From assembly GCA_947478925.1 (NCBI GenBank), contig CANJXY010000004.1, positions 1-62,645 of the forward strand: a stretch of DNA of 62,645 nt, in the 5' to 3' direction. Origin of the DNA: Hyphomonadaceae bacterium. GTDB lineage: Bacteria; Pseudomonadota; Alphaproteobacteria; Caulobacterales; Hyphomonadaceae. This document shows, one piece after another, positions 1 to 62,645 of the stretch. Every line of letters begins with the position of its first letter. Within the stretch, counting starts at the first letter, position 1. The notes beneath the pieces were generated by a model. It did no database searches, was not told the origin of the DNA, and saw nothing but the letters and a program-made list of their open reading frames with translations. Made by a program: the position numbers and the translations under genes.

Positions 1-972
1 CTGCGCGAGCGGAGATTCGTCCTCGCCATACGTGCCATAGAAACGCAGCCCGCATTCTGCCGCGCCCTCGGCCACCCACTTCAGCGGCGCCGCCGAGAGC
101 GGAGAGCCCTCGCCCCCGCCGACATCGCCATGCGTGCCGATAAACCATCGCTGCGCATAGTGCTGGCGTCCCGGCTGGCAGTGCGGCCGCTTGTTAGCCT
201 CATCCACGCCCTCCCACAGCGTCGGCGGAAAGCCGAGCCGATTTTCGTCCACTGCCACCGCATGCCGCGCCGACAGAACGCTCTGGCCGATCGTCATGTC
301 GTGGAAGCCGAACCGCTTGTTGAAGAACCGCGCCATTCCGCCCAGCGCGCTCGGCACGCCGCGCTGACCGACCGTCTCGAAGATGCCGAGATAGGTGATG
401 GTCGGCGCCTCGTCGCTTTTCACGCGCGTGCCGTCCGCCGCCCGCTTGCCCTTGCCATAGCTGGCGCGAAAGTCCCGACGCGCGCGCTCATAATCTTCCA
501 GTTCGAACTTGGTCGCTTTCGGCCCCGGGTGCGCGCGATAGAGCCTGAAGGCGTCCCACGCTTTTTCCGCGTGCATGCGGCTGACAATGCCGGCGCAGCC
601 AATCAGTCCTGCAAAGCTCCGTGCACAGAACGCCCCGCGGCTGAATCCGAACACATAGATCTCGTCGCCTGCCTCATAGTTGAATGCAAGCCGCAGATAT
701 GTCTCGACGATGTTATCCTCGAGCCCCTCGCCGAACACGCCGCCCAGGATCCGGTTCAAGCCCTCGCTGAGCCCGTCCATGAACCCGTCCTTGCCTAACG
801 CGTCGACGTTCGAGCCGACGCCCTGGCTGTAGATGACGATCTGCGGGATCTTGGTCCCATCCTCCAGCGTGTGCGTGTGTGCGATGCTGCGCGCGATGAT
901 TGCAATGTTGGTCGGCTTCGGCTGGCGCAACTTCTGCCAGGTGCCGTCAAAACAAACGATGAAACGCTTCAC
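1..972 (-). CDS. DUF2235 alpha/beta-hydrolase domain protein (3' end outside window)
   Basis: The first 324 residues of a DUF2235 protein, a family related to type VI effector phospholipases and other alpha/beta hydrolases. Visible motifs are FDGTW at residues 8-12, the nucleophile elbow GFSRGA at 109-114 with Ser111, and GTHGDVGGG at 279-287, which holds an Asp expected to act in catalysis. The start is a GTG at 972; no better ATG lies upstream in frame. No signal peptide is seen. The reading frame runs off the window edge, so the C-terminus is unknown. There are no type VI secretion genes nearby, so an effector role is not supported here. The family call is firm; the substrate is unknown. 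Confidence 0.85.
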   Translation of the reverse strand, partial: MKRFIVCFDGTWQKLRQPKPTNIAIIARSIAHTHTLEDGTKIPQIVIYSQGVGSNVDALGKDGFMDGLSEGLNRILGGVFGEGLEDNIVETYLRLAFNYEAGDEIYVFGFSRGAFCARSFAGLIGCAGIVSRMHAEKAWDAFRLYRAHPGPKATKFELEDYERARRDFRASYGKGKRAADGTRVKSDEAPTITYLGIFETVGQRGVPSALGGMARFFNKRFGFHDMTIGQSVLSARHAVAVDENRLGFPPTLWEGVDEANKRPHCQPGRQHYAQRWFIGTHGDVGGGEGSPLSAAPLKWVAEGAAECGLRFYGTYGEDESPLAQ

Positions 973-1159
973 GCCAGCCACCCACGCTATTACCGTGCTA
1001 GCCTAGCAGAGCCGCAGCGCCGCGCCAGAGTCCCGTCGGCCACGATTGCAGGCCACCACAAAAGCCCGCAGAACACCCATCGGGCGAGCAAGAAGCCAGG
1101 CTGGCTGCGTGTTCACATGTCGGCGGCGACTCTCGAATCCCCTCATCGGGGGAAATTAC

Positions 1160-1660
1160 ATGCCGACAGTCAAGGTATCGACATCGGCCGCGCTGGAATC
1201 CCGGGGGCAGACGCAGATCTTTGCCATGCTGGGATGGATCGCCGCGGGCGCGCTCAAACCGGCCAACTGGTTCGCCTACCTCATCCGGGGCATGCCAGAA
1301 TTCAATTGCACGATCTCAGCCTGACTCACAGCCGGTCCGCTCGAACTCGGCCTGCTGTTCTCGATGCTGTTCATCCGCGACGGCGGGCTCGGTGTTCGCA
1401 GCGTCGCGCGCATAACGCTTATCTGCATTTTCGCCGCCTGCACCGGCATGGCGCCATTCTATGCGTTGATCACCTGGCGGCCCAGCAGGTCGGCGTTTCA
1501 GTCAGTGCCATGGGCCTGTTCGAAACACACAGCTGTGACGCTGCAATCGCGCACACCGGCACAGAAGTCCGCGCCTCGCTCTGTTTCTCAAGCGTCGGCG
1601 CGCTTCCCGCGGTGCTCATCCTCTGCCTCTTTGCTCTTCAGCGCGCCACGCCACGCCGCA
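1160..1660 (+). pseudogene. Degraded membrane-protein gene (transporter-like remnant)
   Basis: An open frame starts at an ATG at 1160 behind GGGGGA. It encodes hydrophobic segments, including one starting IFAMLGWIAAGAL, but stops at TGA 1322-1324. The same frame then continues with strongly hydrophobic sequence (LELGLLFSMLFI and ARITLICIFAACTGMA) to about 1475. After that, helix-like sequence (VGALPAVLILCLFAL) is found only in another frame. The pattern of one internal stop and one frameshift across consecutive membrane segments suggests a decayed multi-pass transporter, perhaps MFS-like. The family is not certain. It could instead be chance hydrophobicity between two real genes. Confidence 0.35.
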
Positions 1661-1663
1661 CAC

Positions 1664-2611
1664 CTACGGTAGCGCCTTCAGCGCCGCCTCAAGCCCCGGC
1701 CGCATGACATCGTCATTCGGATCGCTTCCGATCACGACATTCACATAAAGCGACTGCAGAAACGCCATCACATCGTGGCGCCACGCGAGTCCAGCCTCGC
1801 TCGTGAACACCTCGGCCCTCGGCTTCGCCAGCGCGCCAAACCACTCCGTCCACTCCTGCTCGCTCATCACGCCACGCGAAGCCGCATACAGGATTGGCCG
1901 CGCCAGTCGCTCGCTCTCGCCATTCACATAGGCATGTCCCGCCGGCGCGACCTGCATTTCGACGGCCGACACGATCACACGTAACCCTTCGTCATCTATG
2001 GCTGGATTCAAGGCCAACTGCATCAGCAGGTCAGACCCATGCGCCACCGAATGCCGCCATCCCTCCTTGTCGTCGAAACCGCGGTAGTCCGAGATGTTGA
2101 TGAACCAGTGCTGCGCCGCGACCAGCAGCTTCGTGCGCTCCTCACGCGTGAGAAATGGCTCGATCCGATCCGCTCGCGCCACTTCCGCAAGCGCGAGCAC
2201 CGCGAAGGGATGCTCGAAGCCCAGCGTATCCTTTGACCCGAGCCGCACTGACAGTTCAACAAGCAAAGCCCGCTTCGTCTCATCGTCCAGCTGCTTCGCC
2301 CGCAGCGTGTGCGAGAGCGCTTCGAACGCGATCCCGTCACGCAATGCCGGGTCCGGGCTCGCCAGACACCCGGTGATCTTCCTGGCAAGAAGCTGCCGCG
2401 CCCAAAAGTCGCTGACCTCGAAATCCGCAGCTTTCAATGCATGAAGCTGGGCACGGGTCCAACCCGTAGGCGGACAGCTCGGGACATCATGCGAGATGTC
2501 ATAAATCTGGTCGAGTTCGACATCCTCGCCGAACTTCAGCATCGCAGGTTTGTCGTACCCCGCGCAGCCAGACAGGATTGCAACGACTAGGATCGCCACC
2601 AGATGCTTCAT
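1664..2611 (-). CDS. Predicted lipoprotein of unknown function
   Basis: A 315-residue protein whose start at 2611 begins a classic lipoprotein signal: MKHL, a hydrophobic run, then LSGC with the lipidated Cys at residue 16. Longer in-frame extensions upstream lack a signal and would overlap hisI on the other strand. The mature part is soluble-looking and alpha-helical, with no motif I recognise. It is divergent from hisI, with 53 bp between start codons, so both promoters must lie in that short gap or overlap the coding sequences. The export prediction is strong and the function is unknown. Confidence 0.75.
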
Positions 2612-2664
2612 GTCCCCCCGCATACCCGCTTCCCCGTCCCCGCACCACAGCGTATGAACCCGGC

Positions 2665-3045
2665 ATGACCTTCGCTCCGCCTCTCTCCGGTTCCGAACAA
2701 GACGAAACCATTGAGCTTCGCCCAAAGTTCGATGAGCACGGTCTCGTCGCCGCCATCGCGCAGGATGCCGATACGGGCGAAGTCCTTATGCTCGCCTGGA
2801 TGAATGCCGAAGCGCTGCAGCAAACCATCGACACCGGCCGCGCCGTCTACTGGTCGCGATCACGCCAGTCTCTGTGGCGCAAAGGCGACACGTCCGGCCA
2901 CGAACAGCACATCGTCGAGGTCCGCGTCGATTGCGACCAGGACGCCGTGCTCCTGAAAGTCCGCCAGACCGGCTCCGCCTGTCACACAGGCCGCCGCTCG
3001 TGCTTCTATCGCATCGCATCGCCGACCGGCCTCACGAGAGACTGA
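2665..3045 (+). CDS. hisI: Phosphoribosyl-AMP cyclohydrolase
   Basis: HisI opens the purine ring of phosphoribosyl-AMP, the third step of histidine biosynthesis, in the cytoplasm. At 126 residues it is the normal size of the monofunctional enzyme, with no fused HisE domain. Family signatures are MLAWMN at 42-47, VYWSRSRQ at 61-68, and the metal site DCDQD, whose Asp89, Asp91 and Asp93 match the Mg ligands while Cys90, Cys106 and Cys113 match the Zn ligands. The start at ATG 2665 fits family length. No other his gene is close. The downstream phosphoesterase begins 1 bp after the stop, so the two are probably cotranscribed. Confidence 0.95.
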
Positions 3046-3046
3046 C

Positions 3047-4075
3047 ATGAAGCGCTGGATCGCCTCTCTCTTTATCGCGGCCCTGGCCGGCTGCACGGCG
3101 CCGGCATTTAAGTCCGACATCGCTGGCGGGCCAACGCCGTGGACGCACATGTCTTTCGACGACCAGTCTGACGATTTTTCCTTCGCGGTCGTCGCTGATC
3201 TCGAGTCCGGCTATCGCCCCGGGGTGTTCGACGTGGCGCTCGCCGAACTCAAGCTCCTCCGCCCCACCTTCATCCTCACCATCGGCGACATGATCGACGG
3301 CGGCACGGAGGATGTTCACGAGCTAACGCGCCAGTGGAACGAATTCGATGGGCGCCTGAAGGACTCGGCACCCTTTTTTCACATCGCCGGCAACCACGAC
3401 ATGACGAACGTCAGCCAGCGCAGCGTCTGGGCCGAGCGCTACGGTCCGCGCTATTACAGCTTCGTCTACCGCAACGTGCTCTTCCTCGCACTCGATACGG
3501 AAGACTACCCCGAAGCGAAAATGCGCGAGATCTACAAGATGCGCGCGGAGTTCTTGGAAGCCCGCAAGACCAATCCCGCCTCCGCCGGCAGCCTGCCATA
3601 CGCCAAGCTGAAGGAGTCTCGAACCGGCGAGATCGGCCCCGAACAGAGCGCTTATTTCGAGAAAGCAATCGCAGACAATCCCGATGTCCGCTGGACGATA
3701 CTGCTGATGCACAAGCCCGTTTACGAACGTACCGGCGACGGTGGCCTGTCTCGGATCGAGGCTGCACTCGCAAACCGACCTTACACCCTGCTCAACGGCC
3801 ACTTGCATCGCTACGGCTACAGCCAGCACCCCGCCCGCAATGGGGTCAAGCGTGACTACATCATGCTAGGCACGACCGGCGGAGAGCGCGGCTTCGATGG
3901 CTCGTCCGGCGCGGTCGACCACTTCATGTGGCTCACCATGGGCAAGGACGGCCCGTCCATCGCCAACATTCGTCTCGACGGCGTCTTCGACAGGACAGGC
4001 GCCATTCCCGCGGACGGCGCAAAGCTCTGCCTCGACTGGGGCGCCCCGCCTTGTCCGCCCGCCCCAGCGCGCTAG
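3047..4075 (+). CDS. Calcineurin-like metallophosphoesterase lipoprotein
   Basis: A 342-residue exported lipoprotein with lipobox LAGC and Cys16. The mature part carries metallophosphoesterase motifs in order: VADLE at 49-53, GDMID at 80-84, GNHD at 115-118, LLMHKPVY around 224-231 and GHLH around 257-260. The first motif is Asp-x-Glu where the family normally has Asp-x-His, so one metal ligand is substituted. It likely acts on a phosphate ester in the periplasm or on a membrane; the substrate is unknown. It follows hisI with 1 bp between them and precedes another lipoprotein gene. Confidence 0.88.
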   Translation: MKRWIASLFIAALAGCTAPAFKSDIAGGPTPWTHMSFDDQSDDFSFAVVADLESGYRPGVFDVALAELKLLRPTFILTIGDMIDGGTEDVHELTRQWNEFDGRLKDSAPFFHIAGNHDMTNVSQRSVWAERYGPRYYSFVYRNVLFLALDTEDYPEAKMREIYKMRAEFLEARKTNPASAGSLPYAKLKESRTGEIGPEQSAYFEKAIADNPDVRWTILLMHKPVYERTGDGGLSRIEAALANRPYTLLNGHLHRYGYSQHPARNGVKRDYIMLGTTGGERGFDGSSGAVDHFMWLTMGKDGPSIANIRLDGVFDRTGAIPADGAKLCLDWGAPPCPPAPAR

Positions 4076-4104
4076 CCTTTCTAGCGACCCTAAAGGAGAG
4101 GCTC

Positions 4105-5223
4105 ATGCCAAATTGGATCGCCGTCATCGCCGGTGCCCTCACCCTTGCTGGGTGCGCGACCGACGCCACGCCGCGCGAGCGCGAACCCGCCCACCCCAAG
4201 GCCGCGACGGAGGCCGGCGTCGCCCCTCCGCGTGACCTGCCCACCGGCGAGAAGTCCACTGCCGCCTGGAACGCCGCCGGACTCGCAGAAACGGTCGCCT
4301 ACGTTCAGAGCCAGAAAACCACCGGTTTCCTCATCATACAGGATGGCGAGACCATTTACGAACATAATTGGCCACTGACCGAAGCCGACACAGCCTTCAG
4401 AGCCAACTTCGTTCACGGCACGACGCCGGCAGGCGCCTTGCGCGAGGACGTCGCCTCGCAACAGAAGAGCTTTGTCGCCATTCTCATCGGCATCGGCATC
4501 GACAAGGGCCTGATCAATCTCTCGCAGCCCGTCACAACCTATCTCGGCCCGCACTGGTCAAAGGCTTCGCCCGAACCCGAACTTGCGATCACTGTCCGCA
4601 ACCTGCTCGAGATGAACTCCGGCCTGAACGAAGACCTCACCTTCGATGTCCGGCCCGACACGAAATTCCTCTACAACACGCCTGCGTACGCGCTCTTGAA
4701 GTCCGTGCTGGAAAAAGCCTCCGGCATGGAGCTGAACGTCGTTACACAGCTGTGGCTCACCAAGGTTGGCGACATGCACGACACGTCGTGGGAAAGACGT
4801 CCAGGCGCATTTGCCGATGTCGGCAACCCCACAGGCCTCGTCACCACACCGCGTGACATCGCCCGCATGGGACAGATCGTTCTAAACGGCGGCACGAAGC
4901 CCAACGGCGGCCGCATCATCTCGAAGGCTCAGCTGGACGCGCTGTTCGTACGGACGAAAACCAATCCTGCTTATGGCCATCTCTGGTGGCTGAACGGATC
5001 GGGCGAGACCGTGAATGTCGGCCCCAGCTCCCCCCGCCGCGCCGGCCAGCTCATAAACGCCGCACCGCGCGATACGATCGCGGCCCTCGGCGCCATGGAT
5101 CGCAAGCTTTTCATCGTGCCGTCCATGAAACTCCTCATCGTCCGCACAGGACAAGGCACGCCCGACAAGGACTTCAACGAGACGCTGTGGCAGCTCCTCA
5201 CCAAGGCCATGCCCCAACATTAA
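4105..5223 (+). CDS. Serine beta-lactamase/DD-peptidase-family lipoprotein
   Basis: A 372-residue member of the class C beta-lactamase-like family (PF00144), which includes esterases and peptidases as well as true beta-lactamases. The start at 4105 has AAAGGAG just upstream and begins a lipoprotein signal (LAGC, Cys17). The nucleophile motif is SQQK at 118-121. YNT at 190-192 takes the place of the YxN motif. A clear KTG/HxG box is not obvious near the C-terminus. It probably hydrolyses an ester or amide at the cell envelope; beta-lactam resistance cannot be inferred. It lies 29 bp after the phosphoesterase and may be in the same operon. Confidence 0.85.
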   Translation: MPNWIAVIAGALTLAGCATDATPREREPAHPKAATEAGVAPPRDLPTGEKSTAAWNAAGLAETVAYVQSQKTTGFLIIQDGETIYEHNWPLTEADTAFRANFVHGTTPAGALREDVASQQKSFVAILIGIGIDKGLINLSQPVTTYLGPHWSKASPEPELAITVRNLLEMNSGLNEDLTFDVRPDTKFLYNTPAYALLKSVLEKASGMELNVVTQLWLTKVGDMHDTSWERRPGAFADVGNPTGLVTTPRDIARMGQIVLNGGTKPNGGRIISKAQLDALFVRTKTNPAYGHLWWLNGSGETVNVGPSSPRRAGQLINAAPRDTIAALGAMDRKLFIVPSMKLLIVRTGQGTPDKDFNETLWQLLTKAMPQH

Positions 5224-5242
5224 CGCTCGCCAAGCGAGTTAA
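5220..5242 (+). terminator. Inverted repeat after the beta-lactamase-like gene
   Basis: TTAAC followed by CTCGC, a CAA loop, GCGAG and TTAA forms a short imperfect hairpin starting at the stop codon of the preceding gene. There is no T-run, so it is at best a weak terminator or an mRNA 3' end stabiliser. Confidence 0.35.
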
Positions 5243-5329
5243 CGTCTCGCCCCAGCTTCTCCGCATTTCCTGCCCGTAATCTGCCTTGAGTCCGCGCGAG
5301 CATTCGTCATCGCCATGATGGAGATGAAC

Positions 5330-5626
5330 ATGAAGCGCGAGTTTGCTCTGGCCGGTATTGCACTGGTTGTTTCGATCCTGCTGTCGTCTCCGACCCTCGC
5401 CCAGACACCTCAGCTGCAGCCTGCGGCGGCTGACGCCCGGGTGCCGATCGAGTTGGTCGCCCCCGCTCTGGCCGAGGAACTCTCAATGGATGACGCGATC
5501 ATGCTGGCTCGGACGCAGGAGGAACGCACCGCAGTCTTGCGCCGCTGCTCTGGACCGCCCCCGCGCCTCAGGGCGCCAGCTGTCACTGAAGCCCCTGCTC
5601 GCGCGCCTGCGATTCCGGTCGAGTAA
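5330..5626 (+). CDS. Small secreted protein of unknown function
   Basis: A 98-residue protein with a signal peptide ending in TLA-Q and a short, Pro- and Ala-rich mature part. The ATG at 5330 is preferred because GGAG lies six bases upstream; three further ATGs upstream are in frame but worse placed. Two prolines near RCSGPPPR and the alanine-rich tail suggest a largely unstructured protein. No family is recognised. It stands alone between the beta-lactamase-like gene and the alcohol dehydrogenase. Confidence 0.6.
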   Translation: MKREFALAGIALVVSILLSSPTLAQTPQLQPAAADARVPIELVAPALAEELSMDDAIMLARTQEERTAVLRRCSGPPPRLRAPAVTEAPARAPAIPVE

Positions 5627-5706
5627 TAGCCTTCCCGCGCGACAGGTCTTCCCATCTTCCGCAGGCATGGTAACGCAATCCATCACCTGCGGAGGATGCG
5701 TACCCC

Positions 5707-6771
5707 ATGAAGAGCCAAGCCATCGTCGCCTACGGCAAACCGCTCGAGGAAGTCACCTCCGACATCCCCGCCCCCAAGGGCACGGAGGTTCTGGTAAGGA
5801 TCACCTTCTCTGGCGTCTGTCATTCTGACGTCCACCTTCAGGACGGACATGTCGACCTCGGCGACGGCGACAAGCTCGACTGGTCTAAGGGCCGCACGCT
5901 ACCCCACACGCTTGGCCATGAAATCGAAGGTACGCTTTCGGCCGTCGGCCCGGATGCAGCAGCCCTGCTCGAAGGCCGCACGATCGGGCAGCGCTTCGTT
6001 GTCTTCCCGTGGATCGGTTGCGGCGAGTGCGCCACCTGCAAACGTGACCAGGAACACATCTGTAACAAGCCCCGCCAGCTCGGCATCCAGGTCGCCGGCG
6101 GCTATTCCGAATACGTCCTCGTCCCGCACCCGAAATACCTGCTCGACGCGACCGGCGTTCCCGAAGGCCTCGCCGCCACCTACATGTGCTCGGGCATCAC
6201 GGCATATTCGGCGCTGAAGAAAATCCGCACCGCCTATGAGGGTGAGTCCATCGCCATCGTCGGTCTCGGCGGTGTCGGCATGATGGGCCTGCAATTCGCA
6301 CGCAACATGTTCCCGAACAACAAGATCATCGGCTGCGACATCGATCCGAAGAAGCTTGATGCCGCTTTGGCTGCCGGCGCCCACGCTGTCTACAACTCGA
6401 AAGAGGCAGACGGCCTGAAGCAACTGAAGCTCGACACGGCTGGCGGCGTTGCTGCGGCGGTTGACTTCGTCGGTTCGACGCCTTCACTCAACTTCGCCAA
6501 CGGCGCCATCCGCCGCGGCGGCGAAATCGTGGTGGTCGGCCTGTTCGGCGGCAAGTTCGCCGCCCCGATCCCGTCTTTCCCGGGCCGCCCCTACTCGATC
6601 GTTGGCTCCTACACGGGTCCACTCGGCGAAACGCGCGACATGATGGAGCTAGTCCGCGCCGGCAAGATCTCGCCGATCCCGGTCGAAACCCGCCCGCTTG
6701 ACCAAGCCGAGCACACGCTCAATCAGCTGCGCGAGGGCAAGATCGTCGGCCGCGTGGTTCTGAAGCCGTAA
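5707..6771 (+). CDS. Zinc-dependent alcohol dehydrogenase (MDR family)
   Basis: A 354-residue medium-chain dehydrogenase that would oxidise an alcohol with NAD(P). It carries the catalytic zinc ligands Cys38 (GVCHSD), His71-Glu72 (GHE) and Cys161. It also has the structural zinc set Cys105, Cys108, Cys111 and Cys119 (CGECATC...C) and the Rossmann motif GLGGVG at 186-191. The length is normal. AGGATG precedes the start at about 11 bases. It converges with the hybrid kinase gene, with 2 bp between the two stop codons. The substrate cannot be read from sequence; primary or aromatic alcohols are plausible. Confidence 0.92.
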   Translation: MKSQAIVAYGKPLEEVTSDIPAPKGTEVLVRITFSGVCHSDVHLQDGHVDLGDGDKLDWSKGRTLPHTLGHEIEGTLSAVGPDAAALLEGRTIGQRFVVFPWIGCGECATCKRDQEHICNKPRQLGIQVAGGYSEYVLVPHPKYLLDATGVPEGLAATYMCSGITAYSALKKIRTAYEGESIAIVGLGGVGMMGLQFARNMFPNNKIIGCDIDPKKLDAALAAGAHAVYNSKEADGLKQLKLDTAGGVAAAVDFVGSTPSLNFANGAIRRGGEIVVVGLFGGKFAAPIPSFPGRPYSIVGSYTGPLGETRDMMELVRAGKISPIPVETRPLDQAEHTLNQLREGKIVGRVVLKP

Positions 6772-6773
6772 GG

Positions 6774-9146
6774 TTAGGCTGCGATCCCCGCCACCGGCGG
6801 GCGCTCGCCCATCGCGGCTGCGATCTTGGCCGTCAGCTCGCGCTGGTCCAGCGGCTTGGACACATAGTCGGTCATGCCCAGCGCTAGGTAGCGCTCGCGG
6901 TCGCCGCTCATCGCGTCGGCTGTCAGCGCGATCACCGGCAGCGCGCGCCATGCCTCGCTTGAAGCGCGGATGCGCTTGATCGCTTCCTTGCCGTCCATAA
7001 CTGGCATATGCACGTCCAGCAGCACGAGATCGAACGCGTCGCTATGCAGGCGGTCCAGCGCTTCCTGTCCGTTCACTGCTTCCACGAACTTAGGCGACAG
7101 CTGCGCCGTAAATAGCTTCACAACCTGACGGTTCACCGCGTTGTCGTCGACCAGCAGGATGCGGATCCCGCGCAGCCGGCGCAGCGTATCCTCGCCCACG
7201 ATCGGCAACGTCGTATCGATCCGGTTCGAGGCGACATCTTTTTTCACCGCTTCGGCCGTGAAGGTCAGTGTGAAGGTCGAGCCCGAGCCCGGTTCGCTTT
7301 CCACCGTCACATCGCCGCCCATCAGGCGCGCGAGCTGCCGCGTGATTGCAAGACCGAGACCCGATCCGCCAAAACGCCGCGTAATGGTCGCGTCGGCCTG
7401 CGTGAACGTCGTGAACAAGCGCTGCATAACAGCTGGCGTCATACCGATGCCCGTATCGGCCACGGCCACCGTGATCATCCACTTGCCCGGCTCGGTCTCT
7501 TTCGAGCCGACCTTCACGCCGACACGACCGTTCTCGGTGAATTTGATCGCGTTTGACAGCAAGTTACCCACGCACTGGCGCACGCGCACCGGATCGTAGT
7601 GCAACAGGTGCGGCAAGCCCGGCGCGATATCGAGATCGATATTGAGTCCGCGCTCAACTGCTTTGGACAGGAATAACTGGCGCAGGCGGTCCAATGTGAC
7701 AGCGAGCTCGCCGTCCGTGCTGGCGATCTCGATTTTGCCGGCTTCGATCTTGGAGAGGTCAAGCACGTCGTTGAGCAGCGCCGTCAATGTGCGACCGGAC
7801 TCGAGGATGATATCTACCTTCTCGCGCTGATCGGTCAGCAGCCCGTCGCTCACCAGCGATTGCGCCATGCCCAGCACGCCATTCAGCGGCGTGCGAATCT
7901 CGTGACTCATCGATGCGAGGAAGTTCGATTTCGCGATGGTCGCAGCTTCAGCCTGCTGCTTGGCCTCGATCAGGGCAAGTTCCTGCGCCTTCTGTTCCTG
8001 GATATCGAGCATCAGGCCGATCGCCCGCGTCGGCACGCCGTGCTCGGTGCGCTGTACGCGCATGAACAGACGCACCCATTGCTCGCCATTGTTCGGTCGA
8101 TAGAGCCGCGCGTCGATCGACTCGACGCCCGGCGAGCGCAGGCAGCGCTCCCAGCTCTCGCGCACCGCCGGAATGTCGTCGTCGTGATACATGCCGAACG
8201 GCGTCATCGCGTGGCGTGTCAGCGCTTCCTGCCCGGCCAGCGCCTGGTATTGAGGCGAGGTCCAGCGCTCGGACGAACGCAGGTCGATCTCGTAGACGCC
8301 GGCGCTCGCTGCGCTCATCGCGATCTCGAGACGGTCGTTCATGATGGATGCCTGGTCGCGCGCGTCGACCAGCTCGGTGATGTTTTGTGACAGACCAAAG
8401 ATCTCGAACTTGCCCGACGGCAGCCTGCGGCCCGACGTGAACTGCGCCAGCGTATGACGCCACGTGCCATCCGACTTGCGACGGCGCAGGTGAAGCGTCG
8501 CGGTGCCACCTTCGGTCGACAGGCGCTCCCGAACGGCAGCGTCCTTGTCGATATCATCCTGGTGCAGGTCTCTGACAATCTCGCTGATATGATAGCTCGG
8601 CAGCGGCTCGCCACGGCGGATCAGGGCTTCCGAGAAATGGAAGGTACCGTCGTCCGGATTGTAGCGGAACATCCCAATGTCCGCGTCGCGCATCAGTCGG
8701 TCGCGCACGTCAATGGCGGAGACCAACTTGCCTAGCATGCTCCATTCGCTGGTCACGTCGGTCAGCGTGGCGATGCCTTCGGTCGCGCCGCGACCCCAGC
8801 GTGGCCGCAGCCAGCGCTCGCCGCGCGAAGTAGCGAAGCGATAGACGGTGCCCTCGCCATAGGATTTGTGCTCTGCGGCCGCGCTCTCCAGCACGTCATT
8901 CAGTTTGTGTCCGGACGCACCCTGCGGGGGCAATCCAGTCAGCTGGAAGAACAGCTCGTTCGCCTCGACAACCTGATCGTCTGCATCCACGCGAACGCCG
9001 GCGATGCCGAGCGCGCCGAGCTGCTCAAGCAACGCCGGGGCGTTGGTGTCGGGTTCGTGGACCAAGTTAACCCCTGCCGTCAGCAACCGAATAACGGTGG
9101 AACCTAGGCCCGCGCGCGTTAATACGGCCTTGCCGGCGGGTTCCAT
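6774..9146 (-). CDS. PAS-domain hybrid histidine kinase
   Basis: A 790-residue cytoplasmic hybrid sensor kinase. The N-terminal 390 residues look like several PAS/PAC domains (for example ANELFFQLTGLPPQG near 68 and the WVRLF...GLMLDIQE region near 370) with no membrane segments, so it senses something internal or through a partner. The dimerisation domain has SMSHEIRTPLNG with phospho-acceptor His415. The ATPase domain shows NLLSNAIKF, DTGIGM and GGSGLGLAI. A C-terminal receiver has LLVDDN, phospho-acceptor Asp711 in LLDVHMP and the switch Lys in YVSKP. No response regulator or phosphotransfer gene is adjacent, so the pathway is unknown. Confidence 0.95.
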   Translation of the reverse strand: MEPAGKAVLTRAGLGSTVIRLLTAGVNLVHEPDTNAPALLEQLGALGIAGVRVDADDQVVEANELFFQLTGLPPQGASGHKLNDVLESAAAEHKSYGEGTVYRFATSRGERWLRPRWGRGATEGIATLTDVTSEWSMLGKLVSAIDVRDRLMRDADIGMFRYNPDDGTFHFSEALIRRGEPLPSYHISEIVRDLHQDDIDKDAAVRERLSTEGGTATLHLRRRKSDGTWRHTLAQFTSGRRLPSGKFEIFGLSQNITELVDARDQASIMNDRLEIAMSAASAGVYEIDLRSSERWTSPQYQALAGQEALTRHAMTPFGMYHDDDIPAVRESWERCLRSPGVESIDARLYRPNNGEQWVRLFMRVQRTEHGVPTRAIGLMLDIQEQKAQELALIEAKQQAEAATIAKSNFLASMSHEIRTPLNGVLGMAQSLVSDGLLTDQREKVDIILESGRTLTALLNDVLDLSKIEAGKIEIASTDGELAVTLDRLRQLFLSKAVERGLNIDLDIAPGLPHLLHYDPVRVRQCVGNLLSNAIKFTENGRVGVKVGSKETEPGKWMITVAVADTGIGMTPAVMQRLFTTFTQADATITRRFGGSGLGLAITRQLARLMGGDVTVESEPGSGSTFTLTFTAEAVKKDVASNRIDTTLPIVGEDTLRRLRGIRILLVDDNAVNRQVVKLFTAQLSPKFVEAVNGQEALDRLHSDAFDLVLLDVHMPVMDGKEAIKRIRASSEAWRALPVIALTADAMSGDRERYLALGMTDYVSKPLDQRELTAKIAAAMGERPPVAGIAA

Positions 9147-9190
9147 TTCCCCGGGATCGGTCCGATTTCAGGGAAAAACGGGTGAGCCGC

Positions 9191-10888
9191 TTACCCGGCA
9201 GTAATGTTCGCCCCACCCATAATCCGTTGCAAACCGCCCATTCCGCCGACCTCGTTCTCCCGGGCGATGAACTTCGCGTCGGTCGAGGCGAAATAGTCGC
9301 GGCTCTTGATGGTCGATACCTTGATGAACTCGGCCTCGACCAGGTCCGCCTTCAGGGTAAGTAGCGTGAAGCCCTTTGAAAACGCGTTGTAATACAGGAC
9401 CTCGTCGTTAGCCTCCGGCATCATCCAGTTCAGCTCCTCGAACGGCACATTGTCCCCTGCCCCGTTGGACGTGACTGACGTGCAGCCGAATTCGACGCCC
9501 CGTTTCTGGCCGGAGGCGTCATGCAGCTCATTGGCCCACGACGTGTGCGTATCGCCAGTCAGCGTGATCAGCCGCGCCTTGGCCGCCTTGGCCGAAGCGT
9601 AGAGCCGCTCGCGCGCCGCTGGGAAACCAGCCCACGCGTCGAGATTCCACTCAAGGCCCCAGCGCGCAGTCGAATAGAACCGCTTCGCGCCCTGTGACAC
9701 CTGCGCGTATTTTTCCGGCGGCAGGTATTTCTGCAGGTCGGGCATCTTCACCTTGGCCATGGTGACCTGGTTACCTAGCACCTGCCACTTGCGTCCCGCT
9801 GCTGCCGACGTCTTCAGTTCCTGCGCCAGCCATGCCTCTTGCTCGGGCCCCATCAGCGTGCGCCGCGGATCCGCGATCTTCGCCTTCAGCGCTGTCGCGA
9901 TGGCCGGGCGCTCCGCATCGGGCGCCATGAACAGCTCGTCGAACGTCAGCTCTTCACTGCGCCCCACCAGACGGGTCTCCAGTAGGAAAAGTGTCGCGAG
10001 TTCGCCGATATCGAACTTGCGCCACATCGCCTCCTTCGCGCGGCCCGGCACAGGATCGCGCACCGGCATCCACTCGAGATAAGCTTGGATCGCCGACGCC
10101 TTCCGCACGCTCCACTCGCCCTCTGTCTCGGACTGATGGTTCTCGGCGCCGGTGCGATAACTGTCGTTGGCAGATTCATGGTCGTCCCACGTGCAGAACC
10201 ATGGCGCGATGGCGTGCGCGGCCTGCGTATCGGGATCGGATTTGTACTGCGCGTGCCGCATCCGGTAGTCGGCAAGCGACACGGCCTCGTGTTCCGGTTC
10301 ATGATTGCGGCCGAGCTGCTTGCCCATCACGCCGCCATATCCCGCGACGCCGTACTCGTAGATGTAGTCGCCAAGGTGGATCACGGCGTCGATCTCGCCC
10401 TTCGCACCACGCTTGGCGATCTCGCGATAGGCGTTGAAGAACCCGAACGGCCAGTTCGAGCACGACACCATCGCCATCCGGTAGTCGGCTACGCCCTTCT
10501 CCGGCAGCGTCCGCGTTACGCCACCCGGCGAGGCTGTCCGGCCGACCGTGAACCAGTAGTAGTACATCTGTCCCGGCTGCAGCCCGTCGACGTCGACCTT
10601 CACCGTGTAGTCGCGCTCCGGCCCGGTCGTGAACACGCCCCGTTTCACCACGTCCTTGAACGCCGAATCCCGCGACAGCGACCAGCTCACCGGCACCGGG
10701 CCCTCGGTTTCAGGGCTGACACGCGTCCAAAGCACCACGCCGGTCTGGGCCGGATCGCCCGACGCCACCCCGTGCTTGAAGGCGGCCGTACCGGCATAGA
10801 CCGGTTCGGACGCCGTTGTGGTGCAAGCCGCGGCCCCTAGGCCGGCAATCCCGAGTCCCAGCGCCCCGCGCCGTGTCAGCCTGGTCAT
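9191..10888 (-). CDS. phoD: PhoD-type alkaline phosphatase, Tat-exported
   Basis: A 565-residue phosphatase/phosphodiesterase of the PhoD family. The start at 10888 has GGAAGG upstream and begins a twin-arginine signal (TRRGALGLGIAGLGAAAC), consistent with a folded metal enzyme exported to the periplasm. Cys following the hydrophobic run could also be lipidated. Metal-site motifs are visible: MVSCSNWPFGFF, HLGDYIYEYG, WDDHESANDSY and LTGDTHTSWANEL. PhoD enzymes usually need Ca and Fe and release phosphate from phosphodiesters. No Pho box was identified. It is divergent from the pseudouridine synthase, with 64 bp between start codons, and lies 44 bp upstream of the hybrid kinase on the same strand. 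Confidence 0.92.
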   Translation of the reverse strand: MTRLTRRGALGLGIAGLGAAACTTTASEPVYAGTAAFKHGVASGDPAQTGVVLWTRVSPETEGPVPVSWSLSRDSAFKDVVKRGVFTTGPERDYTVKVDVDGLQPGQMYYYWFTVGRTASPGGVTRTLPEKGVADYRMAMVSCSNWPFGFFNAYREIAKRGAKGEIDAVIHLGDYIYEYGVAGYGGVMGKQLGRNHEPEHEAVSLADYRMRHAQYKSDPDTQAAHAIAPWFCTWDDHESANDSYRTGAENHQSETEGEWSVRKASAIQAYLEWMPVRDPVPGRAKEAMWRKFDIGELATLFLLETRLVGRSEELTFDELFMAPDAERPAIATALKAKIADPRRTLMGPEQEAWLAQELKTSAAAGRKWQVLGNQVTMAKVKMPDLQKYLPPEKYAQVSQGAKRFYSTARWGLEWNLDAWAGFPAARERLYASAKAAKARLITLTGDTHTSWANELHDASGQKRGVEFGCTSVTSNGAGDNVPFEELNWMMPEANDEVLYYNAFSKGFTLLTLKADLVEAEFIKVSTIKSRDYFASTDAKFIARENEVGGMGGLQRIMGGANITAG

Positions 10889-10952
10889 GGATTTATCCTT
10901 CCCGTTGGGATACTGGCCCAATCCCTACCTCGCAGCGCATCGCGACGAAAGC

Positions 10953-12023
10953 ATGACTGACGCCACCCCGACCTTCACCCTGACAGCCCCTGCGGAAGCA
11001 GCGAGCGCACGCCTCGACAAATGGCTGGCCGACTCCGGCACCGGCATGTCGCGCTCGCGCCTGCGCGTCCTCATCGAGGAAGGCCGCGTCACCGCCAACG
11101 GCAAGCCCTCCACCGACGCCAGCGCCAAGGTCATCCCCGGCGTGCTCTACGCCATCGACCTGCCAGAGCCTGTCGGCGCCCTGCCGGAACCTGAAGACAT
11201 CCCGCTCGACGTGGTGTTCGAGGACAGGCATCTCATCGTCATCAACAAGCCAGCCGGCCTCGTCGTCCACCCCGCTGGCGGATCCGAACGTGGCACACTG
11301 GTCAACGCGCTCCTCTTCCATTGCGGACCAGAGCTCACCGGCATTGGCGGCGTCGCCCGCCCCGGCATCGTCCACCGCCTCGACAAGGACACGTCCGGCG
11401 TCATGGTCGCCGCGAAGAGCGAAGCGGCGCACACCGCCCTCACCGCCATGTTCGCCGCCCACGATATCGAGCGCGCCTATCTCGCCGTGACGCGCGGTGC
11501 GCCGCGTCCGCTGATCGGGCGCATCGAGACCAATATCGGTCGCTCGCCATCGGACCGGAAGAAGATGGCGGTGATGAAGGAGAAGCACTTCCGCGCCGAT
11601 CATTGGTCCGATGACTCAAGCCAGGAGAACGACCAAGCGCAGGGCAAGATCGCCATCACAAACTATCGTGGCATCGAGACCTACGGCCGCCTCGATGCAA
11701 CCGGTACGCAGCCTGCTGCGGCACTCGTCGAATGCCGCCTCGAGACCGGACGCACGCACCAAATCCGCGTTCACATGGCTCATATCCAGGCGCCTGTCCT
11801 CGGCGATCAGACCTATGGCAAGCACCGCTGGCTCCGCGCGGACGGTAAAGGCCCCGCCTTCGAACGCGCCACCGCCACGGCGAAGGCTTTCGAGCGGCAA
11901 GCACTCCACGCCGCCATCCTCGGCTTCGTCCACCCCATCACCGGCGAACAGCTCCGCTTCGAGCGCGACCCGCCCGCAGACATGCTCGACCTGATCGACG
12001 CCCTGCGCGCGATGCCGAGCTAG
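10953..12023 (+). CDS. RluA/RluD-family rRNA pseudouridine synthase
   Basis: A 356-residue pseudouridine synthase. An S4 RNA-binding domain spans about residues 18-65 (RLDKWLA...SRSRLRVLIEEGRV). The catalytic domain has INKPAGLVVHPA near 97 and the signature HRLDKDTSGV at 141-150 with nucleophile Asp144. The layout matches RluD, which modifies helix 69 of 23S rRNA, although RluC/RluA-type specificity cannot be excluded. It is slightly longer than E. coli RluD because of an acidic insert around residues 210-230 (HWSDDSSQENDQAQG). The stop codon overlaps that of the convergent neighbour. Confidence 0.92.
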   Translation: MTDATPTFTLTAPAEAASARLDKWLADSGTGMSRSRLRVLIEEGRVTANGKPSTDASAKVIPGVLYAIDLPEPVGALPEPEDIPLDVVFEDRHLIVINKPAGLVVHPAGGSERGTLVNALLFHCGPELTGIGGVARPGIVHRLDKDTSGVMVAAKSEAAHTALTAMFAAHDIERAYLAVTRGAPRPLIGRIETNIGRSPSDRKKMAVMKEKHFRADHWSDDSSQENDQAQGKIAITNYRGIETYGRLDATGTQPAAALVECRLETGRTHQIRVHMAHIQAPVLGDQTYGKHRWLRADGKGPAFERATATAKAFERQALHAAILGFVHPITGEQLRFERDPPADMLDLIDALRAMPS

Positions 12024-12029
12024 CTCGGC
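12014..12029. terminator. 16-bp perfect palindrome over two convergent stop codons
   Basis: GCCGAGCTAGCTCGGC is a perfect palindrome. Its central CTAG provides TAG as the stop on both strands (12021-12023 on plus, 12022-12020 on minus). It may form a short hairpin at the 3' ends of both transcripts, though there is no loop or T-run of a classic terminator. Confidence 0.45.
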
Positions 12030-12727
12030 AGCTCCCAGACGTATTTGATCGGGAAGCCGCAAACGCCGACAGTCTGTCCGTCCTGCTTGCCTGGGTTGAA
12101 GGTGAACCGACCGATCCAACTTGACGTGGCGCTGATGAGACTTGAGTCCATGTCGCCCTCAATCGGCGTCGCGCTGACCATGCGGCCAAAAGGCGTTATG
12201 CACAGCGACAGACGGACAGTCCCTTCAATCCGACCCAAAACTGCTTTGGGCGGGTAGAAAGGTCCGTTCACCTGCGTCGCGATCGACGGCCGCTCCTCGG
12301 GCTTGATATCACTCCAGGCGACATAGCTTTCTGTCACGTCTTTCTTGCCGCTGCCGTAGTTCCAGACGTAGGTGAAGACGTAATTGCAAACGGCCACGGG
12401 CTTGTTGCCTGAGAGCGCTGGTTTGAAATTCAAGCCGCTGCGAATCCAAGCCAGCGTCGCTTCATCAAGCAGCTGATAGCCCGATGATTTTGACATACCA
12501 GCTGCAACAACGTTTCCCGTGACATCCACGCAAACGGTCAGGCCCACTTCGCCATGCTCGCGGATTCCCTTCGACCCCGCCGGGAGGCTTGGAGTGCGCA
12601 TGCTCTGCCTGATGGATGGTCTCTCGGTGACAGCCGGATCACCAGCATCCAACACCTGCGCGTGAGCATGCGCTGCGCCTGCACCAGCCATGACCGCAGC
12701 AGCCAACACCATCGCGCGCACGATCAT
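12020..12727 (-). CDS. Exported protein with two TonB-C-like domains
   Basis: A 235-residue protein with a signal peptide (start ATG 12727, GGGGGG upstream; cleavage near AHAHA-Q). The mature part appears to hold two copies of a TonB C-terminal-like fold. One copy has GEVGLTVCVDVTGNV...SSGYQLLDEATLAW and VAVCNY; the other has GTVRLSLCITPFGRM and VGVCGF. Each copy has one Cys in the first strand and one near the end, so an internal disulfide per domain is likely. It lacks the N-terminal membrane anchor and proline-rich linker of true TonB, so energy transduction is doubtful. The upstream lipoprotein on the same strand has the same domain once. Confidence 0.75.
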   Translation of the reverse strand: MIVRAMVLAAAVMAGAGAAHAHAQVLDAGDPAVTERPSIRQSMRTPSLPAGSKGIREHGEVGLTVCVDVTGNVVAAGMSKSSGYQLLDEATLAWIRSGLNFKPALSGNKPVAVCNYVFTYVWNYGSGKKDVTESYVAWSDIKPEERPSIATQVNGPFYPPKAVLGRIEGTVRLSLCITPFGRMVSATPIEGDMDSSLISATSSWIGRFTFNPGKQDGQTVGVCGFPIKYVWELPS

Positions 12728-12799
12728 GCGCCACCCCCCGAACCACGCGACAAGGTTATCGCTGGCAGGAAGCGCGCGCAACGCAGACGGACAGCCGGA

Positions 12800-13372
12800 C
12801 TACCGCCCCTCGTTCATCTTCCACTCGTAGTCGAGTCGCCAGCCGCACACGGCCATCGGCTGACCATTGAACTCTGCGGGCACGAACTTCGCCTTCTGCG
12901 CCCAGGCCAGTGTGGCGCTGTCGAGCACCACCGAACCTGATGATCGCGCGAGCTTCACATCGGCGAGGTGGCCATCGACCGTGACGCACGATTCCAGCGT
13001 TGTCGTGCCGGAGTCGTTGCCCCGCACGGCGCTCTCGGGATATTTCGGGAGAGGTGTGGATGTGTCGACCCGTGGCCGGCGTGTCATGCCGGTCATATCG
13101 GGCTTCCACTGCACGAAGAAGGCGGGCTTCGCATTGTCGACGCTTCCCGGCGCCACACTTGCGGCAACCGACTGTGCGACAATAGCCGAACGGTCCGCCG
13201 GGCCAAGCGGCACCGGCTCCATCGCAGGCGAAACAGATGGCGGACCGAACCCGGGCAGGGTCGGCATCGCCAATTCAATTTGCGGTAAGGTAGGCATCGC
13301 GGAACAACCCGCGAGCCCTAGCGCCGTCCCGACCGCAAGCCACCCAGCCCTCAGTCGTTCTGCAGCAAGCAT
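12800..13372 (-). CDS. TonB-C-domain lipoprotein
   Basis: A 190-residue lipoprotein. The start at 13372 is preceded by GGAGGGG and gives a lipobox LAGC with Cys23. After a Pro-rich stretch (MPTLPQIELAMPTLPGF), the C-terminal 90 residues form a TonB-C-like domain: GTTTLESCVTVDGHL, then ARSSGSVVLDSATLAWAQ and MAVCGW. The same two-Cys signature appears in the downstream gene, 72 bp away and probably cotranscribed. The role is unknown; envelope binding or bridging is an inference from the fold and lipidation. Confidence 0.75.
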   Translation of the reverse strand: MLAAERLRAGWLAVGTALGLAGCSAMPTLPQIELAMPTLPGFGPPSVSPAMEPVPLGPADRSAIVAQSVAASVAPGSVDNAKPAFFVQWKPDMTGMTRRPRVDTSTPLPKYPESAVRGNDSGTTTLESCVTVDGHLADVKLARSSGSVVLDSATLAWAQKAKFVPAEFNGQPMAVCGWRLDYEWKMNEGR

Positions 13373-13439
13373 GCTGCCCCTCCATCTTGGAGCACCACGA
13401 AGACTGCAGAGTGCCACTGGTCGCTGAAGAGTGCGACTC

Positions 13440-13464
13440 AAATCTGGATCACGGCTCCAGATTT
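13440..13464 (-). terminator. Hairpin terminator after the EF-hand gene
   Basis: A perfect 9-bp inverted repeat, AAATCTGGA...TCCAGATTT, with a 7-base loop lies four bases beyond the stop codon of the EF-hand gene. A-rich and T-rich arm ends resemble an intrinsic terminator. Confidence 0.65.
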
Positions 13465-13468
13465 TCGA

Positions 13469-13873
13469 TCAATCAGCCTTGCTCATGATCGAAGTCCATT
13501 CCTCTTGCGACATGAACGCGTCCTTGTCGGTGTCGACGAACGTCTTGAACACCCACGCCTGGTAGCCGAGGAACTCTTTCTGCGACAAAGTACGTCCGCC
13601 TTCGCTGTTCGCTCCCTTGAACAGCACGGCGACGTTTGCCTTCGCTTTGCCCTGAAGCGAGTCTTTAAACTCGCCTTGGTTCAGTTCGCCATCGCCGTCC
13701 TTGTCGACCTGGGCCATGCGCGCGACCTGAAAGCCCAGATACTCATTGAGATCGCACTTACCGTCGGCGTTCTTGTCGAGGTAGGCGATGACCTTCTCGG
13801 GTTGTTGCGCAGTCGCCCACGGCGCAAGCACAGGCACCATCAGGACCAGTCCGGCCAGAATTACTCTTTTCAT
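13469..13873 (-). CDS. Secreted EF-hand calcium-binding protein
   Basis: A 134-residue exported protein with signal peptide ending near ATA-Q. Three EF-hand loops are recognisable: DKNADGKCDLNEY near 33, DKDGDGELNQGEF near 57 and a more degenerate DTDKDAFMSQEEW near 114. A fourth, further degenerate helix-loop region may lie around residues 85-100. The start has AGGAGG ideally placed. Small EF-hand proteins of this type are common in alphaproteobacterial periplasms and bind Ca; partners are unknown. It is a single-gene unit ending in a hairpin. Confidence 0.88.
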   Translation of the reverse strand: MKRVILAGLVLMVPVLAPWATAQQPEKVIAYLDKNADGKCDLNEYLGFQVARMAQVDKDGDGELNQGEFKDSLQGKAKANVAVLFKGANSEGGRTLSQKEFLGYQAWVFKTFVDTDKDAFMSQEEWTSIMSKAD

Positions 13874-14331
13874 GTTTTCCTCCTATCGGGCGTGCAAAAG
13901 CTACCACGTGGTACTCGCCAGCCCCAATCCCCGGCTTGCAATAGACGGGCGGATCGCTCCAAGGCCTGTTTCCGGGGAAGAGCAGTCCTTTTCAGGTCAG
14001 CCTTGAAAAAAACCCCTGAAATCATAGATATATGACGCATCGCAGCGCATCGCCCCCAGCCGGCACGGGTGTTTAGCCCTGCTGTGCAATCGGCGTAGAA
14101 ACGATCACGCGTTCCGCCTCTTTAACGCCGCCATCCGTCCCCCATTTAAGGGAGTGGGCGGACGGGGGGGGCGGGACATAATCCTGCCAGACATTCTTCG
14201 TAGACCTGCTTCAACTGGCCCCCACGCCAGGCCAGAAAAAAGGGGGCCTGGAGCAGTGCAACGATAGAAAAAAACCGCATGCCTCCCCTCCCCGCGTCAA
14301 GGAGGCGGGCGGAGAAAAGAAGGAGAAGACC
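13874..14331 (+). promoter_or_regulatory. rpoH upstream region: promoter and structured leader
   Basis: This 458-bp gap holds no convincing gene. TTGAAA at 14003-14008 and a weak TAGATA at 14025-14030, with a 16-base spacer, form a possible vegetative promoter; the CTTGAAA also resembles a heat-shock -35, but the matching -10 is poor. Closer to rpoH are two inverted repeats: CCAGGCC/GGCCTGG at 14227-14251 and GCCTCC/GGAGGC at 14281-14306. The pyrimidine tract 14281-14293 contains two CTCC blocks that could pair with the rpoH Shine-Dalgarno (AAGGAG, 14320-14325). Confidence 0.5.
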
Positions 14332-15222
14332 ATGGCAAGTTTCGCAATCGCGCTTGGACCCGAACAAGGCCTCTCGCGCTATCTCTCCGAAATCCGCAAA
14401 TACCCGCTCCTCGAGAAGAACGAAGAGTTCATGCTCGCCCAACGCTGGGCCCAGCATCAGGACCCCGAAGCAGCCGAGAAGATGGTGACCTCGCACCTCC
14501 GCCTGGTGGCCAAGATCGCCATGGGCTATCGCGGCTACGGTCTCCCGATTGGCGAGGTCATCTCCGAAGGAAACGTGGGCCTGATGCAGGCCGTGAAGAA
14601 GTTCGACCCGGACAAGGGCTTCCGCCTGGCGACTTACGCGATGTGGTGGATCCGCGCCGCTATCCAGGAATACATTCTGCGCTCGTGGTCGCTGGTGAAG
14701 CTCGGCACGACTGCCGCGCAGAAGAAGCTGTTCTTCAACCTGCGTCGCTTGAAAGGCGAACTCTCCGCCATTGAGGAAGGCGATCTTCGTCCAGAGAACG
14801 TCGCCGCCATCGCGAAGCGCCTTGGCGTGACCGAGGAGGAAGTCATCTCCATGAACGGCCGCATGGCATCGGGTGGGGATGCTTCGCTCAACGCGCCGAT
14901 CGGCGGCATGGAAGGCGAAGCCGAATGGCAGGACTGGATCGCTGACGAGACGCCCGGCCAGGCCGAGCGCATGGCCGAAAGCGACGAGTTCGGGGCCCGC
15001 ATGACGCTGCTCGAACGCGCGATGGAATCGCTCAACGAACGTGAGCGCCACATCATCACCGAGCGCCGCCTGAAAGAAGAACCCACCACGCTGGAAGACC
15101 TCTCGACTGCGTATAACGTCAGCCGCGAGCGTATCCGCCAGATCGAGGTCCGAGCCTTCGAGAAACTCCAAAAGGCCATGCGGGAGGCCGCACGCGAGCA
15201 AGGCCTCGTCGAAGCCAACTAG
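14332..15222 (+). CDS. rpoH: RNA polymerase heat-shock sigma factor (sigma-32)
   Basis: A 296-residue sigma factor of the RpoH group, which directs RNA polymerase to heat-shock promoters. The order is as expected. Region 1.2/2.1 starts at YLSEIRKYPLLEKNEEFMLA. Region 2.2-2.4 contains GNVGLMQAVKKFDPDKGFRLATYAMWWIRA. The RpoH box QKKLFFNLR follows at about residue 127 and is specific to this group. Region 4.2 ends with YNVSRERIRQIEVRAFEKLQ. AAGGAG sits six bases before the ATG. The leader contains hairpins that may influence translation, and a strong hairpin follows the stop. Alphaproteobacteria often have two rpoH genes; only one is in view. Confidence 0.97.
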   Translation: MASFAIALGPEQGLSRYLSEIRKYPLLEKNEEFMLAQRWAQHQDPEAAEKMVTSHLRLVAKIAMGYRGYGLPIGEVISEGNVGLMQAVKKFDPDKGFRLATYAMWWIRAAIQEYILRSWSLVKLGTTAAQKKLFFNLRRLKGELSAIEEGDLRPENVAAIAKRLGVTEEEVISMNGRMASGGDASLNAPIGGMEGEAEWQDWIADETPGQAERMAESDEFGARMTLLERAMESLNERERHIITERRLKEEPTTLEDLSTAYNVSRERIRQIEVRAFEKLQKAMREAAREQGLVEAN

Positions 15223-15230
15223 AGACTCCC

Positions 15231-15256
15231 CCGGCCCGGTCGAAAGACCGGGCCGG
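15231..15256 (+). terminator. rpoH terminator hairpin
   Basis: A perfect 11-bp stem, CCGGCCCGGTC paired with GACCGGGCCGG, closes a GAAA tetraloop eight bases after the rpoH stop codon. The following sequence TTCACTT is only moderately T-rich, but the stem is very stable. Confidence 0.85.
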
Positions 15257-15466
15257 TTCACTTCCGGGCCAGCATTTCACAGAGATGAGCCCCACAAAGA
15301 CGCGCGAGGTCTCTCCCTGAGTCGCCAGCGATGGCCTCCTGGAGACACCAGCGCTGCCCGCCTCCAGATCGTGCGGATGGTCCCCGCGAAATGGAGGCGG
15401 GCCCATTTTCGGGCGGCCTGGAGTTCTTCTGTCACGTTTCCTTGACACCGCCGTCTGTCTAGCTTA

Positions 15467-15483
15467 CTTGACACTTAGTCAAG
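15467..15483. promoter_or_regulatory. Candidate operator of the membrane protein/XRE pair
   Basis: CTTGAC-ACTTA-GTCAAG is a perfect inverted repeat with 6-bp arms. Its right arm overlaps the Shine-Dalgarno AAGGAG (15481-15486) of the next gene. A further CTTGACA at 15441-15447 and a GTTGAC at 15488-15493 repeat the half-site. The small XRE regulator encoded second in this operon is the natural candidate to bind here. Confidence 0.5.
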
Positions 15484-15493
15484 GAGAGTTGAC

Positions 15494-16141
15494 ATGGCCG
15501 CCGATCCCACCCAGATCACCGCAGATGAGCCCCGGACCGGACTCGGTCCCATTTTCTGGGCCGCATGGCTGGCCAGCATGCTGTCGATCAGTGGCCTGTT
15601 CGTCGCCGCTATGTGGTGGATCACCCCGCAGATGGAATCGCTGCCCGGTATGGCCATGGGCGGCCTCGCCGTCATCGTCTTTACCGGCGGCCTAATCGGG
15701 CTATCGATGATCCCCTATCGCCTGCGCCAGAAGCGCGGCATCGAGGGTCAGATGCGCGCGCCCTACCGCCGCTACGCGCTCCGCTTCCTGCCCGCAATGT
15801 TCGGCTACGTCGTCCTGCTGATGCTCGCCGTCTGGTACGCCAAGCAGGCCGCGCCCACCGGCATCGTCGCCTGGGCCATAGCCATCGCTCCCGCCCTTCC
15901 GCTTCTGCTCGCCATCCGCGCCATCTTCCTTCTCCCCCGCGAAGAGGATGACGAATACCAGCGCGACCGCCTCTACCGCGCCTATGCGTGGGCCACTGGC
16001 GCCACGCTCGCCATCTGCACTATCTGGGGCTTCCTCGACATGTTCAGCGTCGTGTCGCACGCAGAGATGTGGGTCGCCTTCCCGATCTGGGCGATGTGCA
16101 TGGGCATTGCGCGCTGCTTCCCGCTTGGGAGTGGCAAATGA
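15494..16141 (+). CDS. Multi-pass membrane protein paired with an XRE regulator
   Basis: A 215-residue integral membrane protein with about six hydrophobic segments (around 22-44, 53-72, 96-113, 123-143, 167-185 and 192-208). There is a charged loop PREEDDEYQRDR near 149-160. No enzymatic motif is recognised. The start has AAGGAG upstream. Its stop overlaps the start of a small Cro/C1-type regulator in an ATGA junction, so translation is probably coupled. Such pairs are common in proteobacteria, and the membrane protein may modulate or be controlled by the regulator; that relation is inferred. Confidence 0.82.
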   Translation: MAADPTQITADEPRTGLGPIFWAAWLASMLSISGLFVAAMWWITPQMESLPGMAMGGLAVIVFTGGLIGLSMIPYRLRQKRGIEGQMRAPYRRYALRFLPAMFGYVVLLMLAVWYAKQAAPTGIVAWAIAIAPALPLLLAIRAIFLLPREEDDEYQRDRLYRAYAWATGATLAICTIWGFLDMFSVVSHAEMWVAFPIWAMCMGIARCFPLGSGK

Positions 16142-16356
16142 AGAACGACCTTCGCGTGCTGCGCGCTCAGAAGGGCTGGAGCCAAGGCGACCTTGCCGAC
16201 GCACTCGGCGTCTCGCGTCAGTCGGTCAACGCACTCGAGACCGGAAAGTACGACCCGTCCCTGCCGCTCGCCTTCCGCATAGCACGGCTCTTTGGCAAGC
16301 GCGTGGATCAGATCTTCGACGACGAACTGGGCGGCTTCAACGCCGCCGCAGAGTAA
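16138..16356 (+). CDS. XRE-family helix-turn-helix regulator
   Basis: A 72-residue DNA-binding protein made almost entirely of one Cro/C1-type helix-turn-helix: LRVLRAQKGWSQGDLADALGV followed by SRQSVNALETGKYDPSLPLAF. The C-terminal VDQIFDDE is typical of the short YozG-like group that partners membrane proteins. It starts within the stop codon of the upstream membrane gene (ATGA). It may repress its own operon through the CTTGAC/GTCAAG repeat just before it. Confidence 0.92.
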   Translation: MKNDLRVLRAQKGWSQGDLADALGVSRQSVNALETGKYDPSLPLAFRIARLFGKRVDQIFDDELGGFNAAAE

Positions 16357-16371
16357 CCAGGAGACTTCCAA

Positions 16372-17238
16372 ATGTTGCGCCTTCTCAACGCCGCCATCGC
16401 GGCGATCGCCCTCGCCTTGACTGTCTGCACCATGCCAGCCCTGGCGCAGGAACGCTTTACCGACACGACCACGGGCGCGGGGCCCGACGTGATCCTCGTC
16501 CCGGGTCTCGCCTCGTCCGGCAATGTCTGGGACGCAACGGTGAAACAGCTTTCGCCCACGCATCGCGTCCACGTCCTGCAGGTGCGCGGATTTGCTGGCG
16601 AGCCCGCCGGTCCCAACGCGAAAGGCGATGTCATCAAGCCGCTCGCCGCAGAGATCACCGCCTACGCCGCAAAGCTCGATCACCCCGCCATTATCGGTCA
16701 TTCGATCGGCGGCCTCATCGCGCTTGAAGTTGCAGCCGCAAAGCCCGACGCAATCAGCCGTGTCCTGGTCGTCGATGCGCTGCCGTTTTACTCGCTGCTC
16801 TACGGCCCCACCGCCACTGCCGAAGCCGCCCGGCCCTTCGCCGAGCAGGCCCGCACGCAGATCCTTGCGACGACCGACGCCGAGTTTGCCGCCGCTCAGA
16901 CACAGACGATGGCTATGATGTCGCTCACCGAAGCCGTCCGCCCCACCCTCGTCAACTGGTCGATCAGCTCCGACCGCCGCGTCATGGCGCAGGCCATGTA
17001 CGACGCCATGACCGACGATGCGCGTCCGCTGCTGCCGTCCATCAAGGCGCCGGTCAGCGTGCTTTACGCCTGGGACGAAACGATGGGCCAGTCGCAGGAA
17101 CTCGCCGACGGCACGTTCCAGAGCGCCTACAAGGGCCTGCCAGCCGCTAAGCTCACCCGCATCGACGGCAGCTTCCACTTCATCATGCTCGACCAGCCGG
17201 CAGCCTTCGCAAAAGCGGTCGCCGCCTTCCTCAACTAG
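16372..17238 (+). CDS. Exported alpha/beta hydrolase
   Basis: A 288-residue hydrolase with a signal peptide ending in ALA-Q at residues 24-26, so it acts in the periplasm or outside. The catalytic triad is visible: Ser111 in GHSIGG, an Asp in YAWDETMG near 237 and a His in GSFHFIML near 266. LVPGLASSGNVWD at 42-54 is the oxyanion region. AGGAG lies upstream at good spacing. It begins 15 bp after the XRE gene and may be read from the same promoter. The substrate is unknown; esterase or lactonase activity is possible. Confidence 0.88.
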   Translation: MLRLLNAAIAAIALALTVCTMPALAQERFTDTTTGAGPDVILVPGLASSGNVWDATVKQLSPTHRVHVLQVRGFAGEPAGPNAKGDVIKPLAAEITAYAAKLDHPAIIGHSIGGLIALEVAAAKPDAISRVLVVDALPFYSLLYGPTATAEAARPFAEQARTQILATTDAEFAAAQTQTMAMMSLTEAVRPTLVNWSISSDRRVMAQAMYDAMTDDARPLLPSIKAPVSVLYAWDETMGQSQELADGTFQSAYKGLPAAKLTRIDGSFHFIMLDQPAAFAKAVAAFLN

Positions 17239-17276
17239 TCCCGCCGAAGCGAGAAAGCGCGCAGAGCAGGACCCCA

Positions 17277-17306
17277 GGGGCTGCGCGCTGATCCCGCAGC
17301 AGCCCC
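17277..17306 (+). terminator. Hairpin after the alpha/beta hydrolase gene
   Basis: GGGGCTGC and GCAGCCCC form a perfect 8-bp stem about 40 bases after the stop. No T-run follows, so termination would be weak or Rho-assisted. Confidence 0.4.
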
Positions 17307-17438
17307 CGGGGCCTCCCGCTCAATGGCAACACGCAGCCTTCCAGAATTTTCACGGCCCGCGTCTTCCCACCCCGCTCCAAATCGGCTACGTCCTGACACT
17401 GTCAAGTTGACCGAGCCGTCCTCCCCGGGAGCCAAAAA

Positions 17439-18677
17439 ATGGCCGACACCGAAACAAAAGCCCTGAAATCCTACGCCGACATCCCGTTGCTGGACTGGGA
17501 CCTGCTGAACCCTGAGTTCTCGTCCTATGATCTCTTCCGTAAACTCCGAGAAGAGACGCCGCTCGTGAAAGTGCAGATGGGCATGGGCACGATGGTGCTC
17601 GGCCTGCGCGCCAGCATGGTCGACGACGTCGTCTCGCCGGAAAACACCCGCCAGCTCGAGACTGAAATGAAGATGATGCAGGGCATTTTCGATGGCCCGA
17701 TCTTCGACTTCATCGCGCAGGTGATGCTGTTCGCGAACGGCGAGGCGCACCAGCGCCGCCGCCAGCCCGTCGCCCGAACGTTCGCCTTCAAGCTGATGGA
17801 AGCGATGCGCCCGAAGGCCGCCACCGTCGCCGCCGAGATCATCGATGAACATCTCGGCAAGGGTCCATTCGACTTCCTCAAGGAATTCGCGGCCCAGCTC
17901 CCGGCCCGCATCATCGCTGACATCCTCGGCATCCCGCGCTCCGACCTGCCAGTCTTCATGAAATGGATCAGCGACACGGCTGAATCGATCGGCTTCGTCG
18001 ACGTCTCGCGTCGCGCCGACATCGAGACGAGCCTCGTCGCGTTCAACGCCTATGTCGACAAGCTGCTGGCCGACCGTCGCGCCAATCCACGTGGCGACTT
18101 CCTGTCCGACTACGTCGCCGCTACCGCCGCCTCGGGCGACATGACCGACGGTGAGATCCGCGCGCAAGTTGTTGGCCTCATCCTCGCCGGCTCAGACACC
18201 ACCCGCAACTCCATGTGCATGACACTGTTCGAACTGCTGCAACATCCCGAGCAGTGGAAAGCGCTCTGCGCTGATCCGGACGGCCTCAAGAAGAGAGCCT
18301 CCGAAGAAGGTCTGCGCTACCAGCCCGTCGTTTCTGCTATCCCGCGGGTCACCACGAAGGACCTGGAGATTGAAGGCTATCTCATCCCTGCCGGCGCCGT
18401 GCTCGCCGTCTCGATCCTCTCCGTGCTGCGGGACCCCGCCGTCTATGCAGACCCCGAGAGCTTCAACATCCACCGCGCCGACCAGCAACGCTGGCACCTC
18501 GCCTTTGGCGCCGGCGCCCACCGTTGCGCCGGTGAAGCTCTCGCGCGCGTAGAACTCGAGGAAACCCTCGCCGTCCTCGCCCGCCTCGCCCCCAACACCC
18601 GCGTCACGGGCCCCTCGCCGAAACTGCAGCCGGGCGCCATCCGCACCGTCGACCAGTTCCAGGTCCAGTTCGCCTGA
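17439..18677 (+). CDS. Cytochrome P450
   Basis: A 412-residue soluble bacterial P450. The I-helix oxygen-binding motif AGSDTTRN lies near 250, the ExxR pair is in EEGLRYQP near 288, and the heme loop FGAGAHRCAGEALARVELEE carries the proximal ligand Cys363. Length and motif order fit class I P450s that take electrons from a ferredoxin and its reductase. Neither partner is encoded nearby. It would hydroxylate a small lipophilic molecule (fatty acid, terpene or steroid); the sequence does not say which. GGGAG precedes the start. Confidence 0.95.
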   Translation: MADTETKALKSYADIPLLDWDLLNPEFSSYDLFRKLREETPLVKVQMGMGTMVLGLRASMVDDVVSPENTRQLETEMKMMQGIFDGPIFDFIAQVMLFANGEAHQRRRQPVARTFAFKLMEAMRPKAATVAAEIIDEHLGKGPFDFLKEFAAQLPARIIADILGIPRSDLPVFMKWISDTAESIGFVDVSRRADIETSLVAFNAYVDKLLADRRANPRGDFLSDYVAATAASGDMTDGEIRAQVVGLILAGSDTTRNSMCMTLFELLQHPEQWKALCADPDGLKKRASEEGLRYQPVVSAIPRVTTKDLEIEGYLIPAGAVLAVSILSVLRDPAVYADPESFNIHRADQQRWHLAFGAGAHRCAGEALARVELEETLAVLARLAPNTRVTGPSPKLQPGAIRTVDQFQVQFA

Positions 18678-18729
18678 ACCTGTTCCGGCATTTATGCTTG
18701 GCGGCTCGACGCGCGCGCGGCGCGTGAAA

Positions 18730-19701
18730 CTAGTGCAGCGGCTTGGCCAGAGACTTGACCGAGGTCTGGGCGGCTTCCGCTAGGCGCGCCGCGAGAAGGA
18801 TGTCGGGCAAGGAACTGTTGCCTTCGTGACAGCTGTATTCGTAGATCTTGATGTCTTCCCGCCTGAGGCTGAATTCGGCGCTCCACGGCGCGCTGTACAG
18901 CACCGGATCCTCGATCGTAAAACGGTAAATGATCTCGTTCGGTGAGACGAGGCTGAGGCGTTCGATCACGCGCGACTGTACGCGCACCGATTGAGGCATG
19001 GCGCCGAACGGAGCGAAGATGTCCTTCTGGTTAGTCGTTTCAACCACGAGAACATCACCCTCCCAGCGCGCAATACTGTCGCCCAACCATGACACCACGG
19101 CTTCGGGTCGATGTTTGGCGCCGATGCCGATGATCCGCACATCGTTCGCCTGCTCACTGAGGATCATCAGGTTGCCCGGCGTCTGCACGATCTGGCGAAC
19201 GTTATCGACGGGCAACGACCACAGCGGCGCAGTTCCCGTGCCGGCGATGCATCTTTCGAATGGCGTGCGCATTTCCGGGCCGGTGAGCGTTTCCAGCGCC
19301 GATACGCGCGAAGCCTCAACCGCTATCAGACGGCGGCCTTCCGGTGTCAGAGGTAGTCTACCGTCCTTCGGTTCGGTGACCCAAGAGGTCCGCCACTCGC
19401 CGTTGACACGCGACAGTTCGTGCGAGTCGGCGGCGAGGAGATTTGGATCGATCACGGCTTCGAAAGCTGTCGATCGCGCTCGGTCACGGATGGCGCCAAC
19501 CATTTTCGCGGCCGTCGCGTCGTCGACAACGAGGGCTGTCACCCCGGGCGGCCGCTCCATCGGGCTTAACCCCCAGCTCGTCCACACGCCCTGGAAGTCC
19601 GGATGGCCATCCGGCGCTCGCGGCAGCGCCTGTTGCGCCGAAGCGGAACCCGCGCCAAATACAAGCACGCAGACAATGACCGTGAGCCGCACAAATAGCA
19701 T
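18730..19701 (-). CDS. Secreted protein of the 'DGxPDFQGVW' type, unknown function
   Basis: A 323-residue exported protein with signal peptide ending in ASA-Q. Right after it comes RAPDGHPDFQGVWTSWG, a signature I know from a large group of uncharacterised secreted proteins in Proteobacteria and Acidobacteria. The rest looks beta-rich (for example SWLGDSIARWEGDVLVVETT), with Cys residues at the C-terminal half (ERCIAGTG, YSCHEGN). No catalytic motif is recognised. It is convergent with the P450 gene, with about 50 bp between. Confidence 0.75.
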   Translation of the reverse strand: MLFVRLTVIVCVLVFGAGSASAQQALPRAPDGHPDFQGVWTSWGLSPMERPPGVTALVVDDATAAKMVGAIRDRARSTAFEAVIDPNLLAADSHELSRVNGEWRTSWVTEPKDGRLPLTPEGRRLIAVEASRVSALETLTGPEMRTPFERCIAGTGTAPLWSLPVDNVRQIVQTPGNLMILSEQANDVRIIGIGAKHRPEAVVSWLGDSIARWEGDVLVVETTNQKDIFAPFGAMPQSVRVQSRVIERLSLVSPNEIIYRFTIEDPVLYSAPWSAEFSLRREDIKIYEYSCHEGNSSLPDILLAARLAEAAQTSVKSLAKPLH

Positions 19702-19938
19702 TATCGCACTCCGGCAGGGTGCCGCCCGTGCGTCACCCTATCGACAGGTTCACCTATGTCCAATCGGATGTGTCTTGCCCCGGCGAACGACCGTGCGCGC
19801 GTAGCAGGGCCTGTCGCTTTCGTTCTCCGGCTGGGGCAGCCGCACAAAGGGAAGCGGCTAACGGGGGCTTACTTCAATGAACCAAATTGAGGCGTATACA
19901 TCGAGTGAGCCTTATTTGTATTGGGCGATGCTCGCGGC

Positions 19939-20496
19939 ATGGCCACTACCTCTGCCCAGCCCGTGTATCGCTCGGTCGCCCATCGCAAGGCGGTGATGCA
20001 GCATATCCGTGCGACGCTGTTGCCGTCGGCCTTCGGCTTTGCCGTACTGGCGCCACTGGCTGGCCTCACGCTGATCTGGGGCAGCACCGTCGTCGCCATG
20101 ATTTGCAACGCCATCTCCACCGGCGGCAATTCCGTGGGCCCGGCGCTCGTTGCGATTTGGGATACGCTCCTCGGCGCCTATCTCGCTGCGGGTGTGGCCG
20201 CGGCAATCACCGGCATCTGGCTCGCCCTACTCTCGCCGTTCGCCATCGACAATCCACGCTACTACGTCGGCGCCACGATCATCGGCATGATGAACGCCTT
20301 CCTGTTCGTCACCGTGCCCGCACAGACACCGGCCCTCTTTGGCGGCAAGCTGTTCGTCGCGCTCGTCGGCGCCATGTCGGCCTTCGTCGTCGCTTGGCTC
20401 CTGCAGAACACCGTGCTCAAGCGCGACGAAGCCCGCCGCGACCACATGTCCCGCGAACGCGCCGAGCGTCTCGCCAAGGAACGCGCGAAGGCCTGA
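19939..20496 (+). CDS. Membrane protein of unknown function
   Basis: A 185-residue protein with four or five hydrophobic segments (roughly 28-55, 74-103, 112-130 and 138-155) and a basic, charged C-terminal tail (KRDEARRDHMSRERAERL). The ATG at 19939 is chosen; an in-frame TTG 18 bases upstream is also possible, and neither has a clear Shine-Dalgarno. No family is recognised. The positive tail is expected in the cytoplasm. Confidence 0.65.
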   Translation: MATTSAQPVYRSVAHRKAVMQHIRATLLPSAFGFAVLAPLAGLTLIWGSTVVAMICNAISTGGNSVGPALVAIWDTLLGAYLAAGVAAAITGIWLALLSPFAIDNPRYYVGATIIGMMNAFLFVTVPAQTPALFGGKLFVALVGAMSAFVVAWLLQNTVLKRDEARRDHMSRERAERLAKERAKA

Positions 20497-21241
20497 TCGC
20501 CCGCCGCGATATGCACCGCTTCTTGTTGGAAAGCCTCCGTGCAGTACCGGAGGAAAGCAAAAAGGCTTCTCGCGCAATGTCAGGGGCGTAGCCGAAAATT
20601 TCGGCGGATTGGCATTGTCCAAACCGGTCGGGCGCCGGACGACGGTGTAATCGCGCTCATGACATGGACACAAACGCGCACATACGGAGTGAGCACCTCA
20701 TCACTCGCGAGCTCTTGTTAGAGGCCGCGCTGCTCGCGTTTGTCTGGCTCGCGTCCAACGTCGCTTCAATGTTCGGAATCATCTCCAACCACCCCACACG
20801 TTATCGGCACACGAATGCAGAGGGCGAGGATCAACTCCCCGCATTGTATGACATCACGCGGGAAACTCCGATCGCCGAAAAACACCGGCGCATCTCGCCA
20901 ACCGCTCATGCTGAGCTACACGCGAAGCGAGCGTCCGTCGAAGGACGAGCGCGTGCTTGCCCCTGGAAGCGCGCCCCTGCCGCGTTCCCAGCTCAGGCGG
21001 GGATCCAGTCAGCGCGCAACGTGTGCTCACCCTGCGTGCTGACCCTGTCATTCCGGGCGAAGGCACCTTGCACCGCAGACACGGAACCCAAGGGCTGCAT
21101 GCACCGTCATCGCGCCAAACTCCTAGGTTCCCGTCTTTGCGAGAATGGCAATCCGCTAGTGCATTTGAAATCGGCCTGACCTAGCTCCGGCCCACAACCA
21201 ATCCGCCCACCCTTCGGCTCACCGCCGCTGGGATCTCGGCC
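20497..21241. other. Intergenic stretch, no supported gene
   Basis: About 745 bases without a convincing gene. A plus-strand frame from 20664 begins with a plausible membrane-like stretch (LLLEAALLAFVWLASNVASMF), but it has no Shine-Dalgarno and its second half merely translates the interspersed repeat described separately. I leave it uncalled. Confidence 0.5.
20987..21152 (+). repeat. Interspersed palindromic repeat, degenerate copy
   Basis: Two adjoining repeat modules. The first, around 20987-21012, reads as GTTCCCAGCTCAGGCGGGGA followed by TCCAG, the type whose translation gives PAQAGIQ. The second, 21047-21152, has GTCATTCCGGGC, then GGAACCCAAGG, CTCCTAGGTTCCCGTC and GAGAATGGCAA. The second module shares its order of elements with the cleaner copy at 39568-39684. 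Confidence 0.6.
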
Positions 21242-21721
21242 TCATGCCTGCGCCACAAAATCTCCGCTCGCCCCGCCTGACTTCGCCAGCAGCCGCACGC
21301 CCTCAATACGCATCGCGCGATCGACCGCCTTCAGCATGTCGTAGACAGTGAGGCACGCCACCGACACAGCCGTCAGCGCCTCCATCTCGACGCCGGTCGG
21401 CCCGGTGGTCACCACCTCGGCAACAACCCCGATCCCCGACCCATCCTCAAGTTCATCGACCCGCACCTTCACGCTCGAGATTGCCAGCGGATGGCACATC
21501 GGGATCAGCTCGGATGTCCGCTTCGCCGCCATCACCCCTGCAATCTCCGCCGTCGCCCGCACATCCCCCTTGCCGCCTTTGGACCGCGCAAGATCCCGCG
21601 CCGCCGCAGACATCAACACCCGCCCCTCGGCCCGCGCGATCCGCTTGGTGCTCGCCTTGTCGGACACGTCCACCATGCGGGCCCGTCCGTCCGCGTCGAT
21701 ATGGGTCAGCTTGTCGGCCAT
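21242..21721 (-). CDS. moaC: Cyclic pyranopterin monophosphate synthase
   Basis: MoaC converts the 3',8-cyclo-GTP product of MoaA to cyclic pyranopterin monophosphate in molybdenum cofactor synthesis. The protein is 159 residues, the usual size, when started at ATG 21721, which has AGGG six bases upstream. Family motifs are [16 protein letters not shown] and [18 protein letters not shown]. The order [15 protein letters not shown] is intact, so the active site appears complete. It is divergent from moeA, with 70 bp between starts, so both likely share a short control region. moaA and the molybdopterin synthase genes are not in view. Confidence 0.95.
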
Positions 21722-21791
21722 GGTCATCCCTGAAAGCACCGGTAATGTTTGCGTCGCTATTCTGCTACAACGACAACGAAAAGGACACCCG

Positions 21792-22994
21792 ATGATCCGC
21801 ATGGCCACCGTCGAACAGGCGCTCGCCTTGATCGCCGAACAGGCCGGCGCACGGCTGCTCGGTCAGGAATCAATTCCGTTGGCCGCATCCTTCGGCCGCA
21901 CCCTCGTCGAACCCGTTGTCGCCCACGTCTCCCAGCCACCCGCCGATGTCTCCGCCATGGACGGCTATGCCGTCCGCCACGCCGACATGAAGATGGGCGC
22001 AAGCCTGCAGGTAACAGCCGAATCCCGAGCGGGCGTGCCGTTCGCAGGCGTCCTCTCCGCCGGCGAAGCCGTCCGGATCTTCACCGGCGCACACGTGCCT
22101 CCCGGCGCCGACCACATACTTATCCAGGAGGACACCCGGCGCGAAGGCGATGCCGTCATTGTCACCTTCGAACAACCCAAACCCGAGAATATCCGCCGCG
22201 CCGGCATGGACTTCGCCTACGGCGCCGTCCTCGTTCCCGCCGGCCACGCGATGACCGAAGGCGCCATCTCGCTCGCCGCCGCCGGCAATTGTGGGCGCGT
22301 GACAGTGCGCAAAGCTCCGCGCATCGGCGTGCTCGCGAATGGCGACGAACTCGTCGAAGCCGGCAGTGACATCGCATTAGGCCAAGTGGTCAACTCGATC
22401 CAGCCCGCTCTCATCGCCCTCATCCGCCGCTGGGGCGCCATCCCCGTCGATCTCGGCGTCAGCCACGACGATGAAGCCGACGTCCGCAAACGCCTCTCGA
22501 CGCCCTGCGATGTCATCGTCTCGATCGGCGGCGCTTCCGTCGGTGACTACGACGTCGTCCGTTCAGCCTTCGCAGCCGACGGCTTCGTCGCTGTCTTCGA
22601 GAAGGTCGCGGTCAAACCCGGCAAGCCAACATGGTTCTCCGTACGCGAGACCACGCTCGCACTCGGCCTCCCCGGCAACCCCGCCGCCGCCATGGTCACC
22701 GCGCAACTCTTCCTCCGCCCCCTGATCGCTGCGCTCACGGCCGCAACGCCGAGCGACACCACCCCGCAACGCGCTCATACCCAAACGCCACTCCCCGCAA
22801 CCGGCGGACGCGCGGAATATCTCCGCGCCGTCCTCACCCTCAACGCCGAAGGCCGCGCCCAGGTACGCGCCGCCGAGAACCAAGACTCGTCAATGCTATC
22901 GCCTTTCCTGACCGCCAACGCCCTCATCCGCCGCCCGATCAAGATAGCTGCTGCTGGCGCAGGCGACCTCGTCGACATTGTGATTCTTGAATGA
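21792..22994 (+). CDS. moeA: Molybdopterin molybdenumtransferase
   Basis: MoeA inserts molybdate into adenylylated molybdopterin, the last step of cofactor formation. The 400-residue length is typical. It shows [17 protein letters not shown] near 51, [17 protein letters not shown] near 92, and the catalytic domain with [14 protein letters not shown] near 178 and [11 protein letters not shown] near 243. [10 protein letters not shown] near 296 is also characteristic. The ATG at 21792 has AAGGA seven bases before. It is divergent from moaC. The tRNA-Leu gene follows two bases after the stop on the opposite strand. Confidence 0.95.
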
Positions 22995-22996
22995 AG

Positions 22997-23085
22997 TGGT
23001 ACGGGCGGCCGGAATCGAACCGGCACGGGCCTTACGGCCCAACAGATTTTAAGTCTGGTGCGTCTACCAGTTCCGCCACGCCCGC
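22997..23085 (-). tRNA. tRNA-Leu (anticodon TAA)
   Basis: Read on the minus strand, a class II tRNA of 89 bases including an encoded CCA. The acceptor GCGGGCG pairs with CGCCCGT (one G-U). The anticodon loop CTTAAAA places TAA at 34-36, decoding UUA. The long variable arm GGGCC-GTAA-GGCCC is typical of leucine tRNA. The T-arm CCGGTTCGATTCCGG is standard. Its 3' end lies just beyond the moeA stop. Confidence 0.97.
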
Positions 23086-23175
23086 GCGCTCGTGTGTTCA
23101 CGCCTATTGCGAGGCAAAAGGCAAGCCTGCTGCACTCTTTTGCATCCGACCTCCGGGAACGCTAGCATACACGCC

Positions 23176-23577
23176 ATGATCCTTCGCACCGCCCTGCTCG
23201 CCGCCTTCCTGGCCTTCTCCGCCGTCCCCGCGTTGGCGCAGGAACAGGACCCGCAGGAGCCCGAGGCTCCGATCGCCTCGGCGCCCATCAACCTCCTGGC
23301 GGAGCTCGCCGAAGTGCTTGGCCGCGCTCATGCCGTGCGGACCCTTTGCAATGGCGACGGGGATTCGACCTGGCGCACCTACATGTTGAACCTCATGGCC
23401 TATGAGGCCGGTTCGGGTGATCGCCGCGCCGCAATGACCGATGCGTTCAACCGGGGCTATCGCGGCCAGAACCGTGAGACCTCCAGCTGCACGGCCGCGA
23501 CGCCGGCCATTGAGGCGTCCATCGCGCGGCGGGGCCGGGAACTCTCCGACGAAATCGCCCGGGGTTACCTGCACTAG
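23176..23577 (+). CDS. TIGR02301-family secreted protein
   Basis: A 133-residue exported protein with signal peptide ending in ALA-Q. The mature region matches the pattern of the TIGR02301 family found in Rhizobiales and Caulobacterales: LAEVLGRAHAVRTLCNGDGD, then WRTYMLNLMAYE, and RRAAMTDAFNRGYRG followed by SSCTAATPA. Two cysteines (LRTLC-like and SSC) are conserved in the family and may form a disulfide. The function is unknown. The start at ATG 23176 begins the signal directly; upstream in-frame extension would enter the tRNA gene. Confidence 0.85.
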   Translation: MILRTALLAAFLAFSAVPALAQEQDPQEPEAPIASAPINLLAELAEVLGRAHAVRTLCNGDGDSTWRTYMLNLMAYEAGSGDRRAAMTDAFNRGYRGQNRETSSCTAATPAIEASIARRGRELSDEIARGYLH

Positions 23578-23849
23578 GGCCGACATGGCTTGGTCGACGA
23601 CGCGATTGGCTGCACTTTGTCTGCCTTGCGATGCCGGCGATGTGCCTAGTCGCCGCCGTAGCAGCGCCCTTGCTTCCCCGGCCTATTCGCTATCGCCCTC
23701 ACTGCGAAATTCGCTAGCGAAGATATTGCAGCCTACATGGCCACAGGATTTGCGGGCGGGGCGACAAAGCTGATCAAAGTCGCCGATCTCGCGAACAAGA
23801 TGCCGCGTGTCCTCGCGACGCCCTCTCGCATCGACGCCTAGCGTCTGGC

Positions 23850-25409
23850 TCAGGGGATCATGCAGGCGATCAGGCGCGGCCCACGTGTCGCAACCGCCCG
23901 CCCCAGCGCATCATTGAACTGCGCACAGCTCGACACTTTCTCCGCGCCAACGCCGAGACTCTCGGACAGCTTCACCCAGTCGATCTCCGGATTGCCGAGG
24001 CTCAGCATACTGTCTGCTGCGGGACCGGGATTGCCTGCACCCGTCCGCGCCAGCTCGATCTTCAGGATGCGATACGCGTGGTTGACGAACACGATGACGA
24101 CGACGTCGAGATTTTCGCGCGCCATCGTCCACAGCGACTGGATCGTGTACATCCCCGCACCGTCGCCTGCGAGGCAGACCGTCTTCACGTCAGGCCGCGC
24201 AACAGCAGCGCCAACCGCCACCGGCATGCCCTGCCCGATCGCGCCGCCGGTATGGCCCAGCCATTCATGCCGGGCACCAGCCGACAGAGCCTGATAGATC
24301 GGCAGGCCAGACGTCACGCCATCGTCCGAGATCAGCGCGCCTTCCGGCAGCAGCGCCGCCAGTGACATTCCAATTGTATGCGGGTTGAACTTGTCGCCCG
24401 TCGCCGGTTCCGGCCGCGTCCAGTTGACGACGCGCGGCGCGACAGGCGCATCGAGCCAGTCGGCCAGCCGCGCAATCGCATCCGCGCTGTCGGTGTCTGG
24501 CCCGCCCAGGTTCAGGGTGCGCGCACCCGGCGGGGTGAAGGCACCGGGGGTGTTGGGATAGGCAAAGAACGCAACCGGCGGTTTCGAGCCTGCGATCAGC
24601 AGCAGATCGGAGCCTGCGAAAGTCTCCACTGCCATCTCAGCGAAATAGGGCAGCCGTGCCGCGTCATAGAGGCCACCACCCCGAACATGGCGCGCCATGA
24701 ACGTGTCGGTCACCACCTTCACACCCTGCGCCTCGATCCGGCGCAACAGTTCTGCACCCCCCGCATGCAGCGCCGTGCCGTTGACGAGGATCGCAGGCCG
24801 TTTCGCCTTGGTGATGGCGCGCCCCGCTTCCTCGATCACATCGTCGCTCGCAATCTTCAGCCCGGCCCGCTTGCCTCCTTCGGCGCGCGAAGCCCCGCTC
24901 GTCCACGCAACATCCGCCGGCATGATCAGCGACACCGGACCCGGCGGCGGACCATAGCTCGCCTCGAATGCTTCGACCGCCAGCTTCGCCGCATCGGTAA
25001 CTGTATCGACCGACTTCAGCCAGCGCGAGTTTGGACCCGCCAGCCCCGCGATGTCGGACGCCAGCGGCGCGTCATACTGCCGATGCGTCACGGCATGATC
25101 GCCGATCAGGTTGACCATCGGCACAAAGGCCCGCCGCGCATTGTGAATATTCGCGCCGCCGTTGAGATAGCCCGGCCCGAGATGAAGCAATGTCAGCGCC
25201 GGAACGCCTGCCATGCGCGCATAGCCATCGGCCGCGCCCGTAGCCACGCCTTCGAACAGGCAAAGCACGCTTCGGATCCGCGGCTCACGATCCAGCGCCG
25301 TTACGAGATGCATCTCGCTGGTGCCCGGATTGGCGAAACAGGCGGCGACACCGCAATCTGCCAGCGACCCGATGATCGCTTCCGCGCCAGTGATGCTTGT
25401 GTTCGTCAT
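23850..25409 (-). CDS. ThDP-dependent enzyme, acetolactate synthase large-subunit-like
   Basis: A 519-residue thiamine diphosphate enzyme. The catalytic Glu53 sits in LCLFEGVATGAADGYARM, and the ThDP/Mg motif begins at Gly415 with GDGAGMYTIQSLWTMARENL followed by an Asn about 30 residues on. Length is a little under true acetolactate synthases, and no small regulatory subunit is nearby. This fits the group annotated as acetolactate-synthase-like or benzoylformate-decarboxylase-like, so a carboligase or 2-oxoacid decarboxylase role is likely but the substrate is not known. GAGGAAAG precedes the ATG at 25409. Confidence 0.85.
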   Translation of the reverse strand: MTNTSITGAEAIIGSLADCGVAACFANPGTSEMHLVTALDREPRIRSVLCLFEGVATGAADGYARMAGVPALTLLHLGPGYLNGGANIHNARRAFVPMVNLIGDHAVTHRQYDAPLASDIAGLAGPNSRWLKSVDTVTDAAKLAVEAFEASYGPPPGPVSLIMPADVAWTSGASRAEGGKRAGLKIASDDVIEEAGRAITKAKRPAILVNGTALHAGGAELLRRIEAQGVKVVTDTFMARHVRGGGLYDAARLPYFAEMAVETFAGSDLLLIAGSKPPVAFFAYPNTPGAFTPPGARTLNLGGPDTDSADAIARLADWLDAPVAPRVVNWTRPEPATGDKFNPHTIGMSLAALLPEGALISDDGVTSGLPIYQALSAGARHEWLGHTGGAIGQGMPVAVGAAVARPDVKTVCLAGDGAGMYTIQSLWTMARENLDVVVIVFVNHAYRILKIELARTGAGNPGPAADSMLSLGNPEIDWVKLSESLGVGAEKVSSCAQFNDALGRAVATRGPRLIACMIP

Positions 25410-25919
25410 GCTTTCCTCGCAGGTTGTCCGGACCCTATCGGGCGTCCCAGCCGAGGCAAACAGCGAAATCACGCGCAAAGAAAAGCCGGTCCCGACAGGC
25501 GGAGCCGGCTGTTTTTCTACGCGCGTCGGGGAGATGAGACGAGGTTTCTGCGCGCTGAGTTTTCAAAGTCCGTGCCCTTGGGGGAGCGGTCGGACCCGCT
25601 TCCGCCTTGGCGTGAAGCCTTAGCGACCCTGACGCCATTTGAACGGGCGGTATGTCCAGCCCCGTCGCGGCAAAACCAATCAAAAATCGGAGGATCGCTG
25701 CGTCCACCTGTCGCGCGGCGCGATGCTGGTTCAGCCCCGCTTGCCTTCCGCGACGGCCTAAGGAAACAGGTTAGCACCACGACGCTTGCAGTGCGCGGCG
25801 CCGCGATCGTGACGAGGTCGGAGGCCAGCATTTACCAGCGAAAGATCGACGGCAACTTGCCGTGACCCGAATAGAGCCGGAACAGAGTGCAGCTCAGCCC
25901 CTTGCGGGGGTCCGCCATA
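25410..25919. other. Intergenic stretch, no supported gene
   Basis: About 510 bases between two minus-strand genes. Apart from the hairpin at 25484-25516, I see no recognisable gene, repeat or RNA. Open frames on both strands here are short, Arg-rich or lack ribosome sites. The promoter of the ThDP enzyme must lie in its left part. Confidence 0.45.
25484..25516. terminator. Hairpin with T-run
   Basis: AGCCGG (25484-25489) pairs with CCGGCT (25505-25510) and is followed by GTTTTT on the plus strand; on the minus strand the repeat is followed by TTTTCTTT. It could stop read-through from the amidohydrolase gene toward the ThDP enzyme. Confidence 0.45.
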
Positions 25920-27257
25920 TCAGGCCTGCGCAAGCGTTTCGATGAACTTCACCGGCTCGCCGCGCCCCGGCGCCACCAGCGCGCCATCGCACATCACCAT
26001 CGCGCCACGGATGAAGGTCGCTACCGGCCAGCCTTTGGCGTCCATGCCGTCGTAAGGCGTCCAGCCGCAACGCGACGCTGACCATGCATTGGTAATGGTC
26101 TTGCGCGCATTGAGATCGACCACGGTGAAGTCGGCGTCATAGCCACGCGCGATCCGTCCCTTGTTCGCAATGCCAAAGACGCGCTGCGGCCCTGCGCTCG
26201 TCAGTTCGATGAAGCGCTCGAGACTCATCCTGCCATTCGCCACATGGGTCAGCATCACCGGCACGATCGTCTGCACCCCCGGCATGCCCGACGGCGAGGC
26301 CGGATAGGGCCGCGATTTTTCTTCAATCGTATGCGGCGCGTGGTCGGAGCCGATCAGGTCCGGGATGCCCTGGTTCACTGCTCGCCACAGCGCGGCGCGG
26401 TGGCGCTCCTCGCGGATCGGCGGGTTCATCTGCGCATAGCCCTTGAGACGAATGTAGTCCTCCGGGCCAACCAGCGTCAGGTGCTGCGGCGTTACTTCCA
26501 CTGTCGCGATGTCCTTGTTGGCGGCAAGGAGGTCCATCTCTTCCTCGGTCGTCACATGCAAGACGTGGATGCGCTTGCCTGTCTTCCGCGCCAGCCGTAG
26601 CAGGCGCTTCGTCGACTGGATCGCAGCTTCCGCATCGCGCACTTCGTAGTGCGAGGTCCAGTCGCCCTGCCGCGCCAACTTCTTGCGCTCAAGCAGGCGA
26701 TACTCGTCTTCGGAGTGGAACGCCGCGCGGCGCGAGATCGCGTTGAGCACGCGCTCGACACCCTCATCGTCCTCGACCAGCAGCTGACCGGTGCTTGCGC
26801 CCATGAAAACTTTCACGCCGCAAACGCCGTCCATCCGCTCCATTATGGGAAGCAGGTCGGTGTTGTCGTGAGTAGCGCCCGCATAGAACGCGTGGTCGGT
26901 GTGCATCCGGCCTTTTGCACGCGCCAGCTTGTCGAGCATCATGTCGGGCGAGGTCGTCGATGGATCGGTGTTCGGCATTTCGAATACGGCAGTGACGCCG
27001 CCGAGCACAGCCGAACGCGAGCCGGATTCCAGGTCTTCCTTCCACTCCAGGCCCGGCTCTCGGAAGTGCACCTGCGTGTCGATGACGCCGGGCAGCACGT
27101 GCAGGCCTTTGGCCTCGAACACCTCGCCAGCCTGACTGGCCGCGAACGACCCGATCTCCATGACCTTGCCGCCGGTTATGGCGACATCGGAGGGAGCGAT
27201 CCCGCCCGGCGTCGCAACAGTTCCGCCCTTGATGATCAGATCGAAAGTCTGCGGCAT
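25920..27257 (-). CDS. Dihydroorotase-type amidohydrolase
   Basis: A 445-residue cyclic amidohydrolase that most resembles class I dihydroorotases, which close carbamoyl-aspartate to dihydroorotate in pyrimidine synthesis. Motifs are VIDTQVHFREPG at 58-69, VKVFMGAST with the lysine that is normally carboxylated (around 148), HVLHVTTEEE and the catalytic Asp in GSDHAPH. The usual metal-binding D-x-H-x-H is D-T-Q-V-H here, so Gln62 replaces one His. Other pyrimidine genes are not adjacent. Hydantoinase or allantoinase activity is an alternative, but the REPG and SDHAPH sequences favour dihydroorotase. Confidence 0.85.
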   Translation of the reverse strand: MPQTFDLIIKGGTVATPGGIAPSDVAITGGKVMEIGSFAASQAGEVFEAKGLHVLPGVIDTQVHFREPGLEWKEDLESGSRSAVLGGVTAVFEMPNTDPSTTSPDMMLDKLARAKGRMHTDHAFYAGATHDNTDLLPIMERMDGVCGVKVFMGASTGQLLVEDDEGVERVLNAISRRAAFHSEDEYRLLERKKLARQGDWTSHYEVRDAEAAIQSTKRLLRLARKTGKRIHVLHVTTEEEMDLLAANKDIATVEVTPQHLTLVGPEDYIRLKGYAQMNPPIREERHRAALWRAVNQGIPDLIGSDHAPHTIEEKSRPYPASPSGMPGVQTIVPVMLTHVANGRMSLERFIELTSAGPQRVFGIANKGRIARGYDADFTVVDLNARKTITNAWSASRCGWTPYDGMDAKGWPVATFIRGAMVMCDGALVAPGRGEPVKFIETLAQA

Positions 27258-27357
27258 GGGGGGCTCCGGAATTCATCGGCTATATGGACCAGCAGCGCGA
27301 TTTGTCCAAGCCATGCCTCTGGCCAGCCATCGTCCCAGCCAGAGCCTCGAATCAGAA

Positions 27358-27377
27358 GGGCGGCTGTAAAGCCGCCC
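27358..27377 (-). terminator. Hairpin between the small membrane protein and the amidohydrolase
   Basis: GGGCGGCT and AGCCGCCC form a perfect 8-bp stem with a four-base loop (GTAA on plus). On the minus strand it lies about 80 bases after the stop of the 49-residue gene and is followed by TTCTGATT. Confidence 0.6.
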
Positions 27378-27457
27378 CTCCTCCACCACCCGCGCCTTTG
27401 CCGGCGTCTATCGGACATCAGGATGCGCAGGACAGGGCTATGCCCGGTCCCGTCGCC

Positions 27458-27607
27458 TCAGGTGTCCAGTTCGTCGTGATACATGTCACCCATCAGGGTG
27501 CTCTCGCCTGTGTTGAGAACCTTGAAGAGCCAGGCAAGTATGGCGATAGCAATAACCACCCAGTGCAGCGCAGGATTTTGCGCCGCTTCCACCATCTCGT
27601 CCCACAT
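27458..27607 (-). CDS. Small membrane protein (49 residues)
   Basis: A very short gene starting MWDEMVEAAQ and carrying one transmembrane helix (HWVVIAIAILAWLFKVL, residues 15-31). A short acidic tail, ending YHDELDT, follows. An SD-like GGGAG lies upstream of the ATG, and a hairpin follows the stop. No homologue is recognised. The clear helix, the biased charge distribution and its own terminator support it as real; the function is unknown. The single helix with acidic ends suggests a regulatory or structural peptide of a membrane complex, which is inference. Confidence 0.65.
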   Translation of the reverse strand: MWDEMVEAAQNPALHWVVIAIAILAWLFKVLNTGESTLMGDMYHDELDT

Positions 27608-27830
27608 GTCCCGCTGTTCTCCCGCGACTTGGGATCACCATAGACGACTGAAATTAACGAAGCCTCTCGCAAAACTTTCACAGAGGTAAGCAACGCAGTT
27701 TTTATGAGTGAGGCAGCGACTTTTTTGCCTGTGGCCGCAAGTCGCGGCAGCGTCCTGCTCACATCGACCGCGGATGCGCGCGGGCAGTTCCTCTTGCCGC
27801 TCAAACGAATTCAGTGGCAGTTGGCGAGCC

Positions 27831-28469
27831 ATGACCCGAGGCGGCTCCAGCAATCGAACAGGCGGCGTATCTCAGGGCGCTCCGCGCGCCTGGCAACGCA
27901 TGCTGTCAGGCCGCAGGCTCGATCTTCTCGATCCCTCTCCGCTCGATATCGAGATTGAGGATATCGCGCATGGCCTGGCCCGCGTCGCGCGCTGGAACGG
28001 CCAGACCAAGGGTGACCAGCCATTTTCCGTGGCCCAGCATTCCGTGCTGGTCGAAGACTTCCTGGCACACGTCTGGCCGAAGTCGTCGGCTACCGACAGG
28101 CTCGGCGCGCTGCTCCACGATGCGCCGGAATACGTGATCGGCGACATGATCTCGCCGTTCAAGAATGCGCTAGGCGTCGACTACCGTCAGTTTGAGGCAA
28201 GGCTCGAAGCCGCCATCCACATCCGCTTCGGCCTCCCGACCAAAATGTCAGTGGAGCTAAAGGCCCGCATCAAGGCTGCCGACCAGTCCGCAGCCTTCTA
28301 CGAAGCGACGCGCCTCGCCGGTTTCGACATCGACGAAGCCCTCGACTTCTTCGGCGCACCGCCCCCCGGCGCCGCTCCCGATATGGCCCCGCTCTCCCCC
28401 ACGGACGCCCAGGCCCAGTTCCTGGAGCGCTTTGCTGCGCTGCAAGCCGAGATGGACGCAGGAAGGTAG
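27831..28469 (+). CDS. HD-domain phosphohydrolase (YfbR-like)
   Basis: A 212-residue protein of the HD family related to 5'-deoxynucleotidases. It has VAQHSVLV with His70, LLHDAPEY with His96-Asp97 and a following Asp105 in IGDMISP. The N-terminal RMLSGRRLDLLDPSP and DIEIEDIAHGLARVARWNG are typical of the alphaproteobacterial group. The ATG at 27831 is chosen because homologous N-termini extend beyond the internal ATG at 27900; the ribosome site is weak. It lies 55 bp before a CX5R phosphatase and heads the cluster leading to the nad genes, so a nucleotide-related role is plausible. Confidence 0.85.
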   Translation: MTRGGSSNRTGGVSQGAPRAWQRMLSGRRLDLLDPSPLDIEIEDIAHGLARVARWNGQTKGDQPFSVAQHSVLVEDFLAHVWPKSSATDRLGALLHDAPEYVIGDMISPFKNALGVDYRQFEARLEAAIHIRFGLPTKMSVELKARIKAADQSAAFYEATRLAGFDIDEALDFFGAPPPGAAPDMAPLSPTDAQAQFLERFAALQAEMDAGR

Positions 28470-28524
28470 CCAAGTGCTCACCATTCCAATTCCGTTTGTC
28501 GCAAAGCCGACCTAGTCTAGCGCC

Positions 28525-29055
28525 ATGTCGATCTGGATCTGCTCTCTCGCCGCCGCCCCGCAGCTTGTCCGCCAGCTGCGGCCGTCGCGGGTCGTAAGCC
28601 TGCTCAGCCCCTACGACACCTTTCCCACGTTCGAAGGCTTCAGCAGCGAACTCCACCTGCAGGTGCCGATCCACGATATCGTCGATGACGTTGGCGACTG
28701 GCGCGCACCTGACCTTTCGGACGCCGAAAGCGTCATCAAATTCGTGCACCCTTGGGACCGCGCTGCCCCCATGCTGATCCACTGCTGGGCTGGCATTTCC
28801 CGCTCCACCGCCAGCGCTTTCATCACGGCCTGCGTCCACAACCCGGACGCCGACGAACACGAAATCGCCAAGGCCATCCGCGACGCCTCGCCGACCGCGT
28901 CGCCGAACCGCCGCCTCGTCGCTCATGCTGACGCCCTGCTCGGCCGCAACGGACGGATGAACCGCGCCGTCGACTCGATTGGCCGAGGTTCAGCCGCGAT
29001 GGAAGCGCAGGCTTTCTCAATCCCGTCGACCTACACGGCAGCACGCGGATCATGA
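28525..29055 (+). CDS. CX5R protein-tyrosine/dual-specificity phosphatase-like protein
   Basis: A 176-residue cytoplasmic protein with the phosphatase signature HCWAGISRS at 86-94 (Cys87 nucleophile, Arg93). The Asp-bearing loop is probably in HDIVDDVGDW near 50-59. It matches a group of short alphaproteobacterial DSP-like phosphatases. The stop codon overlaps the start of the Nudix regulator downstream (ATGA), which implies coupled translation. The substrate could be a phosphoprotein or a small phosphate ester; the nad neighbourhood makes a nucleotide-linked substrate worth considering. Confidence 0.83.
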   Translation: MSIWICSLAAAPQLVRQLRPSRVVSLLSPYDTFPTFEGFSSELHLQVPIHDIVDDVGDWRAPDLSDAESVIKFVHPWDRAAPMLIHCWAGISRSTASAFITACVHNPDADEHEIAKAIRDASPTASPNRRLVAHADALLGRNGRMNRAVDSIGRGSAAMEAQAFSIPSTYTAARGS

Positions 29056-30008
29056 CGGCAACGCCTATCGCAGTTGGCCTGTCTGCCGTGATCGTCGCCG
29101 CTGATGGCAAGGCGCCTTATGCACTGACCACGCGCCACGCCGATGGCATGGCAGGCCTGCCGCACGGGCGATTCGACCCCAGCGGCCACCGCACTTTCGA
29201 ACTCGGCCTGCGCGACTGGGTGCGCGCCCAGACAGGCTTCGAGCCCGGCTATGTCGAACAGCTCTACACATTTGGCGACCTCGGACGGGAGTTGCCGCAG
29301 GCCGAACTCAACGATGCGCCGACTGGCGCACGTCTAATCTCGGTCGGGTATCTCGGTCTCACGCCGGAACGCACCGACATCTCGGCCTTCGACGCCGTCT
29401 GGCGGGATTGGCACCGGCATTTCCCGTGGGAAGACCATCGCCAAGGCCGCCCCGCCCTCATTGCCGAAGCCATCGCACCAGCACTGCTCGCCTGGGCAGA
29501 CGCAGGGGGAAAGCAGTCCGCTACCCGCCTGTCGCGCGTGCAGCTCGCCTTCGGCCTCGACGATCAGCCCTGGATCGAAGAACGCACTTTGGAACGCTAC
29601 GAACTCATCTACGAGGCCGGCCTCGCCCCTGAGTCCGTCCGCGACAGCGGCCGCAAACCCGTGAAGGCGCCATCGGCTGCACTCGGCGAGCCGATGATCT
29701 CAGACCACCGCCGCATCCTCGCCACTGCCATCGGCCGCCTGCGCGGCAAAATCAAATACCGCCCTGTCGTGTTCGAACTGATGCCCGAACGTTTCACGCT
29801 TCTGGACCTCCAGAAAGTCGTGGAATCGATCCTCGGCCTGCCTCTACACAAGCAGAACTTTCGCCGCTCGCTCGACCGCTCGGGTCTCGTGGTCGGCCTC
29901 GGCCAATTCACGCAGGCCACCGGCGGCCGTCCCGCCGAACTCTTCCGCTTCCGTCGCGAAGCCCTGCGGGAAGGCCACGCCTCGGGCGTTCAGACGCCCC
30001 GCGGCTGA
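29052..30008 (+). CDS. nrtR: NrtR/NadQ-type Nudix-related regulator of NAD synthesis
   Basis: A 318-residue protein with an N-terminal Nudix-like domain (to about 150) and a C-terminal winged helix. RGKIKYRPVVFELMPERFTL leads to LLDLQKVVESILG and NFRRSLDRSGLVV, with the ending GGRPAELFRFRREAL. This arrangement is that of Nudix-related NAD regulators of COG4111, called NrtR in several phyla and NadQ in alphaproteobacteria. The canonical catalytic Nudix box (REUXEEXGU) is not intact, so it probably binds an NAD-related ligand rather than hydrolysing it. It sits directly upstream of nadABC, which carries two palindromes in front. It overlaps the phosphatase gene by 4 bp. Confidence 0.85.
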   Translation: MTATPIAVGLSAVIVAADGKAPYALTTRHADGMAGLPHGRFDPSGHRTFELGLRDWVRAQTGFEPGYVEQLYTFGDLGRELPQAELNDAPTGARLISVGYLGLTPERTDISAFDAVWRDWHRHFPWEDHRQGRPALIAEAIAPALLAWADAGGKQSATRLSRVQLAFGLDDQPWIEERTLERYELIYEAGLAPESVRDSGRKPVKAPSAALGEPMISDHRRILATAIGRLRGKIKYRPVVFELMPERFTLLDLQKVVESILGLPLHKQNFRRSLDRSGLVVGLGQFTQATGGRPAELFRFRREALREGHASGVQTPRG

Positions 30009-30083
30009 CCCACCCGGACTTCGCGCCTACATGGCGAACGATTCCTACTCGACGGAATGACCGTTTTGTGAGACAGTAGTTAT

Positions 30084-30096
30084 GCTCAAGTTGAGC
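30084..30096. promoter_or_regulatory. Candidate operator 1 for the Nudix regulator
   Basis: GCTCAAGTTGAGC is a perfect palindrome around a central G, flanked by TAT on the left and TTAAG on the right. It lies 117 bp before nadA and 76 bp after the regulator gene. Confidence 0.65.
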
Positions 30097-30154
30097 TTAA
30101 GTAGCCGCCGGTAACGCCTTTCCCTTGAAAGGCATTTTTTCAGGCCTACCTTAT

Positions 30155-30167
30155 GCTCGAATTGAGC
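30155..30167. promoter_or_regulatory. Candidate operator 2 for the Nudix regulator
   Basis: GCTCGAATTGAGC differs from operator 1 at two positions and has the same left flank (TTATGCTC). Its centre is 71 bp from the first, close to seven helical turns, so two bound dimers would face the same side of the DNA. Confidence 0.65.
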
Positions 30168-30212
30168 ACAAGGGCGATACCCCCGCCCCTGTCAGAGCTG
30201 GAGGGACCAAAG

Positions 30213-31355
30213 ATGGCCCGGGTTATCGAATTTGGACAAGGCTGCGATATCCCCGCAGCCCGCCGCCGCCCCTCAGCAGCCGAAGCGCGCGACCTCGCCT
30301 ACAATGACGAGGTCAAAGCTGCGACCGATCACCTGTACGCGCTGGTGAGGGACTTCATCACGCCGATGGAATGGCCGGCGGTCGCCCCGTTCGTCTTCCA
30401 CATCAACAAGCTCAAGGCAGCAAAGAACGCCGTCATTCTCGCGCACAACTACATGACGCCGGACGTGTTCCAGCTCGTTGGCGATTTCCGGGGTGACTCG
30501 CTCCAGCTAGCGCGGGAAGCTGCCCGCACAGACGCCAAGGTTATTGTCCAGGCCGGCGTCCACTTCATGGCCGAAACCTCGAAAATCCTCTGTCCGGACA
30601 AGACAGTGCTAATTCCCGACACGCGGGCCGGCTGTTCGCTGGCGGCCTCGATCACGGGAGCCGACGTGCGGCTGATCCGCCAGCGTTACCCCAATCTGCC
30701 GATCGTGACCTATGTGAACACCACAGCCGACGTGAAGGCTGAGTGCGATATCACCTGTACCTCGTCCAATGCCGCCCAGGTCGTCGAGCACATCGCCGCC
30801 GAATGGGACGTCGATACCGTGATCATGGTCCCGGACGAGTTCCTCGCCCGGAACGTGGCTGCCAACACCGACATCAAGATCATCGCTTGGGAGGGCCATT
30901 GCGAGGTCCACGAAAAGTTCTCTGGCGAGGATGTCCGCCAGATCCGTGAGGCACATCCGGGCGCGATTGTGCTGGCGCACCCTGAATGTCCACCGGATGT
31001 CCTTGAAGAAGCCGACTTTGCCGGGTCAACATCGGCACTGTCGAACCAGGTGAAGGAATCAGGCGCTCGCAAGGTCGTCCTCCTCACCGAGTGTTCGATG
31101 AGCGATAACGTCGCCGCGGACAATCCCGGCGTGGAGTTTGTTAAACCATGCAACCTCTGCCCTCACATGAAGCGCATCTCGCTGGAGAACATCTACGACG
31201 CGCTCCTGACGATGAAGCACGAGGTCACGGTGCCGGAGAACGTGCGTCTACGTGCGAAAGCGGCGATAGACGCGATGCTGGCGCTGGGCCCGCCGACACG
31301 CGCGCCGAACTTCAAGGTCGGCGCGGACGTCTACGCGCACGTCCAGCTGATATGA
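30213..31355 (+). CDS. nadA: Quinolinate synthase
   Basis: NadA condenses iminoaspartate with dihydroxyacetone phosphate to quinolinate, using an oxygen-sensitive 4Fe-4S cluster. At 380 residues it belongs to the longer class. Cluster ligands are expected at Cys127 (ILCPDK), Cys229 (WEGHCEVH) and Cys313 or Cys316 (KPCNLCPHM). Substrate motifs include HNYMTPDVFQ, VHFMAET and the TRAGCSLAAS stretch. The start at 30213 has GGAGGG upstream and lies below both operators; a longer frame would place operator 2 inside the gene. Its stop overlaps the next gene (ATGA). Confidence 0.95.
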   Translation: MARVIEFGQGCDIPAARRRPSAAEARDLAYNDEVKAATDHLYALVRDFITPMEWPAVAPFVFHINKLKAAKNAVILAHNYMTPDVFQLVGDFRGDSLQLAREAARTDAKVIVQAGVHFMAETSKILCPDKTVLIPDTRAGCSLAASITGADVRLIRQRYPNLPIVTYVNTTADVKAECDITCTSSNAAQVVEHIAAEWDVDTVIMVPDEFLARNVAANTDIKIIAWEGHCEVHEKFSGEDVRQIREAHPGAIVLAHPECPPDVLEEADFAGSTSALSNQVKESGARKVVLLTECSMSDNVAADNPGVEFVKPCNLCPHMKRISLENIYDALLTMKHEVTVPENVRLRAKAAIDAMLALGPPTRAPNFKVGADVYAHVQLI

Positions 31356-31834
31356 AATCTCGCCGACCGCTCCATCGTCTTGCCGCTATTCTCGGCTGTA
31401 CCGTCGCACTCTCTGCGGCGATGCCTGCTTTCGCGGATGATGTCGCTGGCGACTGGCTGTTCGACACCTCCAAATTCGCGGATAATGACTGCCAGATCTC
31501 GGGTCGCATCACCTTCACCCAGACGCCGGTGAAGAACACCTACACCTGCGTTTTTGAGAGCGAGCAAATCTGCGGCAGGATCAACGGCAACCTCTACATA
31601 AAGGTACGCCAGAAATGCACGGCACAGCGCATCGGCAAGCAGGTTGCGATCAAGACCGTGGTCGACAAGATTCTCGATCATCGCCCGAAGATTCCTTACC
31701 CCGCGGAATCTTATCTCGCAGACAATTTCATCGTTCAGCTCTCCAACAACAAGGCTGAGATGAACGGCTCGCACTATGACGCGCAGCGTCAGCTCAAAGC
31801 GCGCTTCTGGCGCGATGTCGAGCTGATCGGGTAG
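31352..31834 (+). CDS. Secreted four-cysteine protein inside the nad operon (paralogue 1)
   Basis: A 160-residue protein with a signal peptide ending in AFA-D (residues 26-29). The mature domain starts GDWLFDTS and has four Cys at 47, 66, 74 and 89, then YLADNFIVQL and a C-terminal FWRDVELIG. It is paralogous to the next gene: the four Cys, the G-x-W start, the YAADxF/YLADNF motif and the ending ELxG align almost without gaps. The start codon overlaps the nadA stop (ATGA), which points to coupled translation. It has no known family and no enzyme motif. A two-disulfide periplasmic fold is inferred. Confidence 0.8.
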   Translation: MKSRRPLHRLAAILGCTVALSAAMPAFADDVAGDWLFDTSKFADNDCQISGRITFTQTPVKNTYTCVFESEQICGRINGNLYIKVRQKCTAQRIGKQVAIKTVVDKILDHRPKIPYPAESYLADNFIVQLSNNKAEMNGSHYDAQRQLKARFWRDVELIG

Positions 31835-31854
31835 ATGGCCATGGCGAGGACGGG

Positions 31855-32334
31855 ATGAAGCACGCAGTTTCGCTCGGCATTCTCGCCAGCCTTTTTCTGT
31901 TTTGCACCAGCGTCACCTCGGTGAACGCAGAGTCTCCAGCGCCGTCGCCGGTTGGCGCTTGGTCGTTCATGACCAGCACGATGAGTGAGGGCTGCACGCT
32001 TTCCGGTTCGATGAACATCACGCGTAAAACCAACAAAACCATGGCCTGCACGTTCAAGGCTGTGTGGGCCTGCACGCAGGTCGCCCCCCGCTCCGTCGAG
32101 ACGGACCAGACCTGCACCGCAAAACAGTCCGGCAGCGCTGTCACCATCACCAGCAAGATCGCAAAAATCGGCAAAGTCACACCCGCCAACTACGCGGACT
32201 TCATGCGTGCCAACTACGCCGCCGACCACTTCCAGGTGAAGATCGACACCTCCGGCGATCGCATGGACGGGCTGTTCCATTCCTATGGCCAGGCGTCAGT
32301 GGTTTTCCGCAGACATCTCGAACTGGTTGGCTGA
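31855..32334 (+). CDS. Secreted four-cysteine protein inside the nad operon (paralogue 2)
   Basis: A 159-residue exported protein; signal peptide ends near VNA-E. Cys residues are at 47, 65, 73 and 87, nearly the same spacing as in the upstream paralogue, and GAWSFMTS, ANYAADHFQVKI and FRRHLELVG match its landmarks. Sequence identity outside these points is low, so the duplication is old or the pair diverged fast. It ends three bases before the nadB start, so it must be cotranscribed with the nad genes. The function is unknown. Confidence 0.8.
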   Translation: MKHAVSLGILASLFLFCTSVTSVNAESPAPSPVGAWSFMTSTMSEGCTLSGSMNITRKTNKTMACTFKAVWACTQVAPRSVETDQTCTAKQSGSAVTITSKIAKIGKVTPANYADFMRANYAADHFQVKIDTSGDRMDGLFHSYGQASVVFRRHLELVG

Positions 32335-32337
32335 CAC

Positions 32338-33864
32338 GTGGCAAACCGTGACATCCTCATCGTCGGCGGTGGCCTCGCCGGACTTTTCCTCGCGCTGAAG
32401 CTCGCGCCCCGTCGTTGCACGGTCATAGCGCTTGCGCCGCTGGGACAGGCAGCGGCTTCGGCTTGGGCGCAAGGCGGCCTTGCCGCCGCGCTGTCGCCCG
32501 AGGACAACCCCTCGCTCCATGCGGCAGACACCGTCGCCGCCGGCGCGGGTATCGTCGATCCCGTCGTCGCCCGCCTGATCGCCAAGGAAGGCGCGAACCG
32601 TGTGCGTGATCTGCTTGAACTTGGCGTGCCGTTCGATCGCACCGCCGACGGCGAACTTGCCTTGTCGCTTGAAGCTGCACACTCACGCGCACGCGTCGCG
32701 CGCGTCTCGGGCGATCTCGCCGGCAAGGCGATCATGGAATCGCTCACCTACGCCGTGGCCTCCTCCGCACATATCGAAGTGATCGACCGCGTGAAGGCGC
32801 TGGCGCTGCTGCAGGATACGAATGGTCGCATCGCTGGCGTGCTGGCGAAGGATGCGACAGGCAGGACGCTTGAACTCCACGCACGGGAGACTGTGCTGTG
32901 TGCCGGTGGTTCCGGCGGCCTCTTTGCCATCACCACCAATCCGCGTTCATCGCAAGGCGATGCGATGGCGATGGCTTACACCGCGGGCGCGTTGATCGCC
33001 GATCCGGAGTTTGTGCAATTCCATCCCACCGCCATCGACATTGGCCGCGACCCCGCCCCACTTGCCACCGAAGCCCTGCGCGGTGAAGGCGCAAAGCTGA
33101 TCGATCGTACCGGCCGCGCCTTCATGACTGACTACCACCCGCTCGCAGACCTTGCCCCGCGCGACGAAGTGGCCCGTGCTATCCACTGCGAGCGCGCCGC
33201 CGGTCGCGGTGCATTCCTCGATTGCCGCGCAGCCATCGGCGCGCACTTCCCGGATCACTTCCCTACGGTGTTTGAGACCTGTCGCTCCGCCAACATCGAT
33301 CCGCGCGAACAGCCCATTCCCGTCGCTCCGGCCATGCACTATCACATGGGCGGCGTGGTCACTGATCTCTGGGCGCGAACATCGCTGGAAGGCTTGTCGG
33401 CGTGCGGGGAGACGGCGTCTACCGGCGCCCATGGCGCCAACCGCCTCGCCTCCAACTCGCTGCTCGAAGCCGTCGTGTTCGCCGAGCGCGCCGCCCGCCG
33501 CCTGCGCGACTCCAACCTGCCCGAAGCCGGCCCAGCCACGGCAACTTCGCCGCCCGAACTCAACGAGCTGTCGCTGGTCGAACTGCGCAAGCGCATGCAC
33601 GGACAGGTCGGCGTGGTGCGTGATGCCCCTGGCCTTGGCGCAACGCTCGACTGGATCACAGCTGCCAAAACAAATGTCGGCCAGGCCCGTGCGCTTGTCG
33701 CATCGTACCTCATCACCGCCGGCGCCTTCGCACGGCAGGAAAGCCGTGGCGGTCACTATCGCAGCGACTATCCTGAACACGCCCCCCCTCACCGTACCTT
33801 CATGCGCAAAGGCGAGGACGGCCTTCCCCTGATCCAGCATTCCGCAATCGCGGCCGGAGCCTGA
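32338..33864 (+). CDS. nadB: L-aspartate oxidase
   Basis: NadB oxidises L-aspartate to iminoaspartate with FAD and hands it to NadA. It is a 508-residue member of the succinate dehydrogenase/fumarate reductase flavoprotein family. The dinucleotide motif IVGGGLAGLFLAL is at 6-18, the substrate-binding loop AAASAWAQGGLAAALS is near 39, and PAMHYHMGGVVTD and ACGETASTGAHGANRLASNS complete the FAD site. The start is GTG at 32338, three bases after the previous stop, and ribosomes may reinitiate from it. All catalytic landmarks look intact. Confidence 0.95.
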   Translation: MANRDILIVGGGLAGLFLALKLAPRRCTVIALAPLGQAAASAWAQGGLAAALSPEDNPSLHAADTVAAGAGIVDPVVARLIAKEGANRVRDLLELGVPFDRTADGELALSLEAAHSRARVARVSGDLAGKAIMESLTYAVASSAHIEVIDRVKALALLQDTNGRIAGVLAKDATGRTLELHARETVLCAGGSGGLFAITTNPRSSQGDAMAMAYTAGALIADPEFVQFHPTAIDIGRDPAPLATEALRGEGAKLIDRTGRAFMTDYHPLADLAPRDEVARAIHCERAAGRGAFLDCRAAIGAHFPDHFPTVFETCRSANIDPREQPIPVAPAMHYHMGGVVTDLWARTSLEGLSACGETASTGAHGANRLASNSLLEAVVFAERAARRLRDSNLPEAGPATATSPPELNELSLVELRKRMHGQVGVVRDAPGLGATLDWITAAKTNVGQARALVASYLITAGAFARQESRGGHYRSDYPEHAPPHRTFMRKGEDGLPLIQHSAIAAGA

Positions 33865-33865
33865 C

Positions 33866-34729
33866 GTGACCAATCATCTTCCTATCCCGCCTCTGCCAGA
33901 CGTGGTGATCGAGCCCTTGGTGCGGCTGGCGCTTGCCGAGGATTTCGGGCGTAGCGGCGATATCACCACCGACGCCGTCATTCCCGCCTCCGCGCGCATG
34001 AAGGCGTTGATGAGCGCGCGCGAGCCTGGCATTGCTTCTGGCTATGACGCCGCGCGCCTGGCTTTGCGTCTGGTCGACCCCCAGGCGACGTGGACGACGC
34101 TCACCGAGGAAGGCACCGCCTTTGCCAAGGGCGCGCCGCTCGTTCGCATTGAAGGCTCCGCCCGCTCCGTATTGATGGCCGAGCGCGTGATGCTCAACTT
34201 CATAGGTCCGCTGTCGGGGGTAGCGACACTGACATCAAAGTTTGTCGCCGAAGCTGCCGGCATGCATGCGCGCATCACCTGCACCCGCAAGACGACACCT
34301 GGATTCCGCGCTCTAGAGAAACGCGCCGTGCGCCTTGGCGGCGGCATCAATCACCGTCTGGGGCTCGACGATGCTATCCTGATCAAGGACAACCACATCG
34401 CAGCGGCCGGCGGCGTCGCCGTTGCGATGAAACGTGCTCGCGCAGCCGTGGGTCACCTGCGCGCCATTGAGATCGAAGTCGACCGTCTCTCGCAGATCGA
34501 GGAAGCCCTGCCCTTCAAGCCCGACGCCATCCTGCTCGACAACATGTCGACGGCGCTGCTGAAGGAAGCCGTGGCGCTCATTGCCGGTCGCGCCAAGACG
34601 GAGGCGTCAGGCAGCGTGCGCCTCGAGACGGTAAAAGCAATCGCCCAAACGGGAGTAGATTTCATCTCCGCGGGTGCACTGACGCACTCGGCTGTGAACC
34701 TCGATATCGGTCTCGATTATGAAGATTGA
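33866..34729 (+). CDS. nadC: Nicotinate-nucleotide pyrophosphorylase (quinolinate phosphoribosyltransferase)
   Basis: NadC joins quinolinate to PRPP, giving nicotinate mononucleotide, CO2 and pyrophosphate. The 287-residue protein has the family signatures LAEDFGRSGDITTDAVIP near 19, ERVMLNFIGPLSGVAT near 106, CTRKTTPGFRALEKRAV near 132 and GGGINHRLGLDDAILIKDNH near 152. VDFISAGALTHS lies near the C-terminus. The start is GTG at 33866, one base after the nadB stop. It ends the nadA-nadB-nadC operon and is convergent with the wall hydrolase, 6 bp away. Confidence 0.96.
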   Translation: MTNHLPIPPLPDVVIEPLVRLALAEDFGRSGDITTDAVIPASARMKALMSAREPGIASGYDAARLALRLVDPQATWTTLTEEGTAFAKGAPLVRIEGSARSVLMAERVMLNFIGPLSGVATLTSKFVAEAAGMHARITCTRKTTPGFRALEKRAVRLGGGINHRLGLDDAILIKDNHIAAAGGVAVAMKRARAAVGHLRAIEIEVDRLSQIEEALPFKPDAILLDNMSTALLKEAVALIAGRAKTEASGSVRLETVKAIAQTGVDFISAGALTHSAVNLDIGLDYED

Positions 34730-34735
34730 GCCGGC

Positions 34736-35722
34736 TTAGAGCGGGCGATCGTCGACCGGCGGCAGCGGGGCCTTGGTGGCAATCGCCATCGGCGTATTTG
34801 CATCCAGCGACACCGCGATAAGCGAGCCGTCCGGTTGGACCTCGGCAGGCGGCAGGACACCCTCAAGACCATCGACATCAGCGAACGCCGAGATCGACTC
34901 ATCATGCTCATGACGAGCAGCGAGCGCCGTCCGCGCGTTCGACCATTCCTTCGTGGTCTTTGGGAAGCGATAGAAGATGTGCGTCCCGATTGACGCCGTC
35001 TCGACCAGGCTCGGCGCCCAGTACGGGTTCACATAGTCGGTATGGTAATGCGTCGCGTTGTTCGTGACCGGCGTGTTGAGACCGAGCATCACGTGGAGCG
35101 CCACGTTCTTTGCCCGATCCCAGGCGCCGCCATAAGGCTTGTGACGCACCGACCCATCGCAGGTGAAGGTGAACTGGCAGCCCGTGTTGCGGTACTGGCC
35201 CTGATAGACCACCTCGCAGATCGATTTCGGGAAGCGGGGGTCGTGCACGCGGTTCATCACCACTTCGGCGACAGCCATCTGGCCGACCGGGTCTTCTGAA
35301 CGGGCTTCGTAGTAAACGGCGCGGGCGAGGCAATCGAGCTGCTTGTCCGTGCCCTTGAAGGGGCCAAGGTCGTCAAGCGTGAAGCTGACCAAACCATGCA
35401 GCGCTTCGCTGTCGCGGGCGCGGATTGTCAGAGCGCCGAGCAGCTGATCATTGGTCTCTTCGCTGAAAAGGGCGGCATCCTGAGGCAATGAGGCGGCGTC
35501 AGCACGCGCATTGAACATCCCGGGGCGCAGGTCTGCGTGAACGTCATGCACATCGGCTGCGATGGACTCGGCCAGCACGGCCGCTTCGTTGAGATAGGTT
35601 TCCTGGGCTTTCTGAGCGCCAAAGCGCTGGGCGACGAGCGGACCACCAAAGGCGAATGCCGCAGCGCAGGCACCGATAGACAGCGCACGATGGCGCGCCT
35701 GGCGTTTGTCGGCATCCGACAT
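34736..35722 (-). CDS. SleB/CwlJ-type cell-wall hydrolase
   Basis: A 328-residue protein with one N-terminal hydrophobic segment (residues 13-31) that would anchor or export it. The hydrolase_2 domain (PF07486) starts at LDCLARAVYYEARSEDPVGQ with expected catalytic Glu139 and continues through VAEVVMNRV and CQFTFTCDG to the WDRAKNVALHVMLG region. The family cleaves glycan strands or cross-links of peptidoglycan. In a non-sporing alphaproteobacterium the role is wall remodelling. The start at ATG 35722 is chosen for its GGTGG and its position just before the hydrophobic segment; an ATG at 35776 is also in frame. Confidence 0.85.
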   Translation of the reverse strand: MSDADKRQARHRALSIGACAAAFAFGGPLVAQRFGAQKAQETYLNEAAVLAESIAADVHDVHADLRPGMFNARADAASLPQDAALFSEETNDQLLGALTIRARDSEALHGLVSFTLDDLGPFKGTDKQLDCLARAVYYEARSEDPVGQMAVAEVVMNRVHDPRFPKSICEVVYQGQYRNTGCQFTFTCDGSVRHKPYGGAWDRAKNVALHVMLGLNTPVTNNATHYHTDYVNPYWAPSLVETASIGTHIFYRFPKTTKEWSNARTALAARHEHDESISAFADVDGLEGVLPPAEVQPDGSLIAVSLDANTPMAIATKAPLPPVDDRPL

Positions 35723-36298
35723 GATCGTCCACCACCTCACGACGGCTGTAGACGCCGCCTTCAGGTGGACGAACATAGGTTCTAGAGCTTTCAGGAGGTT
35801 TAACACCCCGAGCTTCCCTTTACCTTCGTTAACCGACAATTCGGCGTGGGCGCCCGCGCGCGCCCGGAAGTGACACTCCAACCAACACCCGTCGCGTTTT
35901 CTTCTTCTTGGTTTTGCGACGTCAGCCGCCCTAACGGGCCCTTTGTTACCGGGCAAGCCCGGAATGTTCTTGACTCACTCTCCGCAATTTGTGCGCCACG
36001 GGAGACCCCGCCGACCTGCCTCAACCAGCAGGCGAGCTGTTAACTTTCGGCGTTTACGAATTGCCCCTCTTTTCAACGTCGTCCGGCGAAGCCGCATCGT
36101 TGAGATAGGACCGAGCGGCCGCTGGGCAACACCCGGCCGGGAATCCTGCTGACGCCAATTTGAAACGAAAAATCAGGCAAACGCTGGGGAAACGCTCTCC
36201 TGTGGATAAGATTCCGTCAGCAGCTGATCAGCATTAGAGCCACTTTTCGGGCCTTATCAGCGCCGGGCGCGCCCCTTGCCCGCAAGCCGGCGCGACGA
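35723..36298. other. Intergenic stretch with small palindromes
   Basis: About 575 bases with no supported gene. It holds a perfect CCGGGC-AA-GCCCGG inverted repeat at 35949-35962 and GTTAAC sites near 35828 and 36041. It must contain the promoter of the wall hydrolase on the minus strand, but no clear -35/-10 pair could be fixed by eye. Confidence 0.45.
36260..36293 (-). terminator. Nested hairpin after the 162-residue secreted protein gene
   Basis: GCGCCGG and CCGGCGC form a 7-bp stem that encloses a second small hairpin (CTTGC-GG-GCAAG on the minus strand). It begins six bases beyond the stop of the minus-strand gene. No T-run is present. Confidence 0.5.
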
Positions 36299-36787
36299 TC
36301 AAAAGTAGTCGATGCCAAGCCAGAGGTGCCAATCGTGCGTGTCGCCGTCAATGTGCTCTTCCAGGTAGGCAGCCCACGTCACCTCGCTGGCGTCGTCGTC
36401 TTCCCGGAAGAATGATAGCCCTTCGAGACGTTGAAACTTGGGATCCTCGGCACTGGCGTCGAACGCATCGCGCTCCCATCCGTCGAGGCAACCACCCAGC
36501 GCTCCGACCTGCCGCCCATAGTCATCGCGGGCAGACGCAAGCGTGTCGTAGACCCAGACGCAGGCATAGGTCGACGAAAAATCGAGAGTTACCTGGCACT
36601 GGCTTGCCGCCTCGAGCGTGAAGCTCGCAGTATAGACGGTGTCGCTGACCTCCTCGCCGGCAATGGAATCAAAGTCCTCCGTCGCGGCTTCCATTAGGTC
36701 CTGAACCTGCTGGCAGCTGATCTGCGCATGCGCCAGGGGCGCAAGGACGAGCCCAGCTGTCAGTACAAGCATGCTCACGCGTTGCAT
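36299..36787 (-). CDS. Secreted protein of unknown function
   Basis: A 162-residue acidic protein with signal peptide ending in AHA-Q. Mature sequence has Cys in ISCQQVQ, SQCQVT, YACVWVY and GGCLDGW, which suggests two disulfides, and a Trp-rich C-terminus (HDWHLWLGIDYF). GGGGGTGG precedes the ATG at 36787. No family is recognised. It stands alone between the intergenic stretch and ppdK on the same strand. Confidence 0.72.
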   Translation of the reverse strand: MQRVSMLVLTAGLVLAPLAHAQISCQQVQDLMEAATEDFDSIAGEEVSDTVYTASFTLEAASQCQVTLDFSSTYACVWVYDTLASARDDYGRQVGALGGCLDGWERDAFDASAEDPKFQRLEGLSFFREDDDASEVTWAAYLEEHIDGDTHDWHLWLGIDYF

Positions 36788-36862
36788 GGCCACCCCCGGG
36801 ATCCCCACCCGGCATTGAAGGTGCGCCGATGCCGGGGCCGATTCAAGGCTCGTCGCGCAGCC

Positions 36863-39541
36863 CTACCGCTTCTTGGCCAGCGCGGCGTGAGCGGCGGCCA
36901 GTCGGGCTACCGGCACCCGGAAGGGCGAGGCCGAGACGTAATCCAGCCCACACTCCTCGAAAAAGAAGATCGATGCAGGATCGCCGCCATGCTCGCCGCA
37001 TACGCCCAGCTTGAGCCTCGGGCGCGCCGCCCGCCCGCGCTCGCACCCGATCCGCACCAACTCGCCCACGCCGTCGCGGTCGATGGAGACGAACGGATCC
37101 TTCTCGTAGATGCCCTTTTCCTCATAGACTTTGAGGAAGCGCGAGGCGTCATCACGGGAGATGCCCAGCGCAGTCTGCGTCAGGTCGTTGGTGCCAAACG
37201 AGAAGAACTCAGCTTCCTCAGCGATTTCCCCCGCCCGCAGGGCCGCACGCGGCAGTTCGATCATCGTGCCGACCAGATATTCCACCTGCGCCTTGCGCTC
37301 ATTGAACACGCGCTCTGCCGTCTGCACCACCACGGCGCGCATCAGTTCCAGCTCGCGCCGCGTGGCCACCAGCGGGATCATGATCTCAGGCACCGGCGCG
37401 TTGCCGGTCTCCTTCGCGACATCCAGCGCTGCTTCAAAGATCGCCCGCGCCTGCGTCTCGTAGATTTCTGGGAAGGTGACGCCGAGGCGGCAACCCCGGT
37501 GGCCGAGCATGGGGTTCGACTCGTGCAGCTCCGCCGCCCGCGCCTTCAGCGTTTCAATCGGAACTCCGGACTGTTTTGCGACCTGTTGCATCTCCTCTTC
37601 CTTGTGGGGAAGGAATTCATGCAGGGGAGGATCCAGAAGCCGGATCGTGACGGGCAGCCCCGCCATTATGTGAAAGATTGCCGCGAAGTCCGCCCGCTGC
37701 ATCGGCAGCAACTTCTCCAGCGCGCGCCGTCGCCCGCCCTCGCGCTCCGCCAGAATCATCTCACGCACCACCGCAATACGCTCGGCGTCGAAGAACATGT
37801 GTTCGGTCCGGCAGAGGCCAATGCCTTCGGCGCCGAACTTGCGCGCGGTCTCGGCATCGAGCGGCGTCTCGGCGTTCGCGCGCACCTTCATGCGGCGTAC
37901 CTTGTCGGCCCACACCATGAGCTCGCCGAAATCGCCTCCCAGCGCCGGCTCGACCATCTTCACCGACCCGACCAGAACCTCGCCCTTGGCGCCGTCGACC
38001 GTGATGATGTCGCCCTTCTTCAGCGTGCGCGAGCCAACCTTCACCGTTCCCTTGGCAGCATCGATCTGCAGCGTACCCGCGCCACACACGCACGGACGTC
38101 CCATGCCGCGCGCCACGACAGCTGCGTGAGACGTCATGCCCCCGCGCGCCGTCACGATGGCCTTGGCCGCGTGCATGCCCTGGATATCTTCCGGCGATGT
38201 CTCGATACGCACCAGGATCACTGGCTTGCCTGACCCCGCAATCGCGACTGCTTCCGCCGGATCAAACACGATCTGACCCACAGCAGCACCGGGTGAGGCA
38301 GGCAGGCCCTTCACGAATACATCTCGCACCGCGTCTTTCGCGATTGTCGGATGCAGCAACTGGTCCAGCTGCGCCGGATCAAGCCGCAGCACCGCTTCGG
38401 TCTCGGTGATCAGCTTCTCGCGGCACATGTCGACCGCCAGCTTCAACGCCGCCTGCGCCGTGCGCTTCCCGTTGCGGGTCTGCAGCATGTAAAGCGTGCC
38501 CTGCTCCACCGTGAACTCGATGTCCTGCATGTCGCGATAGTGCGTCTCCAGACGCTCGGCGACTGCGATCAACTGCGCATAAACCTCCGGCATTGCTTCT
38601 TCGAGCGACAGGTCTTCCGACTTCAGGTCGGCCTTGCGCGAGTTGGAGATCGGCGCTGGCGTACGGATGCCCGCCACCACATCCTCGCCCTGCGCATTGA
38701 CGAGATACTCGCCATAGAACCGCTTCTCGCCGGTCGACGGATCGCGCGTGAACGCTACGCCGGTGGCCGAGCTCTCGCCCATGTTGCCGAACACCATCGA
38801 CTGCACGTTGACCGCCGTGCCCCAGCTTTCCGGAATGTCGTTCAGGCGACGATAGGTGATCGCGCGATCGTTCATCCACGACGCAAACACCGCGCCGATG
38901 GCGCCCCATAGCTGGTCCTTCGGCTCCTGCGGAAACGCCCTGCCGATCTTCTTCTCGACAGCTTTCTTGTAGAGCGCGATCACCTCGATCCAGCTCTCGG
39001 CGCCGAGGTCCGTATCGAGATTGAAGTCACGGCTTTCTTTGTAGTCGTCGAGAATATGCTCGAATGTGTCATGGCTGATGTTCAAGACCACGTTGGAATA
39101 CATCTGGATGAAGCGGCGATAGCTGTCATAGGCAAAGCGCCGATCGCCCGAGAGCTTGGCGAGGCCTTCAGCCGTCTGGTCATTGAGGCCGAGGTTCAGC
39201 ACCGTATCCATCATTCCCGGCATGGACGCGCGCGAGCCAGAGCGCACTGACACCAGCAGCGGATTACGCACATCGCCGAACTTCTTGTCCGTGCGCCCCT
39301 CGAGCGCACGCAGCGCATCGCTGACCTGCGCATCGAGATCGGTGGGGTACTGTCGCTTGTTCCTGTAGAAGACCGTGCAGACCTCGGTCGTGATCGTGAA
39401 GCCCGGCGGCACCGGCAGGCCCAGCTTCGACATCTCGGCGAGGTTCGCGCCCTTGCCGCCCAGCAGGTTCTTCATCGACGCATCGCCATCCGACGCGCCG
39501 CCGCCGAAATCATAGACCCACTTGGTGGCGAGTTGGCTCAT
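36863..39541 (-). CDS. ppdK: Pyruvate, phosphate dikinase
   Basis: PPDK interconverts pyruvate, ATP and phosphate with phosphoenolpyruvate, AMP and pyrophosphate. The 892-residue protein has the N-terminal ATP-grasp domain (MKNLLGGKGANLAEMSKLGL near 23), the swivelling domain with catalytic His472 in GGMTSHAAVVARG, and a PEP/pyruvate TIM-barrel ending with GVCGEHGGDP (Cys near 847). The TxH pattern with threonine near the His is that of dikinases regulated by phosphorylation in plants; no regulator gene is seen here. An in-frame TTG lies 15 bases upstream of the chosen ATG. It follows glyS on the same strand, separated by the repeat element. Confidence 0.96.
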   Translation of the reverse strand: MSQLATKWVYDFGGGASDGDASMKNLLGGKGANLAEMSKLGLPVPPGFTITTEVCTVFYRNKRQYPTDLDAQVSDALRALEGRTDKKFGDVRNPLLVSVRSGSRASMPGMMDTVLNLGLNDQTAEGLAKLSGDRRFAYDSYRRFIQMYSNVVLNISHDTFEHILDDYKESRDFNLDTDLGAESWIEVIALYKKAVEKKIGRAFPQEPKDQLWGAIGAVFASWMNDRAITYRRLNDIPESWGTAVNVQSMVFGNMGESSATGVAFTRDPSTGEKRFYGEYLVNAQGEDVVAGIRTPAPISNSRKADLKSEDLSLEEAMPEVYAQLIAVAERLETHYRDMQDIEFTVEQGTLYMLQTRNGKRTAQAALKLAVDMCREKLITETEAVLRLDPAQLDQLLHPTIAKDAVRDVFVKGLPASPGAAVGQIVFDPAEAVAIAGSGKPVILVRIETSPEDIQGMHAAKAIVTARGGMTSHAAVVARGMGRPCVCGAGTLQIDAAKGTVKVGSRTLKKGDIITVDGAKGEVLVGSVKMVEPALGGDFGELMVWADKVRRMKVRANAETPLDAETARKFGAEGIGLCRTEHMFFDAERIAVVREMILAEREGGRRRALEKLLPMQRADFAAIFHIMAGLPVTIRLLDPPLHEFLPHKEEEMQQVAKQSGVPIETLKARAAELHESNPMLGHRGCRLGVTFPEIYETQARAIFEAALDVAKETGNAPVPEIMIPLVATRRELELMRAVVVQTAERVFNERKAQVEYLVGTMIELPRAALRAGEIAEEAEFFSFGTNDLTQTALGISRDDASRFLKVYEEKGIYEKDPFVSIDRDGVGELVRIGCERGRAARPRLKLGVCGEHGGDPASIFFFEECGLDYVSASPFRVPVARLAAAHAALAKKR

Positions 39542-39567
39542 CGTTTTGGCCTTCAATCTTCATCACT

Positions 39568-39684
39568 GTCATTCCGGACATGCCGCAGGCGCGAGCCGGA
39601 AGCCAGGAACTGCAACCACCAACCGCGCCCGAAGCTCCTGGGTTCCGGGTCTCACGGCGCTTTCGCACCTCCGCCCGGAATGAC
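39568..39684. repeat. 117-bp interspersed palindromic element
   Basis: The ends GTCATTCCGG (39568-39577) and CCGGAATGAC (39675-39684) are exact inverted repeats. Inside, GAGCCGGAAGCCAGGA (39593-39608) nearly pairs with TCCTGGGTTCCGGGTCTC (39636-39653). It fills the gap between glyS and ppdK. A degenerate relative is at 21047-21152. Its form is like the non-coding palindromic repeats scattered through many alphaproteobacterial genomes. Confidence 0.75.
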
Positions 39685-39706
39685 GGGCAAAGGAGCGGTT
39701 TAACTG

Positions 39707-41887
39707 CTAGCCCTCGATCTTGCTGAAATCCGCGACGCGCCCGAGTGCATCACGGATCTGCGAAAGTATCTTCAGCCGGTTCACGCGCACGTCCGCGACG
39801 TCCGCATTGACCGTCACCTTGTCGAAGAACGCATCGACTGGCCCACGAAGCTTCGACAGCGCCCGCATGGCGCCCGCGAAATCTTCCTTGTCCAGAGCTG
39901 ATGTAGCGTCCGGCGCCGCCTTGGCGAGTGCGGAAACAAGGGAATCCACTTCCGGCGGATCGCCCGCCATCGCCGCGCCGGCGCCGGAGTAGGACGTACC
40001 GTCCTTCTTTTCTTCAATCGCCAGAATGTTTGCCGCGCGCTTGTAGCCTGCAAGCAGGTTCTTGCCGTCCTCGGTCGCGAGAAATTCGCCGAGCGCCTCG
40101 ACACGCTTCACGATGAGGACGAGGTCGTCCTCGCCAAGGGCGAATACAGCATCGATCAGATCGTGGCGCGCGCCCTGCTCGCGGAGGTGAACCTTGAGGC
40201 GGTCGGCGAAGAAGGCGAGAAGGTCGGTGCTGTGCGTCGAGAAGGCACGACTGGCGCCTGATTGACGATCAATCGCAATGGCAACCGACGCGCCGCCTTT
40301 GTGGCTGACGCGCGTTTCGCGTCCTTGATCATCAACCCCAATCGGAGTGGCTTGCTGATGGCGCAGGGTATTTTCCTGCCGAGTCGCGACATCGAGCAAC
40401 TTCAACCGCAGCACATTGCTGAGTACAATGCGAATAAAGCCCAAGGCGGCTCTTCGCAAAGCGAAGGGATCCTTTGAACCCGTAGGCTTCTCGTCGTAGA
40501 TCCAGAACCCGACCAGCGTATCCAGTTTGTCCGCCAGCGCCACCGCAACGCTCACCGGATCGGACGGCACATTGTCGCCCGGTCCCTTCGGCTTGTAGTG
40601 GTCGCGGACCGCGTCCGCGATCGCCTGCGGCTCGCCCTGCAGTGTCGCATAGTAGCGCCCCATCACACCTTCGAGTTCCGCGAACTCGCCGACCATGTCC
40701 GAAACGAGATCGCACTTTGCCAGCATCGCGGCGCGCTCGGCCTGCGCCGGATCGGCGCCAACCTTCTGCGCCAGCTCCTTCGCCAGCGCCATCACGCGTT
40801 CGGCCTTGTCCTTCACCGAGCCCAGCTTCTCGTGGAACACGATGTTCCCCAGCTTCTCGAAGCGATCCTCGAGTTTGATCTTCCGGTCATTGTCCCAGAA
40901 GAACCGAGCGTCATTCAGGCGCGCCGACAGAACCCGCGAATTGCCCTCGGCGATCTTCTTGCCGCCGTCCGCCGCATCGAGGTTCGCCACCACGATGAAC
41001 TTCGGCGCGAGGCCGCCATCCTTCTTCACCGGATCGCGCACCGCAAAATACTTCTGGTGCGTACGCATCGACAACTTGATCACTTCCGGCGGCAGGTCGA
41101 GGAACGACTTGTCCATGTCGCCCATGATGACGACCGGATACTCCGCCAGCCCGGCGACCTCTTCCAGCAACCCTATATCATCCACCAGTTCGAGGTTCTG
41201 CGCCGCGCACAGCTGCTTCGCATCGGTAAGGATCGCCTCTTTCCGTTCCTCTCGATCGAGGATCACGCGGCCCTTGTTCTTCAGCGCGTCGGCGTAGTCG
41301 TCGAACCGGCGTACCTTGTATGGCCCGCGCCCCATCACACGATGGCCCTCGGTATAGGCGTCCGACTTGATGCCCTCGATCTCGAACGGCACGACCTCGC
41401 CATCGAACGTGCACAGGATGCGGCTGATCGGGCGCACCCAGCGCAAATCGCCTGCCCCCCAGCGCATCGACTTAGGCCAGTGGAAGCTCCGGATGATCTG
41501 CGGCACGAGGGCGGCGATCACGTCCGATGTTTGCTTGCCCGGCTTGCGGACGTGCGCCACGTAAACGACGCCCTTCTTGGGCACCTCGTGCAGATGGGCC
41601 TGCGACAGCGAGGCAAGCCCCGCTTTGCGCAAAAAGCCGTCGATGGCGGGCTGGGGCGCGCCCTCCTTCGGACCAATCACGTCCTCGACCACGTCGGCCG
41701 ACTTCACCGGCAGGCCTTCGACCACCGCGACAAGCCGGCGCGGGCCCGAAAACCCCTTTATTCCTTCGGGAATGAGGCCCGCCGCCGTCAACCCGTCCAT
41801 CAGCGCTTTTACGAGATCCGCCTCGGCCTTCGCCTGCATGCGGGCCGGAATTTCCTCGGACAGGATCTCAAGCAGAAGCTGGGGCAT
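39707..41887 (-). CDS. glyS: Glycine--tRNA ligase, beta subunit
   Basis: The beta chain of the bacterial alpha2beta2 glycyl-tRNA synthetase, needed for tRNA recognition. At 726 residues it is the usual size. Start at ATG 41887 gives [18 protein letters not shown], the typical N-terminus. Further landmarks are [13 protein letters not shown] near 46, [16 protein letters not shown] near 326, and the C-terminal KRAANIL and [23 protein letters not shown] regions. The catalytic alpha subunit gene is about 8 kb away at 49862-50758 on the same strand; in many genomes the two are adjacent or separated by only one or two genes. Confidence 0.96.
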
Positions 41888-42028
41888 GGGCCTTCTTCGC
41901 AAGCGCGGAAACCGGTGCGTGAGTGCAGCGGAACGGTGGCAAAGGCAAGGGTTTTGGCTTGAGCTTGCCGGGGACGTCCGGCCGCCCCGCACCTCGCCTT
42001 AGACCCCGCGCCGCGCTACCGTGTTCCC

Positions 42029-42679
42029 ATGAACCACACCTTCGATTTCTATTTCTCCTTCCGCAGCCCATACTCGTACCTCGCCATACCGATGATCGAG
42101 CAGCTGCAGGCAAGATACGACGCCACCGCAAGCATGCGCATCGTACGGCCCATTGCTGTACGCATTCCGGGCTTCTTCCAGAAGGTGAATCCCCTCTGGC
42201 CGCCCTACCTGATGCGGGACACCCGGCGGATCGCCGAGATCAACGGCATCCCCTACCGCTGGCCGCGACCAGATCCCATCGTGCAGGACCGCGAAACCCG
42301 CGATGTCGCCAAGGACCAACCCTACATAATGCGTGTTAGCCGCCTCGGCGCGCTGGCGACCGAACGCGGCAAGGGCTTCGACTTCATCCGCAAGGCCAGC
42401 CATGTGATGTGGTCCGGCGAAACAGAAGGCTGGCATGAAGGCGACAAGCTCGCCGCCTGCGCCGATGCGTGCGGCCTCGATGGAGCAGTCCTCGAACGCG
42501 ACGCTGCCGCTGAAGCCCCCCGCCTCGACGCCATGATCGAAGCTAACGAAAATGCCGCAACCGCAGCTGGTCACTGGGGCGTCCCGCTTTTCGTGTTCGA
42601 AGGAGAACCCTTCTTCGGGCAGGACCGCATCGACCATCTGGTCTGGCGCATGAAACAGCGCGGACTAAAGGAGCGCTAG
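42029..42679 (+). CDS. DsbA-family 2-hydroxychromene-2-carboxylate isomerase-like protein
   Basis: A 216-residue thioredoxin-fold protein of the kappa-GST/HCCA isomerase group. The N-terminus is FDFYFSFRSPYSYLAI at 5-20, where a Ser-Pro replaces the CxxC of disulfide oxidoreductases, so it is not a disulfide enzyme. The C-terminal WGVPLFVFEGEPFFGQDRID is diagnostic. It probably acts with glutathione in isomerisation of an aromatic breakdown product or a related conjugation. It is divergent from glyS and convergent with the ABM-like gene, 1 bp between stops. Confidence 0.85.
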   Translation: MNHTFDFYFSFRSPYSYLAIPMIEQLQARYDATASMRIVRPIAVRIPGFFQKVNPLWPPYLMRDTRRIAEINGIPYRWPRPDPIVQDRETRDVAKDQPYIMRVSRLGALATERGKGFDFIRKASHVMWSGETEGWHEGDKLAACADACGLDGAVLERDAAAEAPRLDAMIEANENAATAAGHWGVPLFVFEGEPFFGQDRIDHLVWRMKQRGLKER

Positions 42680-42680
42680 G

Positions 42681-43052
42681 CTACTCTGCCCGCTTGTCCA
42701 CATCGGGCTGCACGATCGGTGCGAGCTGGATGTGCACCGGTTCAAACGCGGCAAACAGGTCGGCTGTCTCCGCCAGCGTATTCAAAGGTGCATAATCGCA
42801 GCAGGCCGCAAACCGCGCCCACATTGCCTGCACGCGCGGATTACCGTGCGCTTCTTCCATTGCAGCGGGTGACGCCCACTCGAACATCTCGATCAGCGTC
42901 CCGTCTTTCGCGCGCATGACAACCGGCAGCCTGTCCGCCGCGAGGCCTTCAGATCGCAACAGCTGCACATGATCGCGCAGCTCTGACAACAATACCTCGT
43001 CCTTCCCCGGCTTCGGCCGGTAAGCGACAATGACGAGGCGCGTAATGCTCAT
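42681..43052 (-). CDS. Antibiotic-biosynthesis-monooxygenase-like (ABM fold) protein
   Basis: A 123-residue protein with a likely ferredoxin-like fold: TRLVIVAYRPKPGKDEVLLSELRDHV, then TLIEMFEWASPAAMEEAHGNPRVQAMWARF. That pattern is typical of ABM/EthD-like dimeric barrels, which include oxygenases and heme-degrading enzymes, but no catalytic residues stand out. Its start overlaps the stop of the DUF2314 gene by 4 bp (ATGA). It is the last gene of a three-gene overlapping set. Confidence 0.65.
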   Translation of the reverse strand: MSITRLVIVAYRPKPGKDEVLLSELRDHVQLLRSEGLAADRLPVVMRAKDGTLIEMFEWASPAAMEEAHGNPRVQAMWARFAACCDYAPLNTLAETADLFAAFEPVHIQLAPIVQPDVDKRAE

Positions 43053-43531
43053 CGCTCGTCGCCCTCCGGCTTGTCAGACAGCAATGGCCGCATCCATTCG
43101 GCCTGCGTCGAATCCATGCGCGGCAGCATCACGCGTGTCGTGTAATGCCCGAGCAGCCTGTCACCGCGCAGGAAAGCCCAGTCAACCACCTGGTCATTCT
43201 GGAACTCGACAATCGCGCCCTTCTTCAAATCGCCGAGATAGCGCGGCAGCACGGCAAGCTCGCCGACGATCTTGTCCGGGGCCCTTGCGACATTTTCCAC
43301 CCAAGCCTCCTCGCTGCCAGCCTGCCCGTCACGACGCGGCAGCGCAGCCTTCAGGGAGAAATCGTATTCATCCGGCGCGGGTTCCGCGAAGTGTTCCCAG
43401 AACAGCGTGAGGCTGGCTTTGGCCTTGTCTTTCGCCGCTACAAGATCATGCGCGTACTGAGCGTCCGGATCGTCCGCCGCGGCCGAACACGCGGCCAGCA
43501 CCAGCATCAATGCGGCGGCCAGCTTCCTCAT
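43049..43531 (-). CDS. DUF2314 lipoprotein
   Basis: A 160-residue lipoprotein with lipobox LAAC at Cys15. The mature part fits DUF2314 (YegJ-like): LTLFWEHFAEPAPDEYDFSL, then SEEAWVENVARAPDKIVGEL and KKGAIVEFQNDQVVDWAFLR and a terminal GHYTTRVML. The family is uncharacterised. Start and stop codons overlap both neighbours by 4 bp, so it is translated in a chain with the glutaminyl cyclase upstream and the ABM-like gene downstream. Confidence 0.8.
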   Translation of the reverse strand: MRKLAAALMLVLAACSAAADDPDAQYAHDLVAAKDKAKASLTLFWEHFAEPAPDEYDFSLKAALPRRDGQAGSEEAWVENVARAPDKIVGELAVLPRYLGDLKKGAIVEFQNDQVVDWAFLRGDRLLGHYTTRVMLPRMDSTQAEWMRPLLSDKPEGDER

Positions 43532-44328
43532 TGAGGCTTGGCGGCGGCCGGGTCCTTGATCTTGATCTCGAACAGTTTCGGCCAGTACTTGCCGGTCACA
43601 TAGATCTTGTCGGCCGCCTTGTCGTACGCGATACCGTTCAACACGTCGGCTTTGCGCCGGTCTTCCGCGGCCAGAATGCCGCCCAGATAGACCACGCCCG
43701 TCACACTCCCCGTCGCCGGATCAATGCGCACGATACGATCTGTCTGGAATATGTTGGCCCAGATCTCGCCCTTGATGAATTCAAGCTCGTTGATCTGATC
43801 GATCGGCCGGCCATTCATCTTCACATCGATACGGCCAGTCTCCTGCAGCGTCATCGGATCCAGCTTTCGGATCTGGCTTGTGCCATCGCTCATGTAGATC
43901 TGCTTGTCGTCGCGCGTCAGGCTCCAACCCTCGCCGCCATACGTCCACTCACCCTTGGGAGCCAACGTCGCGCGGTCGAGGATGAAACCCTTCTGCCCGC
44001 GCCAGGTCAGCGTGACGATACGGTCATCCCAGATCACCATGCCTTCGCCGAAATATTGCTTATCAACGTCGTACTGCTGCTGAACCGCGCCAGTCTTCAG
44101 GTCCACCTTGCGCACCCATGACGTGCCTTCCATGCCGGTGCTCTCATAGAGCTGCCCGTCCTGGATCAGCAGGCCCTCGGTGAACGCCCGTACATCGTGC
44201 GGATAGCTGGCCACGACCTCATAGGTGTAGGCCGGCGTCACGGGCACGGCAGGCGTATCCACCGCTGGCGGACCGCCCGGCGTGCATGAAAAGGTTGCAA
44301 GGAAAGCTGTGGCGACAAGGATTCTCAT
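43528..44328 (-). CDS. Glutaminyl-peptide cyclotransferase (plant/bacterial type), exported
   Basis: A 266-residue beta-propeller glutamine cyclotransferase (PF05096), which turns N-terminal glutamine of peptides into pyroglutamate. The signal ends at a Cys (ATFSC at residue 15), so it is likely a lipoprotein. Family features are RAFTEGLLIQDGQLYESTGM near 47, YFGEGMVIWDDRIVTLTW near 91, GEGWSLTRDDKQIYMSDGT near 131 and INELEFIKGEIWAN near 173. The end LNGIAYDKAADKIYVTGKYW is also typical. It is first of a three-gene overlapping set. Confidence 0.9.
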   Translation of the reverse strand: MRILVATAFLATFSCTPGGPPAVDTPAVPVTPAYTYEVVASYPHDVRAFTEGLLIQDGQLYESTGMEGTSWVRKVDLKTGAVQQQYDVDKQYFGEGMVIWDDRIVTLTWRGQKGFILDRATLAPKGEWTYGGEGWSLTRDDKQIYMSDGTSQIRKLDPMTLQETGRIDVKMNGRPIDQINELEFIKGEIWANIFQTDRIVRIDPATGSVTGVVYLGGILAAEDRRKADVLNGIAYDKAADKIYVTGKYWPKLFEIKIKDPAAAKPQ

Positions 44329-44395
44329 GGCCCGCTTTTAGCGCGCCCGGAAACCCAACGCCAGCAGCCCCTGCACGCCTCTTAACAGCCCGGAT

Positions 44396-45181
44396 CTATT
44401 GGCCCGGACGCGGACCAGACGGCGCGTGCGCGGGGAGAGCCGGGGGCGAGCCTATCAGGCCATCCGGACGCGCCTTGGCGAGCATCCGCTTGTAGGCCGG
44501 ACGCTCTTCGATTCTCGCCTTCCAGGCGTTGATGTTCGAGAACTTCGTCTTATCGACAATGTTGAGGTTCATCGCGAAATTGAGCGGGAACACCATCATG
44601 ATGTCAGCGGCGGAGAACTGAGATCCGCCAAAATAAGGGTGCTTGGCGAGATAGTCTTCCGCGAATTGGACTTCGGCTTCGGAGTCCACCAGACGCGAGC
44701 GCTCCGTCGGCGGCTTGATCATCCACACGCGGTAATCTGCGATGACGCGTGAAGCCAGCGAGCCTTCCGCGTGGTGCATCCAGATCAGGTGGTTGGCGTA
44801 GTCCGCGCTCGCGAGCGGTGGCGTCAGTTTACCTGGGGCATAGCGATTGACGATCGTCTCGATAATCGCGCCGGACTCCGTCATCACCTGGTCGCCGATC
44901 GTCACCGTCGGCGCGACCGGCATGCCCGGGTTTACCTTGCGGATCTCGGCCATCGATCCCGCAAGGTCACCGCGCTTGTACACCAGCGTGTAGGGCAGGT
45001 TCAGCTCTTCCATCAGCCATACGATCCGCTCGGACCGGCGACCTTCAAGGTGGTAGATCGTGATCGGCGGCATCGCCAGCGTCGCCTGCGGCGCAACCAT
45101 CGTCGTCTCGGTCGTGCTGACGGCGACACACCCGCCGGCCAGTGCGGCCAGCATCACGCCAGCGGCTAGAAGCATTTTCAT
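44396..45181 (-). CDS. Glutathione S-transferase with a lipoprotein-type signal
   Basis: A 261-residue protein. Residues 45-250 are a complete GST: the thioredoxin-like domain ITIYHLEGRRSERIVWLMEE and APTVTIGDQVMTESGAIIET, then an alpha-helical domain ending FSNINAWKARIEERPAYKRML. Unusually, residues 1-18 form an export signal with Cys18 in LAGGC, followed by a Thr/Ser-rich linker. The ATG at 45181 has GGGGAG upstream and begins exactly at the signal. GSTs are normally cytosolic, so a periplasmic one would need exported glutathione or another thiol. The catalytic Ser/Tyr position is not certain. Confidence 0.82.
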   Translation of the reverse strand: MKMLLAAGVMLAALAGGCVAVSTTETTMVAPQATLAMPPITIYHLEGRRSERIVWLMEELNLPYTLVYKRGDLAGSMAEIRKVNPGMPVAPTVTIGDQVMTESGAIIETIVNRYAPGKLTPPLASADYANHLIWMHHAEGSLASRVIADYRVWMIKPPTERSRLVDSEAEVQFAEDYLAKHPYFGGSQFSAADIMMVFPLNFAMNLNIVDKTKFSNINAWKARIEERPAYKRMLAKARPDGLIGSPPALPAHAPSGPRPGQ

Positions 45182-45361
45182 GGACTTAACTCCCCGTGAC
45201 TGCAGGCTCAGAATCACGGCCGCAGCGTTTTTACTGTCCGGAGTCTAGCTACACGCCGCCGCCGGCTCCGGATAGCTGCCGTACAGACATCTTGCCGCGA
45301 GCGTCGCGATGGCGTCCCCTGCAGGTAACATTGAGTACAAAACATTCAGGGAGCAAGACGC

Positions 45362-46150
45362 ATGGCCACCTTCAGGGACGGACTTCTCGCTGGAAAAACC
45401 GCCTTCGTGGCCGGCGCCTCCAGCGGCATCAATCTGCAGATCGCGACCCGGCTCGCACAGGCGGGCGCCGCAGTGACCGTGCTGTCCCGCTCTCCCGAAA
45501 AGATCGAAGCCGCCGCCGCAGGTATCCGCGCGACGGGCGCCAAATGCATCGGCATCGCGCAGGACGTCCGCGACCATGACGGTGTTGGCGCGGCCTTCGC
45601 CAAGGCCGCAGATACACACGGCGAGATCGATATTCTCGTGTCTGGCGCGGCCGGCAACTTTGTCGCGCCTTTCAACGGGATTTCCTACAACGGCTTTCGC
45701 GCCGTGATCGATATCGACCTCGTCGGTTGCTACAACGTGATGCGTCAGGGCTTCCAGCATCTGCGCAAACCGGGCGCGTCCGTCATCACCATCTCCGCCC
45801 CGCAGTCGCTCCACCCCTATCCTTTCCAAGCGCACGTCAACGCTGCGAAGGCCGGCGCCGACATGCTGGTCAAGACGATCGCCGTTGAATGGGGGCCGCA
45901 AGGCGTACGCGTGAATTCCATCATCCCCGGCCCGATCGCCGACACTGAGGGCATGAACCGTCTCGCACCGACGCCAGAGGCGATGGCAAAAAGCGCCAAG
46001 GGAAACCCGATGCAGCGTCTGGGAACGAAAGACGAAGTGGCCGACCTAGCCCTCTTCCTCTGCTCAGACGCTGCCGCCTACATCACGGGCGCCATAATCC
46101 CCTGTGACGGAGGCCTCTGCCTTCAGGGCGCGGGTCGTGTCGGAGGCTGA
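45362..46150 (+). CDS. SDR oxidoreductase, 2,4-dienoyl-CoA reductase-like
   Basis: A 262-residue short-chain dehydrogenase. The cofactor motif is GASSGIN at 18-24 in place of the usual TGxxxGIG. At the active site, where YxxxK is expected, the sequence is HVNAAKAG, so the Tyr is missing while the Lys stays; this is characteristic of peroxisomal-type 2,4-dienoyl-CoA reductases. VEWGPQGVRVNSIIPGPIADTEG matches the same group. It would reduce dienoyl-CoA intermediates of unsaturated fatty acids with NADPH. AGGGAG precedes the start. It ends near a strong hairpin. Confidence 0.87.
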   Translation: MATFRDGLLAGKTAFVAGASSGINLQIATRLAQAGAAVTVLSRSPEKIEAAAAGIRATGAKCIGIAQDVRDHDGVGAAFAKAADTHGEIDILVSGAAGNFVAPFNGISYNGFRAVIDIDLVGCYNVMRQGFQHLRKPGASVITISAPQSLHPYPFQAHVNAAKAGADMLVKTIAVEWGPQGVRVNSIIPGPIADTEGMNRLAPTPEAMAKSAKGNPMQRLGTKDEVADLALFLCSDAAAYITGAIIPCDGGLCLQGAGRVGG

Positions 46151-46221
46151 GGCGCGCCAGAACAAGGACGGTCACAAAGAGATGGCCCTGCAATAGAAAG
46201 CGCTGAAACGATCGCAGCTGC

Positions 46222-46256
46222 GCGGTGTTGGATTGTTGTGCACACGCCAACACCGC
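46222..46256. terminator. Bidirectional terminator-like hairpin
   Basis: GCGGTGTTGG and CCAACACCGC form a perfect 10-bp stem with a 15-base loop that contains a second palindrome (TGTGCACA). It lies between two convergent genes. Confidence 0.6.
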
Positions 46257-46318
46257 CAAATCGTCCTGTCGAACCGCCCGCCCGGGCTTCCGCCACCCGC
46301 CCCCGTCAGAGCCTGACG

Positions 46319-46738
46319 CTATTCCGCTGCGGCTCCGCGGCTGCGAGCGTGCGTTACTGCATTAAACACCAACCGCCCCACAATGGCGGCCACCACAGGT
46401 GTCAAAACCATCCACAATTGCGGCCGCCACGGATCGCTCATCGTGAAGCCGAATCCGACGAGCGCCAAAGCTGACATCACGTACCAGCCCTTCAGCATCA
46501 CGCGCATCGGCTTGCCGCGCCAAGGGAACCAGCCCAGCGCAATTCCCACCGCCAACATCGCGAAAAACGCAACCGCGATCCACCCCGACCAGTGAATATC
46601 GAGTGAACCCATCGTGGCTACAATCGTGATGCACGCGGCGATACAGCCGACGCCGAACAGATGCATCAGAATGTGGTATGCGAGCTTCAAGTCCAGCCAG
46701 TCTCCAATTGCCGCCACCCCGCAGCATTCCACATCCAC
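46319..46738 (-). CDS. Four-helix membrane protein, unknown function
   Basis: A protein of up to 139 residues with four hydrophobic helices (about 26-47, 53-72, 82-98 and 104-124). The first start is a GTG at 46738; a TTG at 46690 is an alternative with the same first helix. The basic or polar loops (WFPWRGKPMRVMLKG) suggest the cytoplasmic side. No family is recognised. The GC content and codon use match its neighbours. Confidence 0.6.
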   Translation of the reverse strand: MDVECCGVAAIGDWLDLKLAYHILMHLFGVGCIAACITIVATMGSLDIHWSGWIAVAFFAMLAVGIALGWFPWRGKPMRVMLKGWYVMSALALVGFGFTMSDPWRPQLWMVLTPVVAAIVGRLVFNAVTHARSRGAAAE

Positions 46739-46814
46739 TGCGTCAGGCGTGCCAGCACAATAGACAGCAACCGCTGCCGATTCGAAGCCCCTGCGCAGAT
46801 TTCCTTTTTAATTC

Positions 46815-47684
46815 CTAAAGCGTCGCTGCGTGCAGAAGATGTCCGCCCCGCGCTGGAATATTCTCCAGCACCACCGGATTGGCCGGCGTAACAAACGGCA
46901 GCGTCAGCACCTCGATGATCTCGCGCGGCCCGAAATCCGTGATCGCGCCAAGGCCTCGCGCCGTCAGCTCCGCGTGCAGATCCGACGTATCGAATGACGA
47001 CAGTAAGGGTTCCCCGACAGACGCCACCCGCGCCCGCAACACATCACGCGCGGCCCGCCGCTCCTCCGTCAGACCGGTGTGGTCAATGGGATTGGGGTAA
47101 TCGAACACAATCTCAGCACCTCCCTGCAGTGCGCCGATGGCCTTCAGCGTCACCATGATCGCCTCGCGCGTCAGATAAGGCACAACCCCCAGCCACAAGA
47201 AATAGCTGCGCTGTGTGGCGTCAAATCCTGCAGCCTTGAGCTGCGCGACAAGATCATCCGTCTCGAGGTTTACCGGCGCGTAGGCAAGATTCGAGGGAAC
47301 ATCGATGCCGGTTTCTTGCAATCGTCGCCTCTTCCACGCCTGCGTTGCGGGAAAATCCACCTCGAACATCGAAAGCTTTCTGGCCAGCGGACTGCGATAC
47401 GCAAACGTATCCAGCCCCGCACCCAGCACGACCAGCTGCGACACTCCGCGCTGCTCGATCGCTTCGGCCAACTTCGTCTCGGCGAACCGCATCCGCGCCG
47501 CGATGAACAGGCGCAAGCTCCGCCGCGATGGATCGTCCTGCTCGCGTCGTACCGTTTCGACATCCAGCCCGAGAATTTGTAGCGCCAAAGGATCGGAGAA
47601 CATCTTCCCGTCTTCGAGCACCTGGTGCGCGGCACGAAGCGCCGCCGCCGCAAAGGCCGTCCGTGAAGGCTGTTGCTCGATCAC
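46815..47684 (-). CDS. SAM-dependent methyltransferase (TIGR00027 / leucine-carboxyl-methyltransferase type)
   Basis: A 289-residue class I methyltransferase. The family pattern is IEQQPSRTAFAAAALRAAHQ at the start, LVVLGAGLDTFAYRSPL near 86 as the SAM-binding loop, FEVDFPATQAWKRRRL near 110, and YFLWLGVVPYLT near 150. The GTG at 47684 is preferred because GGAG precedes it at seven bases; a longer frame begins at 47726. TIGR00027 enzymes often act on carboxyl or hydroxyl groups of natural products, but the substrate is unknown here. Confidence 0.87.
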   Translation of the reverse strand: MIEQQPSRTAFAAAALRAAHQVLEDGKMFSDPLALQILGLDVETVRREQDDPSRRSLRLFIAARMRFAETKLAEAIEQRGVSQLVVLGAGLDTFAYRSPLARKLSMFEVDFPATQAWKRRRLQETGIDVPSNLAYAPVNLETDDLVAQLKAAGFDATQRSYFLWLGVVPYLTREAIMVTLKAIGALQGGAEIVFDYPNPIDHTGLTEERRAARDVLRARVASVGEPLLSSFDTSDLHAELTARGLGAITDFGPREIIEVLTLPFVTPANPVVLENIPARGGHLLHAATL

Positions 47685-47741
47685 ACCAAAGCTCCGCGTA
47701 TCTCTGCCAGCTTCAATGCGGCACACCGAAAGATCCTGTGG

Positions 47742-48605
47742 CTAGCTCCAGAACGCCTTGATCCGCGCCGCCTCGAGTCTGCCCTGCCGCATCCCGTGCT
47801 CGATCAGTTGAACGCGCCGCGTCCCGTCCATGAGGTTTGGACCGAACGCTTCGTGCGTGGGTGCATCCGGCGAGACAAGCTCATAGCGCCCGCCCGCCTT
47901 GATCACCGCATCGCCCTCGGCACCGACCCGCGCCTTCATGCGCTCTTCGGCAATCGCCGCCGGGATCACGGCCACCGCGAGCACGCGCTCATGCCCTGCG
48001 GCCACATCGACATTGGTGCCCGACCGCATCCCGCCGTCCATCCACATCCGGCCATTGATCGCGATCGCCGGATAAATCCCCGGCACCGAACAGCTCGAGG
48101 CAATCGCGCGCGCGAAATCAACACCGTCGTCCTCGCGCCACACCTTGAACTCGCCACTGGTCGCATCGACCGCCGTGCACGCGAACTTCTTCGGCCACTC
48201 ACCACTGACGCCAAGCGTTGCAAATTGCGCCAGCATCGCCGCCTCCGAAATGGTCTGAGATGCGCGCGACACTTCGCCGATCTCCCGCCGCAGTTCGATC
48301 GGCGGCTCGCCTGTCTCCGGCATGCGCATGAAGAAGGCCATCACCTTCGACAGGTCGGGCGCGGGTCCGGACATTGCCGCGTTTCCCGCCGCCAGCCGCG
48401 CTGCCGCGATCTGCATTTCCGCCATCATGTGCGCTGAAACACCCCGCGCAATCGTGCTGCCCACGATCGATCCAGCCGATGTCCCGAGAATGAAGTCTGC
48501 ATTGCCAAGGCTGACGCCCTCGCCCTCCAGCCCCGCAAGCAGCCCCGTCTCCCACGCCACGCCCAGCGTGCCGCCACCACCCAGTACCAGTGCGCGCTTG
48601 CCCAT
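47742..48605 (-). CDS. Patatin-like phospholipase
   Basis: A 287-residue cytoplasmic patatin family hydrolase. The oxyanion loop GGGGTLGVA is at 9-17, the nucleophile elbow GTSAG at 41-45 with Ser43, and the catalytic dyad Asp190 in MDGG. Length matches short bacterial patatins such as RssA-like proteins. These deacylate phospholipids or lysophospholipids. No signal or membrane segment is visible. It lies 57 bp upstream of the methyltransferase on the same strand. Confidence 0.92.
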   Translation of the reverse strand: MGKRALVLGGGGTLGVAWETGLLAGLEGEGVSLGNADFILGTSAGSIVGSTIARGVSAHMMAEMQIAAARLAAGNAAMSGPAPDLSKVMAFFMRMPETGEPPIELRREIGEVSRASQTISEAAMLAQFATLGVSGEWPKKFACTAVDATSGEFKVWREDDGVDFARAIASSCSVPGIYPAIAINGRMWMDGGMRSGTNVDVAAGHERVLAVAVIPAAIAEERMKARVGAEGDAVIKAGGRYELVSPDAPTHEAFGPNLMDGTRRVQLIEHGMRQGRLEAARIKAFWS

Positions 48606-48715
48606 GGTTCACTCCCTGATCGCTTCGGATTGTGCGCCAGTCTCCACCCAATCCGGCGGCTTGCGCAAGAACTGATCAGGCGGCGCGCTCGCCACCCACT
48701 CTCGCCTCGCACACG

Positions 48716-49411
48716 TTACCCGCACGCCTTCTCCGCAACCGCCCTGCGCAATGCCGTCACGTCGCTGATCAGCCGGGCCTGCGTGGGTTCCGGATCCGGA
48801 ATCGGAAACGCGATCGCGGCGATGTGCACCCCTGCATCCGCGTCAAAGTCATCGACCTTGAGTATCGGCTTCGAACCCAGAGCAGCGTTGCGCCCTTGCG
48901 CCGTTTCCGAATAGCCGGTTTCGATCAGCGCGGAATCGGCCGGAGCAGCCAGCCGCCCATCGAGGCGAAGAAAAATCGCGGTCGGCCCGGTGTGTGTCGC
49001 GGGATGGTTGATGGTTTGCCGCGTCGTCGTCCACCCGCTGGACAACCCGACGGTTAGGTTCCTCACCTCCTCGCCGCCCAGGCTGAACGCCGGCCAGCTC
49101 ATCAGCTGCCCGCCATCCAGCGTCTCGACCGAGCCTGGCTCGCGCCAGTCCTTGCCCGCGACTGAGTTGCCTGCCCGGAGCGCCGGCGTGCCGCCGGGCG
49201 CCACCTTGTAAGTGCTGTCGGCATCAAGCGTCAGCTTGGCCGGGAAAGGCCCGTTCTCGGTGACAAGCATAGACGGGCTCGTGCCCGTCACATCGCCACT
49301 GACAATGCTCAGCTTTCCGCCTGCCGTGTTGGTAATGCGACAGGTAGTTTGCGCCACAGCCGGCATCGCCCCAAGCGCGGCGGCAAGAGCAACCCCAAAC
49401 AGAATACGCAC
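48716..49411 (-). CDS. Secreted protein of unknown function
   Basis: A 231-residue exported protein with signal peptide ending in AVA-Q. The mature part is rich in Thr, Gly and Ser with beta-strand-like segments (CRITNTAGGKLSIVSGDV, NLTVGLSSGWTTT) and two Cys, one at each end of the mature sequence. No family is recognised. Confidence 0.68.
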   Translation of the reverse strand: MRILFGVALAAALGAMPAVAQTTCRITNTAGGKLSIVSGDVTGTSPSMLVTENGPFPAKLTLDADSTYKVAPGGTPALRAGNSVAGKDWREPGSVETLDGGQLMSWPAFSLGGEEVRNLTVGLSSGWTTTRQTINHPATHTGPTAIFLRLDGRLAAPADSALIETGYSETAQGRNAALGSKPILKVDDFDADAGVHIAAIAFPIPDPEPTQARLISDVTALRRAVAEKACG

Positions 49412-49496
49412 AAGCCCGCCCGCAATCCGTTCGACCCAAGGCGCCTACGCTAGTTGTTGTTCGGAACGGGAAGCAAGCGCACTCCAGCAAAAGCAG

Positions 49497-49862
49497 CTAC
49501 CGCCCTCGTCTCAACCCCCACTCGACTACTACGATCAGTACAACCCCCGCCGCATAAGACGCCAGATCCATCGGATCGAATACGCCGCCCAGCACGATCC
49601 GCGCGACCTGATTATCGCGAAGCCCGAGCGCTCCAAGAAGACCCAGCAACTGGGCGAACTCGATTGCGAACGCGATGGTCAACGTGACAGCGAGCGCCGG
49701 CACAAGCCGCAGCGGGGTCACAGCGCGCGATACGACATACACCAGAGCCACGGCCAGCACGTCGCCTAGATAAGGCCGAATAATTCCATCGCGCACAAAC
49801 ACGGCGATGAGCACTTCAATGACGAACAGTGTAAGTGCGGCAAGAGCGTAGGGACGACGCAT
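49497..49862 (-). CDS. DUF2809-type membrane protein
   Basis: A 121-residue protein with four helices that fits DUF2809: RPYALAALTLFVIEVLIAVFV, then GIIRPYLGDVLAVALVYVV, IAFAIEFAQLLGLLG, and a last helix after DPMDLASYAAG. Acidic residues inside helices (FVIEVLIA, FAIEFAQ) are typical. The ATG at 49862 shares one base with the TGA stop of glyQ (TGATG), so translation is coupled. The function is unknown. Confidence 0.82.
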   Translation of the reverse strand: MRRPYALAALTLFVIEVLIAVFVRDGIIRPYLGDVLAVALVYVVSRAVTPLRLVPALAVTLTIAFAIEFAQLLGLLGALGLRDNQVARIVLGGVFDPMDLASYAAGVVLIVVVEWGLRRGR

Positions 49863-50758
49863 CACGCCCTCTGCGACTCCTCCCAGGCCTCGGCAGATCC
49901 CTTCGCGAGATCCCGCACGCGACCAATGAAGCTCTGCCGCTCTGTCGGTGATATGACGCCGCGCGCGTCCAGCAGGTTGAAGATGTGGCTCGCCTTCAGC
50001 GCCTGCTCATAGGCCGGCAGCGGAAGAGGTTTCTCTAGCCCGAGCAACTTCTTGCAGACCTTCTCGCAATCGCTGAACCAGCGCTGCAACACTTCGGTAT
50101 CCGCGTGCTCGAAATTGTACGCCGACTGCTGTTTCTCGTTCTCGAGGAACACGTCGCCGTAGGTCAGAGGGAATGCGCTCTGCGGATCGTTGAACGGCAG
50201 GTCGTAGACACGATCGACGCCGAACACGTACATCGCCAGACGCTCAAGACCGTAAGTCAGTTCGCCCGACACCGGCCGCACGTCCAGCCCGCCTACCTGC
50301 TGGAAATAAGTGAACTGCGAGACCTCCATCCCGTCACACCACACCTCCCAGCCAAGACCCCACGCGCCGACGGTCGGGTTCTCCCAGTCGTCTTCGACGA
50401 AGCGGATGTCGTGCACGCTCGGATCAATGCCGATCTCATAGAGGCTTTGCAGGTAGAGATCCTGGATATCCGGCGGATTCGGTTTCAGGATCACCTGGTA
50501 TTGGTAGTAGTGCTGCAGGCGGTTCGGGTTTTCGCCATAGCGTCCGTCCTTCGGCCTGCGACTTGGCTGCGGATAGGCCGCATACCAGGGCTTCGGCCCC
50601 AACGCTCGCAACGTCGTCGACGGATGCAGCGTACCTGCCCCCACTTCCATATCGTAGGGCTGCAGGATCGCGCAGCCCTTATATGACCAATATGCCGACA
50701 ACCTCAGGATGATTTCCTGAAAGCTCTTCGGCTTCTCGCGCAGCGTCGGCGTGGTCAT
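49862..50758 (-). CDS. glyQ: Glycine--tRNA ligase, alpha subunit
   Basis: The catalytic alpha chain of the alpha2beta2 glycyl-tRNA synthetase. It is 298 residues, the family size, when started at ATG 50758 with GGAG six bases upstream. Landmarks are [20 protein letters not shown], the [19 protein letters not shown] class II motif region, [35 protein letters not shown] and [18 protein letters not shown]. The partner glyS is not next to it but about 8 kb downstream on the same strand. It is first of a unit with the DUF2809 gene. Confidence 0.97.
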
Positions 50759-51338
50759 CGCAGTCTCCATCTGCGGCCCTGAATAGGCGGCTCCGCCTTG
50801 GCTGTCATCCCGGGGCAGCGAGCAGGCTTCGGGAAAATCCAGCCACTTCGCAGGCTATCCGCGCAGTCGTTAAGCCCACGGAGCGTGCGGTCAAAAAGGG
50901 GTCTCAATTTGAGCTATTAGCAAGATATACAAGGGTGGGCCAGGCTCGCGGCTTGCAAACAGAAATCGACCTCCACTGACTCCACCTATGCGCGCAACAT
51001 GGAAGGCATGATCCACGCGTTCAACCGGATCATCTCGACCGAGTTGAGGGGCGTGCCATCATTCTGCGGCGACGTCGGAATGGCGCCAAAGTCGATTCAG
51101 ACCGCCGTCAACGGCATCACTGGCAGCATCTCCTTTGTCGCCGCTGCTGACGAACAACACTCGGCTGCCGCGCAGCACGTTTCCTCCACGACGCTGTTGG
51201 CAGCTTTCTCCGTCTCCGCGATCGACAAGGGGGGGCACCATCATGGCCACCGCGATGAGCTCGGCCTGCCAAGCTACCGAACGGATGCGCGGTAACATGC
51301 AGTTGCCGGAGAACCAGGACCTGTTCAGACAGACGATC
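50759..51338. other. Intergenic stretch with a possible chemoreceptor-like remnant
   Basis: About 580 bases without a convincing gene. On the plus strand, a short frame at 50999-51295 contains KSIQTAVNGITGSISFVAAADEQHSAA, which loosely recalls the signalling coiled coil of methyl-accepting proteins (pattern around EEQSAAT). It has no receptor domains, so at most it is a decayed fragment. Part of a GTCATCCCGG-like repeat arm lies at 50803-50815. Confidence 0.4.
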
Positions 51339-51428
51339 TCAGCGGCGACCGCTGTTCGGACGCACGGCGAGCACGGCCAGGATGCCGAATGCGAGCACAA
51401 GAGAGATGCCTTGAATCAGAAGCTGCAT
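51339..51428 (-). CDS. Very small membrane protein (29 residues)
   Basis: A 29-residue frame starting MQLLIQGISL that is essentially one transmembrane helix (to about residue 22) with a short basic tail PNSGRR. GAGG lies eight bases before the ATG. The size and layout resemble small single-helix accessory subunits. No homologue is recognised. The good ribosome site and helix support it, but so short a frame could be chance. Confidence 0.5.
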   Translation of the reverse strand: MQLLIQGISLVLAFGILAVLAVRPNSGRR

Positions 51429-51582
51429 ATTGGAAACCTCGATCCCTCGTGTTGACACTCACTTAAGCGCGCGAACTACTGAGCGCATCATCGCACGCTA
51501 CTTTGTCGCATCGCGCCGGCGAGCGTTTCTCCTGGGCAAACGAGTCCTGTCTGGGGCGATCCCGTGGCGATGCTGAAACAGC

Positions 51583-51780
51583 TCAGCCCTGTGGCTTCTG
51601 GGCATCGTCCGTGGACGGCTTCTTGCCACGATGATCGTCGAGCTGGTGCACGACCACCTCGTGCGCCGGATCAGGATCTCTGCCCGCCTTGGCGTCTAGC
51701 CTCTTGCCCACACGGGTCGCCGGCAGGACGAGGATCGTCACCAGCAGCGCTAGCAAAAAGATGAGGATGACGCCGCCCAT
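51583..51780 (-). CDS. Small membrane-anchored protein (65 residues)
   Basis: One N-terminal helix (GGVILIFLLALLVTILVLPA) and a charged, disordered tail with HQLDDHRGKKPSTDDAQK. The ATG at 51780 has GGAG nine bases upstream, inside the end of the trmN6-like gene; an ATG at 51795 is also in frame. It lies 5 bp after that gene and is probably cotranscribed. The function is unknown. Confidence 0.65.
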   Translation of the reverse strand: MGGVILIFLLALLVTILVLPATRVGKRLDAKAGRDPDPAHEVVVHQLDDHRGKKPSTDDAQKPQG

Positions 51781-51785
51781 GGCGG

Positions 51786-52541
51786 TTATCTCCATTCCAG
51801 GGGGCTGCCGCGGAGGACTTCGGAGGCCCGCCCGGAGGCTGGACCGCCTCGAGATTCGTGCAGCACCAGTCCATCATATAGTGTCACAGGGCCTCTTCGC
51901 AGCCCCTTGCGGGCGCGGATCAACACACGTCCCGCCGCCTCTCCCGCCGCAGGTCTGACCGGCAGCACCTCGATTTCCCCGGTACGCGGCCCTAGCAGCT
52001 CAAGGAGGTCGCCTAGCGCCCCCGCGCGATGGATCAGCGTGATCCGCCCGCCGGGTCGGGTGATGTGATGCAGGAACAGGATCCAGGCCTTCAGCGGCGT
52101 CTCAGCCAGGTAGGCCGCCTGCTTTCCCTCCGCCGGCGCTCGCACGGTGCCCGGCTCGAAGAAGGGAGGATTGCTGAAGGTCTGGTCGAAAGCATTTTCC
52201 AGTTCGCCCGGCCGCTCGCCCACATCATGCGCCCGCACGCTGACGCGCCCGCCCATGCTATTGGCCTCGACACCCTGCCGCGCCAGCGCCAGCGCGGCCA
52301 TATCCCGCTCGAAACCGGTGAACCTGCAGCCTGCCAGCCTGTGCGCCGCGCATAGCAACGCCGCCCCCGCCCCGCATCCTGCCTCGGCGAGTTGCTCGCC
52401 CGCCTTCCCCTGCAGCGACGCGGCCAGCAACACCGCATCCATCCCCGCGCGATAGCCGCGCGCGGGCTGGATCACGGTCACGGCTCCATCCAGAAAGTGG
52501 TCCTGCGTGGTATCGGGTTGGTTGGGCTCGATGGAGGTCAC
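51786..52541 (-). CDS. tRNA1(Val) (adenine37-N6)-methyltransferase-like (TrmN6/YfiC)
   Basis: A 251-residue class I methyltransferase. The early FLDGAVTVIQPARGYRAGMDAVLLAAS and SAM motif AEAGCGAGAALLCAAHRL are followed by the N6-adenine motif NPPF in FSNPPFFEPG, which matches TrmN6. The start is GTG at 52541, which overlaps the stop of the DUF2007 gene (GTGA). TrmN6 methylates adenine 37 of tRNA-Val; a related RNA substrate is possible. Confidence 0.87.
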   Translation of the reverse strand: MTSIEPNQPDTTQDHFLDGAVTVIQPARGYRAGMDAVLLAASLQGKAGEQLAEAGCGAGAALLCAAHRLAGCRFTGFERDMAALALARQGVEANSMGGRVSVRAHDVGERPGELENAFDQTFSNPPFFEPGTVRAPAEGKQAAYLAETPLKAWILFLHHITRPGGRITLIHRAGALGDLLELLGPRTGEIEVLPVRPAAGEAAGRVLIRARKGLRRGPVTLYDGLVLHESRGGPASGRASEVLRGSPLEWR

Positions 52542-52792
52542 GCCGGATCGTCGTCCCAGTCGCCTTCGACCAGTAGACTCGGATCCGGCGGCGCATCCAG
52601 CTCCTTCAACGCCTCCCGGGCGAGCACGGCGTGCTCGTCCGACACCATGATCCGGCGCTCGAAAGCTGATATTCCGCCCTCTGCGGACGCCATGAACCGG
52701 TCCGCCACAAAGGGCTGGCAACCGGCGCGCTTGAGCAGGACCACCGCGTAGTCCAGCCTTATGGCGCTGTTTGTTCGCAATACCTCGATCAT
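52538..52792 (-). CDS. DUF2007 (putative signal-transducing) protein
   Basis: An 84-residue cytoplasmic protein of DUF2007: IEVLRTNSAIRLDYAVVLLKRAG, then a middle stretch with RIMVSDEHAVLAREALKEL. The family is sometimes annotated as signal-transducing, without firm evidence. The ATG at 52792 is chosen over a TTG at 52801. It is coupled to the trmN6-like gene (GTGA) and divergent from the polyprenyl synthase. Confidence 0.85.
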   Translation of the reverse strand: MIEVLRTNSAIRLDYAVVLLKRAGCQPFVADRFMASAEGGISAFERRIMVSDEHAVLAREALKELDAPPDPSLLVEGDWDDDPA

Positions 52793-52915
52793 TAGCGACA
52801 ACTTGCCACGCCGCTGAGCGAAGAGGAACTCCGTTCCTTGACCGGCTTCTCAGCTGGGAAATATCCTATATCAGCAACAGCCGAGATGACGGTTTGAAAC
52901 CGCTAGGGATTGCAA

Positions 52916-53938
52916 TTGGCCCTGCACGCCGAAGTTGAAAAGCAACAGGCGCCGCAGTCCACCCCGATGGATCGGCTGGTGGACCTCCTGCGGCCTGAGC
53001 TTGCCGAGGTCGAGCGCCTGCTTGCAGAGCGCGCGGCTAGCCCTGTCGCGACCATCCCGGATCTCTCGGCGTACCTGATCGCGGCCGGCGGCAAACGCCT
53101 GCGCCCCGTGCTCACCCTCGCCTCGGCCCGCGCTGTCGGCGGCAAGGGGAGCGATGCCGTCAACAAGCTCGCGACCGCCGTCGAGTTCATCCACACCGCC
53201 ACGCTGCTGCACGACGATGTGGTCGACGACAGCGACCTGCGTCGTGGCAAGGCCGCCGCAAAGAATGTGTGGGGCGCGTCTGCCTCCATCCTGGTCGGCG
53301 ATTTCCTCTTCGCCCGCTCCTTCACGCTGATGACCGAGACGCGCGACCTGCGCATCCTCGACATCCTCAGCCGCGCCAGCTGCGTCATCGCCGAAGGCGA
53401 GGTCCGCCAGCTCGCCGCTCTCGGCAAGGCCGACCTGCCGATCAGCGAATACATGGCGATCGTCGAAGCCAAGACCGCCGCTCTCTTCGAAGCCGCGGCC
53501 CGCGCCGGCGCCTATACCGCGACGAACGACGACGCGACCGCCGACGCGATGGGCGAATACGGCCGCCGCCTCGGCCGCGCCTTCCAGATCGTCGACGATC
53601 TCCTGGATTACGGCGGCCTCACCTCTGTCATCGGCAAGAGCGTCGGCGACGATTTCCGCGAAGGCAAACTCACGCTTCCGGTGATCTACGCGCGCGAAGC
53701 CGGCAATGCCGAAGACCGCAAATTCTGGGATCGCGCCATGGGCGCCCGCGACCAGCATGAAGGCGACCTCGCCCACGCCATCCACCTGATCCGCGCCTCC
53801 GGCGCCGCCGAGCGCACACTGGATACCGCGCGCGCCGAATCTGCCGCCGCACGCGCCGCCCTCGCCCGCACTGGCCACGGCGACTTCCACGACGAACTAG
53901 CCGAACTGGCCGACCAAACCGTTACCCGCGCGTTCTAA
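52916..53938 (+). CDS. ispB: Long-chain polyprenyl diphosphate synthase (octaprenyl/decaprenyl type)
   Basis: A 340-residue trans-prenyltransferase that extends farnesyl diphosphate for the ubiquinone side chain. The first Asp-rich motif is LLHDDVVDDSDLRRG and the second is FQIVDDLLDY. Further landmarks are GGKRLRPVLTLASARA and GKSVGDDFREGKLTLPVI. Chain length (8 or 10 units) cannot be read safely. The start is uncertain: no ATG fits, and TTG at 52916 is chosen because AGGGA lies six bases upstream; a TTG at 52910 is also in frame. Its stop overlaps that of the convergent transferase gene (CTAA). Confidence 0.9.
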   Translation: MALHAEVEKQQAPQSTPMDRLVDLLRPELAEVERLLAERAASPVATIPDLSAYLIAAGGKRLRPVLTLASARAVGGKGSDAVNKLATAVEFIHTATLLHDDVVDDSDLRRGKAAAKNVWGASASILVGDFLFARSFTLMTETRDLRILDILSRASCVIAEGEVRQLAALGKADLPISEYMAIVEAKTAALFEAAARAGAYTATNDDATADAMGEYGRRLGRAFQIVDDLLDYGGLTSVIGKSVGDDFREGKLTLPVIYAREAGNAEDRKFWDRAMGARDQHEGDLAHAIHLIRASGAAERTLDTARAESAAARAALARTGHGDFHDELAELADQTVTRAF

Positions 53939-54981
53939 AGCACATCCACGCCAACAAGCCCGTGCGCCACCGCCGCGCGGCGCACTTTCCAGTGCACCCA
54001 CGTGCTGATCGCGAGCAGCGCGACGAAGGCAATCACCGGGGCGTAGCCGCCCACCATCGCGGCGCCTACAGCCACTACGGCTGCGTTGAGCGCCCACACC
54101 GCGTGAACGCCAGAGACCTGCATGTGTTTCAGTCCCGCCTTGATCGCGATCTGGTAGGTGTGGTCGAGGTGCGCGACCCACAGCTTCTTGCCGTGCTTCG
54201 TGCGCCATGCCAGCGTCAGCAGCACGTCTGAAAGATACGGCAGCAGCAGGATCGCCGGGACGAACAGCAAGTCGGGCCGCAGCCTCGTCAGCTCAAGCCC
54301 CAGCCCGCCCAGTATCGCGCCGGTGAACAGTGCGCCCGCATCCCCTACGAACAACAGGCCGCGCACATTCCACACGAGGAAACCCGCCAGCCCGCCCGCC
54401 AGCGCCACGCAGGGCAACACGATGTGCCAGGCGCCGATCACGATCCCGCACGCCGCGAGGCCCAGCGCCGCCACGCACGCCATGCCCATGGCGAGCCCAT
54501 TGGCGCCGTCCATGAAGTTTACCGCGTTGATCACCACGATCAGCCACAACATCGATCCCACGATTGCCAGCGCCAGCGGCAATGCCACCATCGCGCCAGG
54601 CCAGAAGCCCAGCGCATCGGCGCGCAGGTTCAGCGCCGCCATGGCGAGCGCGACAGCCGCGATCAGCCCCAGCTTCACACCAGCCCGTAGCCTGAGAATG
54701 TCGTCCGCCAGTCCGAGCACCAGCACGGCCAGCGCCCCCGCAGCAGCGACCAGTACAGGCGCCGGATAGCCAATCCGCATCATCTCTGCATCGGTCGCAA
54801 ACGCCAGTGCCGCCGACAGTGCAACCGCAAGCCCGCCCGCCGTCGGCACGGGTAGGGGCTGAGATTTCCGCGCCTCCGTCGGTGCATCGACAATGCGCAG
54901 GGTGATCACCACGCGACAGAGCAGCGCCGAAGGAATGGCGGCCAGCGCGAACAGGATCGCCAGATGCAGGAATGCGTCCAT
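53935..54981 (-). CDS. WecA/MraY-family sugar-phosphate transferase
   Basis: A 348-residue membrane enzyme with about ten helices. Family motifs are DAPTEARKSQPLPVPTAGGL near 32, LGLADDILRLRAGVKL near 90 with the Asp pair, NAVNFMDGANGLA near 153, VWNVRGLLFVGDAGALFTGA near 204, and WVAHLDHTYQIAIKAG near 271. These place it with transferases that move a sugar phosphate from a UDP-sugar to undecaprenyl phosphate (WecA type) rather than MraY proper. It likely starts a surface polysaccharide. It converges on ispB and lies next to ispE. Confidence 0.88.
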   Translation of the reverse strand: MDAFLHLAILFALAAIPSALLCRVVITLRIVDAPTEARKSQPLPVPTAGGLAVALSAALAFATDAEMMRIGYPAPVLVAAAGALAVLVLGLADDILRLRAGVKLGLIAAVALAMAALNLRADALGFWPGAMVALPLALAIVGSMLWLIVVINAVNFMDGANGLAMGMACVAALGLAACGIVIGAWHIVLPCVALAGGLAGFLVWNVRGLLFVGDAGALFTGAILGGLGLELTRLRPDLLFVPAILLLPYLSDVLLTLAWRTKHGKKLWVAHLDHTYQIAIKAGLKHMQVSGVHAVWALNAAVVAVGAAMVGGYAPVIAFVALLAISTWVHWKVRRAAVAHGLVGVDVL

Positions 54982-54990
54982 GCGTGTGGG

Positions 54991-55911
54991 TCAATCGTCC
55001 AACGGCACAGGCGCCGCGCCACGGAAGCTGGTCGCCCTTACCCAGTATTTCTTCTTGGCGCCGGCAATCGCCGCCGCCGCTGCCTGCGATGAGGCCTCGT
55101 TCTCGAACAGACCGAAGCAAGTCGGCCCGCTGCCCGACATGCGCGCCAGCAGGCAGCCCGGCTGCGCCTCGATCAGCTGCAATGCACGGCCGATTTCCTT
55201 GCAGAGCGAGATCGCCGCCGGCTGCAGATCATTTTCATACTCCGAGAGCCGGTCCGCGAACCGCGCCGGCGTCTCGCCCCATGGCGGTTCGACCTCGCGG
55301 AAGTTGCGATTGGCGCCCATGCGATCGAACTTGTTGAACACTTTGCGCGTCTCAAGCATGATCCCCGGATTGACCAGCACGGCCGGCAGCTCCGGGCACG
55401 CCACGTCGGTCAGGATCTCCCCCGCTCCCCGCATTACCAGCGGACGCAGGCGCACGCACGCCGGGACGTCGGCGCCGAGCTGCACCGCCAGCCGCTCCAG
55501 CGCCGCTTCACCGAAATCGATTCCCCACATTTCATTCAAGACATGCAACGTCGCTGCGGCGTCGGCAGAGCCGCCGCCAACACCGCCCGCGATCGGCAAT
55601 TCCTTGTAGAGCACCATCGATGCGCCCAGCCCCGAGCGGTCGCACGCCTCGCGCAGCGCGAGCGCGGCGGCGAGCGTGAGATTGTTCGGCGCGCTCTTCA
55701 GCGCCTTGGCGCCCGGCCCCTCGACGCTCAGCTCCAGAAACGGCGCGGATCGCGCCGAAATACGGTCGGCCGCCCGCGTGTCGGCGAACACTACCAGACT
55801 GTCCACGGGATGCAGCCCGCCTGTGCCGGCCGAGCCGACATGCAGGTAAAGGTTCACCTTTGCAGGCGCCCATGCCGTCGAGAAGTTTGCGCGATTTGGA
55901 CTTAAGCTCAT
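54991..55911 (-). CDS. ispE: 4-diphosphocytidyl-2-C-methyl-D-erythritol kinase
   Basis: IspE phosphorylates CDP-methylerythritol in the MEP isoprenoid pathway. The 306-residue GHMP kinase has WAPAKVNLYLHV with Lys18, the ATP loop PIAGGVGGGSADAAA at 106-120, GADVPAC near 149, and ARMSGSGPTCFGLF near the C-terminus. All catalytic landmarks are present. Its ATG overlaps the stop of the upstream TPR lipoprotein gene (ATGA), so the two are coupled. It supplies precursors used by the polyprenyl synthase encoded 1 kb away. Confidence 0.96.
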   Translation of the reverse strand: MSLSPNRANFSTAWAPAKVNLYLHVGSAGTGGLHPVDSLVVFADTRAADRISARSAPFLELSVEGPGAKALKSAPNNLTLAAALALREACDRSGLGASMVLYKELPIAGGVGGGSADAAATLHVLNEMWGIDFGEAALERLAVQLGADVPACVRLRPLVMRGAGEILTDVACPELPAVLVNPGIMLETRKVFNKFDRMGANRNFREVEPPWGETPARFADRLSEYENDLQPAAISLCKEIGRALQLIEAQPGCLLARMSGSGPTCFGLFENEASSQAAAAAIAGAKKKYWVRATSFRGAAPVPLDD

Positions 55912-57653
55912 GGCCGCGAAGCTAGACTGGCTCCCGGCGCTGCTGGCAAGCCCTTCTCCAATTTGCCGCGCAGCGTCGCTTCACGGGCCGCATCCGGTTT
56001 GAGCGCCAACGCCGCCGTCCATTCGAATCGTGCGTCGTTCGTTCGCCCGGCTTTCCAGTAGGCGTCGCCCAGATGGTCGATCACTTCGGAGTCGGTTGGC
56101 GATAATTCCGCCGCGCGCTCGAGATAGTCTATGGCCTTGTCCATCTGTCCCAGCCTGAAATAGGCCCAGCCGAGACTGTCGATGATATAGCCCTGGTCCG
56201 GCCGTGCATCCGCCGCCCGCTGGATCAGCGCCAGCCCCTCCTGCACCCGCTGTCCGCGATTGACCCACGCATAGCCGAGGAAGTTCAGCAGCTCCGGCCG
56301 GTCCGGCTCAATAGCAATCGCGGCTTCAAGGTCAGCCTCCGCGCCCTGCCAGTCGCCCGCCTCGCTCCGTACTGACGAGCGCGCGAACAGGACGCGCCAG
56401 TCGACAACGCCGTGCGCCTCGTCGGCCGCTATCACCTCGTCATAAAGCTTGCGCGCCAGAGCGACGCGATCGTTCACGCGGTAGAGATCGCCCGCCTGCA
56501 ACATCATCTCGCGCCGCCGCGACAGGGCAAGCGCCTGGTCCGCCGCCACGAGCGCCTCGCCGGTGCGTTCCCGACGATTTAGGATTGTTGCCTCCGCCAT
56601 CCGCGCATCCGCCGCCCACGCGGATGACGCGGGAACAGCGCGCAGCGCGGCGATCGCTTCGTCCGACCGGTCCTGCCGATCGAATGCCTCGGCGAGCGTC
56701 AGGCTGGCCGGCGCTAGTTCCGGATCGAGATGCAGCACCATCGCATGCCGCATCGCCGACAGGTCGGGACTCGAGCGAACAAGTCCTGTGCCCGACGCAA
56801 TGTAGATCGTCATCGCCGCGCCCTCGCGCGTACTCAGCTTCGGCCGCGCGATCTTCCTGCCCGCATCGATGTCCGCCAGCACCCGCGCCGATCCTGGCCC
56901 CGGATCGCCCTCGATCGCGCCCAGCGCAATCAGCTCACGTGCGCCTTGCGCGTCTCCGCGCGACGCTTGCAGGCTCGCACCGAGCGCCGCCACGGCATCG
57001 CGCGTCGCCAGCGGCAGATGCAAGGCAATGCGGAAGGACTGCAGCGCCTCCTCGTCCTTGCCGCCCTGCATCAACACCAGCGCCTTCAGTGACGCCTGCT
57101 CGCCCGCGATCATGCGCCGCCCCGGCAAGGCATCGACATCGGCCTCGCCGCGCGCCGGATCGCCGACGGCCGTCAGCCAGGCCGACAGAAAGCCCGCAAG
57201 ATCGAGATTGAGCGCGCCGAGCGCCGGTTTCTGCAGGCGCGCCTTCGCCGACGGTATGCGCCCATTCTCGATGTCGTCGATGATCAGCGCCAGCTGCACG
57301 CTCGGCGAATCTTCCGCCGCACGCGGCCGCGCCGACTTGGCCAGCTTGATCGCCCCCTCGGTATCGCCCGACGCCAGCGTCGCGATCGCCGCCCGCTCCA
57401 GCAGCCCGGAGTCATCGGGCGAATTCACATAGGCGCGCCGGTAGTACGTCGCCGCCGCCGTCGAATCGCCCACCATCCCGGCATACCGCGCTGAAATGAA
57501 ATCGGCATATTCCTGCTGCGTTCGCAGCTCCGCGATCATCGATTCCGAGAACCATGTGGAATTGGCCGGCATGAGCGTACACCCGCCCATTCCCAGAGCG
57601 GACAACGCAAGCGCCGGGGCCCGGAAACCGGACCATCTTTTTCCTGACCACAT
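55908..57653 (-). CDS. TPR-repeat lipoprotein coupled to ispE
   Basis: A 581-residue tetratricopeptide protein. The ATG at 57653 begins a lipoprotein-like signal with Cys25 (LGMGGC). Repeats are clearest toward the C-terminus: ELLNFLGYAWVNRGQRVQEG, YIIDSLGWAYFRLGQMDKAI, and EVIDHLGDAYWKAGRTNDAR. This gene is common upstream of ispE in Alphaproteobacteria, so the pairing is conserved, but its role (possibly envelope assembly) is unknown. Confidence 0.86.
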   Translation of the reverse strand: MWSGKRWSGFRAPALALSALGMGGCTLMPANSTWFSESMIAELRTQQEYADFISARYAGMVGDSTAAATYYRRAYVNSPDDSGLLERAAIATLASGDTEGAIKLAKSARPRAAEDSPSVQLALIIDDIENGRIPSAKARLQKPALGALNLDLAGFLSAWLTAVGDPARGEADVDALPGRRMIAGEQASLKALVLMQGGKDEEALQSFRIALHLPLATRDAVAALGASLQASRGDAQGARELIALGAIEGDPGPGSARVLADIDAGRKIARPKLSTREGAAMTIYIASGTGLVRSSPDLSAMRHAMVLHLDPELAPASLTLAEAFDRQDRSDEAIAALRAVPASSAWAADARMAEATILNRRERTGEALVAADQALALSRRREMMLQAGDLYRVNDRVALARKLYDEVIAADEAHGVVDWRVLFARSSVRSEAGDWQGAEADLEAAIAIEPDRPELLNFLGYAWVNRGQRVQEGLALIQRAADARPDQGYIIDSLGWAYFRLGQMDKAIDYLERAAELSPTDSEVIDHLGDAYWKAGRTNDARFEWTAALALKPDAAREATLRGKLEKGLPAAPGASLASRP

Positions 57654-57766
57654 GCGTGCATGTTGCCCCAGCACATCCCGGTCAGCAACCAAGCCTTATG
57701 GCAAAGAATGCCTCGCAAACTGAGGGTTGGCCGCGTAGCGACCCGATCGGCCGGGCCCGAACCCGT

Positions 57767-59821
57767 TCAAATATCCGAGACCTGATCTGTCTGCTTTGCG
57801 AGCGGAACTTCCGGGGTGTCGCGCTTCACTGGCGCGGGCGCGGTGAGCCCGTTCGCCAGCTTGGCCTGGAGTTCCTGCGCGCTGGAGGCCGGCGGATACG
57901 CCTCGAGCGCATTCTTCCAGTAGGTGCGCGCGGCATCGTGCTCACCGAGCCGCCACTGGATGTCGCCCATGTGAGCCGAAAGCTCCCAGTGCGCGAACGG
58001 CTCGTACGCCGCCAACGCCATGACGATGAAGCGGTTGGCTTCGCGGAAATCGCCATACTGATAATAGGCCCAACCGATTGAATCGAGCAGGTTCGGCTCA
58101 TCCGGCGTAAGCCGGATCGCCTGCTTCAACAGACGGAAACCCTCATCCAGCTCCTCGTCCGTGAGGTGCGTGTCGACCAGCGTGTACCCAAAATTGTTCA
58201 TCAGCGACGTCGAGTCGGGCTGATCGGTCAGCATCTTGCGCATGATCGCAAGACCTTCGGCACGCTCAGCCGGTGAATCTACCAGCATCGAGGCGAGCAC
58301 CTGCTGCGTCGTCTGATCGTCGCGCAGCGCCCGCGCTGAGCGTGCCGCCTTCACGGCTTCGGCGACATCGCCGCCCTGGCTGTGCGCCTGCGCCCGTGTC
58401 ATCAGCGCGAACACCATCTGCGCTTCCGAAAGCTTGCCCTGTTTCACCGCCTGGTCGATCAGCTGAAGCGCACGCGGAATCCTGTTCGCGGAGATCAGCG
58501 ACCCGGCCGCCGAGATCTTCGCTTCGGCGCTCGAGTCGATCAGCAGCGATCGCTCCACCAGCGCCGCCATCGTATCGGACGAGCCCAGCTCCAGCGCAGA
58601 CAATCCCGCCGTCGACTGCAGCAGCGCCGCCTGTTCCTTGCGCGGATTGCCGATCTGCGCGATGCGCAGCGCCGGCTCGAACTTGCCCTGCGTATAAAGC
58701 CGGCCGGCCTCCGCGATGCGGATGTCGCCATTATCGGCATCCAGCAGCAGGGCGCTCTGGCGCATCGACGACAGCAGATGATTGAACGGCGTTTTTGCAC
58801 CTCGCCCGGCCATCGTCGCCATAATCGCTTCCTGTTCCTCGATCAGGTCGGCCTCATCGCCCAGCGCCACCGCCATTGCCTGTTTCAGCGTGCGCGGCTT
58901 CCAGCGATCCTCGCCCTTCTCCGCGCGTTGCAGCCGGTTCTCGACATAGGCATCATCCGGCGAGGCCGCGAGCAGACGCGTGAGCAGCGCAACAGCGTCG
59001 CCATCGCGATTTATCCCGCGCAGCAGTTCCGCCTGGCGCAGCGCCAGCAAACGCTGGCTGTTGAACGCACGTGCGCGCGCGAAGTAAGTCATCGAGCCGG
59101 CTTCGGCCGGATCGGGCGCATCGAACTTGTCCGGCGCCTCGTCATAAACCGCTAGCGCCGCTGCGTAGTCGCCGAGGCCCTCCTGAAGCAGCGCACGATG
59201 CCCCAGCAACGTCGCCGCCGGGACCGCCTTGCGCAATTTCTGCATCTCGGCGACGGCGTCGACCCCGCGCCCGTTCGCGGCATATACCCATGGACGCAGA
59301 TGGTTCGCGCTCATCCATTCCGGCGGCTTCTTGCCGTTGAGCGCATCAAGCACCGCTTGAGCAGTCGTCGGATCATCAGCGGCCACGGCATCGACGATCA
59401 TGTAGCCCCACGCTCCGGGGTTCTGCATATGGGCGTAGTCATCTCGCACACGCCCCATGAACGCCGCCATATCCGCGGCCTCGATCATACCGTTCGGGGT
59501 CTTGTAAGGCACAAGCGGCTTCTCGCCCGGCGCTGTCACTTCAGCAGCGGCCGAGACCGGCGTCGCAACGAGCGCGGGCGGGGCCGATGGATCGATCAGC
59601 TCAGCCGACTGCGGCGCAATCAGCGCGCGCTGCGCCATCAAGGTTTTCTCGCGCGGAATGCCGCCACAATTGTTGACCGGATGCACCGACCCGCCGCTGA
59701 ATACATAAACGGTCCTGCAGCCGCCTGCATCGCCAAACCCTGGAACCCCGGCCGTCGTGCACGCCGTCAGGATCGCGGTGGCCGAAGCCGCAAGGATGAG
59801 GCGGAGTTTGTGGTATGTCAT
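57767..59821 (-). CDS. TPR-repeat lipoprotein
   Basis: A 684-residue lipoprotein with lipobox LTAC at Cys21. It opens with a Cys-containing segment (GGCRTVYVFSGGSVHPVNNC), and then many TPR-like repeats, the last ones being SLMNNFGYTLVDTHLTDEEL, NLLDSIGWAYYQYGDFREAN and AHMGDIQWRLGEHDAARTYW. Its C-terminal half resembles the neighbouring TPR gene, so the two probably derive from duplication. It may organise an envelope complex. It lies 113 bp upstream of the other TPR gene on the same strand. Confidence 0.85.
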   Translation of the reverse strand: MTYHKLRLILAASATAILTACTTAGVPGFGDAGGCRTVYVFSGGSVHPVNNCGGIPREKTLMAQRALIAPQSAELIDPSAPPALVATPVSAAAEVTAPGEKPLVPYKTPNGMIEAADMAAFMGRVRDDYAHMQNPGAWGYMIVDAVAADDPTTAQAVLDALNGKKPPEWMSANHLRPWVYAANGRGVDAVAEMQKLRKAVPAATLLGHRALLQEGLGDYAAALAVYDEAPDKFDAPDPAEAGSMTYFARARAFNSQRLLALRQAELLRGINRDGDAVALLTRLLAASPDDAYVENRLQRAEKGEDRWKPRTLKQAMAVALGDEADLIEEQEAIMATMAGRGAKTPFNHLLSSMRQSALLLDADNGDIRIAEAGRLYTQGKFEPALRIAQIGNPRKEQAALLQSTAGLSALELGSSDTMAALVERSLLIDSSAEAKISAAGSLISANRIPRALQLIDQAVKQGKLSEAQMVFALMTRAQAHSQGGDVAEAVKAARSARALRDDQTTQQVLASMLVDSPAERAEGLAIMRKMLTDQPDSTSLMNNFGYTLVDTHLTDEELDEGFRLLKQAIRLTPDEPNLLDSIGWAYYQYGDFREANRFIVMALAAYEPFAHWELSAHMGDIQWRLGEHDAARTYWKNALEAYPPASSAQELQAKLANGLTAPAPVKRDTPEVPLAKQTDQVSDI

Positions 59822-60077
59822 CAGGCAACGCTATCCGAACGCTCGCACAGGCTCAACCGAGAGAGGCCGCCATCTGGATCACGCATTTGGGCGCGAAGGT
59901 GGCGGGGACTGTGCTCCTCGCCAGATTAACCACCACCCACCCCCGGACTCGATTATCCCGACGAACGTCGGGAGCCAGCAGTGGTCGCAAGGCGCGAACA
60001 GCCTGTCCGACAGCGCCCTGCCTCCGCAGCTTGACCCGGCACAACTGCATGGAACAATCACCGCTCGGGAGACTGGC

Positions 60078-60584
60078 ATGAGGCAATTCGCGGCGTTGAT
60101 GCTCCTGCTGACGGGTTGCACCGCCACCCCGCCGTACGCACCCGCCAGCGCAGGCGCGGCTTCCGAGCCAGCGCCCCTATGGACAGGACGCGGCTCCGCC
60201 GCCGGTCGCGCCGGTATCCGCGCCTGCCTCGACCGCGAACGTACCGAAGGTGATCTGCCGAGCTGCCGCCCCGCCCCAGTGCGCGGCAACTCGGAACACA
60301 GCAGCGCCAGCCTCGACCGCGTCAGCAACTGGGTGATCATCGATGACTGGGAAAGCGAGATGAAAGTCACGCTATCCTGGCTGCACGCGAACGGTCCCGC
60401 CGACGATGTCGATGTCGCACAGCGCGCTTGGGAAGCCTCCATGCTCGCCGACGTCAGCGTCTACATGAACATGTACGAAGGCGGCTCCCACGTTGGCCTG
60501 GTTGGCTCCATCGCACGCGCCGAGGCCGTGATGGACCGCGTCGTCTTCCTTGAGAAACTGCGTCGGCAGATCGAGACCGAATAA
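60078..60584 (+). CDS. DUF1311 (LprI-like) lipoprotein
   Basis: A 168-residue lipoprotein with lipobox LTGC at Cys14. After a Pro/Ala linker, IRACLDRERTEGDLPSCRP and the helical AQRAWEASMLADVSVY match DUF1311, a family that includes the lysozyme inhibitor LprI. The two Cys in the first helix pair fit the disulfide of that fold. The ATG at 60078 has GGGAG eight bases upstream. A small hairpin (CCCGAC-GAAC-GTCGGG, 59957-59972) lies in the promoter region. Lysozyme inhibition is only an inference. Confidence 0.8.
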   Translation: MRQFAALMLLLTGCTATPPYAPASAGAASEPAPLWTGRGSAAGRAGIRACLDRERTEGDLPSCRPAPVRGNSEHSSASLDRVSNWVIIDDWESEMKVTLSWLHANGPADDVDVAQRAWEASMLADVSVYMNMYEGGSHVGLVGSIARAEAVMDRVVFLEKLRRQIETE

Positions 60585-60586
60585 CC

Positions 60587-62257
60587 TTACATATTCGGAT
60601 AGTTCGGACCACCGCCGCCTTCCGGGGTGACCCAGTTGATGTTCTGGTTCGGGTCCTTGATATCGCACGTCTTGCAGTGGACGCAGTTCTGCGCGTTGAT
60701 CTGGAACTTCTGGCCGCCCTTGCCGTCCTCGATCCACTCATAGACGCCCGCCGGGCAGTAGCGGTTCGATGGCCCGCCATAGACGCCCAGCTCGCTTTTC
60801 TTCTGCAGCTCCAGGTCGAGCACTTTGAGGTGCGCCGGCTGGTCTTCACCATGGTTGGTGAACGAGAACGCCACAGACGTCAGGCGGTCGAACGATATCA
60901 CGCCGTCCGGTTTCGGATAGACGATCTTCTTGTGCTTCGCCGCCGGTTCAAGCGATTTCGCATCCGTCTTCTTGTGCTTCATCGTGCCGAAGATCGAGAA
61001 GCCGCCGAAGATCGTGCTGATCCACAGGTCGAGGCCCATCAGCGGAATGCCGAGGTAGGTACCGAACTTGGTCCACAGCGGCTTGGCGTTGCGGACCTTC
61101 TTGAGCTCCTTCGCGACCCAGCTCGTCTTGAACGCTTCGGAATATGCTTTCAGCTCATCGCCCTGACGCCCCTGCGTCACGGCTTCGAATGCAGCCTCAC
61201 CAGCCAGCATGCCGGTCTTCATTGCATTGTGGCTGCCTTTGATGCGCGGCAGGTTCACGAAGCCGGCCGAGCAACCAATGAGCGCTCCGCCCGGGAAGGT
61301 GAGCTTTGGAATTGACTGCCAGCCGCCCTCTGTGATCGCGCGCGCGCCATAGGAAATGCGCTCGCCGCCCTTGAGGTGCTTGATCACATCCGGGTGATGC
61401 TTGAAGCGCTGGAATTCCTCGAACGGCGACAGCCAAGGGTTCTTGTAGTTGAGGTGAACCACGAGGCCGATCGTCACGTAACGATCGCCGAAGTGATACA
61501 TGAACGAACCGCCGCCCGTGTTGTTGCTCAGCGGCCAGCCGAACGTGTGCTGCACGTAGCCCGGCTTGTGCTGGTCGGCTGGCACCTGCCACAGCTCTTT
61601 CACGCCGATGCCGAATTTCTGAGGCTGGCTGTCCTTGTCGAGCTTGAACTCGCGGATCAGCCGCTTGGCCAGCGAGCCGCGCACGCCCTCGCCGATCAGC
61701 ACGTATTTGCCGTTGAGCTCCATGCCCGGCGAATAGTCGGGGCCGGGTTCGCCATCCTTGCCGATGCCCATTACGCCCGCGATCACACCCTTGAGCGAGC
61801 CGTCTTCGCGATATGTGAGATCGGACGCTGCAAATCCCGGATAGATTTCGACGCCAAGTTCTTCCGCCTGTTTCGCCATCCAGCGTGTCACATTTCCGAG
61901 CGAGCCGATATACATGCCGTGGTTCTGCAGCATGGGCGGCATCAGGAAGACCGGCAGCGGGATCGAGCCCTCTTGCCCCAGCACGAGGAAGGTGTCGTGC
62001 TTCACCGGCGTCTCGAAGGGGCAGCCTTTTTCCTTCCAGTCGGGGATCAGCTCGTTCATGGCCCTGGGGTCCATGACCGCGCCCGAAAGGATGTGCGCGC
62101 CCACTTCAGAGCCCTTTTCCAGCACGACGACGGATACGTCCTTGCCAGTCTCGGCAGCCATCTGCTTGATGCGGATCGCGGCGGCGAGGCCCGCGGGGCC
62201 AGCGCCCACGATGACCACGTCGAAATCCATGGACTCCCGCTCGACGGCCTCAGACAT
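60587..62257 (-). CDS. Electron transfer flavoprotein-ubiquinone oxidoreductase
   Basis: ETF-QO passes electrons from fatty acid and amino acid dehydrogenases, through ETF, to ubiquinone. The 556-residue protein has an FAD motif VVIVGAGPAGLAAAIRIKQ near 13, membrane-facing helix region WTKFGTYLGIPLMGLDLWIS, and the C-terminal 4Fe-4S site: Cys in NRYCPAGVYEW and CVHCKTC. The ATG at 62257 has GGGAG upstream. It ends near the divergent DUF1311 gene and is divergent from the uracil-DNA glycosylase, a common alphaproteobacterial neighbourhood. Confidence 0.96.
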   Translation of the reverse strand: MSEAVERESMDFDVVIVGAGPAGLAAAIRIKQMAAETGKDVSVVVLEKGSEVGAHILSGAVMDPRAMNELIPDWKEKGCPFETPVKHDTFLVLGQEGSIPLPVFLMPPMLQNHGMYIGSLGNVTRWMAKQAEELGVEIYPGFAASDLTYREDGSLKGVIAGVMGIGKDGEPGPDYSPGMELNGKYVLIGEGVRGSLAKRLIREFKLDKDSQPQKFGIGVKELWQVPADQHKPGYVQHTFGWPLSNNTGGGSFMYHFGDRYVTIGLVVHLNYKNPWLSPFEEFQRFKHHPDVIKHLKGGERISYGARAITEGGWQSIPKLTFPGGALIGCSAGFVNLPRIKGSHNAMKTGMLAGEAAFEAVTQGRQGDELKAYSEAFKTSWVAKELKKVRNAKPLWTKFGTYLGIPLMGLDLWISTIFGGFSIFGTMKHKKTDAKSLEPAAKHKKIVYPKPDGVISFDRLTSVAFSFTNHGEDQPAHLKVLDLELQKKSELGVYGGPSNRYCPAGVYEWIEDGKGGQKFQINAQNCVHCKTCDIKDPNQNINWVTPEGGGGPNYPNM

Positions 62258-62369
62258 TAGCTTAGTCTCCCAAAGCCCGCGGGAATCGTCCCCAAGGGCG
62301 TAATTCCCCATATCTCGGGCTAGTTAGCCTCAGGTTTCCGAACCAACAAGCTTGGAGTGAACGGCCCAC

Positions 62370-62645
62370 GTGACGCACCCCCGGCCCGATCTCGCGCTTC
62401 AGGCGCTGGCCGACTTCTGGGTCGATATGGGCCTGGAGGAAGCGCGCGCGCTGCGGACGTGGCGTCCGGCGCGTTCTGCGGCCGGTTCCACCGCCCCCGC
62501 TATTCGTCCGCCATCCGCGCCCCGCCTTCCGGCAGACCCGCCGCCGGCCCAGCGCGGCGCGCCCCGCAAGATCAACAACACCCCGATCAACGACGCCAAA
62601 AGGCTTGCGTCGCAGGCGGTGTCCCTCTCGGAACTCCGCGCCATC
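62370..62645 (+). CDS. Uracil-DNA glycosylase family 4 (N-terminal part, cut by the window)
   Basis: The first 92 residues of a protein that begins LQALADFWVDMGLEEAR, then has a Pro- and Ala-rich linker and ends at DAKRLASQAVSLSELRAI. The last stretch is the entry to the family 4 uracil-DNA glycosylase domain (A..LA..A.TLAELRA), the Fe-S enzymes that remove uracil from DNA. The Cys ligands and catalytic motif lie beyond the window. The start is GTG at 62370. The family call rests on this short region and on the ETF-QO neighbour. Confidence 0.7.
   Translation, partial: MTHPRPDLALQALADFWVDMGLEEARALRTWRPARSAAGSTAPAIRPPSAPRLPADPPPAQRGAPRKINNTPINDAKRLASQAVSLSELRAI

Follow-up and report, generated by a model that had tools for sequence, protein, structure and literature searches.

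Organization of the nadA-nadB junction

The window analyzed here, a stretch of 62,645 nt from a Hyphomonadaceae genome assembly, carries nadA, nadB and nadC downstream of a regulator gene and two operator-like palindromes, and between nadA and nadB it carries two genes for predicted exported proteins, here called X1 and X2 (Table 1). An earlier note on this DNA had placed two open reading frames at exactly these coordinates, the first overlapping the nadA stop and the second ending 3 bp before nadB, and both points are confirmed. The nadA stop codon (31353-31355) shares the ATGA motif with the X1 start, X1 and X2 are separated by 20 nt, and 3 nt lie between X2 and nadB. From spacing and overlap, the X genes are predicted to share one NadQ-repressed transcript with nadA. 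The true start of nadA is perhaps the ATG at 30213 instead of 30153, as the alignments of many relatives begin only at about residue 13-21. The name nadB was assigned from position, length and the earlier note, the Pfam match not being nadB-specific.

Table 1. Genes and operator boxes of the nadA-X1-X2-nadB-nadC locus (positions in the window)
Feature	Position	Strand	Remarks
nadQ-like regulator gene	29052..30008	+	NrtR-type winged helix at the C-terminal end; N end without Pfam Nudix match
NadQ-type operator box 1, TTATGCTCAAGTTGAGCTTAA	30080..30100	.	matches the published NadQ consensus
NadQ-type operator box 2, TTATGCTCGAATTGAGCACAA	30151..30171	.	matches the published NadQ consensus
nadA, quinolinate synthase	30153..31355	+	PF02445, 3.0e-109
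X1, predicted exported eight-stranded barrel	31352..31834	+	160 aa, ATG start overlapping the nadA stop codon; mature part with four Cys
X2, paralogue of X1, same predicted fold	31855..32334	+	159 aa; ends 3 nt 5' of nadB
nadB, L-aspartate oxidase	32338..33864	+	GTG start; FAD_binding_2, 4.1e-76
nadC, quinolinate phosphoribosyltransferase	33866..34729	+	QRPTase_C, 6.8e-58; QRPTase_N, 5.5e-18

Sequence features of the X proteins

Both X1 and X2 begin with what appears by eye to be a Sec-type leader containing a single cysteine (Cys16 in X1, Cys17 in X2). The mature cysteines are at positions 47, 66, 74 and 89 in X1 and 47, 65, 73 and 87 in X2. In a search of its own genome X1 finds X2 (28% identity, E 1.9e-10), the sole other match being at E 0.32. 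The earlier description of two exported proteins with four cysteines at near-identical positions is thus borne out, and the two are paralogues. Among the 161 distinct members of the family, a simple hydrophobicity test predicts a leader in 159; the two leader-less members are one frame-broken copy and one copy cut at a contig end.

The cysteine pattern across these 161 members fits the pairs 47-74 and 66-89 (X1 numbering). Both pairs are present in 129 members, while 19 lack Cys66 and have instead a cysteine at 102, that is, a partner swap. Ten members retain 89-102 alone, one retains 66-89 alone and two are truncated copies. From these counts we conclude that, at the sequence level, the four-cysteine signature is common but dispensable: it is present in X1 and X2 and typical of the family, but does not define it, as same-site relatives can have two cysteines or the swapped partner.

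Conserved columns alternate along the predicted strands, with the neighbouring columns free to vary (161 distinct members). In X1 numbering they comprise Gly33, Trp35, Phe37, Thr39, Tyr64, Cys66 and Cys74 in the first half of the protein and Gln87, Cys89, Asp124, Phe126, Gly139, Phe152 and Arg154 in the second, with G33 reaching 100%, W35 95% and R154 91% over the 161 weighted sequences. This conserved face is most likely the inward-facing interior of a barrel. It carries a single near-invariant basic residue, X1 Arg154, and an arginine at that place in lipocalin-type barrels is usually structural. A clear anion or dicarboxylate site is not evident among the conserved columns of the 161 members.

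The dN/dS values for same-genus pairs were 0.04-0.20 for X1 and 0.21-0.54 for X2, compared with 0.03-0.16 for nadA and nadB (one pair at 0.22); these values are rough in the wider pairs, where synonymous distances reach about 1 and approach saturation. As judged from the sequences, the X genes are maintained under purifying selection, X2 being more relaxed than X1.

Predicted fold and structural neighbours

AlphaFold models of the mature proteins are eight-stranded barrels with a pLDDT of 90.8 for X1 and 94.8 for X2. Searches with Pfam and NCBIfam gave no convincing family match, only oddities at E 0.008-0.1, and no PHROGs or PADLOC model matched the X proteins. A sequence search of the solved structures in the PDB had no match at E≤1. 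The Pfam lipocalin, avidin and FABP models found nothing at E≤0.1 among 45 members of the family and nothing at E≤10 in X1 and X2. Of the structure prediction and family search that had been proposed in the earlier note, the former yielded a barrel, whereas the latter matched no known family model.

The top structural row for X1 was a domain of quinohemoprotein amine dehydrogenase (1jmx; Z 13.3, rmsd 3.0, 106 residues aligned), followed by designed barrels, OmpA, Cap15 and ToxS and then by many GID4 rows. X2 aligned with the designed barrel 6czj (Z 13.3, rmsd 2.1, 103 aligned), with 1jmx (Z 13.2, rmsd 2.4, 103 aligned), with a block of avidins starting at the engineered streptavidin 4jnj (Z 10.9, rmsd 2.5, 100 aligned; a comparison by fold only) and with ToxS (8u2f; Z 10.8, rmsd 3.0, 118 aligned). 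The best Foldseek E values were modest (1.5e-3 for X1, 4.6e-4 for X2). Ligand-binding barrels among the solved neighbours include avidins, VtrC with bile salt, FABP, Cap15 and designed binders. Other high rows, for which no pyridine role is indicated, are OmpA, GID4, RsfG, haemoglobin linker chains and the quinohemoprotein amine dehydrogenase domain. These matches between models and solved structures give the barrel class, not family membership.

Two groups of neighbours deserve comparison. The bacterial avidins (bradavidin, hoefavidin and streptavidin) are, like the X models, eight-stranded barrels of similar size, but differ from X in that there is no Pfam match and only ~6-14% identity in the X2 alignments; no avidin is among the best 50 structural rows for X1, and absence from such fold lists does not exclude a family. 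The second group is formed by ToxS and VtrC together with the calycins, whose hallmark is a GxW motif in the first strand and an arginine ending the last strand. X shares with them these residues, the barrel fold and export. Lipocalins proper have a C-terminal helix packed on the barrel, and no helix follows the last strand in the X1 and X2 models. X also differs from ToxS and VtrC in not being located beside a ToxR/VtrA-type regulator and in having no sequence match to them. We suggest, from sequence and models, that X1 and X2 represent an undescribed family of small exported beta-barrels. No mention of the X genes was found in searches of open-licence literature on Hyphomonas nadA, on nadA/nadB-lipocalin operons and on NadQ.

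Distribution and genomic position of the family

Position was analyzed in 113 loci, made up of 57 genomes and 56 named loci, with at least three genomes in both sets (L022=L093, L019=L137 and L020=L143). The family adjoins nadA and/or nadB in 112 of these. Both flanks could be seen in 107 loci, always with nadA before, nadB after and all on the same strand; the five one-flank loci (L013, L066, L102, L111 and L146) lie at locus or contig ends. The sole exception is L083, a weak relative (E 2e-6) from another family, which is away from nadA. Most loci have a single copy (61), and two, three and four copies were found in 38, 13 and 1 loci, respectively. The 56 named loci were obtained when 84,980 species genomes were scanned using a Hyphomonas/Henriciella-type query, and include Hyphomonas, Henriciella and others; all are at nadA/nadB, two with only nadB and one with only nadA in reach. 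These named relatives identify the bacterial family as Hyphomonadaceae (Hyphomonas, Henriciella and MAGs).

A search with X1 in 41 whole genomes, its own included, gave a match at E≤1 in 24 and below E 0.01 in 22. In each of the 22 the matches are in one place, in tandem where there are several, and tblastn located them with nadA before and nadB after. In an order-wide profile survey, 118 of 398 genomes were positive, 91 from the GTDB family of the window and 27 from others. Within the Hyphomonadaceae, 91 of about 94 genomes are positive among those listed, and the X family is rarer in sister families. A subset of 20 genomes was inspected for position: 19 have the gene at nadA, including 18 of the 19 outside the family, and only G389 has its copy elsewhere. 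Apart from the named loci, the neighbourhood was inspected in 55 of the 118 positive genomes of the order survey. At the level of the class, three of 385 sampled genomes were positive; two of these belong to the family of the window, and the third match (L170) is weak and lipoprotein-like, with no nadA seen at the locus by eye.

The Hyphomonadaceae without a match, among the genomes listed, are G005, G015 and G394. The available DNA of G005 ends inside nadA. G015 and G394 are small genomes that keep nadA-nadB (loci L156 and L165) with too little DNA between the two genes for an X gene. In G007, which is 73% complete, there is no X and nadA was not found. Of 19 nadA loci taken from match-less genomes, those listed have nadA and nadB either close together or with another gene between them. 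For example, L151, from another family, has an M50 peptidase gene in the junction (PF02163, 6.4e-10), its relatives L152 and L162 have a similar ORF there, and L155 has an unrelated ORF without a Pfam match. From these sequences it is clear that the nadA-nadB junction accepts guest genes.

The conserved reading frames, the purifying selection and the presence in several genera exclude an artefact of ORF calling. By the same kind of sequence comparison, a chance position of X1 and X2 is ruled out, because the placement between nadA and nadB is conserved across genera. Homologues scattered at random in other genomes, which would have spoken against a link with the NAD genes, were not found; instead, the secreted proteins are lastingly linked to these genes, at 112 of 113 loci and behind NadQ-type boxes. 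The word "obligatory", used earlier for this link, is however too strong, given that L156 and L165 keep nadA-nadB without room for X.

The regulator and its operator boxes

The upstream gene encodes a protein with an NrtR_WHD match (4.6e-21) at residues 240-300 and an AraR_C match that is also C-terminal, and no Nudix domain was detected in it by Pfam at E≤10. NrtR, the name suggested by NrtR_WHD, was replaced by NadQ, since no Nudix model matched its N-terminal part and the boxes agree with the consensus for NadQ. The published description of NadQ, with a C-terminal winged helix and an N end unlike the Nudix domain of NrtR (PMC5343134, section 16), fits the regulator, which is thus putatively NadQ-like (COG4111 type). 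NadQ binding sites follow the consensus ttATRCTCannntGAGYATaa in Proteobacteria including Caulobacterales, and the regulon comprises nadA, nadB and nadC, with nadD and nadE added in Caulobacterales (PMC5343134). The present locus shares this operator consensus, with a NadQ-like regulator gene lying upstream, but differs in its exported barrels, which are unmentioned as members of the regulon in section 16 of that source. In a reference title cited in PMC12421817, NadQ is called Nudix-like and ATP-responsive, for which reason the signal may not be NAD itself.

The two palindromes before nadA are 71 bp apart and each matches 11 of the 12 core positions of the consensus. They are the only sites in the 3.9-Mb genome within three mismatches of the longer pattern, a reversed-pattern control giving none, and at that cut-off there are no NadQ boxes in this genome beyond the nad operon. 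Upstream boxes were looked for in the 86 loci in which 150 bp or more precede the nadA alignment. In 84 of them a box with at least 10 of 12 positions lies upstream of nadA, and one has a weak box between nadA and nadB; as a yardstick for background, the 62.6-kb window contains seven sites at this threshold, two of them at nadA. In the two loci without an upstream box (L070 and L076) the nadA alignments are split. All 51 family genomes searched have a site at two or fewer mismatches somewhere in the genome, against 2 of 51 for the reversed control. Four of the 51 have one further site far from the main one, some of which may be due to chance, considering the control; two of the four are beside panD, the gene for aspartate decarboxylase. 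The distribution of boxes suggests that NadQ serves chiefly the nadA-X-nadB-nadC operon, of which X1 and X2 are predicted to be two of the five genes. In the 56 named loci, with flanks that mostly extend ~2.7 kb upstream, X is present but no regulator homologue was detected next to nadA.

The C-terminal residue

Of 180 copies, 155 end in Ser, 14 in Gly and 9 in Arg, with one each ending in Leu and Pro. This last residue is identical in all copies of a locus in 50 of the 52 multi-copy loci, the exceptions being L071 and L072. The 14 Gly copies belong to three paralogue clades, yet they come from exactly six genomes. When last residues were shuffled over 11 same-genus multi-copy loci, full concordance was obtained in none of 20000 trials, a test that ignores relatedness. 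The six Gly genomes form no clade in the nadA+nadB tree, which is poorly resolved in that part, so the Ser/Gly change may have taken place on two occasions or have reverted.

One candidate explanation for the terminal Ser, a by-product of stop/start overlap (TCATGA), is rejected as the whole cause, because codons and stops vary: the Ser codons are TCA, TCG, TCC, TCT and AGC and the Gly codons GGA, GGG and GGC, in both cases with different stops and with and without overlap. Since the codons vary, the last residue looks like a protein-level constraint common to the paralogues. Both AlphaFold models assign the tail low confidence. In bradavidin and hoefavidin, the binding site has the C-terminal tail as its intrinsic ligand (PMC5398887). 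The conserved X tail recalls this arrangement, and each X tail may, by analogy, close the barrel it belongs to or that of a sister protein.

Possible functions of the barrels

Quinolinate enters NAD synthesis at NadC. The NAPRTase/NAMPT family (PF04095) occurs in 1 of the 101 family genomes and in none of the 88 high-quality ones, and on this account nicotinate salvage is unlikely; in nearly all of these genomes the usual route from nicotinate or nicotinamide to NAD should be closed. Nicotinate handling by X, one of the roles first raised, is thus not supported. PnuC is encoded in 52 of the 101, the genome of the window included, so that ribosides may be a further source there, in addition to quinolinate; PnuC does not track the X family and is absent from some X carriers (e.g. 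G017), and no dependence of X on it was seen. The nad operon encodes no transporter gene.

An instructive parallel is provided by Bug69 and Bug27 of Bordetella (PMC11452294). These are orphan periplasmic proteins of beta-proteobacteria that are tied to nadQ and nadC and bind quinolinate with a Kd of 70 and 136 nM, and inactivation of Bug69 caused no growth defect on quinolinate. Like X, they are exported, genomically tied to NAD genes and orphaned from a transporter, and they were proposed to handle quinolinate (PMC11452294), as may be suggested for X by analogy. Bug69 and Bug27 belong to the TctC family (PF03401) and X is non-homologous: PF03401 has no match in X1, X2 or 45 members, and no TctC/Bug protein was found in the genome of the window. 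In addition, X, unlike the Bug proteins, lies between nadA and nadB in a cell with a full de novo pathway. Because the co-encoded NadC can use quinolinate and nicotinate salvage is missing, quinolinate is the likeliest ligand we can propose for X.

The co-location was established by computation, as were the leaders, the predicted fold, the distribution and the operator-like boxes; we infer regulation, function and ligand. The observation itself holds more strongly than the earlier note put it. As a genomic association with predicted co-regulation, the link to NAD that the earlier note drew is well supported. The explanation we put forward, tentatively and as something short of probable, is that X1 and X2 handle a pyridine of the NAD pathway within a NadQ-controlled nadA-X-nadB-nadC operon. 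NadQ would derepress the operon upon the NAD need of the cell, and the barrels would reach the envelope as the de novo enzymes are produced. In the envelope the conserved barrel interior could bind a small pathway molecule, likeliest quinolinate, and capture or retain it for re-uptake, as was proposed for the unrelated Bug69 and Bug27. The C-terminal tail might serve as an intrinsic plug of the same or the sister barrel, as it does in some bacterial avidins. A more elaborate form of the model, which we regard as improbable, has the tandem paralogues assembled in the envelope, with sister tails closing the barrels until a metabolite of the NAD pathway, most likely quinolinate, displaces them. 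Ser in all copies of most genomes and Gly in all copies of six would follow from such reciprocal tail insertion.

It is also possible, if somewhat unlikely, that what the barrels act on in the envelope is no pyridine at all, the cell having coupled their dose to the NAD regulator or else to the basal expression of the nad genes. Such roles could be those of inhibitors, carriers of lipids or signals, or partners of envelope proteins. Exported paralogues with a variable face, in one to four tandem copies, would suit these roles; among the fold neighbours, ToxS and VtrC partner regulators in the envelope and do not carry nutrients, and X2 evolves faster than nadA and nadB. However, copies outside the nad operon would then be expected, and none was seen in the 22 genomes with a match below E 0.01, with G389 providing the only copy elsewhere (1 of 20) in the 20-genome subset.

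We think it rather unlikely that the X genes entered the nadA-nadB junction once and have stayed because the operon is inherited vertically, without any functional tie to NAD. That the junction accepts guests is a point for this account, the M50 peptidase gene of L151 and the ORFs of L152, L162 and L155 being examples. Synteny is strong in general, with nadC closely 3' of nadB in nearly all named loci that have both genes, and the two small genomes without the family keep the operon. Against it, duplicates have stayed in the operon for all matches listed below E 0.01, except the single G389 copy; X is retained in the 56 named loci, where no regulator homologue was found in the flanks of nadA; and X is under purifying selection. 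The suggestion in the earlier note of an unrelated insertion kept in the transcript is less likely, and still conceivable because vertical inheritance of the operon also holds genes in place. A carrier for salvage of nicotinate or nicotinamide would fit an exported protein behind NadQ-type boxes, but is very improbable and largely refuted by the near absence of PF04095 (1 of 101 family genomes, none of 88 high-quality ones).

Implications for NAD supply

The synthesis of NAD is regarded as taking place wholly in the cytosol. In nearly all of one bacterial family, nevertheless, exported barrels are encoded inside the operon for NadA, NadB and NadC and apparently answer to the switch that controls it. 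This suggests that NAD supply also has a side in the envelope, which had not been expected. If the tail-closed arrangement were true, the barrels, as members of a new protein family, would form a complex for capture or sensing that is induced along with NAD synthesis. Returning to quinolinate as the candidate ligand, X1 and X2 would, if that reading is true, be a non-homologous answer to the same need as Bug69 and Bug27. If the X proteins bind quinolinate or another intermediate, cells with the full pathway would also manage the metabolite outside the cytosol.

X proteins: cysteine pairing and unexpected locations

Judged by the pattern of cysteines in the alignment of 161 distinct members, the disulfide partner appears to have been swapped between members of the X family, the small exported proteins, predicted to be eight-stranded barrels, that are encoded between nadA and nadB. 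Most members are predicted to pair Cys89 (X1 numbering) with Cys66, whereas 29 of the 161 would use Cys102 instead.

Four nad operons with X copies (loci L130, L131, L132 and L135) come from records titled Acidobacteria or Candidatus Sulfopaludibacter. These copies are 62–66% identical to a Henriciella X, and the MAGs are probably mislabelled. A distant relative with only two cysteines, encoded away from nadA in a genome from another family (L083:1471-1905), could be a hint at the origin of the X family.

The nad operon and its surroundings

In the window, the annotated nadA start (30153) falls within NadQ-type operator box 2; the true start may be the ATG at 30213. Three genomes from another Caulobacterales family carry further genes at the nadA-nadB junction: L151 has an M50 peptidase gene, identified by its domain, and L152 and L162 each have an ORF resembling it. 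At L113 and L114, from Hyphomonas polymorpha and a Hyphomonas MAG, ~1.4 kb of additional DNA separates nadB from nadC.

In the family survey, no nicotinate/nicotinamide phosphoribosyltransferase was found in 100 of the 101 Hyphomonadaceae genomes, the single holder (G024) also having three X copies; PnuC was present in 52.

In two Hyphomonadaceae genomes, predicted NadQ-type boxes precede panD, which encodes aspartate decarboxylase (PF02261).

NadQ-type boxes beside panD in Hyphomonadaceae genomes
Feature	Locus and position	Location
NadQ-type box	L204:1941-1961	just upstream of panD
NadQ-type box	L205:2002-2022	just upstream of panD

This placement suggests that in some Hyphomonadaceae NadQ may also reach the other aspartate-consuming cofactor pathway.
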